Virus record (IMG/VR): IMGVR_UViG_3300005338_000016
Location: 1-47,292 of that record
DNA from: a virus
Length of the DNA: 47,292 bases
Reading direction: 5' to 3' (one strand)
Notes under the pieces: model-generated
The model's input: the letters and a program-made list of their open reading frames with translations, nothing else
Databases searched by the model: none
What the model was told of the DNA's origin: nothing
Part shown: piece after piece, positions 1 through 47,292 of the stretch
Numbering within the stretch: position 1 is the stretch's first letter
Layout: each line of letters starts with the position of its first letter
Position numbers and translations under genes: made by a program

Positions 1-2
1 GT

Positions 3-1445
3 AATCCTAAGACTGCAAAGTATGTGCAGGATATGATGGGGAGGCTTGGAGCTACGCCTGCGGCTGCGAATGATGTAACAGCTATTCCAGCGAACGATAC
101 TACCTTACCCATTAACGGCAAAACCGGCGTCCCCGCGCTCGATTTAATCGACGCCCAGCAACGATTCCACGTTCTCGCAATGGCCCGTGAAGAATTTCGC
201 CGTCGCGACACCCAGGACAAAACTGACGTAGAAGTTCGCCACCAAAACTCTCTCGCGCAAGCAGATGCAGGTGTGGCCGTCACCAACCCACCTACACATG
301 ATGACTACATTCGCGCCTGGGGCCCGAATATTGGTCCACAGAAAGAAGAAGAACTCAACGCACAGAAGCGTCTCGGAACCTTTAAAAAGAGTATGAACAC
401 TCTTCCTGATGCACAGATTGCAGCACAGGTTGCTGCACTGAAGCCCAAGAACCCAGATACTTTCGCCGTGGACTCAAAGGCGTATGCCGAGGCACAGCAG
501 GCCGCATCACAAATAATTTCTGCAAGGCAGACGGATGCCGCTGGCTACGTGATCGGAAACTATCCCGGCGTGAAGGAAGCTTGGCAGGGCGCGAATGATC
601 CTAACAGCCGGCAAAAGGCGTATACCGCGATGAATACTGCGTATACAAATCTCGGTACACCAGCCATCGACCGTAAGCCGATGACGAAAGAGCAGGCCGC
701 GAACATGAAAGAGCAGTTCGAAATCATGCCGGATGCGCAAAAGCTGGCGACTATTCGAAGCTGGCAAAATGAAATGGGGCCGCTCTTTCCTCAAGGTATG
801 CGACAGCTTTCAGACTCTGGCCTCGGAGTGGAGACGTACCTTGCGGATACGATGAAGACAACTCCAAGCTATGCTGGTACTGCGGTGAGAGTTCTGCAGG
901 GACTGCGGATTATGAAAGAAAATCCCGCACTCATGCCCGATGAAAAAATATTCAACAACGTCTTCGCTTCAACCATTAATCCGCAAACTCAAGTTAAAAT
1001 CGCACCAGCTGATATGGGCGCGGTAAAGAAAGCGGCGCTTGCCCTTTATGTAGCTGATGGTGGGCAGCCCGGTGGAGTTCCGGATGCGGGTTATCTTCGC
1101 CAGGCCCTCGGCGGTGATAAGAATAATTCCGATACTGGTTGGATGAATGGCGGGCTTGGGTTCCAGACGATTTTGCCTGCTGGCGTGACCGGCCATCTCT
1201 TTACAAACTGGAAGAATGGGTTGACTGGTAATGACTTGCTTCATCTTGGTGGCGGAGATTACCCCCGGTACGGTTCGGGTGTTTATGCACCAGCAGCAGC
1301 GATCGTGAATAACGGTGTCTTTGTAAAGCGTGCGCCTGATCGCTACGAAATCCACATGATGCCAGACGGCGGCACCCTCCGTAATAAAGACGGCTCCCCG
1401 TACATCATGGTAATCACTCCCGATCAGGTAAGGAAGCATTTCTAA
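3..1445 (+). CDS. internal virion protein with lytic transglycosylase domain, C-terminal part
   Basis: The reading frame is open from the left edge; the first codons give NPKTAKYVQDMMGRLG, the usual last helix of an SLT (goose-lysozyme-like) transglycosylase domain. The N-terminal half of the same gene lies at 46286-47292, so this piece is the rest of one large protein of roughly 815 residues. The remainder (about 460 aa) is Ala/Gln-rich and helical, with no catalytic motif I recognise, and ends in a compact Gly-rich part. In T7-like podoviruses such proteins are ejected from the head and help carry DNA across the envelope. Its stop overlaps the next gene start by one base, implying coupled translation. 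Confident in the role as a virion protein; the C-terminal function is unknown. Confidence 0.85.
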   Translation, partial: NPKTAKYVQDMMGRLGATPAAANDVTAIPANDTTLPINGKTGVPALDLIDAQQRFHVLAMAREEFRRRDTQDKTDVEVRHQNSLAQADAGVAVTNPPTHDDYIRAWGPNIGPQKEEELNAQKRLGTFKKSMNTLPDAQIAAQVAALKPKNPDTFAVDSKAYAEAQQAASQIISARQTDAAGYVIGNYPGVKEAWQGANDPNSRQKAYTAMNTAYTNLGTPAIDRKPMTKEQAANMKEQFEIMPDAQKLATIRSWQNEMGPLFPQGMRQLSDSGLGVETYLADTMKTTPSYAGTAVRVLQGLRIMKENPALMPDEKIFNNVFASTINPQTQVKIAPADMGAVKKAALALYVADGGQPGGVPDAGYLRQALGGDKNNSDTGWMNGGLGFQTILPAGVTGHLFTNWKNGLTGNDLLHLGGGDYPRYGSGVYAPAAAIVNNGVFVKRAPDRYEIHMMPDGGTLRNKDGSPYIMVITPDQVRKHF

Positions 1446-3301
1446 TGTGGCAGGATCCTTACGATTTATCTCTTGGAGTAGACTCGCCGGCGGCCGCTGA
1501 GCCTGCAGGGCCGACGAATTTGTGGCAGGATTTTAAGCATAGCTTTCAATCAACCTTTAACTACAATGAGCTTGATTCTTCCACGGCATTTACATCTGAA
1601 CTTTACGATCGTATCTACGAAAACGATCAGCGCATAGCTCAGATGATGCCAAACTATAGGCCACCGATTAGCGAAGTGACTCCCGAAGATCTTATGGTTA
1701 TGTCCTCACAGTTCACTGACCAGGACATGACTCCAGCTTACGTAACGCAGGCACAACGTTCGGCAGCGCTCGCGAAGTATAAAATCTACGAAGCGAACAT
1801 GGAGGAACTTCAAAAGAAGTTTCCGGCCGAGGTCCGAACCTTTTCGGATATGTTTAATGATGTGAAAGCTGCGCGGGAGAAAGCATTTCAAGATGTGCAA
1901 AGTGCGAGCCAGGGTTCCGGGTTTGCTGGAACCGTCGGCGGATTTTTTGGCGGGGCCGCCTCGCAGTTTGATGCTACCCGTAATCCCTTGCAGTTTGCGA
2001 GCCTTTTTGCTGGTGGTTTCGGAAAGGCTGCAGCTACGCGAATTGCAACCGAGGCCGGAGTATTTGGTACAGGGCAAGTAGTGCAGGACGCACTTTTCAC
2101 GCAACCTGCGAGGCAGGCATTTAATGAACCTAACGTGAACTACGTCGAAGATTTTGCCACGGCCGCGCTTTTCGGTGGGCTGTTCCGCGGAGTTCATGAA
2201 GGAGCAGCGCCAGCATTTCGCGCACTGGAAGATAAGATAGCGCCGGGACGTGGATTTGCGAGGGCGCTCGAGGAAGATGTGCGCGCTTGGCATCCAACAG
2301 AGGACTCATTTAATTTAGATAATCCTACGGGACGAGCGGGCGCCGCGATCTTTTCTCACGACGAGGCCTTGCGCGCTGAGAACCCCTACGGAAACTCCGA
2401 TGAAGGAATGGCTCGGTTTGTTCGTGATCTGGATCAGATAGATCAAAGTTATACGACCGGTGAACCTCCTGTTGATCCTAACCCGAGAGTACCTGGAGAT
2501 ATTCGAACCGCGACGGTCGATCGTAGTTTACTTCAAATTGAAGCGCCCGAAGTTTTTCAGCGACTAACTTCGGCCGAGGCTAAGCTCGACGAAGCTACGG
2601 GAGTGGCGAAGACTATCTCAGACTCAATCGATAATCGAAGTGTTGGAGATATCGCGGCGCACTTTCTTGATAAAGATACGTCGAATCTTATCAAGTCGCT
2701 GGAAAGCGATATGAATGATGTGAAGGCTAGACAAGAAGTTCGGGCCGCCGCTGAAAAACAATTAAATACAATCGTAGAGTCCATCGGCCCCGATCGTTTT
2801 ATTCAGGCTGCGAATGATTCACTTATCAAACCAAAGTTTGAATTACGGACTGCGCGTGGAGCGGAGAAGGCCGCGAGGCAGGAGTTCAATGCGGCAGCTC
2901 GAGATGCGTTTGATGAACTGGACCGGATTAAGTCTCGGAAAGAAGCGGCCGCGCTAGTGGAACATGCGAAGGCGGTAGAGGCTGCAAAGCCAGTAACTGT
3001 CAACGATAGTCCCGCCCCACTTACTCGTGAAAGTACTGAGGCTGCTGTGAAGTCTACAGAAGTAGTGAATGATGAGTTGCCAAAGATAGTCGAAAGTAGT
3101 GCTGAAAAGGAAAAGACGGCTCTTGCTGAACCCGCCGAAGGCGAGCCTAAACCTATTACTTTCTCCTTACCAAACGGCGACGAAGTTCACCTCGACTTCA
3201 AAATCGACGACGAAGGAACTCCCCGAACCGTTCGTGAACTTCTTTCATCACTGCAAGATGAAGATGCCATGCTCGCTGCTATGAAGGTTTGCACGCTATG
3301 A
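1445..3301 (+). CDS. internal virion protein (ejection protein), 618 aa
   Basis: Starts inside the stop of the upstream transglycosylase gene. The N-terminus is acidic and polar. Around residues 155-225 there is a Gly/Ala/Phe-rich stretch (for example GTVGGFFGGAA) that could form a membrane-active segment. The rest is long, charged, Ala/Glu-rich helix with coiled-coil character. No enzymatic motif is visible. Its place between the transglycosylase protein and another large internal protein, ahead of the tail fibre, matches the T7 gp14-gp15-gp16 ejection cluster in size and order. The identity is inferred from position and composition. Confidence 0.7.
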   Translation: MWQDPYDLSLGVDSPAAAEPAGPTNLWQDFKHSFQSTFNYNELDSSTAFTSELYDRIYENDQRIAQMMPNYRPPISEVTPEDLMVMSSQFTDQDMTPAYVTQAQRSAALAKYKIYEANMEELQKKFPAEVRTFSDMFNDVKAAREKAFQDVQSASQGSGFAGTVGGFFGGAASQFDATRNPLQFASLFAGGFGKAAATRIATEAGVFGTGQVVQDALFTQPARQAFNEPNVNYVEDFATAALFGGLFRGVHEGAAPAFRALEDKIAPGRGFARALEEDVRAWHPTEDSFNLDNPTGRAGAAIFSHDEALRAENPYGNSDEGMARFVRDLDQIDQSYTTGEPPVDPNPRVPGDIRTATVDRSLLQIEAPEVFQRLTSAEAKLDEATGVAKTISDSIDNRSVGDIAAHFLDKDTSNLIKSLESDMNDVKARQEVRAAAEKQLNTIVESIGPDRFIQAANDSLIKPKFELRTARGAEKAARQEFNAAARDAFDELDRIKSRKEAAALVEHAKAVEAAKPVTVNDSPAPLTRESTEAAVKSTEVVNDELPKIVESSAEKEKTALAEPAEGEPKPITFSLPNGDEVHLDFKIDDEGTPRTVRELLSSLQDEDAMLAAMKVCTL

Positions 3302-5733
3302 GTTTTCTTGATTGCATTAAATCGGCGGTTGAAGCTGGATCGATTAAACCCGAGAAGGGCGTGCAGGCGCAAGCTGAATGGCAGGCGGCGTATGATAAAG
3401 CTATCGCAGATGGGCTGTCGGAAGATGGCGCGCACGCAGCAGCCGGCATCGCCGCCGTGGATACGGTGACGAAATCTACTGGCGACAAGCGCTGGCAGAA
3501 AATCAATACCATTGAAAAGCAGCATCGGCTTTATCGCCGGTTGGAGAATATGAAGGATATCCGGAAGGAATCCTACGATGTAATGCGCGATGTGAATATT
3601 GCTCAAGATCGTAACCTGGGCGTAGCTATGTCGCATATCGATGCGTTGCTAGATAAGTACGGTACGAAAGGGCTTGGCTGGCGGTCGATTAAGAACCTTG
3701 ACAACGTAGTCGAAGAAGCCTACGCTCCCGGTTCCACTAAAGATAAAGCCGCCGAGTCCATGGCGAAATCTGTAAAGGATCTTTTCGAATGGCTGAATAA
3801 GCGCGCGAATATGGAAGGGGCTTCAATCCATACGAATGAACTATGGCGACTGCCACAACGGTTTGACCGCCTAAAGGTTCGACAATTTACGCGCGAAGAG
3901 TTCGCGGCCCGGATGGAGTCACTTGGTGACTGGGACGTTATTAAGTATAATGGTAAGCTAGTTCCAGAAGCTAATCGTCGTGAAGTGCTCATGCACATGT
4001 ACGATAACATTCGGGGAGATGGGCCGAAGATTGAACCGGGTCAATCAAAGGGTTCCGCGAACATCGCTACGAGGCTTAACGAGCAACGTTTCTTTTACTA
4101 TAAAGATGCTAAGTCCTATCTCGCCTCGATGAAGGACTTTGGGGCCGGGAATGTTTACGACCAGATCCTGGGCACGATCCACATTATGTCGCGAGATATC
4201 GCGATGATGGAGACGTTCGGTCCTAACTCGCAATCTGGCTTTAACTTCATGAAGCGAATGGTGGAGGATCAGGGGCGGACGTTGGAACTGGCCTCGGATG
4301 GGAGTAAGCGAAAGAGTGTTATTAAGACGCGGAATGAAACGCTTTCGGCTCTTGATGATCAGTATAAGTTGTTAGCTGGTCACGTAGTGGGACCCGAGGA
4401 AAATCTTCCAGCGCTGTATGCGAATAATGCTATGGGATTTGTGAAAGCGCCTTTGCTTTCCGGGGTGCTTCTCGCGTCCTTTCCAGATATCGCAGCGGTG
4501 AAGTCGCTGAGCCATGCGGTTGCGGGATTGCCGACAACAGGTTTCATGCGGAGTTACGTAAAGAACTTCTTGCTCAATCCGAAGGATTTTCGCCAGTCCG
4601 CCATTCGCTCTGGCCTTATCGCGCATAACCTCATCTCCATGTCACATACCTACGCAAAGTTTCATGGACCACTGGAGGGGAGTAAGTGGGTTCAGCATTG
4701 GGCCGATTTTCATTCACGGATCGGCTTGGCAACGCATCATAACCAGGTGGTGCAGAATGCCTACGGTATGGAGGCGATGGGGGAATTTGCGGAGCAAGCC
4801 AAGAAGAAGTTTGACGATACTCCGTTCTCAACTCAGATGGCGGCGAGAGGTATTACTGAAGCTGATTGGGACCATTTCCGCGCACAGGCCATTCATGATC
4901 CCGGCGGCTTTCATCAGCTTCGGCCGATTGATCTCATCAACTCTATTGAAGGGGACGCTAAGCATAATATTAGGGTAGGTGAGAAGTTCCAAGATTACCT
5001 TATCTGGGCCACGCATCAGTCTTTCCCAAATCCTGATGTGGTTATTCGTCAAATGCGAGGTGATGCCAATTCACCGGCGACTGTAGCTGGTGTTGCCCTT
5101 CGGGGTATTATGACCTTTCGAAGTTATCCGCTGACGATCATGACAAATCAGCTTGGGGCCATCGCACGCCTTCCAACGTCTGGTTCGTCTATTAAAGCTT
5201 TTGCGAAATTCGCTTTGATGATGACTCTCTTTGGTGCAGCTTCGATGCAAATGAAAGCATTGAAGGATGGGAAGGATTTGTATGATCCCACTGATCCGAC
5301 ATTCTGGGCGGCGTCAATTGCCAATGGCGGTAGCTTCGGTCTTGCCGGTGACATGATTTATAACTCAATTAAGGGCGGTAGCCTTTCAAAAGCTATTGCC
5401 ACACCTTACGGCCAAGCCCTGGACGCAACCGTCCGCCCGCTTGGTGATCTCTTCCAGTCAGCTAAAAACAAATTCGGTATCGGCCAGTTTAAAGAAACTC
5501 ACGCCACTCGCGATGCAGTGAAACTTGCAGCGACATATGGTCCCCAGACGTGGTGGCTTAAGCTCTTGATGGAACGGTATTTTTATGATACCATCCTTCA
5601 AAGCGGCGACCCCGCCGCGTTCGCGGAAAAACAGCGTCGAGTAATTCAACAGTCACAAGACACTGGTCAGCAAATGTGGTGGGCGCCTGGGCAAGCGCCG
5701 AGGGCTCCACAAGTAAGTCACAAGCCGAGTTAA
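3298..5733 (+). CDS. large internal virion protein, 811 aa
   Basis: The ATG at 3298 overlaps the previous stop (ATGA) and is preferred to a TTG nine bases upstream. The protein is mostly helical; residues about 20-55 are Ala-rich, and the C-terminal third has hydrophobic segments (around IMTFRSYPLTIMTN and FALMMTLFGAASM) followed by a Trp-rich, polar tail. This is the last of the internal virion protein genes and probably corresponds to the protein that forms the trans-envelope conduit during ejection. No enzyme motif seen. Assignment rests on gene order, size and composition. Confidence 0.7.
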   Translation: MSFLDCIKSAVEAGSIKPEKGVQAQAEWQAAYDKAIADGLSEDGAHAAAGIAAVDTVTKSTGDKRWQKINTIEKQHRLYRRLENMKDIRKESYDVMRDVNIAQDRNLGVAMSHIDALLDKYGTKGLGWRSIKNLDNVVEEAYAPGSTKDKAAESMAKSVKDLFEWLNKRANMEGASIHTNELWRLPQRFDRLKVRQFTREEFAARMESLGDWDVIKYNGKLVPEANRREVLMHMYDNIRGDGPKIEPGQSKGSANIATRLNEQRFFYYKDAKSYLASMKDFGAGNVYDQILGTIHIMSRDIAMMETFGPNSQSGFNFMKRMVEDQGRTLELASDGSKRKSVIKTRNETLSALDDQYKLLAGHVVGPEENLPALYANNAMGFVKAPLLSGVLLASFPDIAAVKSLSHAVAGLPTTGFMRSYVKNFLLNPKDFRQSAIRSGLIAHNLISMSHTYAKFHGPLEGSKWVQHWADFHSRIGLATHHNQVVQNAYGMEAMGEFAEQAKKKFDDTPFSTQMAARGITEADWDHFRAQAIHDPGGFHQLRPIDLINSIEGDAKHNIRVGEKFQDYLIWATHQSFPNPDVVIRQMRGDANSPATVAGVALRGIMTFRSYPLTIMTNQLGAIARLPTSGSSIKAFAKFALMMTLFGAASMQMKALKDGKDLYDPTDPTFWAASIANGGSFGLAGDMIYNSIKGGSLSKAIATPYGQALDATVRPLGDLFQSAKNKFGIGQFKETHATRDAVKLAATYGPQTWWLKLLMERYFYDTILQSGDPAAFAEKQRRVIQQSQDTGQQMWWAPGQAPRAPQVSHKPS

Positions 5734-5734
5734 G

Positions 5735-5766
5735 TATGGCTTTGGGAAGTCGTGCACACAACCATA
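5735..5766. repeat. 32-bp imperfect palindrome, copy A (candidate regulatory site)
   Basis: Begins TATGG, carries TTGGGAAGT in its left-centre and ends CCATA. Two other copies of identical length and layout lie at 23491-23522 and 33449-33480. This copy is in the 53-bp leader of the tail fibre gene, so it could be a phage transcription-factor site, a promoter component, or an mRNA hairpin. Confidence 0.7.
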
Positions 5767-5786
5767 TCCCACTCAAGGATTAACTC

Positions 5787-8138
5787 ATGACTGTAGCTAC
5801 CCCCGTTTCTTCTGTGGTCCATATAGGTAATGGGGTAAGTGTAAACTTTCCCTATTCATTTCGTATCCCCGATCCAGATTATGTGAAGATTTCTATTCGA
5901 GATAAAGCTACGCATCTGGTTACGAAAGTGCTAGACGTTACAGAGTATACGATCACGGGTACGACGTGGACTAACTATGCGGGCGGGATTGTTACGTACT
6001 CTCCAGCGATTACCGCGGATCAAGAGATTGTGATTGAGCGGATTGTAACCGTAGATCAGCAACTGGATATTAATAATCAAGGCGGTTTCTACGCGGATTC
6101 AATCGAGCAAGCTTTTGATAAGCTAACGATGATTGATCAGGAACATGCTTCGGATTTGGCTCGTGCAATCGTAGCACCCGTTGGTGAAACCGTTCCAGAT
6201 CTTCCTTCATTAAATACCGCGGATGGTAAGGTTCTTGGATACTCTGATGGTGGATTTGTTTGGGTAGCGAATGATGCAGCTGCAGTAGCCGCTGATGTGT
6301 TGGCCGCGCAACTTGCTGCTACAGCGGCCGCAGCATCAGAAACACAGACGGGGCTAGATGTAGCTGCGATTGAAACTTTGTTTTCAGTCCTGCCAGTTCG
6401 ATATAATAAATTAGTAGATACAACGAGGACTGCAACGACGACACTTGTCGCTGATCCTGATCTTCAAATTCCCCTTGCGGCTAACTCCCTTACAAATATC
6501 AAGGGGGAAATTCGCTATACAACCACGGATGCTGGCGATTTCAAATATCGCCACACCGGACCGGCGGCCCCGACTCGTGTACGAGTTGATCGGCGCGCAA
6601 TCGCCCCTGGTGCTACTGCAGACAGTGGAATCGCAATTGATACTGCGTTTAGCGCAGGTGACGTAGTTATAGATGGGGGCACCGGTTCAGGTGTAATTAA
6701 GATTGACGCCTTTGTTCAGAATGGCGCGAACGCAGGGTCATTCGGGATTTCTTGGGCACAAAATACTTCGGATGCAGGTAATACAATAGTTGAAGCCGGA
6801 AGTTATTTGGAAAAGGCCATTGTACCTGCGGCACTAATTGTGGCGTTTGATGACGCGACTATCGCGAAACTGGGTGAATGGCCACATATTATTTACGGTG
6901 GGCGCAATGCAGCTTTTGGCAGTGGAGATGCATCTTCTTATGTTGAGTTTATAGCCACGGGTTATAAGCTTACAGCGATCATGTATGGCAATGGAAATAA
7001 CTGTACGCTTACTATTGACGGTACGCCAAGCGTGCTGACGCCGCCAGCAGGTTGGAATGTAGTTACGTTGTTTGATGGACTGGCAGATAGTGCGCACCGA
7101 GTGAAATTACAGGCTGCATCGGGCGCGAGCCTTGCATGTGCTTTTGATGTAGTAGATACGTTTAGTCTTTCTAGCCGTGTCTCTCCATCGATTACTCATC
7201 CAACAGATATTTCAAATTACTGGATGTTTGAGATCGCGCCTTTCTCTACCTATGGTAGACTTGATTCTCTTCCGAACTACGGTGGCGGCTTTGGCTTCTA
7301 CAGTCATCCATTCTCGTGGGGCAAGGGAACAGGTTTTGGTATTCGGTTCAAGTCCACGACTACGCAGATTCAGATATTTGCATATGGTTATACTGGTCAA
7401 CAGTTTGTAGTAATTCAAGATGGCCTCGACGTTGGCGCGCCCGTCGCTATTCCAGCTGATGGCCTTTGGGGATTGCGTACCCTTGCTACGGGATTGAGCG
7501 GCGCGCACGAATACGAAATCATCCAAACAGAAGCTAACTCCCTTTGTACAGTGCTTGCCGTGCTTGCAGATACTGTAGATGCAACAGCGCACGCTGTTCG
7601 TGATCTTGATGTCTGGTATGGAGATAGTATTGTAGTCGAAAGTATCTTGACAGATGCAAGGCAAGGTGATGCGTTTATCGTAGCCCATGCCGGCGGGCGT
7701 CATGTATACCGAGCTGGTAATGGCGGACAAAAGGCATCTACCTTTGGTCGGGATAACACCGCACAGGTTACCGGACTTTCACAACAACCAGTAAAAATCT
7801 TTGAATGCTTTGGCGTGAATGATATGCAGCTTGGTGTATCGATTCCAACATTCCAAGCCGATGTGCAAACTATGCTGGTAAATCTTCGGGCGGGTTGCCC
7901 ATCGGCTAAAATTTACTGTTGTGGAATTCTTGATGTTAATCCAACTGTTTCAAATTCCGCACAACGTTCAGCGTATAATGCTGCCAAGGCCGCGGCTGTG
8001 GCTGCAATCGGCGATCCCAATATAGTCTATATAAATCGCGATGGTTGGATTAACTACGCCACCGATACTTACGACGGCCTCCACCCGAACGCTGCCGGGT
8101 ATGCAAAAATGGGTGCAGCTCAACTCTTGGTAATGTAA
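5787..8138 (+). CDS. tail fibre/spike: T7 gp17-like N-terminus plus SGNH hydrolase
   Basis: Residues 1 to about 130 match the T7 tail fibre N-terminal domain that plugs into the tail tube (VNFPYSFRI near the start, then a Gln/Asn/Asp-rich helix around residues 90-125). The middle is beta-rich. The last roughly 180 residues form an SGNH/GDSL hydrolase: block I Gly-Asp-Ser with nucleophile Ser614, block III Gly-Val-Asn-Asp around 676-679 (Asn678), and block V Asp763-Gly-Leu-His766-Pro. All four catalytic-site elements are present, so it should be an active esterase, probably removing acetyl groups from surface polysaccharide during adsorption. Substrate cannot be told from sequence. A copy of the 32-bp palindrome sits in its leader. 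Confidence 0.92.
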   Translation: MTVATPVSSVVHIGNGVSVNFPYSFRIPDPDYVKISIRDKATHLVTKVLDVTEYTITGTTWTNYAGGIVTYSPAITADQEIVIERIVTVDQQLDINNQGGFYADSIEQAFDKLTMIDQEHASDLARAIVAPVGETVPDLPSLNTADGKVLGYSDGGFVWVANDAAAVAADVLAAQLAATAAAASETQTGLDVAAIETLFSVLPVRYNKLVDTTRTATTTLVADPDLQIPLAANSLTNIKGEIRYTTTDAGDFKYRHTGPAAPTRVRVDRRAIAPGATADSGIAIDTAFSAGDVVIDGGTGSGVIKIDAFVQNGANAGSFGISWAQNTSDAGNTIVEAGSYLEKAIVPAALIVAFDDATIAKLGEWPHIIYGGRNAAFGSGDASSYVEFIATGYKLTAIMYGNGNNCTLTIDGTPSVLTPPAGWNVVTLFDGLADSAHRVKLQAASGASLACAFDVVDTFSLSSRVSPSITHPTDISNYWMFEIAPFSTYGRLDSLPNYGGGFGFYSHPFSWGKGTGFGIRFKSTTTQIQIFAYGYTGQQFVVIQDGLDVGAPVAIPADGLWGLRTLATGLSGAHEYEIIQTEANSLCTVLAVLADTVDATAHAVRDLDVWYGDSIVVESILTDARQGDAFIVAHAGGRHVYRAGNGGQKASTFGRDNTAQVTGLSQQPVKIFECFGVNDMQLGVSIPTFQADVQTMLVNLRAGCPSAKIYCCGILDVNPTVSNSAQRSAYNAAKAAAVAAIGDPNIVYINRDGWINYATDTYDGLHPNAAGYAKMGAAQLLVM

Positions 8139-8148
8139 GGAGAATAAA

Positions 8149-8331
8149 ATGCGTAAAGATCATTTTGATAAATTTGCAAAAGTTGCTGATGCACTGGATG
8201 ATTTGGATCAAGATAGTCGGGCAACGAAAGTTCTCCGTACTCGTATTCACAATGCACTTGATAGCTTTTCGCATGTATTCACGGAAGAACAGTTCACCGC
8301 ATTGGGCGGTGACGTGCCGAAAACTGAATAA
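8149..8331 (+). CDS. small hypothetical protein, 60 aa
   Basis: Strong ribosome binding site (AAGGAG) just after the tail fibre stop. The product is acidic and helical (FAKVADALDDLDQDS), with no membrane segment. Its stop overlaps the next start as TAATG. Function unknown; position suggests a late accessory or tail-associated role. Confidence 0.7.
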   Translation: MRKDHFDKFAKVADALDDLDQDSRATKVLRTRIHNALDSFSHVFTEEQFTALGGDVPKTE

Positions 8332-8807
8332 TGCTAATTGTACTTTTCTCTTTATCGCTAGTTCTCTTTGCGCTATGGTTAACCTGGCCTGAAGAGAACA
8401 TGCGATGGATAGCGTTTACACTTCTAGCAAGTATAACTATATCTAATATCGTACACTTTTATAGTAATCCAAATAACATTCCCGGCGCATATACCATGAC
8501 TGAAATGTTTGTGGCAACTGCAGCTTACGTGACTTGGGAATATCACAGATCACGATGGCAAATTATTTTGGGATTTTTAACCGCGATTTCAATTACTGCA
8601 AATATAGCACGGGCAAGTATTGCTCAACCAGATCGGATGCAAATTAACTTGCATGAAGGTATAACTAATATTATATTTATTCTAGAATGTCTTACCACAA
8701 TTGGCATGGGAATAAATTATGGTATTAGAACTGGCCATTTCAGTAAGTGGCCTGGTCTTCGTCATGAGACTTCTCAATCGAATGGTCAAGGGAGTTGGAA
8801 AGCGTGA
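8331..8807 (+). CDS. multi-pass membrane protein, 158 aa
   Basis: Overlaps the preceding stop (TAATG). Hydrophobic segments are visible at about residues 2-20, 27-44, 57-70, 77-96 and 108-127, predicting four or five membrane spans, followed by a short polar tail. It is clearly richer in A+T than the virion genes. It lies just before the endolysin group, so it may belong to the lysis module or be a superinfection/envelope protein; neither can be decided from sequence. Confidence 0.75.
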   Translation: MLIVLFSLSLVLFALWLTWPEENMRWIAFTLLASITISNIVHFYSNPNNIPGAYTMTEMFVATAAYVTWEYHRSRWQIILGFLTAISITANIARASIAQPDRMQINLHEGITNIIFILECLTTIGMGINYGIRTGHFSKWPGLRHETSQSNGQGSWKA

Positions 8808-9157
8808 CAACCGATCCAATTGAGTTCATTCGCGGTTGGATTAGTACAGGCGCGCTCGTTACAATTACTGGCTTTGCGGCTAGATTATTTGTTCAAAATC
8901 GCAAGCTTCGTATGCAAGAAAAGGTGGAAGACCGCCAAGGTTTTGGGGTATTGATTGAAGCGCTGTCGAAAGAGGTTGCTGCGCTTCGTGATGAGAATAG
9001 CGCACTGCGCAGAGAAGTCCGCGAACTCCATGGGTTGATTGACGGCATGTCCAGGGGCGATCTTCAAGTACGAACAAGTGCACAAATTTTAGAAATGCGT
9101 TCTATACCTCCAGCAACAGCCGCCGTTTTAGATCGGCTTGAAGGGAAATCGGAATGA
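8804..9157 (+). CDS. membrane-anchored coiled-coil protein, 117 aa (spanin-like or holin-associated candidate)
   Basis: GTG at 8804 is preferred to a TTG at 8795 because GGGAG lies 9 bases upstream and GTGA overlaps the previous stop. There is one N-terminal hydrophobic segment (about residues 10-27, WISTGALVTITGFAARLF), then a charged coiled coil (about 30-85) and a short C-terminal tail. Topology resembles an inner-membrane spanin (Rz-like), and the gene directly precedes and overlaps the endolysin. No outer-membrane partner is nested inside; the lipoprotein at 9797 could be one. Role inferred. Confidence 0.6.
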   Translation: MTTDPIEFIRGWISTGALVTITGFAARLFVQNRKLRMQEKVEDRQGFGVLIEALSKEVAALRDENSALRREVRELHGLIDGMSRGDLQVRTSAQILEMRSIPPATAAVLDRLEGKSE

Positions 9158-9594
9158 TACATAGTGATGCCGCAAGAGATCTGATTGCAAATTTCGAAGG
9201 TCGGCGCGCGCAAGCTTATCCCGATCCAGCGACGGGTGGTGAGCCCTGGACGATCGGCGTCGGCCATACCGGACCCGAGGTTCATAAAGGACTTATCTGG
9301 ACGGATGCGCAAATCGACGCTGCGCTCGACACTGATCTTAAACGCTTCGATGAGGGCGTGACGAAACTAATTGGAAACGCACCGACAACGCAGCATCAGT
9401 TTGATGCAATGGTTTCATTTGCGTTTAATCTCGGGCTTGGTAATCTCGGTAAATCAACCTTGCTTACGGATCATAAAGCGGGTAACTATAAAAACGCTGC
9501 AATTGAATTTGCCCGATGGAATCGGGCAGGCGGTAAGCCGATGGCTGGATTGACTAGGAGGCGCGCGGCCGAAGCTGCGTTGTACGCGTCATGA
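9154..9594 (+). CDS. endolysin, T4-type lysozyme (GH24)
   Basis: A 146-residue muramidase that cleaves the MurNAc-GlcNAc bond of peptidoglycan at lysis. The GH24 catalytic triad is visible: Glu15 in FEG, Asp24 in YPDP, and Thr33 before IGVGHT, equivalent to T4 Glu11-Asp20-Thr26. The C-terminal WNRAGGKPMAGLTRRR motif is also typical. There is no signal peptide or membrane anchor, so release needs a holin. It overlaps the genes on both sides by four bases. Confidence 0.95.
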   Translation: MIHSDAARDLIANFEGRRAQAYPDPATGGEPWTIGVGHTGPEVHKGLIWTDAQIDAALDTDLKRFDEGVTKLIGNAPTTQHQFDAMVSFAFNLGLGNLGKSTLLTDHKAGNYKNAAIEFARWNRAGGKPMAGLTRRRAAEAALYAS

Positions 9595-9800
9595 CCGAGC
9601 GCGAAAACCTCATTGCCTTTCTTGCAATAATTATTGCACTTGTAGTTCTATCCGCGCTCGGGGCCTTCACCGGTAAGCCCGCAGATCTCGCAATTATGAC
9701 CGGACTTATCGGAGTGCTCGGAACATTTCGGCCGAAGCAACCTACTGGAACTACAAGCACCGGTGACGTAAATGTTAACACGAAGGAGACTGATAAATGA
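9591..9800 (+). CDS. small two-helix membrane protein, holin candidate, 69 aa
   Basis: Overlaps the endolysin stop (ATGA). Two hydrophobic helices, about residues 8-27 and 31-46, separated by a short polar turn, then a polar Thr/Lys-rich tail. Size and topology suit a class II holin, and linkage to the lysozyme supports it. The multi-pass protein at 8331 is the alternative holin. Confidence 0.6.
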   Translation: MTERENLIAFLAIIIALVVLSALGAFTGKPADLAIMTGLIGVLGTFRPKQPTGTTSTGDVNVNTKETDK

Positions 9801-10156
9801 AACGAATTATTCTAATTGCGTTGGCATTATCCGCCTGCACCCCGATGGCAGATATCGTTGGTAATAATGGTACAGCTATTTCGAATGCAGCTGACAAGAC
9901 GACGCTGGATGAACAACTTGGCATTGATGCTACTGCTGGGTATACGGCGGCCTCGAAGCTTGGTTATGTTCTTGCTAAGAATGGCCTGATTGATAAGGCT
10001 AAATTCAAGGATTACGATAACAAAGGCTATGCCGCAGTTCAGGTAATTCATGATGCCTATGAAACTGGTAATGCCCAGAATTACATAGCGGCAATAGCAA
10101 AAGCTAAAAAGGCCCGCGACGATATCGCTGCCCTCGTTCCAGCAAAGGTGAAGTAA
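9797..10156 (+). CDS. small lipoprotein, 119 aa
   Basis: Starts with a lipoprotein signal: MKRIILIALALSAC, with lipobox LSAC and Cys14 as the lipidation site. The mature part is helical and Ala/Lys-rich. The gene follows the endolysin and holin candidate with overlap. A phage-encoded lipoprotein here could be an outer-membrane spanin partner (although larger than usual) or a superinfection-exclusion factor. Confidence 0.7.
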   Translation: MKRIILIALALSACTPMADIVGNNGTAISNAADKTTLDEQLGIDATAGYTAASKLGYVLAKNGLIDKAKFKDYDNKGYAAVQVIHDAYETGNAQNYIAAIAKAKKARDDIAALVPAKVK

Positions 10157-10157
10157 A

Positions 10158-10340
10158 ATGACTCTTGAACAAATTATCGCAACGGCAACCTCGATTGGTT
10201 CGGATTTGCCGGCTTATAAACAGTTGTTTGACCTTGTAGTAGCGGGTCACTCGGAAACAGATCAAACTAAGCTTCGCGAATCATATGCAGAGGCGCTGGC
10301 GGCCGCAGATCAGGCTCACGCTCAGGCGCAGTCTCTTTAA
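10158..10340 (+). CDS. small hypothetical protein, 60 aa
   Basis: Starts one base after the lipoprotein stop. An all-helical, Ala-rich, soluble protein with no recognisable motif. Expressed in the late lysis-linked operon; function unknown. Confidence 0.65.
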   Translation: MTLEQIIATATSIGSDLPAYKQLFDLVVAGHSETDQTKLRESYAEALAAADQAHAQAQSL

Positions 10341-10350
10341 GGAATATAAA

Positions 10351-11598
10351 ATGAAGAAATTTTTGCTAATCTTTGCGCTGCTATTTCCCGTCGTAGCAAG
10401 TGCTCAGCAACTTCCGGCAAGTGGCGGGCGTACTCAGGGGATGCCAGATGGATACGGTGATCTTGTTCAAGTAAATTGTAAAACGGGTTGTTCGGCATCT
10501 GGCCCAAGTTCTTCACAATTGCCTGCAACTCTTGGCCCTAAAACTGGAGCAGCTAGTCTTTCAGTTGTTCCTAGTACAGATACTCCGTTTTCAGTTCTCG
10601 GTACGAAACTTAATGACGGTACCCAGTCATCTGCAGGCGGCACACATCTCACGATGGGCGGTATTGATACTGGCACCAATGTTTATCGTCCATTACTAGT
10701 TGATAGTACTGGTCGAGCGAGTGTGGTTGGAACGCAATTTCCATCATCACTTGGCGGCAAGACGGGTGCAACAAGTCTTTCTGTCGTGCCGAATACCGAC
10801 ACAGCATTCCCGGCCAGCCAAAGCGGCACCTGGACGGTCCAGCCGGGCAACACGGCTAATACAACTGCCTGGAAAGTCGATGGGTCCGCCGTAACCCAGC
10901 CGATCTCGCAGGCGACGGCGAGCAATCTTAATGCTCAGGTAGTTGGCTCGACCGCGGCGGGTGCGACATACGCAGGCAAACCGCTTAACACCGGCTGTTA
11001 TGGTTCGAGCACTGCGCCGACTGCGGTGACTAATGGTCAGATGCAAAATGACTGGTGCTTTCTCAACGGACAGCGACCGATAACCCTCGTCAGCAGCGGC
11101 GGGACGATCTTCACGTCGCCCTCCGACGCGACCGATGGCCAGACGGCGGGTAACATCGCACTTCTCACTACGGCCCGTTGTACGGTCTATAACGGAACGA
11201 CGTGGAATCTCTGCCGGGGTGATGCGAACGGCATCAATACGCAACTCGCCGCGACAGCTTCGCGCTGGCAGTATGCGGCGGCGACAGGCGGCATCAGCAA
11301 CACCACTACAGCGGTAACGGTCTGTCCGGCGCAAGGCGCTGGCGTTCGTTGTTATATGACCAGTCTTCAACTTGACGCGACTGCGCTTGGTACTGCAACT
11401 GAAGTGGCGGTTCGTGATGGCGCATCTGGTACTGTTATCTGGCGCGGGTATATTGGGACGGCTGGTGTTTCTAATGATAACATCGTGTTTCCGATACCAC
11501 TAAAAGGTACTGCTAACACGTTAATGGAAGTAGTAACATTAACTGCAACGGTTACTGGCGCTGTCTACCTAAACGCACAAGGTTTTTCAGGGAATTAA
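10351..11598 (+). CDS. exported repeat-containing protein, 415 aa
   Basis: The start at 10351 has AAGGA about 7 bases upstream and gives a clean Sec signal peptide (MKKFLLIFALLFPVVASA, likely cut after ASA). Two repeats of about 25 residues share the core KTGAxSLSVVPxTDTxF near residues 60 and 140, followed by a QSGTWTVQPG motif seen in phage beta-rich proteins. The C-terminal half is Thr/Gly/Ala-rich and beta-like. G+C rises sharply inside the gene (about 10790-11340) and falls at both ends, so it looks mosaic. A signal peptide is odd for a virion protein; it may act in the periplasm or on the cell surface. Function unknown. Confidence 0.75.
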   Translation: MKKFLLIFALLFPVVASAQQLPASGGRTQGMPDGYGDLVQVNCKTGCSASGPSSSQLPATLGPKTGAASLSVVPSTDTPFSVLGTKLNDGTQSSAGGTHLTMGGIDTGTNVYRPLLVDSTGRASVVGTQFPSSLGGKTGATSLSVVPNTDTAFPASQSGTWTVQPGNTANTTAWKVDGSAVTQPISQATASNLNAQVVGSTAAGATYAGKPLNTGCYGSSTAPTAVTNGQMQNDWCFLNGQRPITLVSSGGTIFTSPSDATDGQTAGNIALLTTARCTVYNGTTWNLCRGDANGINTQLAATASRWQYAAATGGISNTTTAVTVCPAQGAGVRCYMTSLQLDATALGTATEVAVRDGASGTVIWRGYIGTAGVSNDNIVFPIPLKGTANTLMEVVTLTATVTGAVYLNAQGFSGN

Positions 11599-11601
11599 AT
11601 T

Positions 11602-11970
11602 ATGGAAAAGATACAGCCGATTGAAAATTCATCAACTGATGCTTATGATATTTATCTTATACGAGTAGATAATAATACTCTTGAGGAGATAGAACGGTTA
11701 AAAGTATGGACTTGGCGAGACCTTGAGGGAGTTGGTACACTCGGGGGCCTACAAATGGCTTTAAATTATACTACCAGTTATATTGCTCAATCTAATGGCG
11801 ATAAACTTGATATTATTAGAATCCGAAATGATCCTTACACAGAAGTACACATTATACCAGATACATTAGTTGATACAATTGATGTATCAGATGAAGGAGA
11901 TATTCAACTTACTGATATTTTACAGCAATATAAAAATAATACTCACTATATTGCTGAACAAACAGCATAA
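11602..11970 (+). CDS. A+T-rich hypothetical protein, 122 aa
   Basis: Acidic, with no recognised domain. It is far richer in A+T than its neighbours (codons such as AAT, ATA, TTA dominate), which suggests recent acquisition. It is the last rightward gene; its stop directly abuts the stop of the convergent leftward gene at 11971 and I see no terminator hairpin between them. Confidence 0.65.
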   Translation: MEKIQPIENSSTDAYDIYLIRVDNNTLEEIERLKVWTWRDLEGVGTLGGLQMALNYTTSYIAQSNGDKLDIIRIRNDPYTEVHIIPDTLVDTIDVSDEGDIQLTDILQQYKNNTHYIAEQTA

Positions 11971-13206
11971 TTAAACCATCTTACTTTTCGGCACATACCC
12001 AATCCCACCTTCTGCAAATTTCTTTTCAATGAGTTTCGCCCGTTCCATAACGTCGATAATTCTCGCGACGTTGTGGGCGGGCGTTCTTTCCTGGAGGAAG
12101 TGGAAGAGACGGTGCTCGAGGACCGGGTTTTTATTCTTGTCCTTGATGAAGATTTCATAGATGAAGTGATAGGCCTCCTCGATAACTTTACCGTCGCCAC
12201 CTGTTTTCATAGCTTTGAAGATATCTGGGATCGCGTGTTCCATTTCAGCGAGCCAATCGAGGGCTTCGGCGAAGTGGTCCAAGGTTATTTCGTAACCGGA
12301 ACCCGAGGCCACGCAGGCGATCTGACAAAGTTTTAAAAGATGTGCTGGGCGGCGGGTAAGGTAGTCCGCAAGCTTTGGATGCGATGGCTGGGGGGCGCCG
12401 CCACTTCGTGCCCAGGCGTTAATCGCTTCTTTTACTTCATCAGTTGGAATGAGTTCCCCTACCATCTGATTCACCGACTTCAAATCATCGACAAGGTTAT
12501 TCCATAACTTACTGTCGAACTCAAACTCTGCAAACATATCTGTAAAGTCAGCGGCCCCGGAGTACACCATAAGGACTCGAGCCATGAAGCCATGTTCCCA
12601 GGCACCTTCGGGGAGGAAGCCATTTAGGTAAGTCGGGGTTGTGGCCGAGAACATATTCAGCTGCGCCGACGGAATATTAATGTTGATTTTGTTCGTTCGC
12701 CGAGTCTCGGAGTAGTTCTTACAATCCCAAAGATCCGTCAGGGTGTTCATAAACTCCCCGTCGTAAGCTGGGAGAAATACGCCAAGCTCATTGACTACGA
12801 TGGATAAGGAGTTGAATGAAAAGATCGGAGGTGTCGCCATTGGCCGAATGATCTTTCGCTCGGCGCCGTCGAGTGCATCTATCAGCGAAGCCTTTGTAAC
12901 TGACGTAGGGGCAAGGTGAACGTTCGCGTTCTCCGCTAATTCTCGAAGTAACTCGTAAACCGTATTGGTCGCGAGAGACTTTCCGGTCCCGGCTTTACCC
13001 ACCAGTACTACGTACATGTTCGGGAAGAGCTTTCCCTTCGCAGTTCGCAGCCAAACCTTGCGCTCGACTGCAGCAGCCAGCGTATATATCGCGGCCCACT
13101 TGCGCCAAAGCACTGGCGATCCTTTACCCTCGGTATAGCTAATAAAGCCGTCCACCCAGTTAGCTAGGTGGCGGCCCTTTGCCTCTGCGAGTTTAACGAC
13201 GGTCAT
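11971..13206 (-). CDS. DUF3987-like P-loop ATPase (helicase/primase-associated)
   Basis: 411 residues with Walker A GKAGTGKS at 70-77 and a Walker B-like strand ending in Asn139-Glu140 (LSIVVNE). The layout (N-terminal helical lead-in, P-loop, a NELGVF-type segment, a SATTPTYL-type segment near residue 185, helical C-terminus) matches the DUF3987/YfjI-type family found in phage replication modules. It overlaps the polymerase gene start (ATGA), so the two are translationally coupled, and it probably acts as replicative helicase or loader. No zinc-binding primase domain is visible. Confidence 0.75.
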   Translation of the reverse strand: MTVVKLAEAKGRHLANWVDGFISYTEGKGSPVLWRKWAAIYTLAAAVERKVWLRTAKGKLFPNMYVVLVGKAGTGKSLATNTVYELLRELAENANVHLAPTSVTKASLIDALDGAERKIIRPMATPPIFSFNSLSIVVNELGVFLPAYDGEFMNTLTDLWDCKNYSETRRTNKININIPSAQLNMFSATTPTYLNGFLPEGAWEHGFMARVLMVYSGAADFTDMFAEFEFDSKLWNNLVDDLKSVNQMVGELIPTDEVKEAINAWARSGGAPQPSHPKLADYLTRRPAHLLKLCQIACVASGSGYEITLDHFAEALDWLAEMEHAIPDIFKAMKTGGDGKVIEEAYHFIYEIFIKDKNKNPVLEHRLFHFLQERTPAHNVARIIDVMERAKLIEKKFAEGGIGYVPKSKMV

Positions 13207-14741
13207 AAGAGAACTTGAAGGGAGAGTTTCCTTTGTGGTTTGCGAGACCGCTGGTCTCCGCCTTTATATTTCTTGAGGCCTTCGGGATTTCCATCACTAT
13301 AATTTCCCCAGTTCCAGCCAGTCTTGGCCTCGGTTGGGACGGAAAACTCACGTCCCTTTTTAAGTATGATAGTGGAGCGGAGAGTCTCCAGCGCCCACGG
13401 TACGATTTCATCTTCGAGTTCTTCGGGGTATTGGAATAGAATGGAGTCGTGGACTTGGATTAAAAGTTGTACGCGGTTCGCGCGCCAAAGGGCTAGGATG
13501 CCTGTGTTGATTTCATCGCCGGTCATGGACTGGGGGGAATATGCGATTGCTTTTCTGTGAGTGGCTGCGTCGGTGGGGCGGCCGAAGAAGAAGCGACGGC
13601 GGCCGTAGAGGGTGGTTAGGGGTTGGAAGTTTTTTATCTGAGAAATGGTTGCGGTGTGCCAGGCGGGAATGCAGGGGAAGGCGGAGAAATAATTTTCGTG
13701 AAAGGTTTTTACAGTTGAGATAGGAAGCTTAGCGTGCTTTGCCATCGTCGGGGGAGTGCCAAGGTAGTTCGATCCATGCCCGAGTTTTTTAGTAAGGTCT
13801 CTGTAAGTGAGATGTCTGTAAGCAAGTTGATCAGCAATTTCTCGATCTGATCTTCCGGTATCCCAAGGAAGTATTGGATTAGACATTTTGCAGACTGTAG
13901 TGTGAAGATCGCCTCCCTCACAGACATCGAGATATTTTCCTGCATCTTTCTCACTCCAATCAGGGTTGTCGATAAATAAGTCCCAGCAAAGCGCCCCGAC
14001 ATTACGGGCATCAGCCTGCTCGAGATCGAGGTTGGCGAATTTCATTCCGGGGTCGGCGACGAAGACGCTCCGTAAACTCTCGGTTACGTTTTGGAGGTTA
14101 GTTCCTGTTCCGAAATCAGATACACTTGAAGACCACCGTCCGGTGTCAGTTCCTGCAATTGAAAAGTTACTCCGCATGCGGCCATCCGTATCGATTCCTG
14201 TTTCAAGAAATCCGATCGACTTACCGAGATCCCGGAGACATAGAAGGTGGTTGATAATGGGTTCAGCAATGAAGTTAACGGATAGTTTTTCAAGAGCCTC
14301 CCGGTCTGTAGTTGGGGCATACACTCCATTTGCATTCCTTTTCTTCTGAACTGGAAGTCCCATGACTCCATACAGTAATCTTCCAAGCTGCGCCGGCGAT
14401 CGCCAGTTAACGCTCACGCCCACGCCTTCAAGAATGATCTGGTCAAGTTGACTTTCAAGCCGGGTAAGTTTCGCCCGCATTTCTTTCAGCGTCTTTGCCC
14501 GCGCTCGCTGATCAACCTTCACGCCGCGAAGCATCATTTCGAGGACTGGGGCCTGGAGGGCTTTGGAGAATTCGTAGGTTCGGCGAGCGTGGGTGCGGTT
14601 CTCGGGGCCGGCATCTAGATGGGGGAGCATATTTTCGTAGCAGTCAAGAGTGACTGCGGCGTCCAGCCCGTTGTAAACTAGATGCGCAATGTCTGGCGTC
14701 AACGACACAGGATCAAGGGTCTCGGTATGGATTACCTGCAC
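13203..14741 (-). CDS. family A DNA polymerase, C-terminal (polymerase) subunit
   Basis: The polymerase core is complete: motif 1 AGTDTGRWSS (197-206), motif A Asp239-Leu-Glu-Gln-Ala-Asp-Ala-Arg246, motif B Arg314-Asp-Leu-Thr-Lys-Lys followed by Tyr326, and motif C His431-Asp432. Residues 23-27 (Tyr-Asn-Gly-Leu-Asp) are the ExoIII motif of the 3'-5' exonuclease, whose ExoI and ExoII motifs lie in a separate gene at 15407-16405. Start is GTG at 14741 with AGGA about 9 bases upstream, overlapping the DUF1937 gene. So this is the second half of a split polymerase; both halves seem complete and should assemble to give proofreading. Confidence 0.92.
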   Translation of the reverse strand: MQVIHTETLDPVSLTPDIAHLVYNGLDAAVTLDCYENMLPHLDAGPENRTHARRTYEFSKALQAPVLEMMLRGVKVDQRARAKTLKEMRAKLTRLESQLDQIILEGVGVSVNWRSPAQLGRLLYGVMGLPVQKKRNANGVYAPTTDREALEKLSVNFIAEPIINHLLCLRDLGKSIGFLETGIDTDGRMRSNFSIAGTDTGRWSSSVSDFGTGTNLQNVTESLRSVFVADPGMKFANLDLEQADARNVGALCWDLFIDNPDWSEKDAGKYLDVCEGGDLHTTVCKMSNPILPWDTGRSDREIADQLAYRHLTYRDLTKKLGHGSNYLGTPPTMAKHAKLPISTVKTFHENYFSAFPCIPAWHTATISQIKNFQPLTTLYGRRRFFFGRPTDAATHRKAIAYSPQSMTGDEINTGILALWRANRVQLLIQVHDSILFQYPEELEDEIVPWALETLRSTIILKKGREFSVPTEAKTGWNWGNYSDGNPEGLKKYKGGDQRSRKPQRKLSLQVLL

Positions 14742-15073
14742 GGAAAGTAATCCTCCCCTACGAAGGTGATGAATTTATTTGTAATCTCTGCTGCGTCGAT
14801 CTCGGCCATGACTCCTTTGGAGTCCTGCCATCCATCTAACTTCAAAACCCAAAGTTCTTTGGCCGCGCTGAGCATCGCGAGATTATAAGTTTCCCAGAAT
14901 TTAAATTCAGGTGGCATGGAATATTTTATGGCGAGCGCATGGCAATGAACGATGGGGGAGAAGATGGGGCGTTCGCGGGCGATGGCGCGGGCCACGAAAC
15001 GCTCGGCGGCCTCGAAGCGGGCGGTCATGGTAGTGGGGTCTGAGTGGGTGTAGGGGGATGCGAGGTAGATCAT
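14732..15073 (-). CDS. DUF1937-like protein (nucleoside deoxyribosyltransferase fold)
   Basis: 113 residues starting MIYLASPYTH, with SPIVHCHALA, the FWETYNLAML helix, LDGWQDSKGVMAEI and a terminal strand. These are hallmarks of DUF1937, a Rossmann-like family related to nucleoside 2-deoxyribosyltransferases. It would act on nucleotides or nucleosides, though the reaction is unproven. It sits between the two polymerase halves, overlapping neighbours on both sides. Confidence 0.8.
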   Translation of the reverse strand: MIYLASPYTHSDPTTMTARFEAAERFVARAIARERPIFSPIVHCHALAIKYSMPPEFKFWETYNLAMLSAAKELWVLKLDGWQDSKGVMAEIDAAEITNKFITFVGEDYFPCR

Positions 15074-15414
15074 TATTGATTTCCTAGAAATTGAATATGA
15101 CCATCAGAACCCACTGGTAAAATTTCAATAGCTAGACCTTTCTCAACTTTAATCTGAAGGGCACGCATTTCAAAAAGTGCTAGCATCTCACGGGCTTTTT
15201 GAATAATTGATTCATTACCTGACCAAGGCTTTTCATTATCTAAAGTTAGAACACGATCAATTAAAGCCCGGATAACTTCTTGGCATGAAGTTCCTGGATA
15301 TCCAGTACTATGAATAGCCGGGTCTTTGTAAAAAGTTAGTTCAGTCACACCTTCATTTTTAAGATTTGCGAGATGATATTTGTGACCTGATTCGATAACA
15401 TGCATCTCATTCAT
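15073..15414 (-). CDS. hypothetical protein with helical-hairpin motif (possible Acb2-like)
   Basis: 113 residues, A+T-rich compared with the polymerase halves. The segment from about residue 43 (QEVIRALIDRV) through Pro62 and Asn66-Glu67 to LALFEMRAL resembles a common small phage protein pattern (EEVL..LIDR..L....P..EN...I.K..EAL..L..R). From memory, similar hairpins occur in Acb2/Tad1-type cyclic-nucleotide sponges. This is a resemblance only; the protein is longer at both ends. It overlaps the stop of the UDG-exonuclease gene by 8 bases. Confidence 0.6.
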   Translation of the reverse strand: MNEMHVIESGHKYHLANLKNEGVTELTFYKDPAIHSTGYPGTSCQEVIRALIDRVLTLDNEKPWSGNESIIQKAREMLALFEMRALQIKVEKGLAIEILPVGSDGHIQFLGNQ

Positions 15415-16405
15415 CCTTCTTTAAAGTAGTAATCTTCCGCATGTGTTTCCAACTAGCCTCATCCGTGTAAATTGAAGCAAGAAAACCTAATCCTTTTTGC
15501 ATTTCGGGTTGCATAGCGTGGTGCATGAGCATAGTATCTTCGATGGCGTTAGGGCAAATAATGCCGTATCTCCGCCAGAGATATTGGATATCATAGAGAC
15601 CATTCTGAAAAAGGGATGGAAATTTACACCAGTCGGAAATATACTTCCATACGATTTTCTCATCGGCCGCACTCCAAAATGATCTGCCTTCTGCCGACAC
15701 AATCGGCACCACGATAGCTACATCAGGCCTCGGCGAAAAACCAATACAAGTAATCTGCTCCAGCTTCGTCTCAATATCAATTGAAACCAGCTTTGGTTTA
15801 TAAAGGTACCGGGTCTCCGCCCATGATAAATCCGCGAGCGTCTCGACAATATGGATCTCCCGTTTCGGCCGGCGAAATTCCTTATATACACTTTCGCGCT
15901 TGGCTTTGTCAAGGTCGGCGATGACTACTGGACGGAGTTCCCACTGGCGACTTATAGCTGAAGGTGAATATGTAGGAAGAAGTTTAATCCCAGGAGTAAG
16001 ACGAGAAGCAACGCAAATAGCGCCGCGAGAATTGCGAATGCCGGATGACCCCGTGAAGGCCCACGCGGCCGCCGCTCCAAGGGCGACGATGACATTGGGA
16101 GAAGCGGCGATGATTTCTTGGGTGAGTCTTTCCAGTTCACTTGCGTACTCCTTTAGTACGTATTTGCCTTTGAGAAGTTCGGGGGCGCCGGGGATGCCTA
16201 GGGTACGGGGGCCGCAAAGGTTCTTGATATCTGTAGATGGCTTTGGCCGGATATTGAAAACTGAAGTGACGAAACAATCACGACGGGATATACCTACCTG
16301 CGCAAGCATCCCATCGAGAACGTAGCCGGCAGAGCCAGAAAAAGGCCGGCCGGTTTCCTCATCTTCGACAGTCCAGGCCTCGCCGACGAGGGCGATGTCA
16401 GGCAT
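15407..16405 (-). CDS. DNA polymerase N-terminal subunit: UDG-like domain plus 3'-5' exonuclease motifs I and II
   Basis: Residues 1-170 form a uracil-DNA glycosylase superfamily (family 4-like) domain: GEAWTVEDEETGRPFSGSAG at 8-27, and TYSPSAI near 145-151, where active family members usually have a His (HP); here it is Ser, so glycosylase activity is doubtful. From residue 205 a DnaQ-like exonuclease starts: ExoI Asp210-Ile-Glu212, ExoII Asn268-Gly-Leu-Tyr-Asp272, then EDTMLMHH (289-296). The chain ends at 332, before ExoIII, which lies in the polymerase gene. Fusion of UDG-like, exonuclease and polymerase domains is known in phages such as SPO1. Here the chain is broken by two intervening genes. 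Confidence 0.9.
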   Translation of the reverse strand: MPDIALVGEAWTVEDEETGRPFSGSAGYVLDGMLAQVGISRRDCFVTSVFNIRPKPSTDIKNLCGPRTLGIPGAPELLKGKYVLKEYASELERLTQEIIAASPNVIVALGAAAAWAFTGSSGIRNSRGAICVASRLTPGIKLLPTYSPSAISRQWELRPVVIADLDKAKRESVYKEFRRPKREIHIVETLADLSWAETRYLYKPKLVSIDIETKLEQITCIGFSPRPDVAIVVPIVSAEGRSFWSAADEKIVWKYISDWCKFPSLFQNGLYDIQYLWRRYGIICPNAIEDTMLMHHAMQPEMQKGLGFLASIYTDEASWKHMRKITTLKKDE

Positions 16406-16550
16406 TTAATGCTGCCCATCGAATTTCATCTAATTCACTTTCATCTACTGCAAGCAAGTGCATAAGCTCTTCATCTGTTCGTTCAGGATTTATCCGAAGA
16501 AGTTTAAGATACTGCTTAACTTCGCGTCGGCGATATTCTTCCTCATCCAT
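16398..16550 (-). CDS. small acidic protein, 50 aa
   Basis: Starts MDEEEYRRRE. Strongly charged, all-helical. The start overlaps the stop of the methyltransferase gene by 8 bases and the stop overlaps the next start by 8, so it fills the gap exactly and is likely translated by coupling. No function recognised. Confidence 0.65.
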   Translation of the reverse strand: MDEEEYRRREVKQYLKLLRINPERTDEELMHLLAVDESELDEIRWAALNA

Positions 16551-17811
16551 AGTAAGCCTCCCAAGCTACGTTGAAAAAATTCACGTCCTTTTCGATACCG
16601 AGGATGGAATTCGCGCCGAGTGCTTCTGCAGCTTTAAGTGCATTCGCACTACCGCAGGTAGGATCAAGGAATACGGTGTATTCGTCTACGCAAAGGCGAA
16701 GAAAGTGTCGGAGCATTTCGACAGGCTTTTCGTTCATATGAAGGACTTTATCTCCACCTCGATATGCGTAGGCATTTGCGACGGGTCCTTGCCCATGTGA
16801 CCCCGTTGCAAGCTGTCGATCACCGCGAGAGCAAAAGAATGCAGTTTCGTATATTCTACGGGGACCTCTTTTGGGATCTGGAAGGATACCTGTATTGTCG
16901 GATTTAAGCCAGATAAGGGGGAAGGGGTTGACCATCCAGCCAATTGAACTAAGGGCGTCCTTGGTGCGCTGATAGTAATCCAGCGAGAACCAGAAGATAA
17001 GGTGGGCTGACTCGGCGACGACATTTTCCATGCTCCTAGTAAGTGTCGCCAATAGCGACCAGTACACGTCTTCTCCATCTTCGTAAGTGCCGAACGCGCC
17101 GCCCGCCCCCTGATCGGAGTTATGCATTCCGACTCCGTAAGGAAAGTCACAGTGGATCATGTTGAATTTTGGGCCGGAATAATCGGCGGCCCACTCGGCG
17201 AAGTCAGCGTTGATAAGGGGCGGAAGTTTGGGGGCCGGGAGTTCTTCGGTTACGCCAGTGTCTACCGCAGTTTGTGCGATTGTCGCCGTGACCTGGGCAA
17301 GCGCGGATTCTTTACGACGGGAAAGCGCGCGCTCGGAAATTCCCTTGGCTACAGAAAATGCCGCGGCTTTAGCGACTTCCGGTTTTTCCATATTCCCGGC
17401 GACGAGTAGAACTTGGTTCACCCATTTGCGAGATAGGCCGGTGGCTTCGGCGGTTTTCTCCTGGGTCCATCCAGGTTCGTGATTGGAGTAAAGCTTATGA
17501 AGGCGGGCGATGGTTTTGACCTGATCCTGCCATGGAAGGTCTTCGCGCTTGATGTTCTCGTCGAGTTCGAGGATTTGCTTTTCGAACTCAGAAAGCGTGT
17601 CGAAAAGTTTTACCTCAATCTGGGTCCAGCCTAGCGCGCGGCAAGCCGTGAGACGGCGCTCGCCCGCGAGAAGGTTATCATCCTCGTCGATGACTATCGC
17701 GTTGATGAGACCGATGCGGGAGATGGAATCGGCGAGATCTTCGATGCCGGTAAGCTCGCGGCGCTGACGGCCCTCGCGATCTACGATGATGGAGTTGATG
17801 TCGCGGATCAT
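16543..17811 (-). CDS. ParB-like domain fused to DNA methyltransferase
   Basis: Residues 1-140 are a ParB/Noc-type N-terminal domain (box GERRLTACRALG at 50-61) followed by a KorB/ParB-like helix-turn-helix (WTQEKTAEATGLSRKWVNQV, 115-134). Residues 200-422 are an amino-methyltransferase (N6-adenine or N4-cytosine): motif IV Asp222-Phe-Pro-Tyr225 (DPPY variant), HMNEKPVEML (358-367), and motif I DPTCGSAN (383-390) at the C-terminal end, a beta-class-like order. It may protect phage DNA from host restriction or mark it for replication or packaging. No cognate restriction enzyme is nearby. It overlaps both neighbours. Confidence 0.88.
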   Translation of the reverse strand: MIRDINSIIVDREGRQRRELTGIEDLADSISRIGLINAIVIDEDDNLLAGERRLTACRALGWTQIEVKLFDTLSEFEKQILELDENIKREDLPWQDQVKTIARLHKLYSNHEPGWTQEKTAEATGLSRKWVNQVLLVAGNMEKPEVAKAAAFSVAKGISERALSRRKESALAQVTATIAQTAVDTGVTEELPAPKLPPLINADFAEWAADYSGPKFNMIHCDFPYGVGMHNSDQGAGGAFGTYEDGEDVYWSLLATLTRSMENVVAESAHLIFWFSLDYYQRTKDALSSIGWMVNPFPLIWLKSDNTGILPDPKRGPRRIYETAFFCSRGDRQLATGSHGQGPVANAYAYRGGDKVLHMNEKPVEMLRHFLRLCVDEYTVFLDPTCGSANALKAAEALGANSILGIEKDVNFFNVAWEAYYG

Positions 17812-18083
17812 GTGATTTTTACATCCTTAATAAATTGATAGCTGTCCTTAAAAATAGTTTGATCTGCCTTCATCCGCATCCAGGAAGTAACTTGCGCAAA
17901 TTCACCATCATGCTCAGCTTTGAAACGCACAAGTGCAAGGTGAACGGCAAGAGAGATAATCTCCTGCATGTTCTTATATTCCTGCGGTGGAATGGCATCT
18001 TCATGAGTTTGCATTGCAGATTGTACTGCATAATCTCTGATGTATTTCATCATGAGTTCGGTGCGATCAGGACCGTATATCAT
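17808..18083 (-). CDS. hypothetical protein, 91 aa
   Basis: Helical protein (MIYGPDRTELMMKYIRDYA) with no domain recognised; relatively A+T-rich. ATGA overlaps at both ends place it in the same translational chain as the methyltransferase. Confidence 0.7.
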   Translation of the reverse strand: MIYGPDRTELMMKYIRDYAVQSAMQTHEDAIPPQEYKNMQEIISLAVHLALVRFKAEHDGEFAQVTSWMRMKADQTIFKDSYQFIKDVKIT

Positions 18084-18274
18084 CCGATCACCTCAAGTAA
18101 AGTGTCGAGGGACACCGGAAGAAATCCGAACTCACTCATCCCATTATTCATCTGCCGGCGACATGCTTGCAACATGGCTGTGTGATCGAAGAACTTGGCA
18201 TCAGTTCGATCGGATGAGTAGGTGCCGGCGGCGGTGAACCAGCCGGAAAGTTTGGTGGACCAGAGGAGGTACAT
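18080..18274 (-). CDS. hypothetical protein, 64 aa
   Basis: Small soluble protein (MYLLWSTKLSGWFTAAGTY), coupled by TAATG to the zinc-ribbon gene upstream and by ATGA to the next gene. No recognisable family. Confidence 0.65.
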   Translation of the reverse strand: MYLLWSTKLSGWFTAAGTYSSDRTDAKFFDHTAMLQACRRQMNNGMSEFGFLPVSLDTLLEVIG

Positions 18275-18447
18275 TATTCTTGCTCCTGATTAAACTGATT
18301 TAGCTTCTTGTCTAAGTGATCTTCATAAAGCCGAGCGTGTTCTGGATCGGATACAGGATCAAAGCCGCAATATCTGCAGACTTCTTCAGCCGGAGAAAAA
18401 ATAGTTCCACAAGCTGGACAATCATCATAGTAAGATAACTTACTCAT
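18274..18447 (-). CDS. small zinc-ribbon protein, 57 aa
   Basis: Start ATG at 18447 has a strong AAGGAG about 8 bases upstream. Two CxxC pairs, Cys10-x2-Cys13 and Cys24-x2-Cys27, form a short zinc ribbon, followed by a charged helix. Its TAA overlaps the next ATG. Small zinc ribbons of this sort often bind nucleic acid or protein; the partner is unknown. First gene of its group after a terminator. Confidence 0.75.
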   Translation of the reverse strand: MSKLSYYDDCPACGTIFSPAEEVCRYCGFDPVSDPEHARLYEDHLDKKLNQFNQEQE

Positions 18448-18573
18448 TCTTCTTCTCCTTACTAGAATACCGGGCCGCCGAGAGAGGATAGCGTTTTATG
18501 CATAGACCTAGCGGGTGTTGAGTTCGGAGTACCATACACCGATCCGCTAATTACCATCCCGATACTCAAGTAA

Positions 18574-18595
18574 GGAGGGGGCCGAAACCCCCTCC
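18574..18595 (-). terminator. hairpin terminator, leftward
   Basis: Eight-base-pair G+C-rich stem (GGAGGGGG with CCCCCTCC) and a 6-base loop, three bases beyond the stop of the gene at 18598-19056. The tail read leftward is TTACTT, a poor U-tract, so termination may be partial and allow some read-through to the polymerase genes. Confidence 0.65.
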
Positions 18596-18597
18596 CG

Positions 18598-19056
18598 TTA
18601 ATCTAACGGAGCCGTTTTTCCAATATTCGCGTGGAAAATATCTGCGTCATTCTTATCCTGCTTCCACACGATCGGGGCCAGGAACTGCTGGTTCACCGAG
18701 TTGTTGATGGCGACGTTTAGCGGTTCCGACTCGTCGGCGCACTTCACATGCTTCATGAGGAAGGTCTTGACGCGGTCGAGGGACTTATCGAACTCGACCT
18801 CATCTTCCTTGTTGAACATGAAGCGGACGCTTTGCATGATGTTGGAGATTTCCCCCTTGTAATCATCCATCTCCACGTCTTCCATAGCCTCAACGGCGCG
18901 GACTGGGAAGTTCAGGATATCCCACTTGCCGTCGGCCGAAGTCGTAGACTCGGGAAGCTTGGTAATGGTCCAGCGGTAAGTGCCGACTGGGGGAAGGGGA
19001 GGGCGTTCGATGTCTGCGAGTTTCTTAGAGGCGACATCTGCAAAATTAAGTGCCAT
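18598..19056 (-). CDS. hypothetical protein in recombination module, 152 aa (possible ssDNA-binding role)
   Basis: Good ribosome binding site (AAGGAA). Basic Lys-rich N-terminus, a TYRWTITKLPES strand, an acidic middle, and a C-terminal IVWKQDKNDADIFHANIG segment. No OB-fold motif can be asserted by eye. It sits beside a Sak4-like ATPase and a Cas4-like nuclease, a context where single-strand-binding proteins are common; that is only an inference. A terminator hairpin follows. Confidence 0.7.
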   Translation of the reverse strand: MALNFADVASKKLADIERPPLPPVGTYRWTITKLPESTTSADGKWDILNFPVRAVEAMEDVEMDDYKGEISNIMQSVRFMFNKEDEVEFDKSLDRVKTFLMKHVKCADESEPLNVAINNSVNQQFLAPIVWKQDKNDADIFHANIGKTAPLD

Positions 19057-19060
19057 GAGA

Positions 19061-19489
19061 TTATTTCCTTGGGATTAATGATGGTTGAGTGATTGCTTTT
19101 TCATGCGACCAGCCTAATCTGATCCTGGATCGTAAAGTAGTTCTATGTACTTTGCATCTATTATCCTCCAGCCAATAAGTGAAAGGTTTAGTCTCGCCAA
19201 ATGCAGTTAACATTTTGGTATTGTACCTATTGTTTGACTGTTCTCGACGGGATTTCCAACAACAATTATTTGGAGTATAATCTCCATCATTATCATTTCG
19301 CTCTAGTGTTAAAAGAGGACTGTAGCCATTAAGCTCGGCCCAAGCTTTAAACACCTGAAATTCATTCCATTCAGTGCAGATTTTAATTCCGCGCCCGCCA
19401 TAATAGCTATATGTATCACGTCGAGGGTCATTACATCTCCGCCGCATATTATGCCAAATTTCATATAGTCTAGTATGACGTACATTCAT
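19061..19489 (-). CDS. HNH-like free-standing homing endonuclease
   Basis: 142 residues with RLYEIWHNMRRRCNDP, then SYYGGRGIKICTEW, then LLTLERNDNDGDYTPNNCCW. This pattern (IW..M..RC, YGGRGI..C..W, L.R.DNDG.Y.P.NC.W) is typical of small phage HNH-family endonucleases, often with a helical DNA-binding C-terminus. Such enzymes cut phage DNA and spread their own gene. It is A+T-rich like the Sak4-like gene upstream, which it overlaps as TAATG; the two may have moved together. Confidence 0.8.
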   Translation of the reverse strand: MNVRHTRLYEIWHNMRRRCNDPRRDTYSYYGGRGIKICTEWNEFQVFKAWAELNGYSPLLTLERNDNDGDYTPNNCCWKSRREQSNNRYNTKMLTAFGETKPFTYWLEDNRCKVHRTTLRSRIRLGWSHEKAITQPSLIPRK

Positions 19490-20253
19490 TATCGTAGCTT
19501 TTCAAAAATTGTTGCGAGCCCGGTTTCGAGAGGAAGTTCCGCTTCAATTTCTGGATTCGGAATTTTTAAATCAATGATACCAGTTGGCATGGTTTTGATT
19601 TTACGTCTGGTATTTTTACCTGCGCCTGAGGTTTCAGCGAGAATAAGTGTATTGAAGTAACGAGGAATAACTGGTCCAAGTGCAGACCCAATAGCGTTAA
19701 CATGGCCTTTATGGCTACCCTCAGTAACTTCCTTATAAGATACATGAGAAATTACTATAACATTCATTTTAAATTCAGCGCCAGTTATCATAGCAAGGAC
19801 AGATTCCACAGCCTGCTGTGCCGTAAAATACCAATTCCGTCCATCTTTTGCAGTAGGATTCATGCCTTTGCTCCATTCAAAAGCAGCACGTCCAAAGGCA
19901 CTAAGACTATCGAGAACAAAAATAGTTTGAGGGTCCTCTATTTGTCCCCATTCAGTGAGCTTATCTAGAGCATCTGTGAATGCTTTAGGTGAACCTTTAA
20001 TAATGGGACCAGCTCGTGTTGATTTATATATGTCGCGATAAGTCTCATATTCTACATTACGTAATTTATCTGAACATTGTTTTTTCGCGTAGTTTATAAG
20101 ACTATCAAGTCCATTGTCCATGTCAAGAATTTTGAATTTATAACCTGCTTCAAGCAATGATACAAGACTACCTGTCTTTCCTGTACTGCTATCACCTATA
20201 TAAATTAGTTTCGTATAATCAGATGATTGATGTTCATCAAGTGTAGGCATCAC
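19489..20253 (-). CDS. Sak4-like RecA-family ATPase (recombinase)
   Basis: 254 residues with Walker A GDSSTGKTGS (20-29, Lys26) and Walker B TIFVLDSLS (110-118), followed by a VIVISHV motif near 170, as in the AAA_24/Sak4 group of phage single-strand annealing or strand-exchange ATPases. It probably works in recombination-dependent replication or repair with the nuclease at 20250 and the protein at 18598. Notably A+T-rich beside its G+C-richer neighbours. Overlaps the nuclease stop. Confidence 0.82.
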   Translation of the reverse strand: MMPTLDEHQSSDYTKLIYIGDSSTGKTGSLVSLLEAGYKFKILDMDNGLDSLINYAKKQCSDKLRNVEYETYRDIYKSTRAGPIIKGSPKAFTDALDKLTEWGQIEDPQTIFVLDSLSAFGRAAFEWSKGMNPTAKDGRNWYFTAQQAVESVLAMITGAEFKMNVIVISHVSYKEVTEGSHKGHVNAIGSALGPVIPRYFNTLILAETSGAGKNTRRKIKTMPTGIIDLKIPNPEIEAELPLETGLATIFEKLR

Positions 20254-21188
20254 CTAATCTCCAACGGGTTCATCGCCGTGCCTTGCACATAGTCGGCTTT
20301 CAAGAATTGTTCACGGACCTCAGGAGAGCGTGAACACGCCCGCCTGTACATGCATCCACCATAATTACTGCAAGCTGTTGGGTTCATGGGGAAATGGTTT
20401 TCCTTCGTCGCCGTTCGCGCGCGCTCGATATCCAGCATGGTGTTGTCGTACCATTCGTTAAGCTGGCTGGCGCTACGGAATGTGAATCCTCGCTCGAACC
20501 GGGTAAAGCCGACGGCGATTTGCGCTGCGTCGATCATTACTCCGTGGATCGGGATCGCGAGGCTAGCTTTGCCGAGGAAGGTGTACATACTCATCTGCGT
20601 ATCGGGGGAATAGCCCTCGAAGTAGCGCTGAGAGATTGTGGACTTTGTGGTCTTTTGATCCTGAATATATGGGTTATGGGCGTACTCGACTACGCGGTCG
20701 AGGTGGCCGGTGAAGAGGAGGTCGTTGTCGACTGGGAGAATTATCGAATGCTCGACGGCGGCGGAGCCATCCGCGAGGATCACGGTCTTCGCTGCGTCGT
20801 CCGTGAAGTGGTCGAGATACCAGATGATGGAGCGGATAAGGTTAGGACGGTTCTTGGCAGAGTCGCAGGTTTCCCAAGGCCAGCCCGTATCGGGGATGGC
20901 CACACCCTCATCGTCCACCTCATAATCCCAGGTCACAATCATGGCATCGGCAACCACGTCTTCAATCGCGTTCTCGCGAGAGACTCCGTCGGCGATGGCT
21001 TTGTGAAAATTCTCGAGGGCCGACGCGTAATGCAGGCCGAACCGAAGATGCATGGATAGGCCCTCGACCTGCCATCCGTCGATCATAGTAAGTTTGTATT
21101 TGTAGAGGCATTCTTGGGTGAGTTTAATGGAGGTGGAATTCCATGCGTACTGGAGACCGTGCTCGTCAAAGGGGGATGGACTAGTCAT
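20250..21188 (-). CDS. PD-(D/E)XK nuclease, Cas4/RecB-like with four-Cys cluster
   Basis: 312 residues. Catalytic core: FTGHLDRVVEYA with Asp164, then IQDQKTTKS with the Asp177-x-Lys179 signature of the PF12705-type nucleases. A single Cys27 near the N-terminus (TQECLYKY) and three near the C-terminus (Cys273, Cys279, Cys285) make the iron-sulfur arrangement seen in AddB and Cas4. It is likely a DNA-end exonuclease for recombination or replication fork processing, expressed with the Sak4-like ATPase. Confidence 0.85.
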   Translation of the reverse strand: MTSPSPFDEHGLQYAWNSTSIKLTQECLYKYKLTMIDGWQVEGLSMHLRFGLHYASALENFHKAIADGVSRENAIEDVVADAMIVTWDYEVDDEGVAIPDTGWPWETCDSAKNRPNLIRSIIWYLDHFTDDAAKTVILADGSAAVEHSIILPVDNDLLFTGHLDRVVEYAHNPYIQDQKTTKSTISQRYFEGYSPDTQMSMYTFLGKASLAIPIHGVMIDAAQIAVGFTRFERGFTFRSASQLNEWYDNTMLDIERARTATKENHFPMNPTACSNYGGCMYRRACSRSPEVREQFLKADYVQGTAMNPLEIR

Positions 21189-21360
21189 TTAAAATTCCTT
21201 CACACACTAGTTCACTTTGCATAATTTCAATGAGTTCGATTGCGTGAGTTAAGAGTAATTTAGTTTTAAGTTCAACTGCATTAGTGTTATTCGCAAATAA
21301 TTTTTGCATGTCTTCAAAGTCTTTAAGTTTTTGTGGCAGCTGTTTACACATCAAAGGCAT
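21181..21360 (-). CDS. small helical protein, 59 aa
   Basis: ATG at 21360 with AGGA upstream; its TAG overlaps the nuclease start by 8 bases. All-helical, A+T-rich. No recognisable motif. Confidence 0.65.
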   Translation of the reverse strand: MPLMCKQLPQKLKDFEDMQKLFANNTNAVELKTKLLLTHAIELIEIMQSELVCEGILND

Positions 21361-21369
21361 AAATAATTC

Positions 21370-21567
21370 CTATAGCGAAATCTTCAGCTTACTTGCCAAA
21401 TCACTAATTTGCTTCTGCTTCTCAGTCGGCGGCTTCGTGCTTCCAGCCTTAATGTTTCCTGCGTTGAAGGCATGGCGGGAGGCGCGCATGGTAGTGATGA
21501 TCTGGGTAATGTCGGATTTGGTGAGGGAAAGGGGGTCGCGGGCGAAAAGTTCAGAGATGTCGGTCAT
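21370..21567 (-). CDS. small hypothetical protein, 65 aa
   Basis: MTDISELFARDPLSLTKSDI at the N-terminus, a helical hairpin, and a Lys-rich tail with QKQISDLASKLKI. Similar acidic-to-basic small proteins are frequent in phage early operons. Its start overlaps the end of the next upstream gene by 17 bases. Function unknown. Confidence 0.65.
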   Translation of the reverse strand: MTDISELFARDPLSLTKSDITQIITTMRASRHAFNAGNIKAGSTKPPTEKQKQISDLASKLKISL

Positions 21568-21709
21568 CTTGTACCTCCACGGTTTTTAAGAGACGTTCCA
21601 TTTGACCTGTTAAATAATCTAAATCTTTTAAGACTTTTTCAAGAGCTGAAGTTGCTGTTGCTATATCACTATTAAGTTCGGTGAATTCATTCATTTGATC
21701 TTGTGTCAT
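21551..21709 (-). CDS. small coiled-coil protein, 52 aa
   Basis: MTQDQMNEFTELNSD, then a heptad-like helix (LEKVLKDLDYLTGQMERLL). The start overlaps the preceding stop as ATGA. Short, but the fit into the overlap chain and the coiled coil support it. Confidence 0.6.
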   Translation of the reverse strand: MTQDQMNEFTELNSDIATATSALEKVLKDLDYLTGQMERLLKTVEVQDDRHL

Positions 21710-21885
21710 AAATTCACTCCCACAGGGTTCGGTGCTTCTCCCCCTTCGTTTACCTTATCAAGGTAATTTCGGAGGAGCTTGCGGATGATGACGGCGGCCC
21801 CGATGTCGGGATAAAGGTCTTGAACCCGCTGGTAGTCGCCGGAGTAAAGAAGGAGGGTGTGTTTTTGAAGCTCACTTGCCATCAT
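21706..21885 (-). CDS. small protein, possible ribbon-helix-helix type, 59 aa
   Basis: Two adjacent start codons (21885 and 21882); the longer open frame upstream overlaps another gene and is not needed. LQKHTLLLYSGDYQRVQDLY, then IGAAVIIRKLLRNYL, looks like a beta strand and two helices as in Arc/CopG-type DNA-binding proteins, found in many phages. Inference from pattern only. Confidence 0.6.
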   Translation of the reverse strand: MMASELQKHTLLLYSGDYQRVQDLYPDIGAAVIIRKLLRNYLDKVNEGGEAPNPVGVNL

Positions 21886-22024
21886 CGATCTCCGCATTGT
21901 CGATGAATTTTTCCATTCGATCAGTAATTTTAGATATATCATGAGCTGCCTGATCAATGACTCGACGTAATTTGTCAATATCTTTTATGAATGTTTCAAC
22001 AACATTCAATTCTTTAGTTGTCAT
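21872..22024 (-). CDS. small helical protein, 50 aa
   Basis: MTTKELNVVETFIKDIDKLR begins one continuous charged helix. It overlaps the preceding gene by 11 bases and the next by 11-14. A+T-rich. No function recognised. Confidence 0.6.
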   Translation of the reverse strand: MTTKELNVVETFIKDIDKLRRVIDQAAHDISKITDRMEKFIDNAEIDDGK

Positions 22025-22217
22025 CGCCTGTCACCTTAACTATCCAGAGGTCCTCTCTGGGATTGAGTGGGGAGATTAGGAATGAAAGGGGGAGAAGCGC
22101 GGGGTCCTCCTTGCGGAGGGGGTAAAGCTTTTGCCTCAGCTTCTCCGGATCTTTCGAGGATACTATTACGCCGTAGGTAGAATGGAGGGCGGCGTAAAGG
22201 AGTTCGATGAGGGGCAT
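22014..22217 (-). CDS. hypothetical phage protein, 67 aa
   Basis: Starts immediately after the HIRAN gene stop (TAAATG). The pattern SSKDPEKLRQKLYPLR with ISPLNPREDLWIVK recurs in small phage early proteins of unknown function. Soluble, mixed alpha/beta. Confidence 0.7.
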   Translation of the reverse strand: MPLIELLYAALHSTYGVIVSSKDPEKLRQKLYPLRKEDPALLPLSFLISPLNPREDLWIVKVTGDDN

Positions 22218-22565
22218 TTAGTCCTCGTCGTCGAGTTGCTCGATATCAGCCTCGAACTCTTCGGCATCTTCATTTTCTTCGGGGAGTTCGATTGCAAGAC
22301 TTGGCCGTAGAGAGTTTTGGAATGCTACAATCTCTGCCGTGAGTTCTTCACCCACATCGAGCGCCTGGGCGATTTCATAGTTATCCGTTTTCGGAATGAA
22401 GCCGAGGAACTCATCGTTGTAAACGCATTTCACTGCGTTGTGGTCGTAGGGATTTTCGGCGTCGCGCTCGAGAATGAGAATATCGCCGACGCGGAGGGAC
22501 TTGATGATGTCTTTGGTTTCTTGAGGGCGGAAGTTGGCGCCGACCATGTCGCAGAGGATTTGCAT
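22218..22565 (-). CDS. HIRAN domain protein, 115 aa
   Basis: Matches the HIRAN fold: VGANFRPQE, LRVGDILILERDAENPYD, HNAVKCVY and FLGFIPKTDN. HIRAN domains bind the 3' end of single-stranded DNA and usually sit in helicases such as HLTF, but stand-alone phage versions are common. The C-terminal 20 residues are very acidic. It probably helps recognise damaged DNA or fork ends. RBS AAGGA present. Confidence 0.85.
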   Translation of the reverse strand: MQILCDMVGANFRPQETKDIIKSLRVGDILILERDAENPYDHNAVKCVYNDEFLGFIPKTDNYEIAQALDVGEELTAEIVAFQNSLRPSLAIELPEENEDAEEFEADIEQLDDED

Positions 22566-22591
22566 AGCGGGAGTCCTTATTAAATATTAGA

Positions 22592-22703
22592 GACATGGGT
22601 CGGATTTGCACCAACTACCTCCGCCAAACTCCGTAGTAAACTACGTCCGACTGCGACGGAGCCCTTGTCGGGCCGGGGCTTAGCTCTACTAAGCTGCCAT
22701 GTC
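22592..22703 (-). ncRNA. tRNA-like structured RNA domain, 112 nt
   Basis: Read leftward, a perfect 7-bp outer stem (GACATGG with CCATGTC) encloses a 6-bp hairpin GCTTAG/CTAAGC, an AGCCC/GGGCT stem, a CGTAG/CTACG hairpin and a T-arm-like hairpin GTTGG-TGCAAAT-CCGAC set directly against the outer stem, as in tRNA. The T-arm has a G-U pair only on this strand. The anticodon arm is not canonical (11-base loop), there is an extra roughly 40-base insert, and no CCA is encoded, so I do not call it a functional tRNA. Confidence 0.5.
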
Positions 22704-22708
22704 ATATT

Positions 22709-22755
22709 AAAAAAGGTGAACCCCGACGGCCAGGGGAGGAAATCCGCCGGGGTTC
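22709..22755 (-). terminator. rho-independent terminator, leftward
   Basis: Read leftward: GAACCCCG, one mismatch, CGG, a 14-base loop, CCG and CGGGGTTC, then ACC and six T residues. A strong intrinsic terminator after the gene at 22901-23422. Its loop contains TCCTCCCC, complementary to a Shine-Dalgarno sequence. Confidence 0.85.
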
Positions 22756-22896
22756 TAGCCAGAGCAAAAGGGCGGGATGCTCTGGCTAACTGTGGCCCCC
22801 TCGACCCGGAGTACCTGACAGTCGAGGGGACCTAGCGCGACGAGGATTGGCAACACATCTCATATCCAAAATGTAGTGCTACCAGCATTCGCGCTA
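22756..22896 (-). ncRNA. cluster of long hairpins downstream of 22901-23422
   Basis: Three further stems lie end to end ahead of the terminator: 22756-22788 (11 bp, TAGCCAGAGCA paired with TGCTCTGGCTA), 22797-22829 (9 bp, CCCCTCGAC with GTCGAGGGG) and 22833-22896 (7 bp, TAGCGCG with CGCGCTA, enclosing a TGCT/AGCA hairpin). There is no open frame of note. The run looks like a stable 3' UTR or a processed small RNA. Confidence 0.6.
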
Positions 22897-22900
22897 TCTC

Positions 22901-23422
22901 TTAAAGCTGAACGCCGCCCGCGCTTTCCAGCAACGCTGCCGACTTCTTCTGCTTATCGGCTACGTTCTTGGTCGCGACCTTGAGAACATCGGGGAGGGCG
23001 GAGATGCGGTCGATCTCGCCGTCGATCTTCTCGCTCCAAGATTCCTCGGTTTCGCCTTCGGGCGCCACGGTGAGCTTGCGGCCACTGGCTGCCAGGTTCT
23101 CCTTGATAAGTTCCTTGGCGATCTTGCGCGCCTCGGTCTCGATGGGGTCGCGCTTGACGGAGGCGGAACCGGACGACATATTGAAGACGTAGCTCGCATC
23201 GCGTTCAGCGACCAAGGCGTTTGCCTCGTCAGTCTTGCCGGCCTCGAGAAGCTCCTTCAGCTTCTCGCGAACGTTATTGCCGATGTTCTCGGAACGAACT
23301 TGATTAAGCGCACGAGCCTCGGCCGCAGTGAGGACGGCGCCCTCGACATACGGCTGGGAGAGGTTGAACGCGACGCCGTGGATAATCTTCGACTTGGTTT
23401 CCATGTTGGTACTTTCTTTCAT
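22901..23422 (-). CDS. hypothetical protein, 173 aa (start could be 23404)
   Basis: Soluble, Lys/Glu/Ala-rich, mostly helical; no known domain. Starts at ATG 23422, with an alternative ATG at 23404 (METKSK), neither with a strong ribosome site. It is the first gene after an intergenic stretch holding copy B of the 32-bp palindrome, and is followed by a terminator, so it may be its own transcript and well expressed. Confidence 0.75.
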   Translation of the reverse strand: MKESTNMETKSKIIHGVAFNLSQPYVEGAVLTAAEARALNQVRSENIGNNVREKLKELLEAGKTDEANALVAERDASYVFNMSSGSASVKRDPIETEARKIAKELIKENLAASGRKLTVAPEGETEESWSEKIDGEIDRISALPDVLKVATKNVADKQKKSAALLESAGGVQL

Positions 23423-23490
23423 TGTGGGCGGGATGCCGATTACCGTGATAACGATTTATGCGGGGAATGCAAATGGTTTTGCGAGGTTGG

Positions 23491-23522
23491 TATGGTTGTG
23501 GGAAGTCGGTTACAGGACCATA
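23491..23522. repeat. 32-bp imperfect palindrome, copy B
   Basis: Starts TATGGTTGTGGGAAGT and ends CCATA; 32 bases like copies A (5735) and C (33449). Placed about 70 bp ahead of the leftward gene at 22901-23422 and abutting the end of the gene at 23523, at a likely transcription-unit boundary. Confidence 0.7.
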
Positions 23523-23735
23523 TTACGCTCGTCTCATTGCTTGTCGATGTCGTGCCATAGATCTGTAATGATCGCTATAGTTATCTTCATCCTCGTCTTC
23601 TCCGTATTGGTGTGAATGGGGATAGATCGGTTTTTTACAAACAGGACAACAGCGCTGATAATCACAAATAGCAACTTCACAGCATCTTGTGAAATGTGTA
23701 CTATTGGTAGATGAGCAATAAAATACACCCGGCAT
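23523..23735 (-). CDS. small Cys-rich (zinc-binding) protein, 70 aa
   Basis: The ATG overlaps the helicase stop (TAATG). Cysteines at positions 7, 18, 19, 24, 29, 30 and 33, including CCPVCKKPIYPHSHQYG, suggest a zinc ribbon, followed by a His/Asp/Glu-rich region and an Arg-rich tail. Likely nucleic-acid or protein binding; function unknown. Confidence 0.65.
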   Translation of the reverse strand: MPGVFYCSSTNSTHFTRCCEVAICDYQRCCPVCKKPIYPHSHQYGEDEDEDNYSDHYRSMARHRQAMRRA

Positions 23736-26032
23736 TAATTTACCTTTCCATAATCTTCAGTTCGAATAAACCCAAGAAACTTCTTAGCCCTAGTAATGAT
23801 GACGTAGCGAAGATTTCTATCTTGGCCCTCGATATCCAACAGATGCTGATCAAGGAAGAATACGTAATCGTACTCCAAACCCTTCGACTTATGCCCAGTC
23901 ATGCACTTTACTGGTCCCGAAGACGAGAACAGGTGTTCTGCATACGCAATGCTTTCGCCGAGCGTGGCGCCTACCTCCGCGAAGATAGTCATACATTCAG
24001 CTTTGTCCTCGACGGCGCGGATCCCGGACTTTCGGGCCTTTTTGAGTTGCGCCTCTTTCCAGTCCGAGATGTTTTGGAAAACTTCGTTTCGAGACATAGA
24101 AGAGTTGCCGAACTTCTTCATTACTTTCAGTAAGGCTTTGCCAATATCATTACCAGATAGCTCGGGATAGCGTCCGGCTTTCAGCAAAGTGATTGCCATT
24201 CGGAATAGTGGCGCGTTATTTCGGCAGATGATCGCGCTGCCATCGGGGATATCCTCGGTGGTCCAACCGGAGTACCGACGAACTTCGCCCTGGATCGCCC
24301 ATTCAGGATACTGCATCGTGGGCGCCCGCCATCGTGCGGCCTCGACTACGGAGATGGGGCAGCGGAAAGAGATCGAAAGGGGAAGTTCTACCATGGAAAA
24401 GGTAGATTTAAGGAGGTCCATGGATTCTTCGTGCGCGCCCCGAAAACCATAGATGGCTTGGCAATTGTGCGTTACAATATTATCTGCAACGTATAAATGA
24501 TTATCTGAAACTGTTAATGAATACACTTCCAAATCTTCTACCCATTCGTGTAATACTTCCACAGGTTCCCAGGCGGCTTTAGCGCTTTTTGAATCCCCAT
24601 TATAAGGAAGCATGAGACAACCTGAAATTAGGTTGCAAGCCTGCATAATAGATGGTCTAAGGAGACTAAATTTAGCTGGAAATCCTTTTTGCCAAATGGG
24701 GTATTCCATCATACGATTATAATAGTCAAAACATTGTTCAGCCCGTTCGGTTAAATTAACTGAAGCTAGAATATAACTCCAAGCCTCATCAAGATAATCC
24801 TGATTAGCAAACCCAATGTTTTGATTAGGGCAAATAAAAGTTATATCTGGAATACCAAAATGCGCTTGGGCAACCGCCTCCTCTAGAGCTGCTTCTCGCT
24901 CTGTTTTATAAACACCTAATATCCAATAAGCATCTGCTCCTTCCGCGTGTGCTCGTCGTGTAGGTCCACTCCCACATTCATAATCCATTTTACAGCGGCC
25001 AAGTCTAAATTTATCTCCTTTACGCATCACGTAAAGAGCGTAATATTTTCTAAAAGGCTCGAACGAAGCATAACAATGATGGTTTTCTGTATATTTAGAC
25101 GACTCACCTGCAGCCATTTTAACGGTTGTAAGATTACCTTCAAAAAGATTTGAACTAATACCTTCGACAGTTCTATTGAAAATGAAAGCTCCTTCGCCAT
25201 TATATCCAAGTAATTTGTCACCTACTGATAGCTGTTCAATAGGTACTTTACGTAATTTAGGAGGATTCCAACGATCACCCAATTTATCTACTACAGTTAC
25301 TAATGTTCCAGCAGGTTGACAAGCGTCGCCAACAGCTATGATGCGTTTTGTCACTAGTTTTTTTAGCATGGCATGGTTTAGCGCGGAAAGGTCCTGGGCT
25401 TCGTCGATCAAGATGAGAGGGTATCGCGGGAAGGCCCCGATGCCTAGGGTTGGCATGAGGATTTGGTCGTCGTAGTCGCAGATTCCCTGCCACGCCTGCT
25501 TTATGCTTTCAGAGGTTACGTGGACTACTAGTAGTTCTTCTTCCTCGGTTAGCTTTTCATCAAGGTGGGCGAAAAACTCCTGCTCACGCATAAGCGCCTT
25601 CATCCTGGGGGTGCCTTCGGGGATGAAACCGCAGGCTTTACCGAAGCGAACTGTATTCATGAGGTCGGCCATACGGGGGTAAAGGATTTTCTTCTCCTCG
25701 GGAGAAAGGGTTTCCATGTAAGCTGATGTGATGTCGTAGACTTTAGATGATTCGATCCGGAGTCGGCGGCCGATGGCGTCTTGCCAAATGCGGTGGCCAA
25801 GGCTATTTAATGTCTGACAAGTGCAGTTTCGAGGCATTCTTTCCTGCATTTCAACTGCTATCTTTTTATTAAAGCAGAGGGCTAAAATTTTAAGATCGGG
25901 AAGGGCCTCGGCGAGGAGGACAAGGGTGGAAGTTTTGGCCGCACCGGCAAGGGCGGAGACTAGAAGATTGTCAGTTGTGATTGTAGCTGCGTGGATGATG
26001 GCGGATTGCTCTTCAGTGGGCTTGAAGGTCAT
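23735..26032 (-). CDS. UvrD/Rep-family DNA helicase precursor with intein, 765 aa
   Basis: Superfamily 1 helicase. Start at 26032 is preferred (AAGGA 7 bases upstream; a longer frame would overlap the gene at 26043). Motifs: Q-like TEEQSAIIHA; motif I LAGAAKTST, where the usual GxGKT is GAAKT; motif II LIDEAQD; motif III IAVGDA then CQAIYGFRGA once the intein is removed; motif V TGHKSKGLEYDYVFF; motif VI YVIITRAKK. The intein sits at Cys238-Asn523, inside motif III between GDA and CQAIY, so the helicase is inactive until splicing. It unwinds DNA in replication or recombination. The spliced host protein would be about 479 aa. Confidence 0.93.
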   Translation of the reverse strand: MTFKPTEEQSAIIHAATITTDNLLVSALAGAAKTSTLVLLAEALPDLKILALCFNKKIAVEMQERMPRNCTCQTLNSLGHRIWQDAIGRRLRIESSKVYDITSAYMETLSPEEKKILYPRMADLMNTVRFGKACGFIPEGTPRMKALMREQEFFAHLDEKLTEEEELLVVHVTSESIKQAWQGICDYDDQILMPTLGIGAFPRYPLILIDEAQDLSALNHAMLKKLVTKRIIAVGDACQPAGTLVTVVDKLGDRWNPPKLRKVPIEQLSVGDKLLGYNGEGAFIFNRTVEGISSNLFEGNLTTVKMAAGESSKYTENHHCYASFEPFRKYYALYVMRKGDKFRLGRCKMDYECGSGPTRRAHAEGADAYWILGVYKTEREAALEEAVAQAHFGIPDITFICPNQNIGFANQDYLDEAWSYILASVNLTERAEQCFDYYNRMMEYPIWQKGFPAKFSLLRPSIMQACNLISGCLMLPYNGDSKSAKAAWEPVEVLHEWVEDLEVYSLTVSDNHLYVADNIVTHNCQAIYGFRGAHEESMDLLKSTFSMVELPLSISFRCPISVVEAARWRAPTMQYPEWAIQGEVRRYSGWTTEDIPDGSAIICRNNAPLFRMAITLLKAGRYPELSGNDIGKALLKVMKKFGNSSMSRNEVFQNISDWKEAQLKKARKSGIRAVEDKAECMTIFAEVGATLGESIAYAEHLFSSSGPVKCMTGHKSKGLEYDYVFFLDQHLLDIEGQDRNLRYVIITRAKKFLGFIRTEDYGKVN
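24464..25321 (-). mobile_element. intein in helicase motif III, 286 aa
   Basis: Starts at Cys (CQPAGTLVTV, block A) and ends VADNIVTHN (blocks F and G: His-Asn) followed by the +1 Cys of the extein. Block B is GESSKYTENHHCYASF, with the T-x-x-H motif. Between B and F, about 150 residues include YYALYVMRKGDKFRLGRCKM and a later EREAALEEAVAQAHFGIP, which resemble the GIY-YIG strands and metal-binding Glu helix; no LAGLIDADG motif is present. The region is richer in A+T than the flanking helicase. A self-splicing, possibly homing-competent, protein element. Confidence 0.92.
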
Positions 26033-26042
26033 GGGAGGTTCC

Positions 26043-26222
26043 TTATTGTGCTCGGTGTGCAGTAGGAATATCAAGGAGAGTTAAAAGGAGTCGTTCTTTT
26101 AAAACTAGATAACGTTGATGAATACTTTCACGATCATCCAGGCGCATACTGCCCCGCATTTCATCGTCGCGAACTGCATTTTCAAATTCACGAATTATTC
26201 GTAAGGCTTTATCTCGTTTCAT
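26043..26222 (-). CDS. small charged helical protein, 59 aa
   Basis: MKRDKALRIIREFENAVRDD begins a basic-acidic amphipathic protein. Its stop is 10 bases ahead of the helicase start, which helps fix that start. No domain recognised. Confidence 0.65.
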   Translation of the reverse strand: MKRDKALRIIREFENAVRDDEMRGSMRLDDRESIHQRYLVLKERLLLTLLDIPTAHRAQ

Positions 26223-26224
26223 CT

Positions 26225-26536
26225 CTAATCCTTAATATGAAATAGTTTAAAACTTCCATCTAGTGTCACCACCGCTATGTATCCAAAAGGGTAGATGTAG
26301 ATTTTGTCACCGAGATGGATGGCGTAGGCTGCGGGGGGTAGTGGCGGGGCACCTTTCTTTACAAGACAATCATCGGCGGTAATGCTCCAACCTAGGTTCG
26401 GCGGCGCAAAAGGGAAGCCGAGTTCGAGTAACTGCATGGATGCGGGGTCAGCGGACTCGGCGTCGAGGATTAGGGTGCGGGAGCCGACGGCGTCTTGTTT
26501 GTAATTGTCGTTTATCATCCAATCTAGGGGTTTCAT
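26225..26536 (-). CDS. hypothetical protein, 103 aa
   Basis: Mixed alpha/beta, Pro-rich centre (PFAPPNLGW), hydrophobic strands KIYIYPFGYIAVVTL near the end. ATGA overlap with the upstream gene. No family recognised. Confidence 0.7.
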   Translation of the reverse strand: MKPLDWMINDNYKQDAVGSRTLILDAESADPASMQLLELGFPFAPPNLGWSITADDCLVKKGAPPLPPAAYAIHLGDKIYIYPFGYIAVVTLDGSFKLFHIKD

Positions 26537-26901
26537 AGGATATCCCTCGCAAATTCCAGTGCTTCACTAAGCAACGGATCATCTTCCCTCACCCCAGTTC
26601 CGACCACAACCACCTCTTCTTTATTCGCGGGGGTGAACTCACCAGGGGTCTCGATAATATGGATTATGATTTCGGAGCTTTCAGGCTCTACCTTTCGGAG
26701 GGAAAGACGATCATAGGGGGAATTCTGCTCGTTAACCGTGTCGCGATAGAGTTTTCGAAACTGATACGCGCGCTGCCGCCAATGAACGGCGGTGCCATGG
26801 GAGCCAGTTCGGAAAGTTCCGCCGCGAGCGGCCAAGGCTGCATCGAGTACCTTTTGGATGTCGGAGTACATGGCGAGGGTCTTTTTCATTTTGGGTCTCA
26901 T
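26533..26901 (-). CDS. hypothetical phage protein, 122 aa
   Basis: The start at 26901 overlaps the previous stop (ATGA); an in-frame ATG at 26889 is possible. Contains AVHWRQRAYQFRKLYR and SPYDRLSLRKVEPESSEIII, a basic surface followed by beta strands. This pattern recurs in phage early regions as a protein of unknown function. Confidence 0.75.
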   Translation of the reverse strand: MRPKMKKTLAMYSDIQKVLDAALAARGGTFRTGSHGTAVHWRQRAYQFRKLYRDTVNEQNSPYDRLSLRKVEPESSEIIIHIIETPGEFTPANKEEVVVVGTGVREDDPLLSEALEFARDIL

Positions 26902-27227
26902 TTGGGGTCCTTTTCTTTGGTTACCTGGGGAGATGCGAGAAGGGAGAGGGCTTTAGTTATTTTCCATCGGATATCGGCGATCCGTGCCCTGTCGCCCTGA
27001 GTGCGGCCTTCCAATGCTTCAAGCTGGCTGCGCACATGGAACAGCGCTTCCCTCGCCACCTTCTCCCGCACCTCTCCCGCATCGGCGGGGGTTGGGCTAA
27101 GGATCGGCAGGTATTTGCGCCACCAGAATGAGCCGCGCTGGCCTTCCATCTCGCCGAACCAGTTGCCCTCAAGCGCCGCCTCGCCATTCAGGAACGCGAT
27201 CACTTCGGCTGGCGTTGGGTCGGTCAT
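26898..27227 (-). CDS. hypothetical protein, 109 aa
   Basis: N-terminal MTDPTPAEVIAFLNGEAAL, an aromatic GSFWWRKYLPIL segment, then a long Ala/Arg/Glu helix. G+C-rich. Coupled at both ends by ATGA. Function unknown. Confidence 0.7.
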   Translation of the reverse strand: MTDPTPAEVIAFLNGEAALEGNWFGEMEGQRGSFWWRKYLPILSPTPADAGEVREKVAREALFHVRSQLEALEGRTQGDRARIADIRWKITKALSLLASPQVTKEKDPK

Positions 27228-27502
27228 AGCTTCATTCCTGTTAGCGCTTCTTCGACCCGATCACGCCATTCCGCTTTCGGAAACGATCTGGCGTACAGAA
27301 AGGCAATCAGTTCGCCGACACCAAAGCCACCGCGACAGCCGCGTCCTTCCTTGTCGATCATCGCCGGTTGCGGGCCGTAGACATGGGCATAGACCTCGTA
27401 TGCCCTCAGCGGGACGATCTTCGGGCAAACCGCCTGTCCGGGCCTCTGACGCAGATTCGTTTGGATGGGATGCGTTTCTACCGCCTTCAGCTCCTCGGTC
27501 AT
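27224..27502 (-). CDS. hypothetical protein, 92 aa
   Basis: Soluble protein with two Cys (positions 26 and 56) and a GFGVGELIAFLYARSFP segment, followed by an acidic-basic helix. ATGA coupled. No family recognised. Confidence 0.65.
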   Translation of the reverse strand: MTEELKAVETHPIQTNLRQRPGQAVCPKIVPLRAYEVYAHVYGPQPAMIDKEGRGCRGGFGVGELIAFLYARSFPKAEWRDRVEEALTGMKL

Positions 27503-27750
27503 TTGGGGGTTCCTAGCCGGGCGATCTTGTCATGGACCGCCTGAATATATTCGGACCGGTTGCAGTTCGTCGGGATCAGATGGTACGGATCAATACAGAC
27601 CTCGACTTCTCCCTCGAATTGCACGGCCGGGTGATGTTCTGGTTTGGGCGATTTGCACGTTGGGCACTTATGCCGAGGATGCGGCGCATAGTCGCGCTCG
27701 CCGAAGCCTTCGAATCTGTACTCGCTTGCGGTTTCGTAAATCGTGATCAT
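27499..27750 (-). CDS. small protein with CxxC motif, 83 aa
   Basis: MITIYETASEYRFEGFGERD then His-rich HPRHKCPTCKSPKPEHHP, a CxxC that could bind zinc with nearby His or later Cys residues, and a C-terminal helix. Its ATG overlaps the TGA that ends the in-frame extension of the upstream gene. Confidence 0.7.
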   Translation of the reverse strand: MITIYETASEYRFEGFGERDYAPHPRHKCPTCKSPKPEHHPAVQFEGEVEVCIDPYHLIPTNCNRSEYIQAVHDKIARLGTPK

Positions 27751-27821
27751 TTAGGGGTTCCTTCCTCGGTGGGCGGGGTGGAGAGGGAGAGGATGCGGTC
27801 GGCCTTATCGAGCGCATCATG

Positions 27822-28235
27822 TCATGCAGCCGGCCCAGTGCCACACATACGATCATGATGAGCGATTGCAGCAGCTTCCGGATCGATCACCCGCGCAATC
27901 TCCTCCCTTCCGGGCAGCGGAGAGGCGGAAAGGGCGGAGAGCAAGTTCCTCACATCGGAAATCATCGCGGCAATTCGGTTATCGAAGGGGTCGTACGCAC
28001 TCACGATGCTGTTCGTATCCGCCAACACTTGCAACCTTGCCCTAGCTTCCCCATCAGCAGCCACGGCGCTGGTAGCGGCGAAGGCGAGGCGGTGGCAGGC
28101 GAAGGCTTTGGTGAGGCGACTCAATTCGCGATTATGCGTAGCGCTGAGCACCCCAGTCGCTCGCTTGGCGGTAAGGCCAAGAAACTCTGCAGCTGCCTCT
28201 CTGTCCGCCCGCATCTCTATGTCTCTATCCGGCAT
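27822..28235 (-). CDS. hypothetical protein, 137 aa, ending at a probable premature TGA
   Basis: Helical, Ala-rich (AKRATGVLSATHNRELSRLT; later AAMISDVRNLLSALSAS). After the TGA at 27824-27822 the same frame continues for 24 codons (HDALDKADRILSLS and so on) to a second TGA at 27749-27747 that overlaps the next start as ATGA, the junction type used throughout this operon. The first TGA is one change from TGG (Trp). So the ancestral gene probably ran to 27747, and the stop is either a recent nonsense mutation, a sequencing error, or a read-through site. Confidence 0.7.
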   Translation of the reverse strand: MPDRDIEMRADREAAAEFLGLTAKRATGVLSATHNRELSRLTKAFACHRLAFAATSAVAADGEARARLQVLADTNSIVSAYDPFDNRIAAMISDVRNLLSALSASPLPGREEIARVIDPEAAAIAHHDRMCGTGPAA

Positions 28236-28542
28236 GGGTTGAGTCCTTGTTCCAAGAGCGGCTGACTTCGGTCAGTTCAGGCAAGCCAAGGCGTCCGTCC
28301 GCGTAGCATCCGATCGCTTGGCGAAGGCGAAACACCTCAGTCTCGAGTTTGCGCAACACGACCGCAGCGCGCTCGCATCGGGCTGCATCAGCCTCAGCCA
28401 TTTCGGCGTTCCGGTGCTGTATCCGGATTTCCTTGGCGATCTCGACCAATTGCGGAGCCGTGCGCTTGGCCAGCGCGTCAGGCAAAAGACTAGCACAAAA
28501 CTTGGCGTCGGCTTCAGCCAGCGTTTCCAGATCAACCATCAT
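28225..28542 (-). CDS. hypothetical coiled-coil protein, about 105 aa
   Basis: Two adjacent ATGs (28542, 28539) lie 5 and 8 bases after AGGAG, and overlap the end of the upstream gene; the longer upstream frame is unsupported. MMVDLETLAEADAKFCASLL, then a long charged helix, then a short Gly/Asp tail. Overlaps the next gene by 11 bases. Confidence 0.65.
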   Translation of the reverse strand: MMVDLETLAEADAKFCASLLPDALAKRTAPQLVEIAKEIRIQHRNAEMAEADAARCERAAVVLRKLETEVFRLRQAIGCYADGRLGLPELTEVSRSWNKDSTHAG

Positions 28543-28972
28543 TTTCGCTCCTGTTGAGGGTGAGGGCGGCTCGGGCATCACGAAGATCGCGACAGGTGAT
28601 GCTGCGCGAGGCAAGGGTATCGCGAACCGCTTCGCTATCTTCATCGCTGGCAACGAGTTCATCAGCCGCCTGCGCAAACGGTTCGATCACGGCTTCCAGC
28701 TCTTTGATACGAGCAAGGAGCGTCGGGAGAGCGTTGACGGCGGCGACCAGGGCGATGAGCCGATCCTCGGGCATCGACAGGTCAACGCAGCCATCTTTGC
28801 AGAGATAGCCTGAAAGTACGTCAAGCCCGCGCGCCGTCTTCACGCGACGGAAGCTGTTCGAGGTCCAGACCTCCCACGGCAGCGGGCGCTCGTGGCCGGG
28901 GATCGCGAAACTGCCGGTGCCGCTGGCCCTCTCCAGCAACCCTTCGAGCTCGGTTGGGGTTGGGAGGATCAT
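28532..28972 (-). CDS. hypothetical protein, 146 aa
   Basis: ATG at 28972 overlaps the MazG stop (ATGA), which decides the start. MILPTPTELEGLLERAS opens; a WEVWTSNSFRRV strand region follows; then a Leu-rich helix (VNALPTLLARIKELEAVI) typical of small phage coiled-coil proteins. Function unknown. Confidence 0.7.
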   Translation of the reverse strand: MILPTPTELEGLLERASGTGSFAIPGHERPLPWEVWTSNSFRRVKTARGLDVLSGYLCKDGCVDLSMPEDRLIALVAAVNALPTLLARIKELEAVIEPFAQAADELVASDEDSEAVRDTLASRSITCRDLRDARAALTLNRSENDG

Positions 28973-29283
28973 GACCGAGCCTGCATCTTGGCCACGAACA
29001 CGCGCTGCTTTTCGGCTATCGTGTCGATCAGATCCTGCGGCGACATGCCCATCGTGCTCGCCAACATGAAGGCATAAGCGCACACGTCGGCGATCTCGTA
29101 TCGGATGGCCTGGTCGTGGCCGTCACCGTCCCGCCAGCGCTTCTTGACGAAGTTCGCTACCTCACCGGCCTCACCTGCCAAGCCGAGCGTCAGGAAGCGA
29201 ATATCGCTCTCCCGATCTCCCGTGTCCGAGTAGCGGCGGTGATTGTCCTCGGCTTGCGTCCATACGGCTGCTATATCGCTCAC
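28969..29283 (-). CDS. MazG-like nucleotide pyrophosphohydrolase, 104 aa
   Basis: All-alpha NTP pyrophosphatase: LGLAGEAGEVANFVKKRWRD contains the ExxE metal motif and IRYEIADVCAYAFMLA the ExxD motif. These enzymes cut (d)NTPs to NMP and pyrophosphate, cleaning nucleotide pools; phage versions may also alter (p)ppGpp or nucleotide balance. GTG start overlapping the previous stop (GTGA). Confidence 0.88.
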   Translation of the reverse strand: MSDIAAVWTQAEDNHRRYSDTGDRESDIRFLTLGLAGEAGEVANFVKKRWRDGDGHDQAIRYEIADVCAYAFMLASTMGMSPQDLIDTIAEKQRVFVAKMQARS

Positions 29284-29411
29284 AGCTTCACTCTCCTTAT
29301 GGTGCGGGGTTCAATTCTAAAGGTAGGAACTTCGTTGAAAAGGCGGCGCTTTTCGGCAATCACCTTTTTCACTAGTTCCTTGTCTTCGCGGAATACGATG
29401 ACGCCGTTCAT
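29280..29411 (-). CDS. small basic protein, 43 aa
   Basis: MNGVIVFREDKELVKKVIAE followed by an Arg/Lys-rich tail. Overlaps ATGA with the upstream lipoprotein gene and GTGA with the MazG gene, filling the gap exactly. Function unknown. Confidence 0.6.
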   Translation of the reverse strand: MNGVIVFREDKELVKKVIAEKRRLFNEVPTFRIEPRTIRRVKL

Positions 29412-29617
29412 TTTGTTTCCTTTCTGCAAGGGTAAAGAGTGCCATCGATATGAAAATGAGGGACTACGTTGGAGGCTACGTGCCCGGCACTATCGATACG
29501 TTCATAAACGAAATATTCAACTCCATCTTTACAGACGAAAGTGGCGTCGTCGACAGCGCCCTGAGTTCCGTTGCAGGCAGTGAGGGCTAGTGTGAATGTA
29601 ATGATTATTCGTTTCAT
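29408..29617 (-). CDS. small lipoprotein, 69 aa
   Basis: Start at 29617 has AAGGAG 7 bases upstream. MKRIIITFTLALTAC is a lipoprotein signal with lipobox LTAC and Cys15 lipidated; the mature part has two more Cys (VCKDG, LYPCRK), perhaps a disulfide. An early-operon lipoprotein is unusual and may act in superinfection exclusion or envelope protection; inference only. Confidence 0.75.
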   Translation of the reverse strand: MKRIIITFTLALTACNGTQGAVDDATFVCKDGVEYFVYERIDSAGHVASNVVPHFHIDGTLYPCRKETK

Positions 29618-29856
29618 TCGTAGTCTCCTTCGTTGGAGTAAAGCCATTCTTCATAGTACTCTATTTGCTTGTCAGTGAGAGTTACCTCGGCGCCGTCTTC
29701 GTCGACTATCTTTTCGATCTCAGCATACCCGCCTTCAGCAGGCTGACCGCCGCAAGCATAGCTTGGACCCTGTTCGGGAATGTAAGGAATGATAGTATAA
29801 TGGATGGCGACGGCGATTTCAGGATCGAGATCTAGGGTTGTGTAGTGGATGGGCAT
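29614..29856 (-). CDS. hypothetical acidic protein, 80 aa
   Basis: MPIHYTTLDLDPEIAVAIHY, a Tyr/Pro-rich middle and an acidic C-terminus. ATGA and TAATG overlaps on each side. No family recognised. Confidence 0.7.
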   Translation of the reverse strand: MPIHYTTLDLDPEIAVAIHYTIIPYIPEQGPSYACGGQPAEGGYAEIEKIVDEDGAEVTLTDKQIEYYEEWLYSNEGDYE

Positions 29857-30050
29857 TAGCGATATCCTTTCGGAGTATTCGCAAGGCGGAAAAGCGCGTC
29901 GTTATCTACTTTGGTAGATGAATGGCCGATGACCTCGAGGGTGGACGAGAAGAGCAAGTAGTTGGAGGAGTTGGGATCGCGACGGGCGAGGGCGTACTGA
30001 CCGGTGGCCCAGGCGGTACGAGCGAGATCGGGGAAGAGGAGTTCAATCAT
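29856..30050 (-). CDS. small hypothetical protein, 64 aa
   Basis: MIELLFPDLARTAWATGQYA, with Ser/Asn-rich centre. Its ATG overlaps the stop of the RMF-like gene by 8 bases. No function recognised. Confidence 0.65.
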   Translation of the reverse strand: MIELLFPDLARTAWATGQYALARRDPNSSNYLLFSSTLEVIGHSSTKVDNDALFRLANTPKGYR

Positions 30051-30183
30051 TTAATTTATCCTTTTCAAACTGCCAGCCGTTTTGCCATTGACGGCGGAAT
30101 TTACCTTTATTATATGGACATTGCTGAAGAGTCTTTCCGCAAAGAAAAGCACTTCTACCTTGTTCAAACCCTTCAGTATTCAT
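30043..30183 (-). CDS. RMF-like small protein, 46 aa
   Basis: EGFEQGRSAFLCGKTLQQCP, then YNKGKFRRQWQNGWQ. The pattern (G..A, CPY, R..W..GW) is that of ribosome modulation factor and the related CrpP fold. Cellular RMF dimerises 70S ribosomes in stationary phase. In phages such proteins could alter host translation, but that is unproven. Start has GGAGGAACC upstream; stop overlaps the next start. Confidence 0.75.
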   Translation of the reverse strand: MNTEGFEQGRSAFLCGKTLQQCPYNKGKFRRQWQNGWQFEKDKLND

Positions 30184-30191
30184 GGTTCCTC

Positions 30192-30536
30192 CTAAAGTGA
30201 AATTGAAATTTTCGAAGCCAGCTCCGTATATTTCGTGGGCGCAGGCTTTGTCTTCTCCGGCACGCCTTCCCTCAGCGATTTTTTAATCGCCGCGATCTGG
30301 CTAGCGTTCTCCGCAAGGAACTCCGCCTTCGCCTGCAGACACATATTTTCAATTTTCTCCTTTGGCCAAGTGGATATGGTGCAGGCGAGGGCCGCCATTT
30401 GGATATCGAGGAGGTTACTTGGGTAATCGGGGATGGCGTCTATGCTATCGGAAGATAAGTAGAGGCCTGGGAAAGCGATGGCGCGAGCCAAACCGTAGGC
30501 ACGACAGAACTCGGGGGAGGGTTTGGGGAGTTTCAT
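30192..30536 (-). CDS. hypothetical protein, 114 aa
   Basis: ATG at 30536 follows GGAGG and starts right after the stop of the Cys-rich gene; a longer frame upstream is that gene's shadow. MKLPKPSPEFCRAYGLARAI, then a helical, Lys-rich C-terminus (PEKTKPAPTKYTELASKI). No recognised domain. Confidence 0.7.
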   Translation of the reverse strand: MKLPKPSPEFCRAYGLARAIAFPGLYLSSDSIDAIPDYPSNLLDIQMAALACTISTWPKEKIENMCLQAKAEFLAENASQIAAIKKSLREGVPEKTKPAPTKYTELASKISISL

Positions 30537-30537
30537 T

Positions 30538-30708
30538 TTAGTCCTCCCACCGAGCACAATCACAGCCACGCCAAACGGAGCAGCCGCAATCCATAATTTC
30601 AGGGTCTTCGTATTCATCAAAGACAGGTGCAGGATTTTCGCGATCGGCTTGTATTGCACAGCGTTCGCATCCGCACATATCTGAATGTTGCCTGTAGTTC
30701 TTTCCCAT
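30538..30708 (-). CDS. small Cys-rich protein, 56 aa
   Basis: Cysteines at 12, 14, 17, 41, 43, 49 and 51: CGCERC near the start and CGCSVWRGCDC near the end. With seven Cys in 56 residues it is probably a zinc- or metal-binding mini-protein. AGGAGG lies about 4 bases before the ATG. Function unknown. Confidence 0.65.
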   Translation of the reverse strand: MGKNYRQHSDMCGCERCAIQADRENPAPVFDEYEDPEIMDCGCSVWRGCDCARWED

Positions 30709-30729
30709 CTCTTCCTCCTAAATTCATCA

Positions 30730-30756
30730 CCAACCTCTAATCGCACTAGAGGGTGG
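30730..30756 (-). repeat. intercistronic hairpin with GTGCGAT loop, copy 1
   Basis: Just after the stop of the gene at 30764-30982, read leftward: CCA-x-CCTCTA-type stem, 7-base loop GTGCGAT, TAGAGG stem. The same loop and flanking CCAACC/GGTTGG-type arms recur at 31982-32023 in the same position after another gene. Possibly an mRNA processing or stability element. Confidence 0.5.
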
Positions 30757-30763
30757 GGGGAAG

Positions 30764-30982
30764 TTAGTCGTCGTTAAGATATTGTACACTAGAGTAAGAA
30801 CGAACGTAATAAGGTTGGCGCCCAAAATGTTCTCCAGCAGCTTTTGCATCTTCCCGTGATTGATATTTATCAGCTTCTCGGGGTTTAGACACGAGAATTC
30901 TCATGCCACCTTCCTTTTTCAAAAAACCAGTTCCAATACGACTTTCATTTACAAAGCAGGGTGGTTCTTTTGGTCTATTCAT
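30764..30982 (-). CDS. small basic protein, 72 aa
   Basis: AAGGAG 8 bases before ATG. MNRPKEPPCFVNESRIGTGF, Lys/Arg-rich with aromatic C-terminus (PYYVRSYSSVQYL). No known domain. Its ribosome site lies in a 17-bp sequence also found inside the gene at 32388-32732. Confidence 0.7.
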   Translation of the reverse strand: MNRPKEPPCFVNESRIGTGFLKKEGGMRILVSKPREADKYQSREDAKAAGEHFGRQPYYVRSYSSVQYLNDD

Positions 30983-31011
30983 AATCTCAACTCCTTAAAC
31001 GCTTGACCCAG

Positions 31012-31185
31012 CTAGATGCGCGCCCCTGCCTGCATCAGTGCGAGCACAAGATCGGCGAGGACGCTTTTCATCTCCGATGGGATTTTCTTATCTCCGCGAA
31101 GCGTAAGCGATAGCGCGATGAGTTCACTTCCGTGCTGGGAGGTGAGAAGCGGGGCGATGTAGCCATCGGGGATAGTTAAGCGCAT
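31012..31185 (-). CDS. small hypothetical protein, 57 aa
   Basis: MRLTIPDGYIAPLLTSQHGS, helix-rich with Leu/Ala C-terminus (SVLADLVLALMQAGARI). Overlaps the previous gene's end by 10 bases. Not membrane-like overall. Function unknown. Confidence 0.6.
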   Translation of the reverse strand: MRLTIPDGYIAPLLTSQHGSELIALSLTLRGDKKIPSEMKSVLADLVLALMQAGARI

Positions 31186-31358
31186 ATGATAATTCCTTCA
31201 CGTTCTGGTATAGCTACAAGATCGTCGTATTTATCAAATACTCTATCCCAACCAACTCCAGCTAATCTTCCATAATTTTGTTCGATATAACGTAATCCCG
31301 CCACTGCATCGGCATAAGCGTTTTTTACTTCTATTGTCATGATTATAGGTGGTTTCAT
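31176..31358 (-). CDS. small hypothetical protein, 60 aa
   Basis: MKPPIIMTIEVKNAYADAVA, then LRYIEQNYGRLAGVGWDRVF. Soluble, A+T-richer than neighbours. ATGA overlap with the upstream gene. Confidence 0.65.
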   Translation of the reverse strand: MKPPIIMTIEVKNAYADAVAGLRYIEQNYGRLAGVGWDRVFDKYDDLVAIPEREGIIICA

Positions 31359-31549
31359 ACTTCAGTCTCCCTATAAGCTACGATATCGTTTCGGCGTTCA
31401 TGGGAAAGATGTTCCCACCATGAATAAGCTCCAATCCAATATCCAGCTTTCATACAAAGTGCTTCTTCACCATCTCGTATACGAATATCTACAAGAGTTT
31501 CAGGGTCAACGGGGCACGGTCCCGGTTCCCATTTAATCCAATCGGTCAT
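31355..31549 (-). CDS. hypothetical phage protein, 64 aa
   Basis: ATG at 31549 follows GGAGG; five extra codons upstream are unlikely. WIKWEPGPCPVDPETLVDIR and a later WIGAYSWWEHL, Trp-rich, resemble a small family frequent in phage early operons with unknown function. Confidence 0.75.
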   Translation of the reverse strand: MTDWIKWEPGPCPVDPETLVDIRIRDGEEALCMKAGYWIGAYSWWEHLSHERRNDIVAYRETEV

Positions 31550-31746
31550 GCCTCCACCTCCCATGCGAAAAGAACTCCTTCGAAGATATCTTGCAAGCAG
31601 GATAGCGTGCGAAAGGCGTTCGCCTTCAGTATGATCATAGCCGGCCGCCCTCCAATCCAGCGGACATCTAGGATAGACTCCGCGTGGCGGGCAAGCGTTG
31701 CCGTGAGCTGCCGGTCGGATGGCGGGGATAAATCGGTGATGGTCAT
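31546..31746 (-). CDS. hypothetical protein, 66 aa (or 81 aa from 31791)
   Basis: Two starts are possible: 31746 has an ideal AAAGGAGG site, while 31791 overlaps the previous stop as TAATG. MTITDLSPPSDRQLTATLAR, then a VRWIGGRPAMIILKANAFRT strand region. No domain recognised. Confidence 0.65.
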   Translation of the reverse strand: MTITDLSPPSDRQLTATLARHAESILDVRWIGGRPAMIILKANAFRTLSCLQDIFEGVLFAWEVEA

Positions 31747-31790
31747 TCGGGCCTCCTTTGGATCTCGTGTCTCAATCTCGCTTTTGGGCA

Positions 31791-31964
31791 TTATTTTACT
31801 TTTCTAATTTTCAGACCCTCGTTTACACAAACGAGCTGTAATAGCCAATCCATGATAAAACGACGAGGTCCTTCGATGATATCAGTAAGAGTTATAGCAC
31901 CGTCATTTTCATAAATATAAAGTCTAAGCGTTTCGCCGTCAATTTCCTTAATGGTGTATTCCAT
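31791..31964 (-). CDS. small hypothetical protein, 57 aa
   Basis: MEYTIKEIDGETLRLYIYEN opens a beta-rich acidic domain; the end is basic (NEGLKIRKVK). GGAGG-type site upstream. A+T-rich. Function unknown. Confidence 0.65.
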   Translation of the reverse strand: MEYTIKEIDGETLRLYIYENDGAITLTDIIEGPRRFIMDWLLQLVCVNEGLKIRKVK

Positions 31965-31981
31965 CTTTTTCCTCCAACAAT

Positions 31982-32023
31982 CTATCCCAACCTCGTCATC
32001 GCACGGCGGGGTTGGGGAGATAG
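31982..32023 (-). repeat. intercistronic hairpin with GTGCGAT loop, copy 2
   Basis: Immediately after the stop of the gene at 32024-32209. Outer stem CTATC/GATAG, then CCAACC/GGTTGG, with loop GTGCGATGAC read leftward. Shares loop, arms and position with 30730-30756. No good U-tract, so not a standard terminator. Confidence 0.5.
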
Positions 32024-32209
32024 TTATTTGGAAAAGCGAAGAACGACTACGAGATTATCGGCCACTGGATCACAGCCGGACTTCCAGTTCTTTTGGATAA
32101 CTTCAGAAATGGCTTTTCCAAGAGCTTCTGCAGTTAAATCGCTCGTCATTTCGAAAGTCAGGGAATAAGTGTTGGCGTTATCTATGCCAGTAATATGTAC
32201 GGTAGCCAT
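32024..32209 (-). CDS. small hypothetical protein, 61 aa
   Basis: MATVHITGIDNANTYSLTFE is beta-like, followed by a helix (AEALGKAISEVIQ) and a final strand (NLVVVLRFSK). Compact, well-folded looking domain; no family recognised. Confidence 0.7.
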   Translation of the reverse strand: MATVHITGIDNANTYSLTFEMTSDLTAEALGKAISEVIQKNWKSGCDPVADNLVVVLRFSK

Positions 32210-32233
32210 GATAATTCTCCTTACAGATTATAA

Positions 32234-32395
32234 TTATACCAGCGCCATCCAAGCGGCTACCGCCGCCCTTCGCTTATAAAATTCCTCCCTTGCGATATCG
32301 CGGAGGGCGAAAGCGCGGGAACGCGCGTGGGTGTGGATGGCGTGTTGGTCGCGAATGCGAGTAGCGTGAACGTCAACGCCTTTGGGACTATTCAC
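32234..32395 (-). CDS. small basic protein, 53 aa (GTG start)
   Basis: GTG at 32395 lies 7 bases after GGAG and overlaps the stop of the upstream gene by 8. VNSPKGVDVHATRIRDQHAI then an Arg/Ala-rich helix. Strongly basic, could bind nucleic acid. Short and without homologue recognised, so moderate confidence. Confidence 0.5.
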   Translation of the reverse strand: MNSPKGVDVHATRIRDQHAIHTHARSRAFALRDIAREEFYKRRAAVAAWMALV

Positions 32396-32732
32396 CTTTC
32401 ATCTCCTTACAGTGTGCGTTCCATCGATCAGCGGCGCGGGCCATGCGGAGTAATTCTTCTTCCGCATTCCACCTAGAATCCTCGTTTCCATCACGTAGAA
32501 CTGCAAGCCAAGTGAGAAGTATCTCCTCCCAGGTTGGCGTGTAATCGATATACTCCACGATGTGGATATCCTTCGCGATGGGTCTCGGTCTCGCCTTCTC
32601 AGTAATCACCTTACCGATAAACTCCTTGCCTACGATTTTCTCTAATCCATTTTTGAAAATTTCAGGTGGGATGATAGTTCTCGAAGCTGACCCCTTAAAC
32701 GCTTGACCCTCTACGCCTTTGGGCGCCTTCAC
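32388..32732 (-). CDS. hypothetical protein, 114 aa
   Basis: GTG start overlapping the previous stop (GTGA). Lys-rich, with IHIVEYIDYTPTWEEILLTW and a helical C-terminus with NAEEELLRMARAADRWNAHC. No known domain. Contains the 17-bp sequence also present ahead of the gene at 30764-30982. Confidence 0.7.
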   Translation of the reverse strand: MKAPKGVEGQAFKGSASRTIIPPEIFKNGLEKIVGKEFIGKVITEKARPRPIAKDIHIVEYIDYTPTWEEILLTWLAVLRDGNEDSRWNAEEELLRMARAADRWNAHCKEMKGE

Positions 32733-32833
32733 AGCAACCCCCGCAACCGATGGATTTCGAGGGAGAGCGAGAGGCTTGGGCGTTCCGCGAATGCTTGCAA
32801 GGCGGCGGCTAGGAGGATTTGAATTTTATACAT
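32729..32833 (-). CDS. very small protein, 34 aa
   Basis: MYKIQILLAAALQAFAERPS, a hydrophobic N-terminal helix then a Leu/Ser/Arg tail. AAGGA 8 bases upstream of ATG; GTGA overlap with the next gene. It is the first reading frame after the hammerhead ribozyme, with a short leader. Confidence 0.5.
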   Translation of the reverse strand: MYKIQILLAAALQAFAERPSLSLSLEIHRLRGLL

Positions 32834-32855
32834 CGCTTCAGTCCTTATGACGTGG

Positions 32856-32907
32856 AAGACTCATCAGGCCGGGTTTCACCCGACGACCGCCGAGGCGGTT
32901 TCGTCTT
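32856..32907 (-). ncRNA. hammerhead ribozyme, type II
   Basis: Read leftward, the 52 nt parse fully as a hammerhead: stem II 3' strand AAGAC; G12-A13-A14 (GAA); stem III ACCGC-CTCG-GCGGT with A15.1-U16.1; C17; stem I GTCGGG-TGAAA-CCCGGC; core CTGATGA (C3-A9); stem II 5' strand GTCTT, pairing perfectly with AAGAC and giving the G10.1-C11.1 closing pair. Open stem is II, hence type II. Predicted cleavage is between 32885 and 32884 (after C17). It overlaps the TAA of the gene at 32906-33073 by two bases and ends 23 bp before the next start, so it should cut the polycistronic early mRNA between these genes. Confidence 0.93.
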
Positions 32908-33073
32908 AGCTTTTAAAATTTCCTCCTTTGTGGATAATTCGTTTTGCGGCTTCCCACGAAAATTCCACATCACCGCCTATACCATCCGAACGATAGATAA
33001 TCGCGGTTGGATTTTTATCACTACGCATCTTGGCCGAATGTCCATCCAGTGTAATTTTTTGATTGCCTAACAT
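32906..33073 (-). CDS. small protein, 55 aa, first gene of the leftward early operon
   Basis: ATG at 33073 has an ideal GGAGG site 5 bases upstream; the longer upstream frame runs through the promoter and is unlikely. MLGNQKITLDGHSAKMRSDK, then beta-like IIYRSDGIGGDVEFSWEAAK. Basic ends. It lies 23 bp from a good sigma70-like promoter, so should be expressed first. Its stop touches the hammerhead ribozyme. Function unknown; an early host-takeover protein is plausible. Confidence 0.7.
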   Translation of the reverse strand: MLGNQKITLDGHSAKMRSDKNPTAIIYRSDGIGGDVEFSWEAAKRIIHKGGNFKS

Positions 33074-33095
33074 TTTCACCTCCATTGGAAACCCG

Positions 33096-33124
33096 TTTAT
33101 ACCACAAACCGGGGTCCAATGCAA
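33096..33124 (-). promoter_or_regulatory. sigma70-like promoter driving the leftward early operon
   Basis: Read leftward: -35 TTGCAT (33124-33119), 17-base spacer, -10 TATAAA (33101-33096). Start expected near 33089, about 16 bp before the ATG at 33073. Close to the bacterial consensus, so host RNA polymerase should use it immediately after infection. Confidence 0.8.
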
Positions 33125-33199
33125 CCGCCATTGCGAGGTGGATACGTATCCATACCAGCGCATACACAGCCCATACCCCAGCGCCCACCCTGTGGTGAT

Positions 33200-33247
33200 G
33201 CATGCCTCACATGATGCATGGCTCCGGTAACGCATGGCTACGGTATG
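33200..33247. repeat. three tandem 16-bp direct repeats (iteron-like)
   Basis: Units begin at 33200, 33216 and 33232, exactly 16 bp apart: GCATGCCTCACATGAT, GCATGGCTCCGGTAAC, GCATGGCTACGGTATG. Units 2 and 3 match at 13 of 16; unit 1 shares the GCATG-CT start. Spacing is a little over one helical turn and a half. Possible initiator or repressor sites. Confidence 0.6.
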
Positions 33248-33448
33248 CTAGGGGGTACCCCCGTGCCCGACCCCCCACGTACCCATGATTTCCGGAATGA
33301 TATGGTCCCCAACTCCCCCACTTGTGGGCTTGCCCACCTGGGATATGGCTCTGAGGGGGGTTCTAGTCAAAAAAAAAAATTGGACCATATGAACCTCACC
33401 ATAAAGAAAACGGCGCATACCTCGAGTTTTGGGGGACGAGGAGGTGGA

Positions 33449-33480
33449 TATGGTTGTGGGAAGTAGTTCACAAAGCCATA
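33449..33480. repeat. 32-bp imperfect palindrome, copy C
   Basis: Starts TATGGTTGTGGGAAGT and ends CCATA, 32 bases long like copies A and B, in the centre of the control region between the two divergent promoters. Its first 16 bases equal those of copy B. Confidence 0.75.
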
Positions 33481-33800
33481 TCGACCTCGGGACCATATGT
33501 GTCCGGGATTTGCGTGTGAGACGGGGTGGCGCGAAATCGCGCCCCATAGGATACAGTAGCCATGCAGTACTGCAGCCATGCGTCATGCTAGGTAGGGATG
33601 ACGTGAGTGATGGTGTCGCCGTGGCGTATGCCAACGCGTCGGCGGGTACCGCGTTCGGGGTATTATGTACCGATCGTTCACGGGCCGTTTCCGGGTAAAA
33701 TTCGGGGCATTGGACCGCCCACCCGATCCCATCGGATGCGTGCCATGGAGGTGGTGGCAGAACCATATGGGGCTGGGCGAAAAATATTTACGGAAGGGGG

Positions 33801-33831
33801 TTGTATTCGCTTTCGCGATGAGCGATATAAT
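33801..33831 (+). promoter_or_regulatory. sigma70-like promoter for the rightward early genes
   Basis: Perfect -10 TATAAT at 33826-33831; -35-like TTGTAT at 33801-33806 with a long 19-base spacer. Start expected near 33838, about 20 bp before the ATG at 33859. Spacing is suboptimal, so it may need an activator. Confidence 0.7.
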
Positions 33832-33858
33832 CGGGACCATCAACGGAAAGGCTTTCCC

Positions 33859-34047
33859 ATGTCCACCTCCACCGTCTTTGTCATCATCACCGACGATTAT
33901 GAAATTGACCAAATTTGCGAAGGCAAAGCCATTGCCGACCGGGAAGCGCGCGACCTTCGCAAGATGGGTTGTGAAGTGAAGGTGAAAGGCTTTGCGTCAT
34001 GGGAAGCCGCCGAGGCCTTCCAAGATGCGTTCGAAGCGAAGCGTTGA
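33859..34047 (+). CDS. small early protein, 62 aa
   Basis: ATG at 33859, with GGAAAGG upstream, chosen over longer frames that would run through the promoter. MSTSTVFVIITDDYEIDQIC then a Lys/Glu helix with REARDLRKMGCEVKVKGF: a beta-alpha-beta fold. First gene of the rightward early transcript. No known family. Confidence 0.7.
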   Translation: MSTSTVFVIITDDYEIDQICEGKAIADREARDLRKMGCEVKVKGFASWEAAEAFQDAFEAKR

Positions 34048-34114
34048 CCCCATCACTCACCGGCCATCCCCGTGACCGGTGTACGATGCGATCATGCATC
34101 AAGGAGTACCAATC

Positions 34115-34624
34115 ATGTTTGACCTTAACACACTGTCCACCCTTTCACTTTCCACCACCATCGCGAAGACCGAGACCTTCACCTTCACCGTCGCCGACTT
34201 CCCCGAGGCCGCGATCATTGCGTTCTTGCAATACGGCTTCCAGCGGAAATTCAACGACGCGGTCGGCGGGGCGGAACGCAATGATGCGCCGTACACCTCG
34301 GCGATGAAGGTCGCCGACGCGAAAGCAATGATCGAAGAATACAAGCAGGGTATCGTATCCAAGCGCCGCGAAGGTGGGTCCACCGTGACCCCGGAAATCA
34401 GCGCCGCCCGCAAGGTCATGCGCGCCATGCTTCCATCCCTCTTGTCCAAGGACGACTTGAAAAAGTTCCGGGAACTCGAAGCCGTCGACGCCAACGCCAA
34501 GCTCGACACATGGGCCACCGCCAACGCGGAAGCCATCGCGGATGCGGTCAAGGCGGAAGTCAAGGCCATGGCCGACCAAGCCAAGCGGCGGGCCGGGTTG
34601 GCCACGGTATCCATCAAACTTTAA
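34115..34624 (+). CDS. hypothetical early protein, 169 aa
   Basis: ATG at 34115 has AAGGAG 8 bases upstream. N-terminus is Thr/Leu-rich (LSTLSLSTTIAKTETFTFTV), the rest helical and Ala/Lys-rich (AKAMIEEYKQGI; AIADAVKAEVKAMADQAKRR). Strong codon bias and isolated expression before a strong terminator suggest high production. It may be DNA-binding, but no motif proves it. Confidence 0.75.
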   Translation: MFDLNTLSTLSLSTTIAKTETFTFTVADFPEAAIIAFLQYGFQRKFNDAVGGAERNDAPYTSAMKVADAKAMIEEYKQGIVSKRREGGSTVTPEISAARKVMRAMLPSLLSKDDLKKFRELEAVDANAKLDTWATANAEAIADAVKAEVKAMADQAKRRAGLATVSIKL

Positions 34625-34644
34625 TCCAACCCAACACCTCGAAG

Positions 34645-34672
34645 GCCCGGGCATTGCGTCCCGGGCTTTTTT
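34645..34672 (+). terminator. rho-independent terminator, rightward
   Basis: Perfect 7-bp stem GCCCGGG/CCCGGGC with 8-base loop CATTGCGT, followed by six T residues. It ends the rightward early transcript and insulates the late genes. Confidence 0.92.
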
Positions 34673-34872
34673 GTGCCCGCACCACATCACCAGTAATGCG
34701 AATCAATATCACCATCCACCTAGCAAGGATTGCGCCGCTGGCCCTGGCCCTTTCGCCGGTACCGGGTGGGGTCGCGGCTACACTGGCCCTTCTACCAATT
34801 TGTGAAAAATATCTCCCATACGGTCCCCAACCATATCCTTGCAGCGCGCTCGCGCGCGTGGTACAGGACGCC
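34673..34872. other. 200-bp intergenic region before late genes
   Basis: No gene. Carries a CATACGG..CCATATCC double motif (34811-34834) related to the TATGG/CCATA sites of the control region and an alternating GCGCGC tract around 34846-34857. No consensus sigma70 promoter is evident; late genes may need a modified polymerase or activator. Confidence 0.5.
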
Positions 34873-35424
34873 ATGGACGATATCTTCCCCATCCGGACCC
34901 GAGGGCGCGCGACCCTGGATTTGTCCCCTGACATCGTCCGCGATCTCGTCCCAGCTGATCTCGCGGCGATCACTTCGGAGAAGGGGAGTGAGGCGCCCGC
35001 GCTCAAGCGGATTACCGACCGGCATCATGCGCTGGCCAGGAATCTCGCAGGAGGTATGGCCGAAGGCGAGGCCGCGTTGGTCTGCGGAATCTCCAATTCC
35101 CGAATCTCCATCCTGAAGGCGGATGCCCAGTTCCAAGAACTCCTCAACTTCTACCGTGGGGAGGTGAACCTTGTGTACCAGGATATGCATGAGAAGCTCG
35201 CGGGAATCGCGTCCACCGCACTGGATGAATTGCAGGATCGGCTGGAAGATGCGCCGGAGAAAGTCTCCACCGGGCAACTTATGGAGCTTGCAAAGCTCGG
35301 CGCCGATCGTACCGGTTTCGGCCCCCAGTCCCAGCAGACGAACGTGAACGTGAATGTAGACATGGCCGCGCGACTCCAAGCCGCACGTCGTCGAGTTCAG
35401 GAACGGATCGTCGCCAATGGCTAA
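34873..35424 (+). CDS. terminase small subunit candidate, 183 aa
   Basis: ATG at 34873 has AGGA 5 bases upstream; longer frames cross the terminator. N-terminal region then a helix-turn-helix-like segment (ALARNLAGGMAEGEAALVCG followed by ISNSRISILK), a central helical oligomerisation part, and a basic C-terminal helix (ARLQAARRRVQERIV). The pattern and place before the large terminase fit TerS, which recognises the packaging site. Confidence 0.75.
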   Translation: MDDIFPIRTRGRATLDLSPDIVRDLVPADLAAITSEKGSEAPALKRITDRHHALARNLAGGMAEGEAALVCGISNSRISILKADAQFQELLNFYRGEVNLVYQDMHEKLAGIASTALDELQDRLEDAPEKVSTGQLMELAKLGADRTGFGPQSQQTNVNVNVDMAARLQAARRRVQERIVANG

Positions 35425-35635
35425 CCTCCAGATGCTTGCCCAGGCCGGCGCCTTCAACAAGGTCCGAGCTGTGAAGGCATTGGCGCAAGCTCAGGACCTT
35501 ACGGCCACGCTTGATACCGTATCGGCTGAAGTCGCGACAACTGTCAGCACGCTCTCCGCCACCACGGCTACCCTTTCAGATGTCTCCGATAAGGTAGACC
35601 AACTCCGAATCGATGTAGATGGGCTCCTTCCGTAA
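35417..35635 (+). CDS. small coiled-coil protein, 72 aa
   Basis: Overlaps the ends of both terminase genes (8 bases and TAATG). Ala/Thr-rich with heptads (VSTLSATTATLSDVSDKVDQ). Possibly a structural or terminase-linked accessory. No known family. Confidence 0.65.
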   Translation: MANLQMLAQAGAFNKVRAVKALAQAQDLTATLDTVSAEVATTVSTLSATTATLSDVSDKVDQLRIDVDGLLP

Positions 35636-37164
35636 TGGCGATAAGTTTTAATTCCAGTGTGAAATCAGATGATGTTCCAGATATTATGGAACTTTTAGCT
35701 GAGTTCTCTCAAGACCCCCTTGGTTTTGTACTGTTTGCCTTTCCATGGGGTGAAGAAGGTGAGTTAGAATTTCAACAGCCGCAACCATGGCAGATTAAAG
35801 TTCTCGAAGATCTCCGAGATGGATTGATTGATGTACCAGGCGCGATTAGAATAGCAAGAACCTCGGGGCATGGTATTGGTAAATCGGCTCTCGTAGCTTG
35901 GATCATTCATTGGGCTATGACAACTCATGAAGATACCAAGGGAGTAGTAACCGCAAATACCGAGAACCAGTTGAAAACGAAGACCTGGGTGGAACTCGCG
36001 AAGTGGTTTCGGCTCTTTATTGCTAAAGATCATTTTGAACTAACCGCCACCGCGCTATTCGCCCGCGACCCAGCCCACGCGAAAGAGTGGCGCATCGATA
36101 TGGTGCCGTGGAGCGAGCGGAACACTGAAAGCTTTGCCGGCCTCCACAACCAAGGTAAGCGCCTTCTCATAGTATTCGACGAAGCATCCGCCATCCCCGA
36201 CGTGATCTGGGAAGTCACCGAGGGCGCGCTCACCGATAAGAATACACAAATCATTTGGTGCGCCTTCGGCAACCCAACCAGGAACAAGGGCCGGTTCCGC
36301 GAGTGCTTTCCAGGCGGTCGCTTCTCTCATCGCTGGAACTCCGACGTAGTAGACTCCCGCTCCGTCTCCTTCACCAACAAAGACCAGATAGATAAGTGGA
36401 TCTCGGACTATGGAGAAGACAGTGACTTTGTACGGGTTCGAGTTCGCGGAATCTTCCCTCGAATCGATGCCGAAAGTTTCATTTCATATACCCTCGCAAC
36501 TTCAGCTCTTAATCGTGAACTTGAGCAGCAGTCCGGCTATGTTGTCCTCGGAGTCGATGTCGGTCGTTTTGGGGACGACCCCTCCTGCATCTACCCCCGA
36601 TGCGGACGGGACGCCCTAACCCGGCCGGTAGAACTTTACCTTGGTCTTTCGACCATGGAGCTTGTGGCGAAGATCGTCGTCGCCTTTCAGCGATATTCCG
36701 CGATTGTGGTGATGGTAGACTCCGGGGGCGTCGGCGGCGGCGTGGTCGACCGGCTCCGCCAGCTTCGCATTCCAGTAATGGAGGTAGACTTCGGCACCGC
36801 CGCTGATGGCACGAACCCAGGGGATAAAACGAAATATGCAAACAAACGCGCGGAGATTTGGGGTGCCGTTCGTAATTGGCTACCTGGGGGCGCCATACCT
36901 GATATGGCTACTGGCGAGCATACTACCCTCGTAGATGAACTCACCGGCCCGACCTACGCACTAAACGGCAAGGAGGCGATTCAGCTTGAAACAAAAAAGG
37001 ATATGCGCCGCCGCGGAATCCCGTCGCCGAACGTGGCCGACGCCCTCGCCTGCACTTTCGCCTACCCCCACTACGAAGTCTATTCTCCCCTCGAGTCCTT
37101 CAGAACTCAGCCAACCGCCCCAGTCGACTACGACCCCTTCGCCCTCGAAAACTTAGGAGCCTGA
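35635..37164 (+). CDS. terminase large subunit
   Basis: 509 residues; ATP-driven packaging motor plus nuclease. Walker A ARTSGHGIGKSALVAW near residue 76, Walker B LLIVFDEASA near 178, then a GNPTRNKGRF coupling region. The RNase H-like nuclease shows Asp residues in VLGVDVGRFGDDPS, MVDSGGVGGGVVDRL and NVADALACTFA. All functional elements are intact. Contact with the portal occurs at the C-terminus. Confidence 0.95.
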   Translation: MAISFNSSVKSDDVPDIMELLAEFSQDPLGFVLFAFPWGEEGELEFQQPQPWQIKVLEDLRDGLIDVPGAIRIARTSGHGIGKSALVAWIIHWAMTTHEDTKGVVTANTENQLKTKTWVELAKWFRLFIAKDHFELTATALFARDPAHAKEWRIDMVPWSERNTESFAGLHNQGKRLLIVFDEASAIPDVIWEVTEGALTDKNTQIIWCAFGNPTRNKGRFRECFPGGRFSHRWNSDVVDSRSVSFTNKDQIDKWISDYGEDSDFVRVRVRGIFPRIDAESFISYTLATSALNRELEQQSGYVVLGVDVGRFGDDPSCIYPRCGRDALTRPVELYLGLSTMELVAKIVVAFQRYSAIVVMVDSGGVGGGVVDRLRQLRIPVMEVDFGTAADGTNPGDKTKYANKRAEIWGAVRNWLPGGAIPDMATGEHTTLVDELTGPTYALNGKEAIQLETKKDMRRRGIPSPNVADALACTFAYPHYEVYSPLESFRTQPTAPVDYDPFALENLGA

Positions 37165-37165
37165 A

Positions 37166-37354
37166 ATGACGTTCATGAAAGCGGCCCTTCCATTCGGGCC
37201 AATGGGAATGGCAGGTAATCTTTTGAAGTCCGGCGCCCCATCTTTAATCACTGGTCCGCATCCATCTAAGCCCCAGATCATTCCGCCCACGATCATTCGC
37301 GGATCTCTCGTAAACCCTCCGCTCGCTTCCTCGGCTCCCAAAGCCAAATACTAG
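37166..37354 (+). CDS. small Pro-rich protein, 62 aa
   Basis: AGGAG 6 bases upstream; starts two bases after the terminase stop. Pro/Gly/Lys-rich (PHPSKPQIIPPTII). Position between terminase and portal is common for small unknown virion or assembly proteins. Confidence 0.6.
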   Translation: MTFMKAALPFGPMGMAGNLLKSGAPSLITGPHPSKPQIIPPTIIRGSLVNPPLASSAPKAKY

Positions 37355-37364
37355 GAGAACCCCG

Positions 37365-37550
37365 ATGGGCTTCCTTACCCCTAAAGTACCCACTCCACCA
37401 CCAGCCCCAAACACACCAATCGCGGCCAACGCTGGGACCGCCGATACTCCAAGTTCGGCCCAGGGCCTCGCGTCGCTAATCTCCACTGGCGGCACTGGCC
37501 TACGCCGTAAGGCAGCTACGAATAAAACCTCTCTGGTAGGTGGAAGCTAA
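37365..37550 (+). CDS. small Pro/Ala-rich protein, 61 aa
   Basis: AGGAG 7 bases upstream. MGFLTPKVPTPPPAPNTPIA, then a Lys/Arg C-terminus. Resembles short pre-portal proteins of podoviruses. Overlaps the portal start by one base. Confidence 0.65.
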   Translation: MGFLTPKVPTPPPAPNTPIAANAGTADTPSSAQGLASLISTGGTGLRRKAATNKTSLVGGS

Positions 37551-39211
37551 TGGAAATCAATCCCGAGGCGCATAAAAACATAATCCAGACGCTCTCCGCG
37601 CTTCGGACGGACCGCCTCCCATTCTGGCGCCTGTGGCAGGAACTCGCGCGGTTCTATCTTCCAAAGCGTTACGTGGCTCTAGCCACCGATAAGGAGCGCC
37701 GCCTCCGGGATGCGAAGAACCCGAACATCATCGATGCTACTGGCACGACCGCCGCGCGCATCCTCGCTGCAGGTATGATGAACGGCGTAACTTCCCCGGC
37801 TCGGCCGTGGTTCTCCCTCCAGGTCCCCGGCTTCATGGACGATCCGCAGAATGAAGGCAAGATGTGGGCGGACGAGGTCACACGCCGGATGCAGCTTGTA
37901 ATGTCGGAGACTAACTTTTATAACGCACTGGCAACTTTATACCTTGACCTTGGCGTCTTCGGGAGCGCCGCCCTTCTCATCTACGAGGACGATAACGACG
38001 TATTCCGCTGTTTCAACCCCGCCCTCGGCGAGTACTACTTCGGCCAGGACGATGGCCTGCGCGTGAACCAGTTCGCTCGCGAATTCCGTTACACGGTTCG
38101 CCAGATGGTTGCGAAGTGGGGCAAGGAAAATTGCTCCGAGGCCGTACAAGCTGCGTACACAACCGGCGGCGCTCGTTTGCAGGAAGAGCACACGATCTGC
38201 CACCTCATCGAGCCCAACGATACCGACAGCACGCTCCCCAAGGTCTTTAAGTTCCGCGAGACATATTGGGAAGAAAAATGCACGAACGGCTGCGTCCTTG
38301 CCATGAACGGTTTCTACTCTCTCCCAGGCGTATTCCCGCGCTGGGAGGTAACCGCGAACGATTCCTATGGAACCTCCCCGGGCATGGACGCCCTCGGTGA
38401 TGTCATTCAGCTTCAACTGGAAACTAAACGTAAGGCCCAGGGCCTCGATAAGATGGTGCGGCCCCCGCTTGTGGCTGACGTGCAACTTCAGCACCAGCCC
38501 ACGGCATTGGTCCCCGACGGAATAACCTATGTCGCAGGCATTAACAACGTTGGCGTAAAACCGATATATCAAGTGCAGATTCCAATCGCGGAACTTTCCG
38601 CCGACATTCAAGACGTGCGCAGCCGTATCAAAGAGATTTTCCATAATGATCTCTTTAATATGATTTCGCAATTGTCTACGGTGCGGTCCGCGACTGAGAT
38701 CGATGCTCGCCGGGAAGAGAAGCTAGTGCTTCTCGGCTCGGTGCTCGAGCGCTTCGAAAACGAAGCCCTGGACCCGGCCGTGGCCCGCATCTACCAGATC
38801 ATGGATCGCGCGGGCCTCATTCCCGAACCCCCTGATTCGATCCAGGGAATGCAACTAAAAATCCAATACATCTCCATTTTGGCCACGGCGCAGCAGGCAG
38901 TCGCGGCTATTCCGACTGAAAGGTTCGTGGCCCTCATAGGTCAGGTAGCGGGCGCGGCGCCAATCGCCCTCCAGATTCCGAATTGGGATTCCCTGCTTCG
39001 TAATTACGCCGACGCCATCGGCGTCAAAACTCGAGACCTTAATACCCCGCAGCAAGTCGCCGAACTTCAGCAAGAACAAGAGAAACAGATCGAAGCTCAG
39101 CAGGCACAAGTCACTGGTAAGAATCTGGTGGATGGCGCTCGCACGCTTTCCGAGACTGATGTGGGTGGCGGGTCAAATGCGCTGCAGCAAGTATTAGGAG
39201 CGACACAATGA
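37550..39211 (+). CDS. portal protein (head-tail connector), T7 gp8-like
   Basis: 553 residues. N-terminal FWRLWQELARFYLPKR, IIDATGTTAARILAAGMMNG and SPARPWFSLQVP are standard for the T7-type connector family. Central wing/stem and a C-terminal Gln-rich helix follow. It forms the 12-subunit ring through which DNA is packaged and ejected. Confidence 0.95.
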   Translation: MEINPEAHKNIIQTLSALRTDRLPFWRLWQELARFYLPKRYVALATDKERRLRDAKNPNIIDATGTTAARILAAGMMNGVTSPARPWFSLQVPGFMDDPQNEGKMWADEVTRRMQLVMSETNFYNALATLYLDLGVFGSAALLIYEDDNDVFRCFNPALGEYYFGQDDGLRVNQFAREFRYTVRQMVAKWGKENCSEAVQAAYTTGGARLQEEHTICHLIEPNDTDSTLPKVFKFRETYWEEKCTNGCVLAMNGFYSLPGVFPRWEVTANDSYGTSPGMDALGDVIQLQLETKRKAQGLDKMVRPPLVADVQLQHQPTALVPDGITYVAGINNVGVKPIYQVQIPIAELSADIQDVRSRIKEIFHNDLFNMISQLSTVRSATEIDARREEKLVLLGSVLERFENEALDPAVARIYQIMDRAGLIPEPPDSIQGMQLKIQYISILATAQQAVAAIPTERFVALIGQVAGAAPIALQIPNWDSLLRNYADAIGVKTRDLNTPQQVAELQQEQEKQIEAQQAQVTGKNLVDGARTLSETDVGGGSNALQQVLGATQ

Positions 39212-39321
39212 TTATAATTTACATAGCCTTTGGCCTGCTTTATTTTACAACGTTGACATTAGCTTGTTACGTTCAATATAAATCTTTGCAGATTATGCTT
39301 CCGGAATTTTGGGAGTATTGA
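39208..39321 (+). CDS. tiny single-span membrane protein, 37 aa
   Basis: ATGA overlap with the portal stop and AGGAG 7 bases upstream. MIIIYIAFGLLYFTTLTLAC forms one hydrophobic helix; a short polar tail follows. Role unknown. Short but well supported by its start signals. Confidence 0.6.
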   Translation: MIIIYIAFGLLYFTTLTLACYVQYKSLQIMLPEFWEY

Positions 39322-39356
39322 TATGGCTCATTGCATCCTCCTAGGAGTCATGGTAC

Positions 39357-39737
39357 ATGGATAAGCAAGCGGCCCGGAAGCAAAAGGAAGCGGCCAAATT
39401 AGAAAAGCTGAATATCGATAAGGCCTGTGAAAGCCTACTGGCCACGAGAGAGGGTCGCCATTACCTTTGGTGGCTCCTTCGCATCGGCCGAGTCGGCTCC
39501 CAGCCTTTTACCAATAACGCCCTTGCCACCTCCTTCGGATGCGGCGAACTTAACGTAGGGCAGCAAATCCTTGCTCACATCATAGAAGTTAATCCAGCCG
39601 GTTATGCGCTGATGATACAGGAGAAAGCTGATGACGATCGAGAGTGGCGAAATCTCAACCGAGATATCAACGACGGAAAAGCCGCCGGAGAGTTTGGTGA
39701 CGCAGGAGACGACGACGGAGCAGGCACCGCAGACTGA
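39357..39737 (+). CDS. Bbp19-like phage protein, 126 aa
   Basis: AGGAG 9 bases upstream. The core (SLLATREGRHYLWWLLRIG, later QQILAHIIEVNPAGYALMIQ) matches a small family typically placed between portal and scaffold in podoviruses. The C-terminal 35 residues, Asp/Gly-rich, overlap the scaffold gene out of frame by 107 bases. Confidence 0.75.
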   Translation: MDKQAARKQKEAAKLEKLNIDKACESLLATREGRHYLWWLLRIGRVGSQPFTNNALATSFGCGELNVGQQILAHIIEVNPAGYALMIQEKADDDREWRNLNRDINDGKAAGEFGDAGDDDGAGTAD

Positions 39738-40251
39738 ACAGGCGCCCCAGGTCGAAAAGCCCCCCGAGTACGTCCCCCTTACTCCCGAGTCCCTAAAGTT
39801 CCCCGAGGCCTCCGAAGGCTTCGTAATGGACGAGACCGTCCGCGATGAGTTTCTCGGTCTCGTAAATGATCAAACCCTAACCGCGGATGCCCGCGCGCAG
39901 GGTCTGGTAGACTTGTATCTGAAAACAGCGAAGCAAGCCGCGGAAACGGGTAGCACTGCTTGGGCCGAGACTCAGACGCAATGGCAAGATCAGACAAAGG
40001 CTGACCCCGAAATTGGTGGGGATAAGCTGGAAGCCGTTCTTGTAACCGTATCTCGTGCGATCGATAAGTTTGGTTCGCCTGAGCTTCGGGAAGCGATGGA
40101 CTTGACCGGCGCCGGGAATCATCCCGCTGTCATCAAGTTCATGTACAAAATGGCTAAGCAGTTCAACGAGGGTACCCCAGTTTCGGGCTCCCCCTCCGGC
40201 GGCGCTGTTAGCCTCGCAGACAAAATGTTCCCATCTATGGCAAAAGGATAA
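39631..40251 (+). CDS. scaffolding protein, 206 aa
   Basis: ATG at 39631 has AGGAG 7 bases upstream although it lies inside the preceding gene. N-terminus is Glu/Thr/Pro-rich and disordered (TEQAPQTEQAPQVEKPPEYV); the middle is an acidic helix; the C-terminus is short with basic residues. Composition, size and place just before the capsid gene fit a procapsid scaffold. Confidence 0.8.
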   Translation: MTIESGEISTEISTTEKPPESLVTQETTTEQAPQTEQAPQVEKPPEYVPLTPESLKFPEASEGFVMDETVRDEFLGLVNDQTLTADARAQGLVDLYLKTAKQAAETGSTAWAETQTQWQDQTKADPEIGGDKLEAVLVTVSRAIDKFGSPELREAMDLTGAGNHPAVIKFMYKMAKQFNEGTPVSGSPSGGAVSLADKMFPSMAKG

Positions 40252-40254
40252 ACC

Positions 40255-41253
40255 ATGAGTGTTCTCGCAGACACCCATCCGACTCTGCTCGATCTCGCAA
40301 AGCGACTCGACCCGGATGGTAAAATCGCAGGCATTGTAGAGCTTCTCAATCAGACGAATGAGATGCTCGAAGATGTTGTTTGGGTCGAGGGAAATCTCCC
40401 GACCGGCCACCGTACCACAGTTCGTACCGGCATCCCCGCTCCGACCTGGCGCAAGATGTACGGCGGCGTCCAGCCCACGAAGTCGAAAACCGCTCAGATC
40501 ACTGATAATACCGGTATGCTGGAAGCATATGGTGAGGTGGACAAGGCGCTCGCCGATCTCAATGGCAACACCGCCGCGTTCCGCCTTTCTGAAGACTCTC
40601 CGCATATTGAGGGGATTTCGGAGGAAATTCAGAATACGCTGATCTACGGAAACGAGGGGAGCACGCCAGAAGCCTTCACCGGCTTTGCCCCGCGCTTCAA
40701 TTCCACCACCGCTCTCAACGGCAATAACATCATCAAGGGCGATGGTGCGGGCGCCGATAACGGTTCTATCTGGCTCATCGGCTGGGGTCCAAACACGGTC
40801 CACGGTATCATCCCCAAGGGCTCAACTGCCGGGCTCCAAATGGAAGACAAGGGCCAGGTCACGATCGAAAACGTGGATGGGCTCGGTGGCCGAATGGAAG
40901 CCTACCGCACCCACTACCGTTTCGACGCTGGCCTTACCGTTCGTGACTGGCGTTACGTAGTCCGCATCTGCAACATCGATAAATCGAATCTCGTAAAGGA
41001 TGCGGCCACCGGCACTGATCTTTGCGATCTGATGTTCCAGGCCACGGAACGGATCAAGTCACTGAACGGCGTTCGCGCTGCTTGGTACATGTCGCGTGAT
41101 ATGGCTACGAAGGTTCGCCAGCAGGCAACCTACGCGACGAAGGCATCCAGCCTTACGATCGAACAGGTTGGCGGCGTGAAGATCACTTCCTTCGCTGGCA
41201 TTCCGATCCGCCGTGTTGACAAGATGGGCGCTGATGAAGCGCTGGTCGTTTAA
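40255..41253 (+). CDS. major capsid protein
   Basis: 332 residues. Starts MSVLADTHPTLLDLAKRLDP, has LPTGHRTTVRTGIPAPTWRK and a C-terminal SLTIEQVGGVKITSFAGIPI strand; these are typical of the GP7/Bbp17-type HK97-fold capsid proteins of podoviruses with this gene order. Three bases after the scaffold stop, strong start. Confidence 0.9.
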   Translation: MSVLADTHPTLLDLAKRLDPDGKIAGIVELLNQTNEMLEDVVWVEGNLPTGHRTTVRTGIPAPTWRKMYGGVQPTKSKTAQITDNTGMLEAYGEVDKALADLNGNTAAFRLSEDSPHIEGISEEIQNTLIYGNEGSTPEAFTGFAPRFNSTTALNGNNIIKGDGAGADNGSIWLIGWGPNTVHGIIPKGSTAGLQMEDKGQVTIENVDGLGGRMEAYRTHYRFDAGLTVRDWRYVVRICNIDKSNLVKDAATGTDLCDLMFQATERIKSLNGVRAAWYMSRDMATKVRQQATYATKASSLTIEQVGGVKITSFAGIPIRRVDKMGADEALVV

Positions 41254-41265
41254 GGAGTATTGAAA

Positions 41266-41742
41266 ATGATTCTCGATTCTCGAGTTGAATTCGCTGATGC
41301 AGTTTCGGTTGCAGCGGCGGCCGGCACTGCCCTTATCGGCAATGTCATCGATCTTGGTGCTACTCACCGTGATATTGGGGCAGGTAAATCTGTCTACCTT
41401 ATTATCACGACGGATACTGAGATCATCACCGCAGGCGCGGCCGGAACTCTCAAGTTCCAGTTGGTTTCCGATGCCCAGGCCGCGATCGCTACGGATGGCA
41501 CTGCCACCATCCATATCGATACTGGCACGTTCGTAACTGATGATGCGGCGGCTAATGATTCCCAGCTGAACGCCGGGGGCATCATTGCTTGCATCGCTTT
41601 GCCGTCAGAGGGTAAGGTCTACGAACGGTACCTGGGCATCCTCGCCGTCACCGGAACCACCACGACCACAGCCGGAAAGATCAATGCCTTCCTTACCGAA
41701 GACCCGACTGGCTGGGCCGCCTACGCGCAGGGAGCCCTCTGA
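41266..41742 (+). CDS. Bbp16-like capsid/cement protein, 158 aa
   Basis: ATG at 41266, 8 bases after AGGAG; a TTG two codons earlier is unneeded. MILDSRVEFADAVSVAAAAG and a beta-rich Gly/Thr body ending AEDP-like NAFLTEDPTGW match the Bbp16 family, often a capsid decoration protein encoded after the major capsid gene. Confidence 0.82.
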   Translation: MILDSRVEFADAVSVAAAAGTALIGNVIDLGATHRDIGAGKSVYLIITTDTEIITAGAAGTLKFQLVSDAQAAIATDGTATIHIDTGTFVTDDAAANDSQLNAGGIIACIALPSEGKVYERYLGILAVTGTTTTTAGKINAFLTEDPTGWAAYAQGAL

Positions 41743-41918
41743 TGCAAGTTAATCTGAAGCGGGACTTCTTCGGTCCCGATGGCGTTCAGTATCGGATGCT
41801 GGATAACCCCCATGATTTCGATGAGGGTTGGAAGCTGCCGAAGGATGCGGAAAAGGTTAAAAAGAAAAGCATCCTTGACGACGATGATGAAGTAGTTGTC
41901 AAAACTACTAAGAAGTAA
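41742..41918 (+). CDS. small charged protein, 58 aa
   Basis: Overlaps the previous stop by one base (TGATG). MQVNLKRDFFGPDGVQYRML, a Lys-rich middle and acidic Asp run, and a TTKK end. Such small proteins are regularly found between capsid and tail tube genes; function unknown. Confidence 0.7.
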   Translation: MQVNLKRDFFGPDGVQYRMLDNPHDFDEGWKLPKDAEKVKKKSILDDDDEVVVKTTKK

Positions 41919-41927
41919 GGAATAGTT

Positions 41928-42635
41928 ATGGTCAACGATGAAGTAGGCATTTACAATCTGGCGCTAAACCAGATCGGAGCCCGCGATAACGTGACCATAA
42001 CTACGGAGGCCTCGCGGGAGGCCGAGGTGTGTCGTCTGTGGTATCCTGTCGTTCGCGATGCGGTACTGCGGGCGGCACATTGGCCGTCAGCACGGAAGGT
42101 TGCAAGGCTCGCCCTTCTATCTACACAGGTAGATGGGGAATGGAGTGAACTCCTTCCCGAACCCGGTTATAGCTATTGCTACTCTCAACCCGCCGATATG
42201 CTTTATCCCCGGTCGTTAACTACCTATGAGCCTTTTATTATAAATAATTTCGGTAGCGTTCCCGCTATCACTACGAATGTCGCGAACGCCATCTTACTTT
42301 ACACCTTCCGTCAGACGACTGTGGCCCGATGGGAATCTTCCTTACAGTCAGCGATTGCTTTCGGCCTCGCAGCGCACATTGCCATGCCACTTACTGGCAA
42401 GCAGAATCGCGCGAAGATGCTTCTTGACCAAGCTAACTCCATCGTTACCCAGGCCCAGGTCGAGGCGTCGAATGAAGGTGGCTTGATGCTCGACACCCTT
42501 CCGGACTGGATCGCAGCCCGCGGTTACTGCGATGGGCAGGCTCTTGCCCCAAGATTCCTTTACCCATTCGGTTCGATGCTTAGTGTCGCCGGAACTACTC
42601 CGGTCTCCGGCACTTATGCCCAGGGTGCGCTTTAA
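41928..42635 (+). CDS. tail tubular protein A (gp11-like)
   Basis: 235 residues. EVGIYNLALNQIGARDNVTI, ACRLWYPVVRD-type EVCRLWYPVVRDAVLRAAHW and RKVARLALL are standard for the T7-type gatekeeper/tail tubular A family. It forms the ring below the portal. AAGGAATAG ribosome site. Confidence 0.9.
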   Translation: MVNDEVGIYNLALNQIGARDNVTITTEASREAEVCRLWYPVVRDAVLRAAHWPSARKVARLALLSTQVDGEWSELLPEPGYSYCYSQPADMLYPRSLTTYEPFIINNFGSVPAITTNVANAILLYTFRQTTVARWESSLQSAIAFGLAAHIAMPLTGKQNRAKMLLDQANSIVTQAQVEASNEGGLMLDTLPDWIAARGYCDGQALAPRFLYPFGSMLSVAGTTPVSGTYAQGAL

Positions 42636-45418
42636 TGTCCATCGAACTAATCAAGTACGCCTTTGTAGCTGGCGAGGTATCCCCCTCGCTACTCGGGCGC
42701 ACGGACCTTACGAAGTATGATTTCGGGATGGCGCTCGCACGGAATTGGTTCGTGGACTATCGGGGCGGTCTTTCGACAAGAGCTGGCAGTGAATTCATTG
42801 ACGTAATCCCGTTTGGCACCGCTCGGCTCTTCGAGTTCCAGTTCTCCCCCAACACCGCGAATACCTATTGCCTTATCTTCGGCGATAACTATATACGCTT
42901 TATGCAAGACGGCGCCTACGTTCTTTTAACTGAAAAGAACATCACTGGGTTGACAAAATCCACGCCCCCAGTCGTAACCTCTGTAGCCCATGGCTATACT
43001 GATGGCGATTGGGTGAGAGTGTATTCTGTGGGCGGGATGACGGAAGTTAACTCTCGAACTTTTAAAATCAATGTACTTACCGCCGATACTTTTAGTCTTC
43101 TTGACCCGACGACAGGTGCCAATATTGTTGGTACAGGATATACTACGTATACGGCCGGGGGCCATGTCGCGAAAGTCTACCAACTTGCCTCTCCGTATAA
43201 CGACGTGGACCTCGACGCTCTCGGTTACGAACAGGTCCGCGACACGGTTCGCCTCACTCACACTTCCTACCCCATTAAAAATCTAGTCCGCCATGATCAT
43301 ACGGATTGGGAAATCACTGACGAAGTCATCGGTAATCTCGATGGGCCGCCGACTGGACTTACCGGAACTCCATCGGCTTCCGGCACCGCGTCTACTGCAT
43401 ACGCAGTCTCCGCAATCATGGCAGATGGTACCGAGACCATTCCATCCTATCCCATTCTCGTAGAGAACTCCGTAAATTTCACGGTAGAGGAAGGAAGCGT
43501 CGCCCTTACCTGGAATGCGCTCGCGGGTGCTATCGAGTATATCGTGTATCGCACGATCGTAATTTCCTCTGGTGATACAAATGCGGGCACTCAGCTCGGC
43601 TTCCTTACGAGAACTTTTGGAACTTCCTTCACTGACTCCAACGTTGTCCCAGATTTCACGAAGGCACCTTACGAGCATCTTGACCCTTTCGCGACTCTCG
43701 CGATTGATAAAATTCAGATAACATCTGGCGGCGCCGGCTATTCCTTTTTGGAACCAATCGTAATAACTGCCGACGCTGGCGATGGTTTCGTAGGCTACGC
43801 CATCGTAGATCCCGGCGGGACGATAACCGCGACTAAAATTCTTCGCCATGGCTCCGGCTATGTGAACCCCGTAGCAAGCTTTGGTGGCGGGGGCGCAACC
43901 GCCGATCTCACTCTCACCCCCGGTTCAGGAACCTACCCTGCAGTATCCGCGATCTTTCAGCAGCGCCAAGTTTACGCCGCAACTGCGAATGAGCCCTTAC
44001 GGCTAGACGCCAGCCGGGTCCGTTCTTTTTCCAACTTCGATATCTCCCTTTCATCAACCGAGGCGGACGCTTACGAATATGAGATCGATTCCACTCAGGT
44101 AACGCCCATCGTTCACCTTTTCCCTACCCGTTCCGGCCTCTTTACCATGACGGCTACGGGTATTTGGTTGCTAAATAGTGATAGCTCGGGTCCGGTCACA
44201 AATCAAAACGCGCAGTCCGATCCGCAGACTGGCCAAGGCACGACCTCGGTTCGCCCTTTAAAAATCGGAGGAGATTTTCTTTATGTTGAGGCTCGGGGCA
44301 GCGCTGTGCGCCTTCTTAGTTATTCTGAGCTTTCCCGTACTTATGGCGGTGTGGATGAGTCTATACTTTCCAATCATCTTTTTGGCGTGGGGAAAGACAT
44401 TGTACGCTGGGCTTTCACGGAGAACCCACATAAGCTAGTTCAGGCCGTGCGCGCCGACGGCGCCCTGCTTCTTTTTACCCTGGTAAAGGAACAGGAAGTT
44501 TTCGCCTGGACTTGGGCCACAACCCGGGGCTTCTATCTCGACGTAGTAAGCATTCGTGGCGAAGTCTTCGACCAAGCTTACTATATCGTAAAGCGATTCA
44601 TCGGCGGAGTTTGGAGGCAGTATGTTGAACGACAGGCGACCCGCGACTTCACTAATATTGAAGATGCTTGGGCTGTGGATTGCGGGCTTCGGCTTGATCC
44701 TCCTAGTAATTCTAATCCTCTTAGTATTTCAAAAGAGTACTTTATTAATGGAGAAAAGTTTGTCGACCTTACCGGCACCTTCACAGGAACTGAAGGCCAA
44801 TGGGTGAGGGCCGCCGGAGGTATTTTCGTGGTGCAGGAAGTCACCGGAACGGGCGCGCTCGCCAAGGTTATAGTTTCCGCAACCGATATCATTCCCGAGA
44901 CCGATGGGCTCGTGAATACAATTACTAGCTGGTCCATCTCCCCAAAGTTCACCACGATCTCGGGCCTTTGGCATTTAGAAGGTGAGGAAGTTTCGATTCT
45001 CGGTGACGGTTCCGTTTTTCCGAATCAGGTAGTAACTAACGGTAAGGTCGTCCTTTCCGATGGCGTAAGCAAATGTCTTGTGGGCCTCGGATTCCAGGCA
45101 GCCTGCCGAACCCTTCCGCCTACGGTACCGAATACTCCAGTGGAGTCCCGGCGTAAGCGAGTTGTGGGTGTGGGAGTGCGGTTGCAGGAAACTCGTGGGT
45201 TGAAGATCGGGCGCACGCTTGATCAACTCTATGAACTTCGCGAGCGCACCACGGAACTTTATTCGTCCCCAACTTTTACCGTAAACGGAATGAAGTATAA
45301 GATCATCTCCACGAATTGGGATACTGAGGGGCAGACATACTTCGTACAGGATGATCCGCTGCCCGCGACACTGTTGGGCTTGGTTCCGGATTTGGAGGTT
45401 GGCGATGATCCAGATTGA
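42635..45418 (+). CDS. tail tubular protein B (gp12-like nozzle)
   Basis: 927 residues. N-terminal FVAGEVSPSLLGRTDLTKYD and NWFVDYRGGLSTRAGSEFI are characteristic of the T7 gp12-type nozzle family; later VYAATANEPLRLDASR and the long beta-rich body agree. Contains immunoglobulin-like Thr/Gly-rich inserts around residues 230-300. It forms the tail nozzle and fibre attachment platform. TAATG coupling with gp11-like gene. Confidence 0.93.
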   Translation: MSIELIKYAFVAGEVSPSLLGRTDLTKYDFGMALARNWFVDYRGGLSTRAGSEFIDVIPFGTARLFEFQFSPNTANTYCLIFGDNYIRFMQDGAYVLLTEKNITGLTKSTPPVVTSVAHGYTDGDWVRVYSVGGMTEVNSRTFKINVLTADTFSLLDPTTGANIVGTGYTTYTAGGHVAKVYQLASPYNDVDLDALGYEQVRDTVRLTHTSYPIKNLVRHDHTDWEITDEVIGNLDGPPTGLTGTPSASGTASTAYAVSAIMADGTETIPSYPILVENSVNFTVEEGSVALTWNALAGAIEYIVYRTIVISSGDTNAGTQLGFLTRTFGTSFTDSNVVPDFTKAPYEHLDPFATLAIDKIQITSGGAGYSFLEPIVITADAGDGFVGYAIVDPGGTITATKILRHGSGYVNPVASFGGGGATADLTLTPGSGTYPAVSAIFQQRQVYAATANEPLRLDASRVRSFSNFDISLSSTEADAYEYEIDSTQVTPIVHLFPTRSGLFTMTATGIWLLNSDSSGPVTNQNAQSDPQTGQGTTSVRPLKIGGDFLYVEARGSAVRLLSYSELSRTYGGVDESILSNHLFGVGKDIVRWAFTENPHKLVQAVRADGALLLFTLVKEQEVFAWTWATTRGFYLDVVSIRGEVFDQAYYIVKRFIGGVWRQYVERQATRDFTNIEDAWAVDCGLRLDPPSNSNPLSISKEYFINGEKFVDLTGTFTGTEGQWVRAAGGIFVVQEVTGTGALAKVIVSATDIIPETDGLVNTITSWSISPKFTTISGLWHLEGEEVSILGDGSVFPNQVVTNGKVVLSDGVSKCLVGLGFQAACRTLPPTVPNTPVESRRKRVVGVGVRLQETRGLKIGRTLDQLYELRERTTELYSSPTFTVNGMKYKIISTNWDTEGQTYFVQDDPLPATLLGLVPDLEVGDDPD

Positions 45419-45791
45419 TCAGGTAAACTTCATTCCAAATCTTCCCTACGCGAAGTCTTCGCTCGTAGAACTCACTCGACATTCCTATGACGACTTATCG
45501 AAGTCCGATGAAATTTACGTAGCGCGCGAAGGGTCCACACCATTATTCTGCATCGGCATTTATCGCGCGACCTTAACTTCACAACCCTACGTCTGGCTTC
45601 TGGCGTGCGAGGCACTCTCCTGGAAGCATATGCGAGAACTTCGAATCTGCTTCAAAGAACTTGCACCTTCGGCTATGTGGGCACTGGTAAAAGATGAGCC
45701 CTCGATTCGAAAGTTCGCACAGTTCTTCGGTATGCGCCAGGTCAAAGTTAACCAAGTCGGTCAAGATACTTATTTAATGATGGAGCGTTAA
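45405..45791 (+). CDS. internal virion protein A, gp13-like (GNAT-related), 128 aa
   Basis: ATG at 45405 has GGAGG 6 bases upstream and overlaps the nozzle gene by 14 bases. Residues show a GNAT-like strand-helix pattern (PLFCIGIYRATLTSQPYVWL; WALVKDEPSIRKFAQFFG). T7-like phages have gp13 here, which helps load internal proteins. Acetyltransferase activity is doubtful. Confidence 0.75.
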   Translation: MIQIDQVNFIPNLPYAKSSLVELTRHSYDDLSKSDEIYVAREGSTPLFCIGIYRATLTSQPYVWLLACEALSWKHMRELRICFKELAPSAMWALVKDEPSIRKFAQFFGMRQVKVNQVGQDTYLMMER

Positions 45792-46289
45792 ATGGCATTT
45801 TTTCCTGCTGCCCTTGCAGTCGCCGGAGCCGTGGCTGGAGGTGTTTCAGCATTTAGTGCTGGCCAGTATCAAGCTGCGATTGCTGCGCGTAATGCTGAGA
45901 TTGCGAAAGCTAACGCGGGTAAAGCAAGTGACGCCGCGCAAATCAAAGCTCAGGAAAGCGATCGCGAGGGGGCCGCGTTGCTCGGTTCACAGCTTGCAGA
46001 TCAAGGTGCTTCCGGCCTTACCGGCGCTAGCCAATATTTCTTGCGGGCGCAAACGGAGAGCACGCTTGCGCGTGAACGTACAAACATAACTCTCGAAGGC
46101 CTTGCAGGGTCCCGTCAGCAACTGCAAGATGCTGCAAACTACACAGCGGCCGCATCACAGGCGCGCACGCAGGCTTGGTTCGGACTCGGTCAAGGGCTTA
46201 TTAAAGCTGGTTCAGCTGCTTATGGAGGAGGTCCCGGAAGCGGTTCACTTCTCGGTGGCTCTAAATCTTCTGGGAGTGGTAGGTCGTGA
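45792..46289 (+). CDS. internal virion protein B, gp14-like, 165 aa
   Basis: Directly follows the previous stop. An N-terminal hydrophobic Gly/Ala helix (PAALAVAGAVAGGVSAFSAG) followed by a long Ala/Gln coiled coil and a Gly/Ser-rich tail, the usual form of T7 gp14, which inserts in the outer membrane at ejection. Overlaps the next start by 4 bases. Confidence 0.85.
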   Translation: MAFFPAALAVAGAVAGGVSAFSAGQYQAAIAARNAEIAKANAGKASDAAQIKAQESDREGAALLGSQLADQGASGLTGASQYFLRAQTESTLARERTNITLEGLAGSRQQLQDAANYTAAASQARTQAWFGLGQGLIKAGSAAYGGGPGSGSLLGGSKSSGSGRS

Positions 46290-47292
46290 GAGTTCCAACT
46301 AAAGTATCTACCTCCACCCCGTACCCGGTTCAGCTTGGGGCACCCGCGGCTGCACCAGCTATTGTCCAGGGCGCCGGCTTCTTCGCTGAAATTGATGATC
46401 TTTCAAAACAGCTTCATGAGAACTATCAAAAGAAGCAGGCTTTTGATTTGAATGCGGCCTATACTCACGAAGTAGGTGCGATGGATCAGGACTTTCAAGA
46501 ACGGAAGGATACGACGCAGCCGGGACAGGGCTACGGTTTTGCTTTGCAAACGGCTACGGATTATGTTGCACGGCATAAAGCACTACTGGATGGCTTGGCC
46601 GCTACCAAAAAGTATACGCCGAATCAGCTTGCGCAGCTTGGAACTCAGCTAGAAGAAAAACGAAATTCTTTCATCGTTCCAGCACTTCAGTGGGAAAAAG
46701 CTGTAACCGGAACTGATACGCTGATTGGCATTAAAAATCAGGTTGATGATCTCGGCAACCAAGCTATGATGAATCCGAATAATGTAGTAAGTATTCGAGA
46801 AGGTGTCAAGCATCTGTGGGAAATTGCGCCAGGGCTGACCGCGGTCGAAAAAGCTCAAGGAATCGAAAAGGATTTGGACTCGGTGTCGCTTGCGGCCGCC
46901 GCTGGATATGCCACACATAATTCATATGAGACTATCAAGTTGTTGACGGGGGAGGACCCCCGAAATCCGCATCCAACTACTTCCGCTGGAACACCTATCA
47001 CAACTGCAGGTCTCACGCCACTTTTCGTGGCCCAAGAATCTGGAGGGAAATATACTGCGGTTAATCCGACAACGGGTGCAATGGGTAAGTATCAAGTAAT
47101 GCCAGCAACGGGTAAGGCATTAGCTGAAAAGGCCGGGCTGACCTGGATTCCCGAACTTATGACTAAGGATTCGCCAGAGGCGAGAGCGTATCAGGATAAG
47201 ATCGGACAAGCTGCAATTGATGATGCAGTGAAAGCTGGGAACGGGGACCCGGCCGCAATCTTTTCGTATTACTACAGTGGGAGCACTACTGC
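46286..47292 (+). CDS. internal virion protein with lytic transglycosylase domain, N-terminal part
   Basis: GTG at 46286 overlaps the previous stop (GTGA). Helical N-terminal region with ELSQ-type coiled coil, then an SLT domain starting near residue 240: FVAQESGGKYTAVNPTTGAM includes the catalytic Glu (QESGG), then GKYQVMPATGKALAE and, near the edge, IFSYYYSGST. The domain is cut by the window end and continues at position 3. It cleaves peptidoglycan locally to let the ejection conduit cross the wall. Together the gene encodes about 815 residues. Confidence 0.9.
   Translation, partial: MRVPTKVSTSTPYPVQLGAPAAAPAIVQGAGFFAEIDDLSKQLHENYQKKQAFDLNAAYTHEVGAMDQDFQERKDTTQPGQGYGFALQTATDYVARHKALLDGLAATKKYTPNQLAQLGTQLEEKRNSFIVPALQWEKAVTGTDTLIGIKNQVDDLGNQAMMNPNNVVSIREGVKHLWEIAPGLTAVEKAQGIEKDLDSVSLAAAAGYATHNSYETIKLLTGEDPRNPHPTTSAGTPITTAGLTPLFVAQESGGKYTAVNPTTGAMGKYQVMPATGKALAEKAGLTWIPELMTKDSPEARAYQDKIGQAAIDDAVKAGNGDPAAIFSYYYSGSTT

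What the first reader, a model, noticed from the sequence alone, without database searches (positions are those of the whole stretch)
32856..32907. Complete type II hammerhead ribozyme between two early genes
Every core nucleotide of the hammerhead motif is present on the minus strand: CTGATGA, GAA, A15.1-U16.1, C17, and perfect stems I (6 bp, GTCGGG/CCCGGC), II (5 bp, AAGAC/GTCTT) and III (5-6 bp). The open stem is II. The element touches the TAA of one gene and lies 23 bp before the next start, so it would cut the early polycistronic mRNA between genes. Hammerheads in phages are known, but most genomes lack them and their role in mRNA processing or timing is little studied.
Basis: partly seen in the sequence, partly recalled or inferred. 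Interest (0 to 1): 0.92.

Follow-up and report, generated by a model that had tools for sequence, protein, structure and literature searches.

The report
Compact self-cutting RNA between phage genes
Between two small genes of an uncultured tailed phage lies a complete hammerhead ribozyme, a short RNA predicted to cut itself and so split the shared messenger RNA; it belongs to a compact form that is common in viral DNA at exactly this kind of gene junction and that the standard RNA library mostly misses.

Summary
On the minus strand, 32907-32856 carries every core nucleotide and all three helices of a type II (stem II open) hammerhead ribozyme, with the cut expected between 32885 and 32884. Rfam's type II model scores it 26.9 bits, below its cut-off of 37. 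A covariance model built from 28 viral hammerheads without the window scores it 60.6 bits (E 4e-14). It is the only such element in the window, and 37 records with a related terminase lack one, though many are fragments.

It belongs to a compact subclass: a 17-nt stem I hairpin (6 bp, 5-nt loop starting with U) and a stem II of 4-5 bp. Only 2 of 40 viral records carrying this form pass Rfam's cut-off, whereas the new model finds it in all 40. In two pattern-collected sets, 129/135 and 125/136 elements directly follow a stop codon and 130/135 and 124/136 directly precede a start codon (random positions 22% and 52%). The window's element has the commonest spacing.

Best reading: self-cleavage punctuates an operon mRNA, leaving each product a hairpin end. 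Perreault et al. 2011 proposed mRNA processing for phage hammerheads. Cleavage and any effect on expression are untested here. Verdict: real; a new member of a known kind.

The parts
32856..32907 (-). type II hammerhead ribozyme, whole element
32903..32907 (-). stem II 5' strand AAGAC; A 32907 is the near-invariant A (11.5)
   Evidence: sequence; A in 130 of 136 compact elements
32899..32902 (-). core G12 A13 A14 and A15.1 (GAAA)
   Evidence: invariant in alignment A1
32886..32899 (-). stem III hairpin ACCGC CUCG GCGGU (includes A15.1-U16.1)
32884..32885 (-). predicted cleavage site between C17 (32885) and G1.1 (32884)
   Evidence: hammerhead rule (cut 3' of H17); not tested by experiment
32868..32884 (-). 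stem I hairpin, 17 nt: GUCGGG UGAAA CCCGGC
   Evidence: covarying stem in relatives
32861..32867 (-). core CUGAUGA (C3-A9)
32856..32860 (-). stem II 3' strand GUCUU
32906..33073 (-). upstream gene, 55 aa from ATG 33073 with SD GGAGGTG (ORF open back to 33235); its TAA overlaps stem II
   Evidence: no PHROG, Pfam or viral relative
32842..32846 (-). Shine-Dalgarno-like AAGGA, 8 nt before ATG
   Evidence: sequence
32729..32833 (-). downstream small ORF, 34 aa, putative
   Evidence: sequence; no homology evidence
32388..32732 (-). next gene, 114 aa, start overlaps previous stop (GTGA); phrog_22670, function unknown
33096..33104 (-). possible extended -10 promoter element (TGGTATAAA) before the 55-aa gene
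   Evidence: by eye; not found by the consensus scan, weak

Best explanation
A functional compact type II hammerhead ribozyme that cuts the minus-strand operon mRNA once, between the 55-aa gene and the downstream genes. The upstream mRNA would end in the stem III hairpin with a 2',3'-cyclic phosphate. The downstream mRNA would begin with the stem I hairpin and a 5'-OH, about 50 nt before its start codon. The likely effect is to separate the genes into independently decaying mRNAs with hairpin-protected ends. Shown here: sequence, core, stems, class membership and conserved gene-junction position. Inferred: cleavage, its speed, the state of the ends (from hammerhead chemistry) and the effect on mRNA stability and translation.
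For: Complete core and stems; chance excluded; independent covariance model E 4.4e-14. The class is under selection for structure: stem I pairs all show changes on both sides, covariation score 0.726 against 0.166 for shuffles and at most 0.104 for slid partners; 98.6% of pattern matches form stem I of 5 bp or more against 1.4% of shuffled 17-mers. Position: stop codon within -40..+15 in 129/135 and 125/136 elements, start codon within 90 nt in 130/135 and 124/136 (random positions 22% and 52%). Arrays: some viral genomes carry 4-9 hammerheads, most of them between successive genes. Literature: tandem prophage hammerheads cleave in vitro and, for A. tumefaciens, in E. coli, and the 5' end of an HF2 halovirus early transcript maps within 3 nt of a hammerhead cut site (PMC3088659).
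Against: No cleavage or RNA-end data for this sequence. The usual loop I-tail pseudoknot is at best 3 bp (GUG/CAC). Its stem II has 5 bp with U rather than the usual A opposite the conserved A 11.5. Secondary-structure prediction favours competing folds: stem I probability 0.33, among the two lowest of 30 compact elements, though the energy gap to native (4.4 kcal/mol) is below the class median of 6.4; these programs ignore the tertiary core. A short hairpin UGAUG/CGUCA just 3' could sequester the core. No other record with a related terminase carries the element, so its conservation within the lineage cannot be tested.
Confidence: 0.8

Rival explanations
1. The ribozyme cleaves, but its main role is regulatory: a ribosome ending at the overlapping TAA covers the GAAA core and stem III, so cleavage is blocked while the upstream gene is being translated and proceeds otherwise, coupling cleavage to translation.
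For: The stop codon overlaps or abuts stem II in the window and commonly in the class: offsets -1/-2 in 73 of 135, -2/-3 in 54 of 136. Ribosome footprint from general knowledge.
Against: Phage intergenic gaps are short, so any element placed there would abut the stop; no expression data.
Confidence: 0.12
2. An inactive or slow relic: core intact, but no working tertiary contact and misfolding, so no biological effect.
For: Weak pseudoknot, low predicted stem I probability, single copy and absent from records with a related terminase.
Against: All core positions and stems intact, which drift would not preserve; loop U, A 11.5 and modal spacing match the class.
Confidence: 0.06
3. A chance or misread hairpin pair (for example a bidirectional terminator) that only resembles a hammerhead.
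For: Two GC-rich hairpins; Rfam score below cut-off.
Against: E 4.4e-14 with an independent model; expected chance count far below 1; no T-run after either hairpin.
Confidence: 0.01
4. Part of a pair of ribozymes that excises or circularises an RNA segment.
For: Other viral genomes carry tandem copies.
Against: Only one element in this window; Perreault et al. did not detect spliced or circular products.
Confidence: 0.01

Closest known systems
Type II hammerhead ribozyme (Rfam RF02276; Perreault et al. 2011, PMC3088659)
   Same: Same core, same circular permutation (stem II open), same gene-junction setting in prophages and phages.
   Different: Compact stem I (17 nt instead of about 22-23), stem II 5 bp instead of about 2, little or no loop I-tail pseudoknot; scores below the Rfam cut-off (26.9 against 37).
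HHphage of haloviruses HF1/HF2 (PMC3088659)
   Same: Hammerhead shortly before the start codon of a viral gene (13 nt there, 22 nt here), in a polycistronic early region.
   Different: HHphage is a core variant from a high-salt virus, placed at the head of the transcript, with a mapped 5' end; here the core is canonical, there is an upstream gene, and no RNA ends are known.
Tandem hammerheads flanking genes in prophages (A. caulinodans, A. tumefaciens, C. scindens; PMC3088659)
   Same: Ribozymes between co-directional phage genes of mostly unknown function.
   Different: Several copies there, single copy here.
glmS ribozyme (general knowledge)
   Same: Self-cleaving RNA before a coding region.
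   Different: Different fold; cofactor-dependent; no ligand evidence here.

Membership tests
hammerhead ribozyme | Core nucleotides CUGANGA, GAAA and UH at the cleavage site | tested here: met
   CUGAUGA, GAAA, UC
hammerhead ribozyme | Three helices meeting at the core, with A15.1-U16.1 and G10.1-C11.1 | tested here: met
   stems 6-7, 5 and 5 bp
hammerhead ribozyme | Significant match to a covariance model of the class built without it | tested here: met
   60.6 bits, E 4.4e-14
hammerhead ribozyme | Stem I - stem II tertiary contact | tested here: inconclusive
   pseudoknot only 3 bp; class-typical loop U and A 11.5 present, but their contact is inferred
hammerhead ribozyme | Self-cleavage 3' of H17 giving a 2',3'-cyclic phosphate and 5'-OH | not testable with these tools
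   needs in vitro transcription
type II permutation | Stems I and III closed by loops, stem II open, order GAAA - cleavage site - CUGAUGA | tested here: met
Rfam RF02276 by curated threshold | Score at or above the gathering score of 37 bits | tested here: not met
   26.9 bits; only 2 of 40 viral records with the compact form pass, so this is a limit of the model, not of the ribozyme class
phage mRNA-processing hammerheads | Between co-directional genes, sense strand | tested here: met
phage mRNA-processing hammerheads | mRNA ends at the cut site in infected cells | not testable with these tools
   uncultured virus record, no transcriptome

The most novel reading that the evidence does not exclude
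Compact type II hammerheads form a large, mostly unannotated class in viruses of prokaryotes, used as standard stop-ribozyme-RBS-start junctions, and the overlap with the stop codon lets the terminating ribosome control whether the mRNA is cut.
Probability: 0.15. Interest if true: 0.75.

Novelty: new member of a known kind. Interest (0 to 1): 0.47.

Why it matters
What phage hammerheads do is called an open question in the literature (PMC6155905; PMC10085705). This element sits in a simple setting (one ribozyme, short leader gene, clear RBS), which suits a clean test. The compact form is largely invisible at Rfam's default threshold, so phage annotation probably undercounts self-cleaving RNAs; the stop/start positional regularity in more than 250 viral elements gives the mRNA-punctuation idea a quantitative basis.

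Tried and rejected
Closest relatives for direct conservation: DNA search of phages and protein-pattern searches with three neighbouring genes gave no relatives; terminase relatives lack the ribozyme, and the two weak hits in G008 (15.6 and 14.6 bits, different places) are near noise. BLAST of the 67-nt element against named phages gave only partial chance-level hits. SD accessibility before and after cleavage showed no consistent change, so an RBS-unmasking switch is not supported. Loop I-tail pseudoknot: real across the collected set (mean 3.75 bp against 2.91 shuffled) but only 3 bp in the window. Repeats CCATAT/ATATGG in 33.3-33.8 kb were considered as part of the system and set aside as unrelated. 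Terminator reading rejected: no T-run.

Full report
Observation. The minus strand of the window reads, from 32908: TAAGACGAAACCGCCTCGGCGGTCGTCGGGTGAAACCCGGCCTGATGAGTCTT, followed by CCACGTCATAAGGACTGAAGCGATG. This is GAAA - stem III - U16.1 C17 - stem I - CUGAUGA flanked by the two strands of stem II, i.e. a hammerhead with stem II open (type II). One pair in stem I is U.G, so 'perfect' is slightly too strong. The TAA of the upstream gene (32908-32906) shares two bases with stem II. The next ATG is 32833-32831, with AAGGA 8 nt before it.

Chance. A descriptor with canonical core and three helices found this site alone in the window; in 30 Mb of first-order random sequence with the window's composition it gave two loose type II hits and none with all stems at 5 bp or more. 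Rfam at gathering thresholds reports nothing in the window; with E-values, Hammerhead_II scores 26.9 bits, E 0.0019 in 401 nt. Folding energy is not remarkable and is not a useful test for this motif.

The virus. The window is a 47,292-base virus record with terminase, major head protein, a phrog_332 head-tail adaptor, split DNA polymerase, primase/helicase, and a UvrD-like helicase carrying an intein-like insert. Its terminase has 37 relatives in IMG/VR and matches of at most 47% identity in named phages. None of those 37 records has a convincing hammerhead, but many are fragments, and most of the window's minus-strand genes, including both neighbours of the ribozyme, have no or only weak matches in the terminase-centred stretches held. 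So the element's conservation cannot be tested in its own lineage.

Relatives of the element. In 138 elements the stem I insert has discrete lengths: 22 nt (72), 17 nt (31), 23 nt (21), few others. The window has the 17-nt form: 6 bp and a 5-nt loop that starts with U. A model (R1) from 28 elements with 17-18-nt inserts, without the window, scores the window 60.6 bits, E 4.4e-14, with no other hit. In these 28, every stem I pair shows changes on both sides; covariation 0.726 against 0.166 in shuffles and 0.04-0.10 with slid partners. Stem III and the first stem II pair are partly fixed by the search pattern and should not be counted.

136 of the 139 elements (window included) form stem I of 5 bp or more and a stem III; shuffled 17-mers reach that stem I in 1.4%. 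Loop I starts with U in 133 of 136, and the base at 11.5 is A in 130 of 136, regardless of where the stop codon falls. The window has both. Opposite A 11.5 most have A; the window has U, so its stem II is 5 bp, as in six other elements. A contact between loop-I U and the stem II A is my inference, by analogy with known hammerhead loop contacts.

Rfam blind spot. In 40 viral records with the compact form, RF02276 passes its cut-off in 2 and reaches E 0.01 in 26; R1 finds the element in 40 of 40. In the first set, records whose only elements are compact scored about 25-38 bits and those with 22-23-nt inserts mostly above 37. Caveat: these 40 records were chosen by a pattern close to R1's content, so 40 of 40 is not an unbiased sensitivity; the point is the low Rfam score of plainly canonical hammerheads.

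Position. In the first set (135 distinct, window included) an upstream same-strand ORF ends within -40..+15 of the core C in 129, against 22% for random positions; the commonest offsets are -2 (38) and -1 (35). An ATG ORF starts within 90 nt downstream in 130 (random 52%), mostly 14-40 nt away. In the second set the figures are 125 and 124 of 136, the commonest offset is -2 (33), and the start is a median 25 nt from the reference point. The window lies at offset -2. Some genomes carry 4-9 hammerheads, most of them between successive genes. The genes downstream are mostly of unknown function and diverse.

Mechanism. The most economical reading is mRNA punctuation: the nascent operon transcript folds the ribozyme as soon as stem II is complete and cuts once. 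The upstream RNA then ends in the stem III hairpin, and the downstream RNA starts with the stem I hairpin and a 5'-OH, ends that by general knowledge are poor substrates for 3' exonucleases and 5'-monophosphate-dependent decay. I found no support for an RBS-unmasking switch. Secondary-structure prediction gives competing folds for the window's element (stem I probability 0.33; among the two lowest of 30 compact elements), but its native-to-MFE gap is below the class median. So activity is likely but its speed is uncertain. A regulatory variant, with the ribosome at the overlapping stop codon blocking the fold, is possible; short phage gene gaps explain the overlap equally well.

Known background. 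Perreault et al. 2011 described the first natural type II hammerheads, tandem copies flanking prophage genes with the suggestion of mRNA processing, in vitro cleavage of tandem arrays, activity of the A. tumefaciens ones in E. coli, and a halovirus hammerhead 13 nt before an early gene whose 5' end maps within 3 nt of the cut site (PMC3088659). Later papers still call the function open (PMC6155905; PMC10085705). I did not find a description of the compact form as a separate class in the text I could read, but Perreault's supplementary alignments were not available and may contain it. Hence: new member of a known kind, with a useful side result on annotation and gene-junction position.

Noticed in passing
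window 23735-26074 (-): UvrD-like helicase appears to carry an intein-like insertion (about residues 277-537; Pfam Intein_splicing E 2e-4, below its cut-off; ends in ...VADNIVTHNC).
   Followed up: partly
window 13203-16405 (-): Family A-type DNA polymerase seems split over two ORFs (15407-16405 and 13203-14741, adjoining parts of phrog_17) with two small ORFs between them.
   Followed up: no
window 33299-33770: Several CCATAT/ATATGG motifs in an apparently non-coding stretch upstream of the minus-strand operon; possible regulator-binding sites.
   Followed up: partly
L162 (G076), L163 (G065), L164 (G066), L165 (G048): Viral genomes with arrays of 6-9 type II hammerheads, most of them lying between successive genes.
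   Followed up: partly
L066, 7793-7838 and 8327-8372 (-): Two hammerheads with identical core and tail, including the RBS region, before different genes in one genome, as if the whole junction cassette had been copied.
   Followed up: no
window 32866-32848 (-): Core strand UGAUG can pair with CGUCA just before the SD, a possible competing hairpin.
   Followed up: partly
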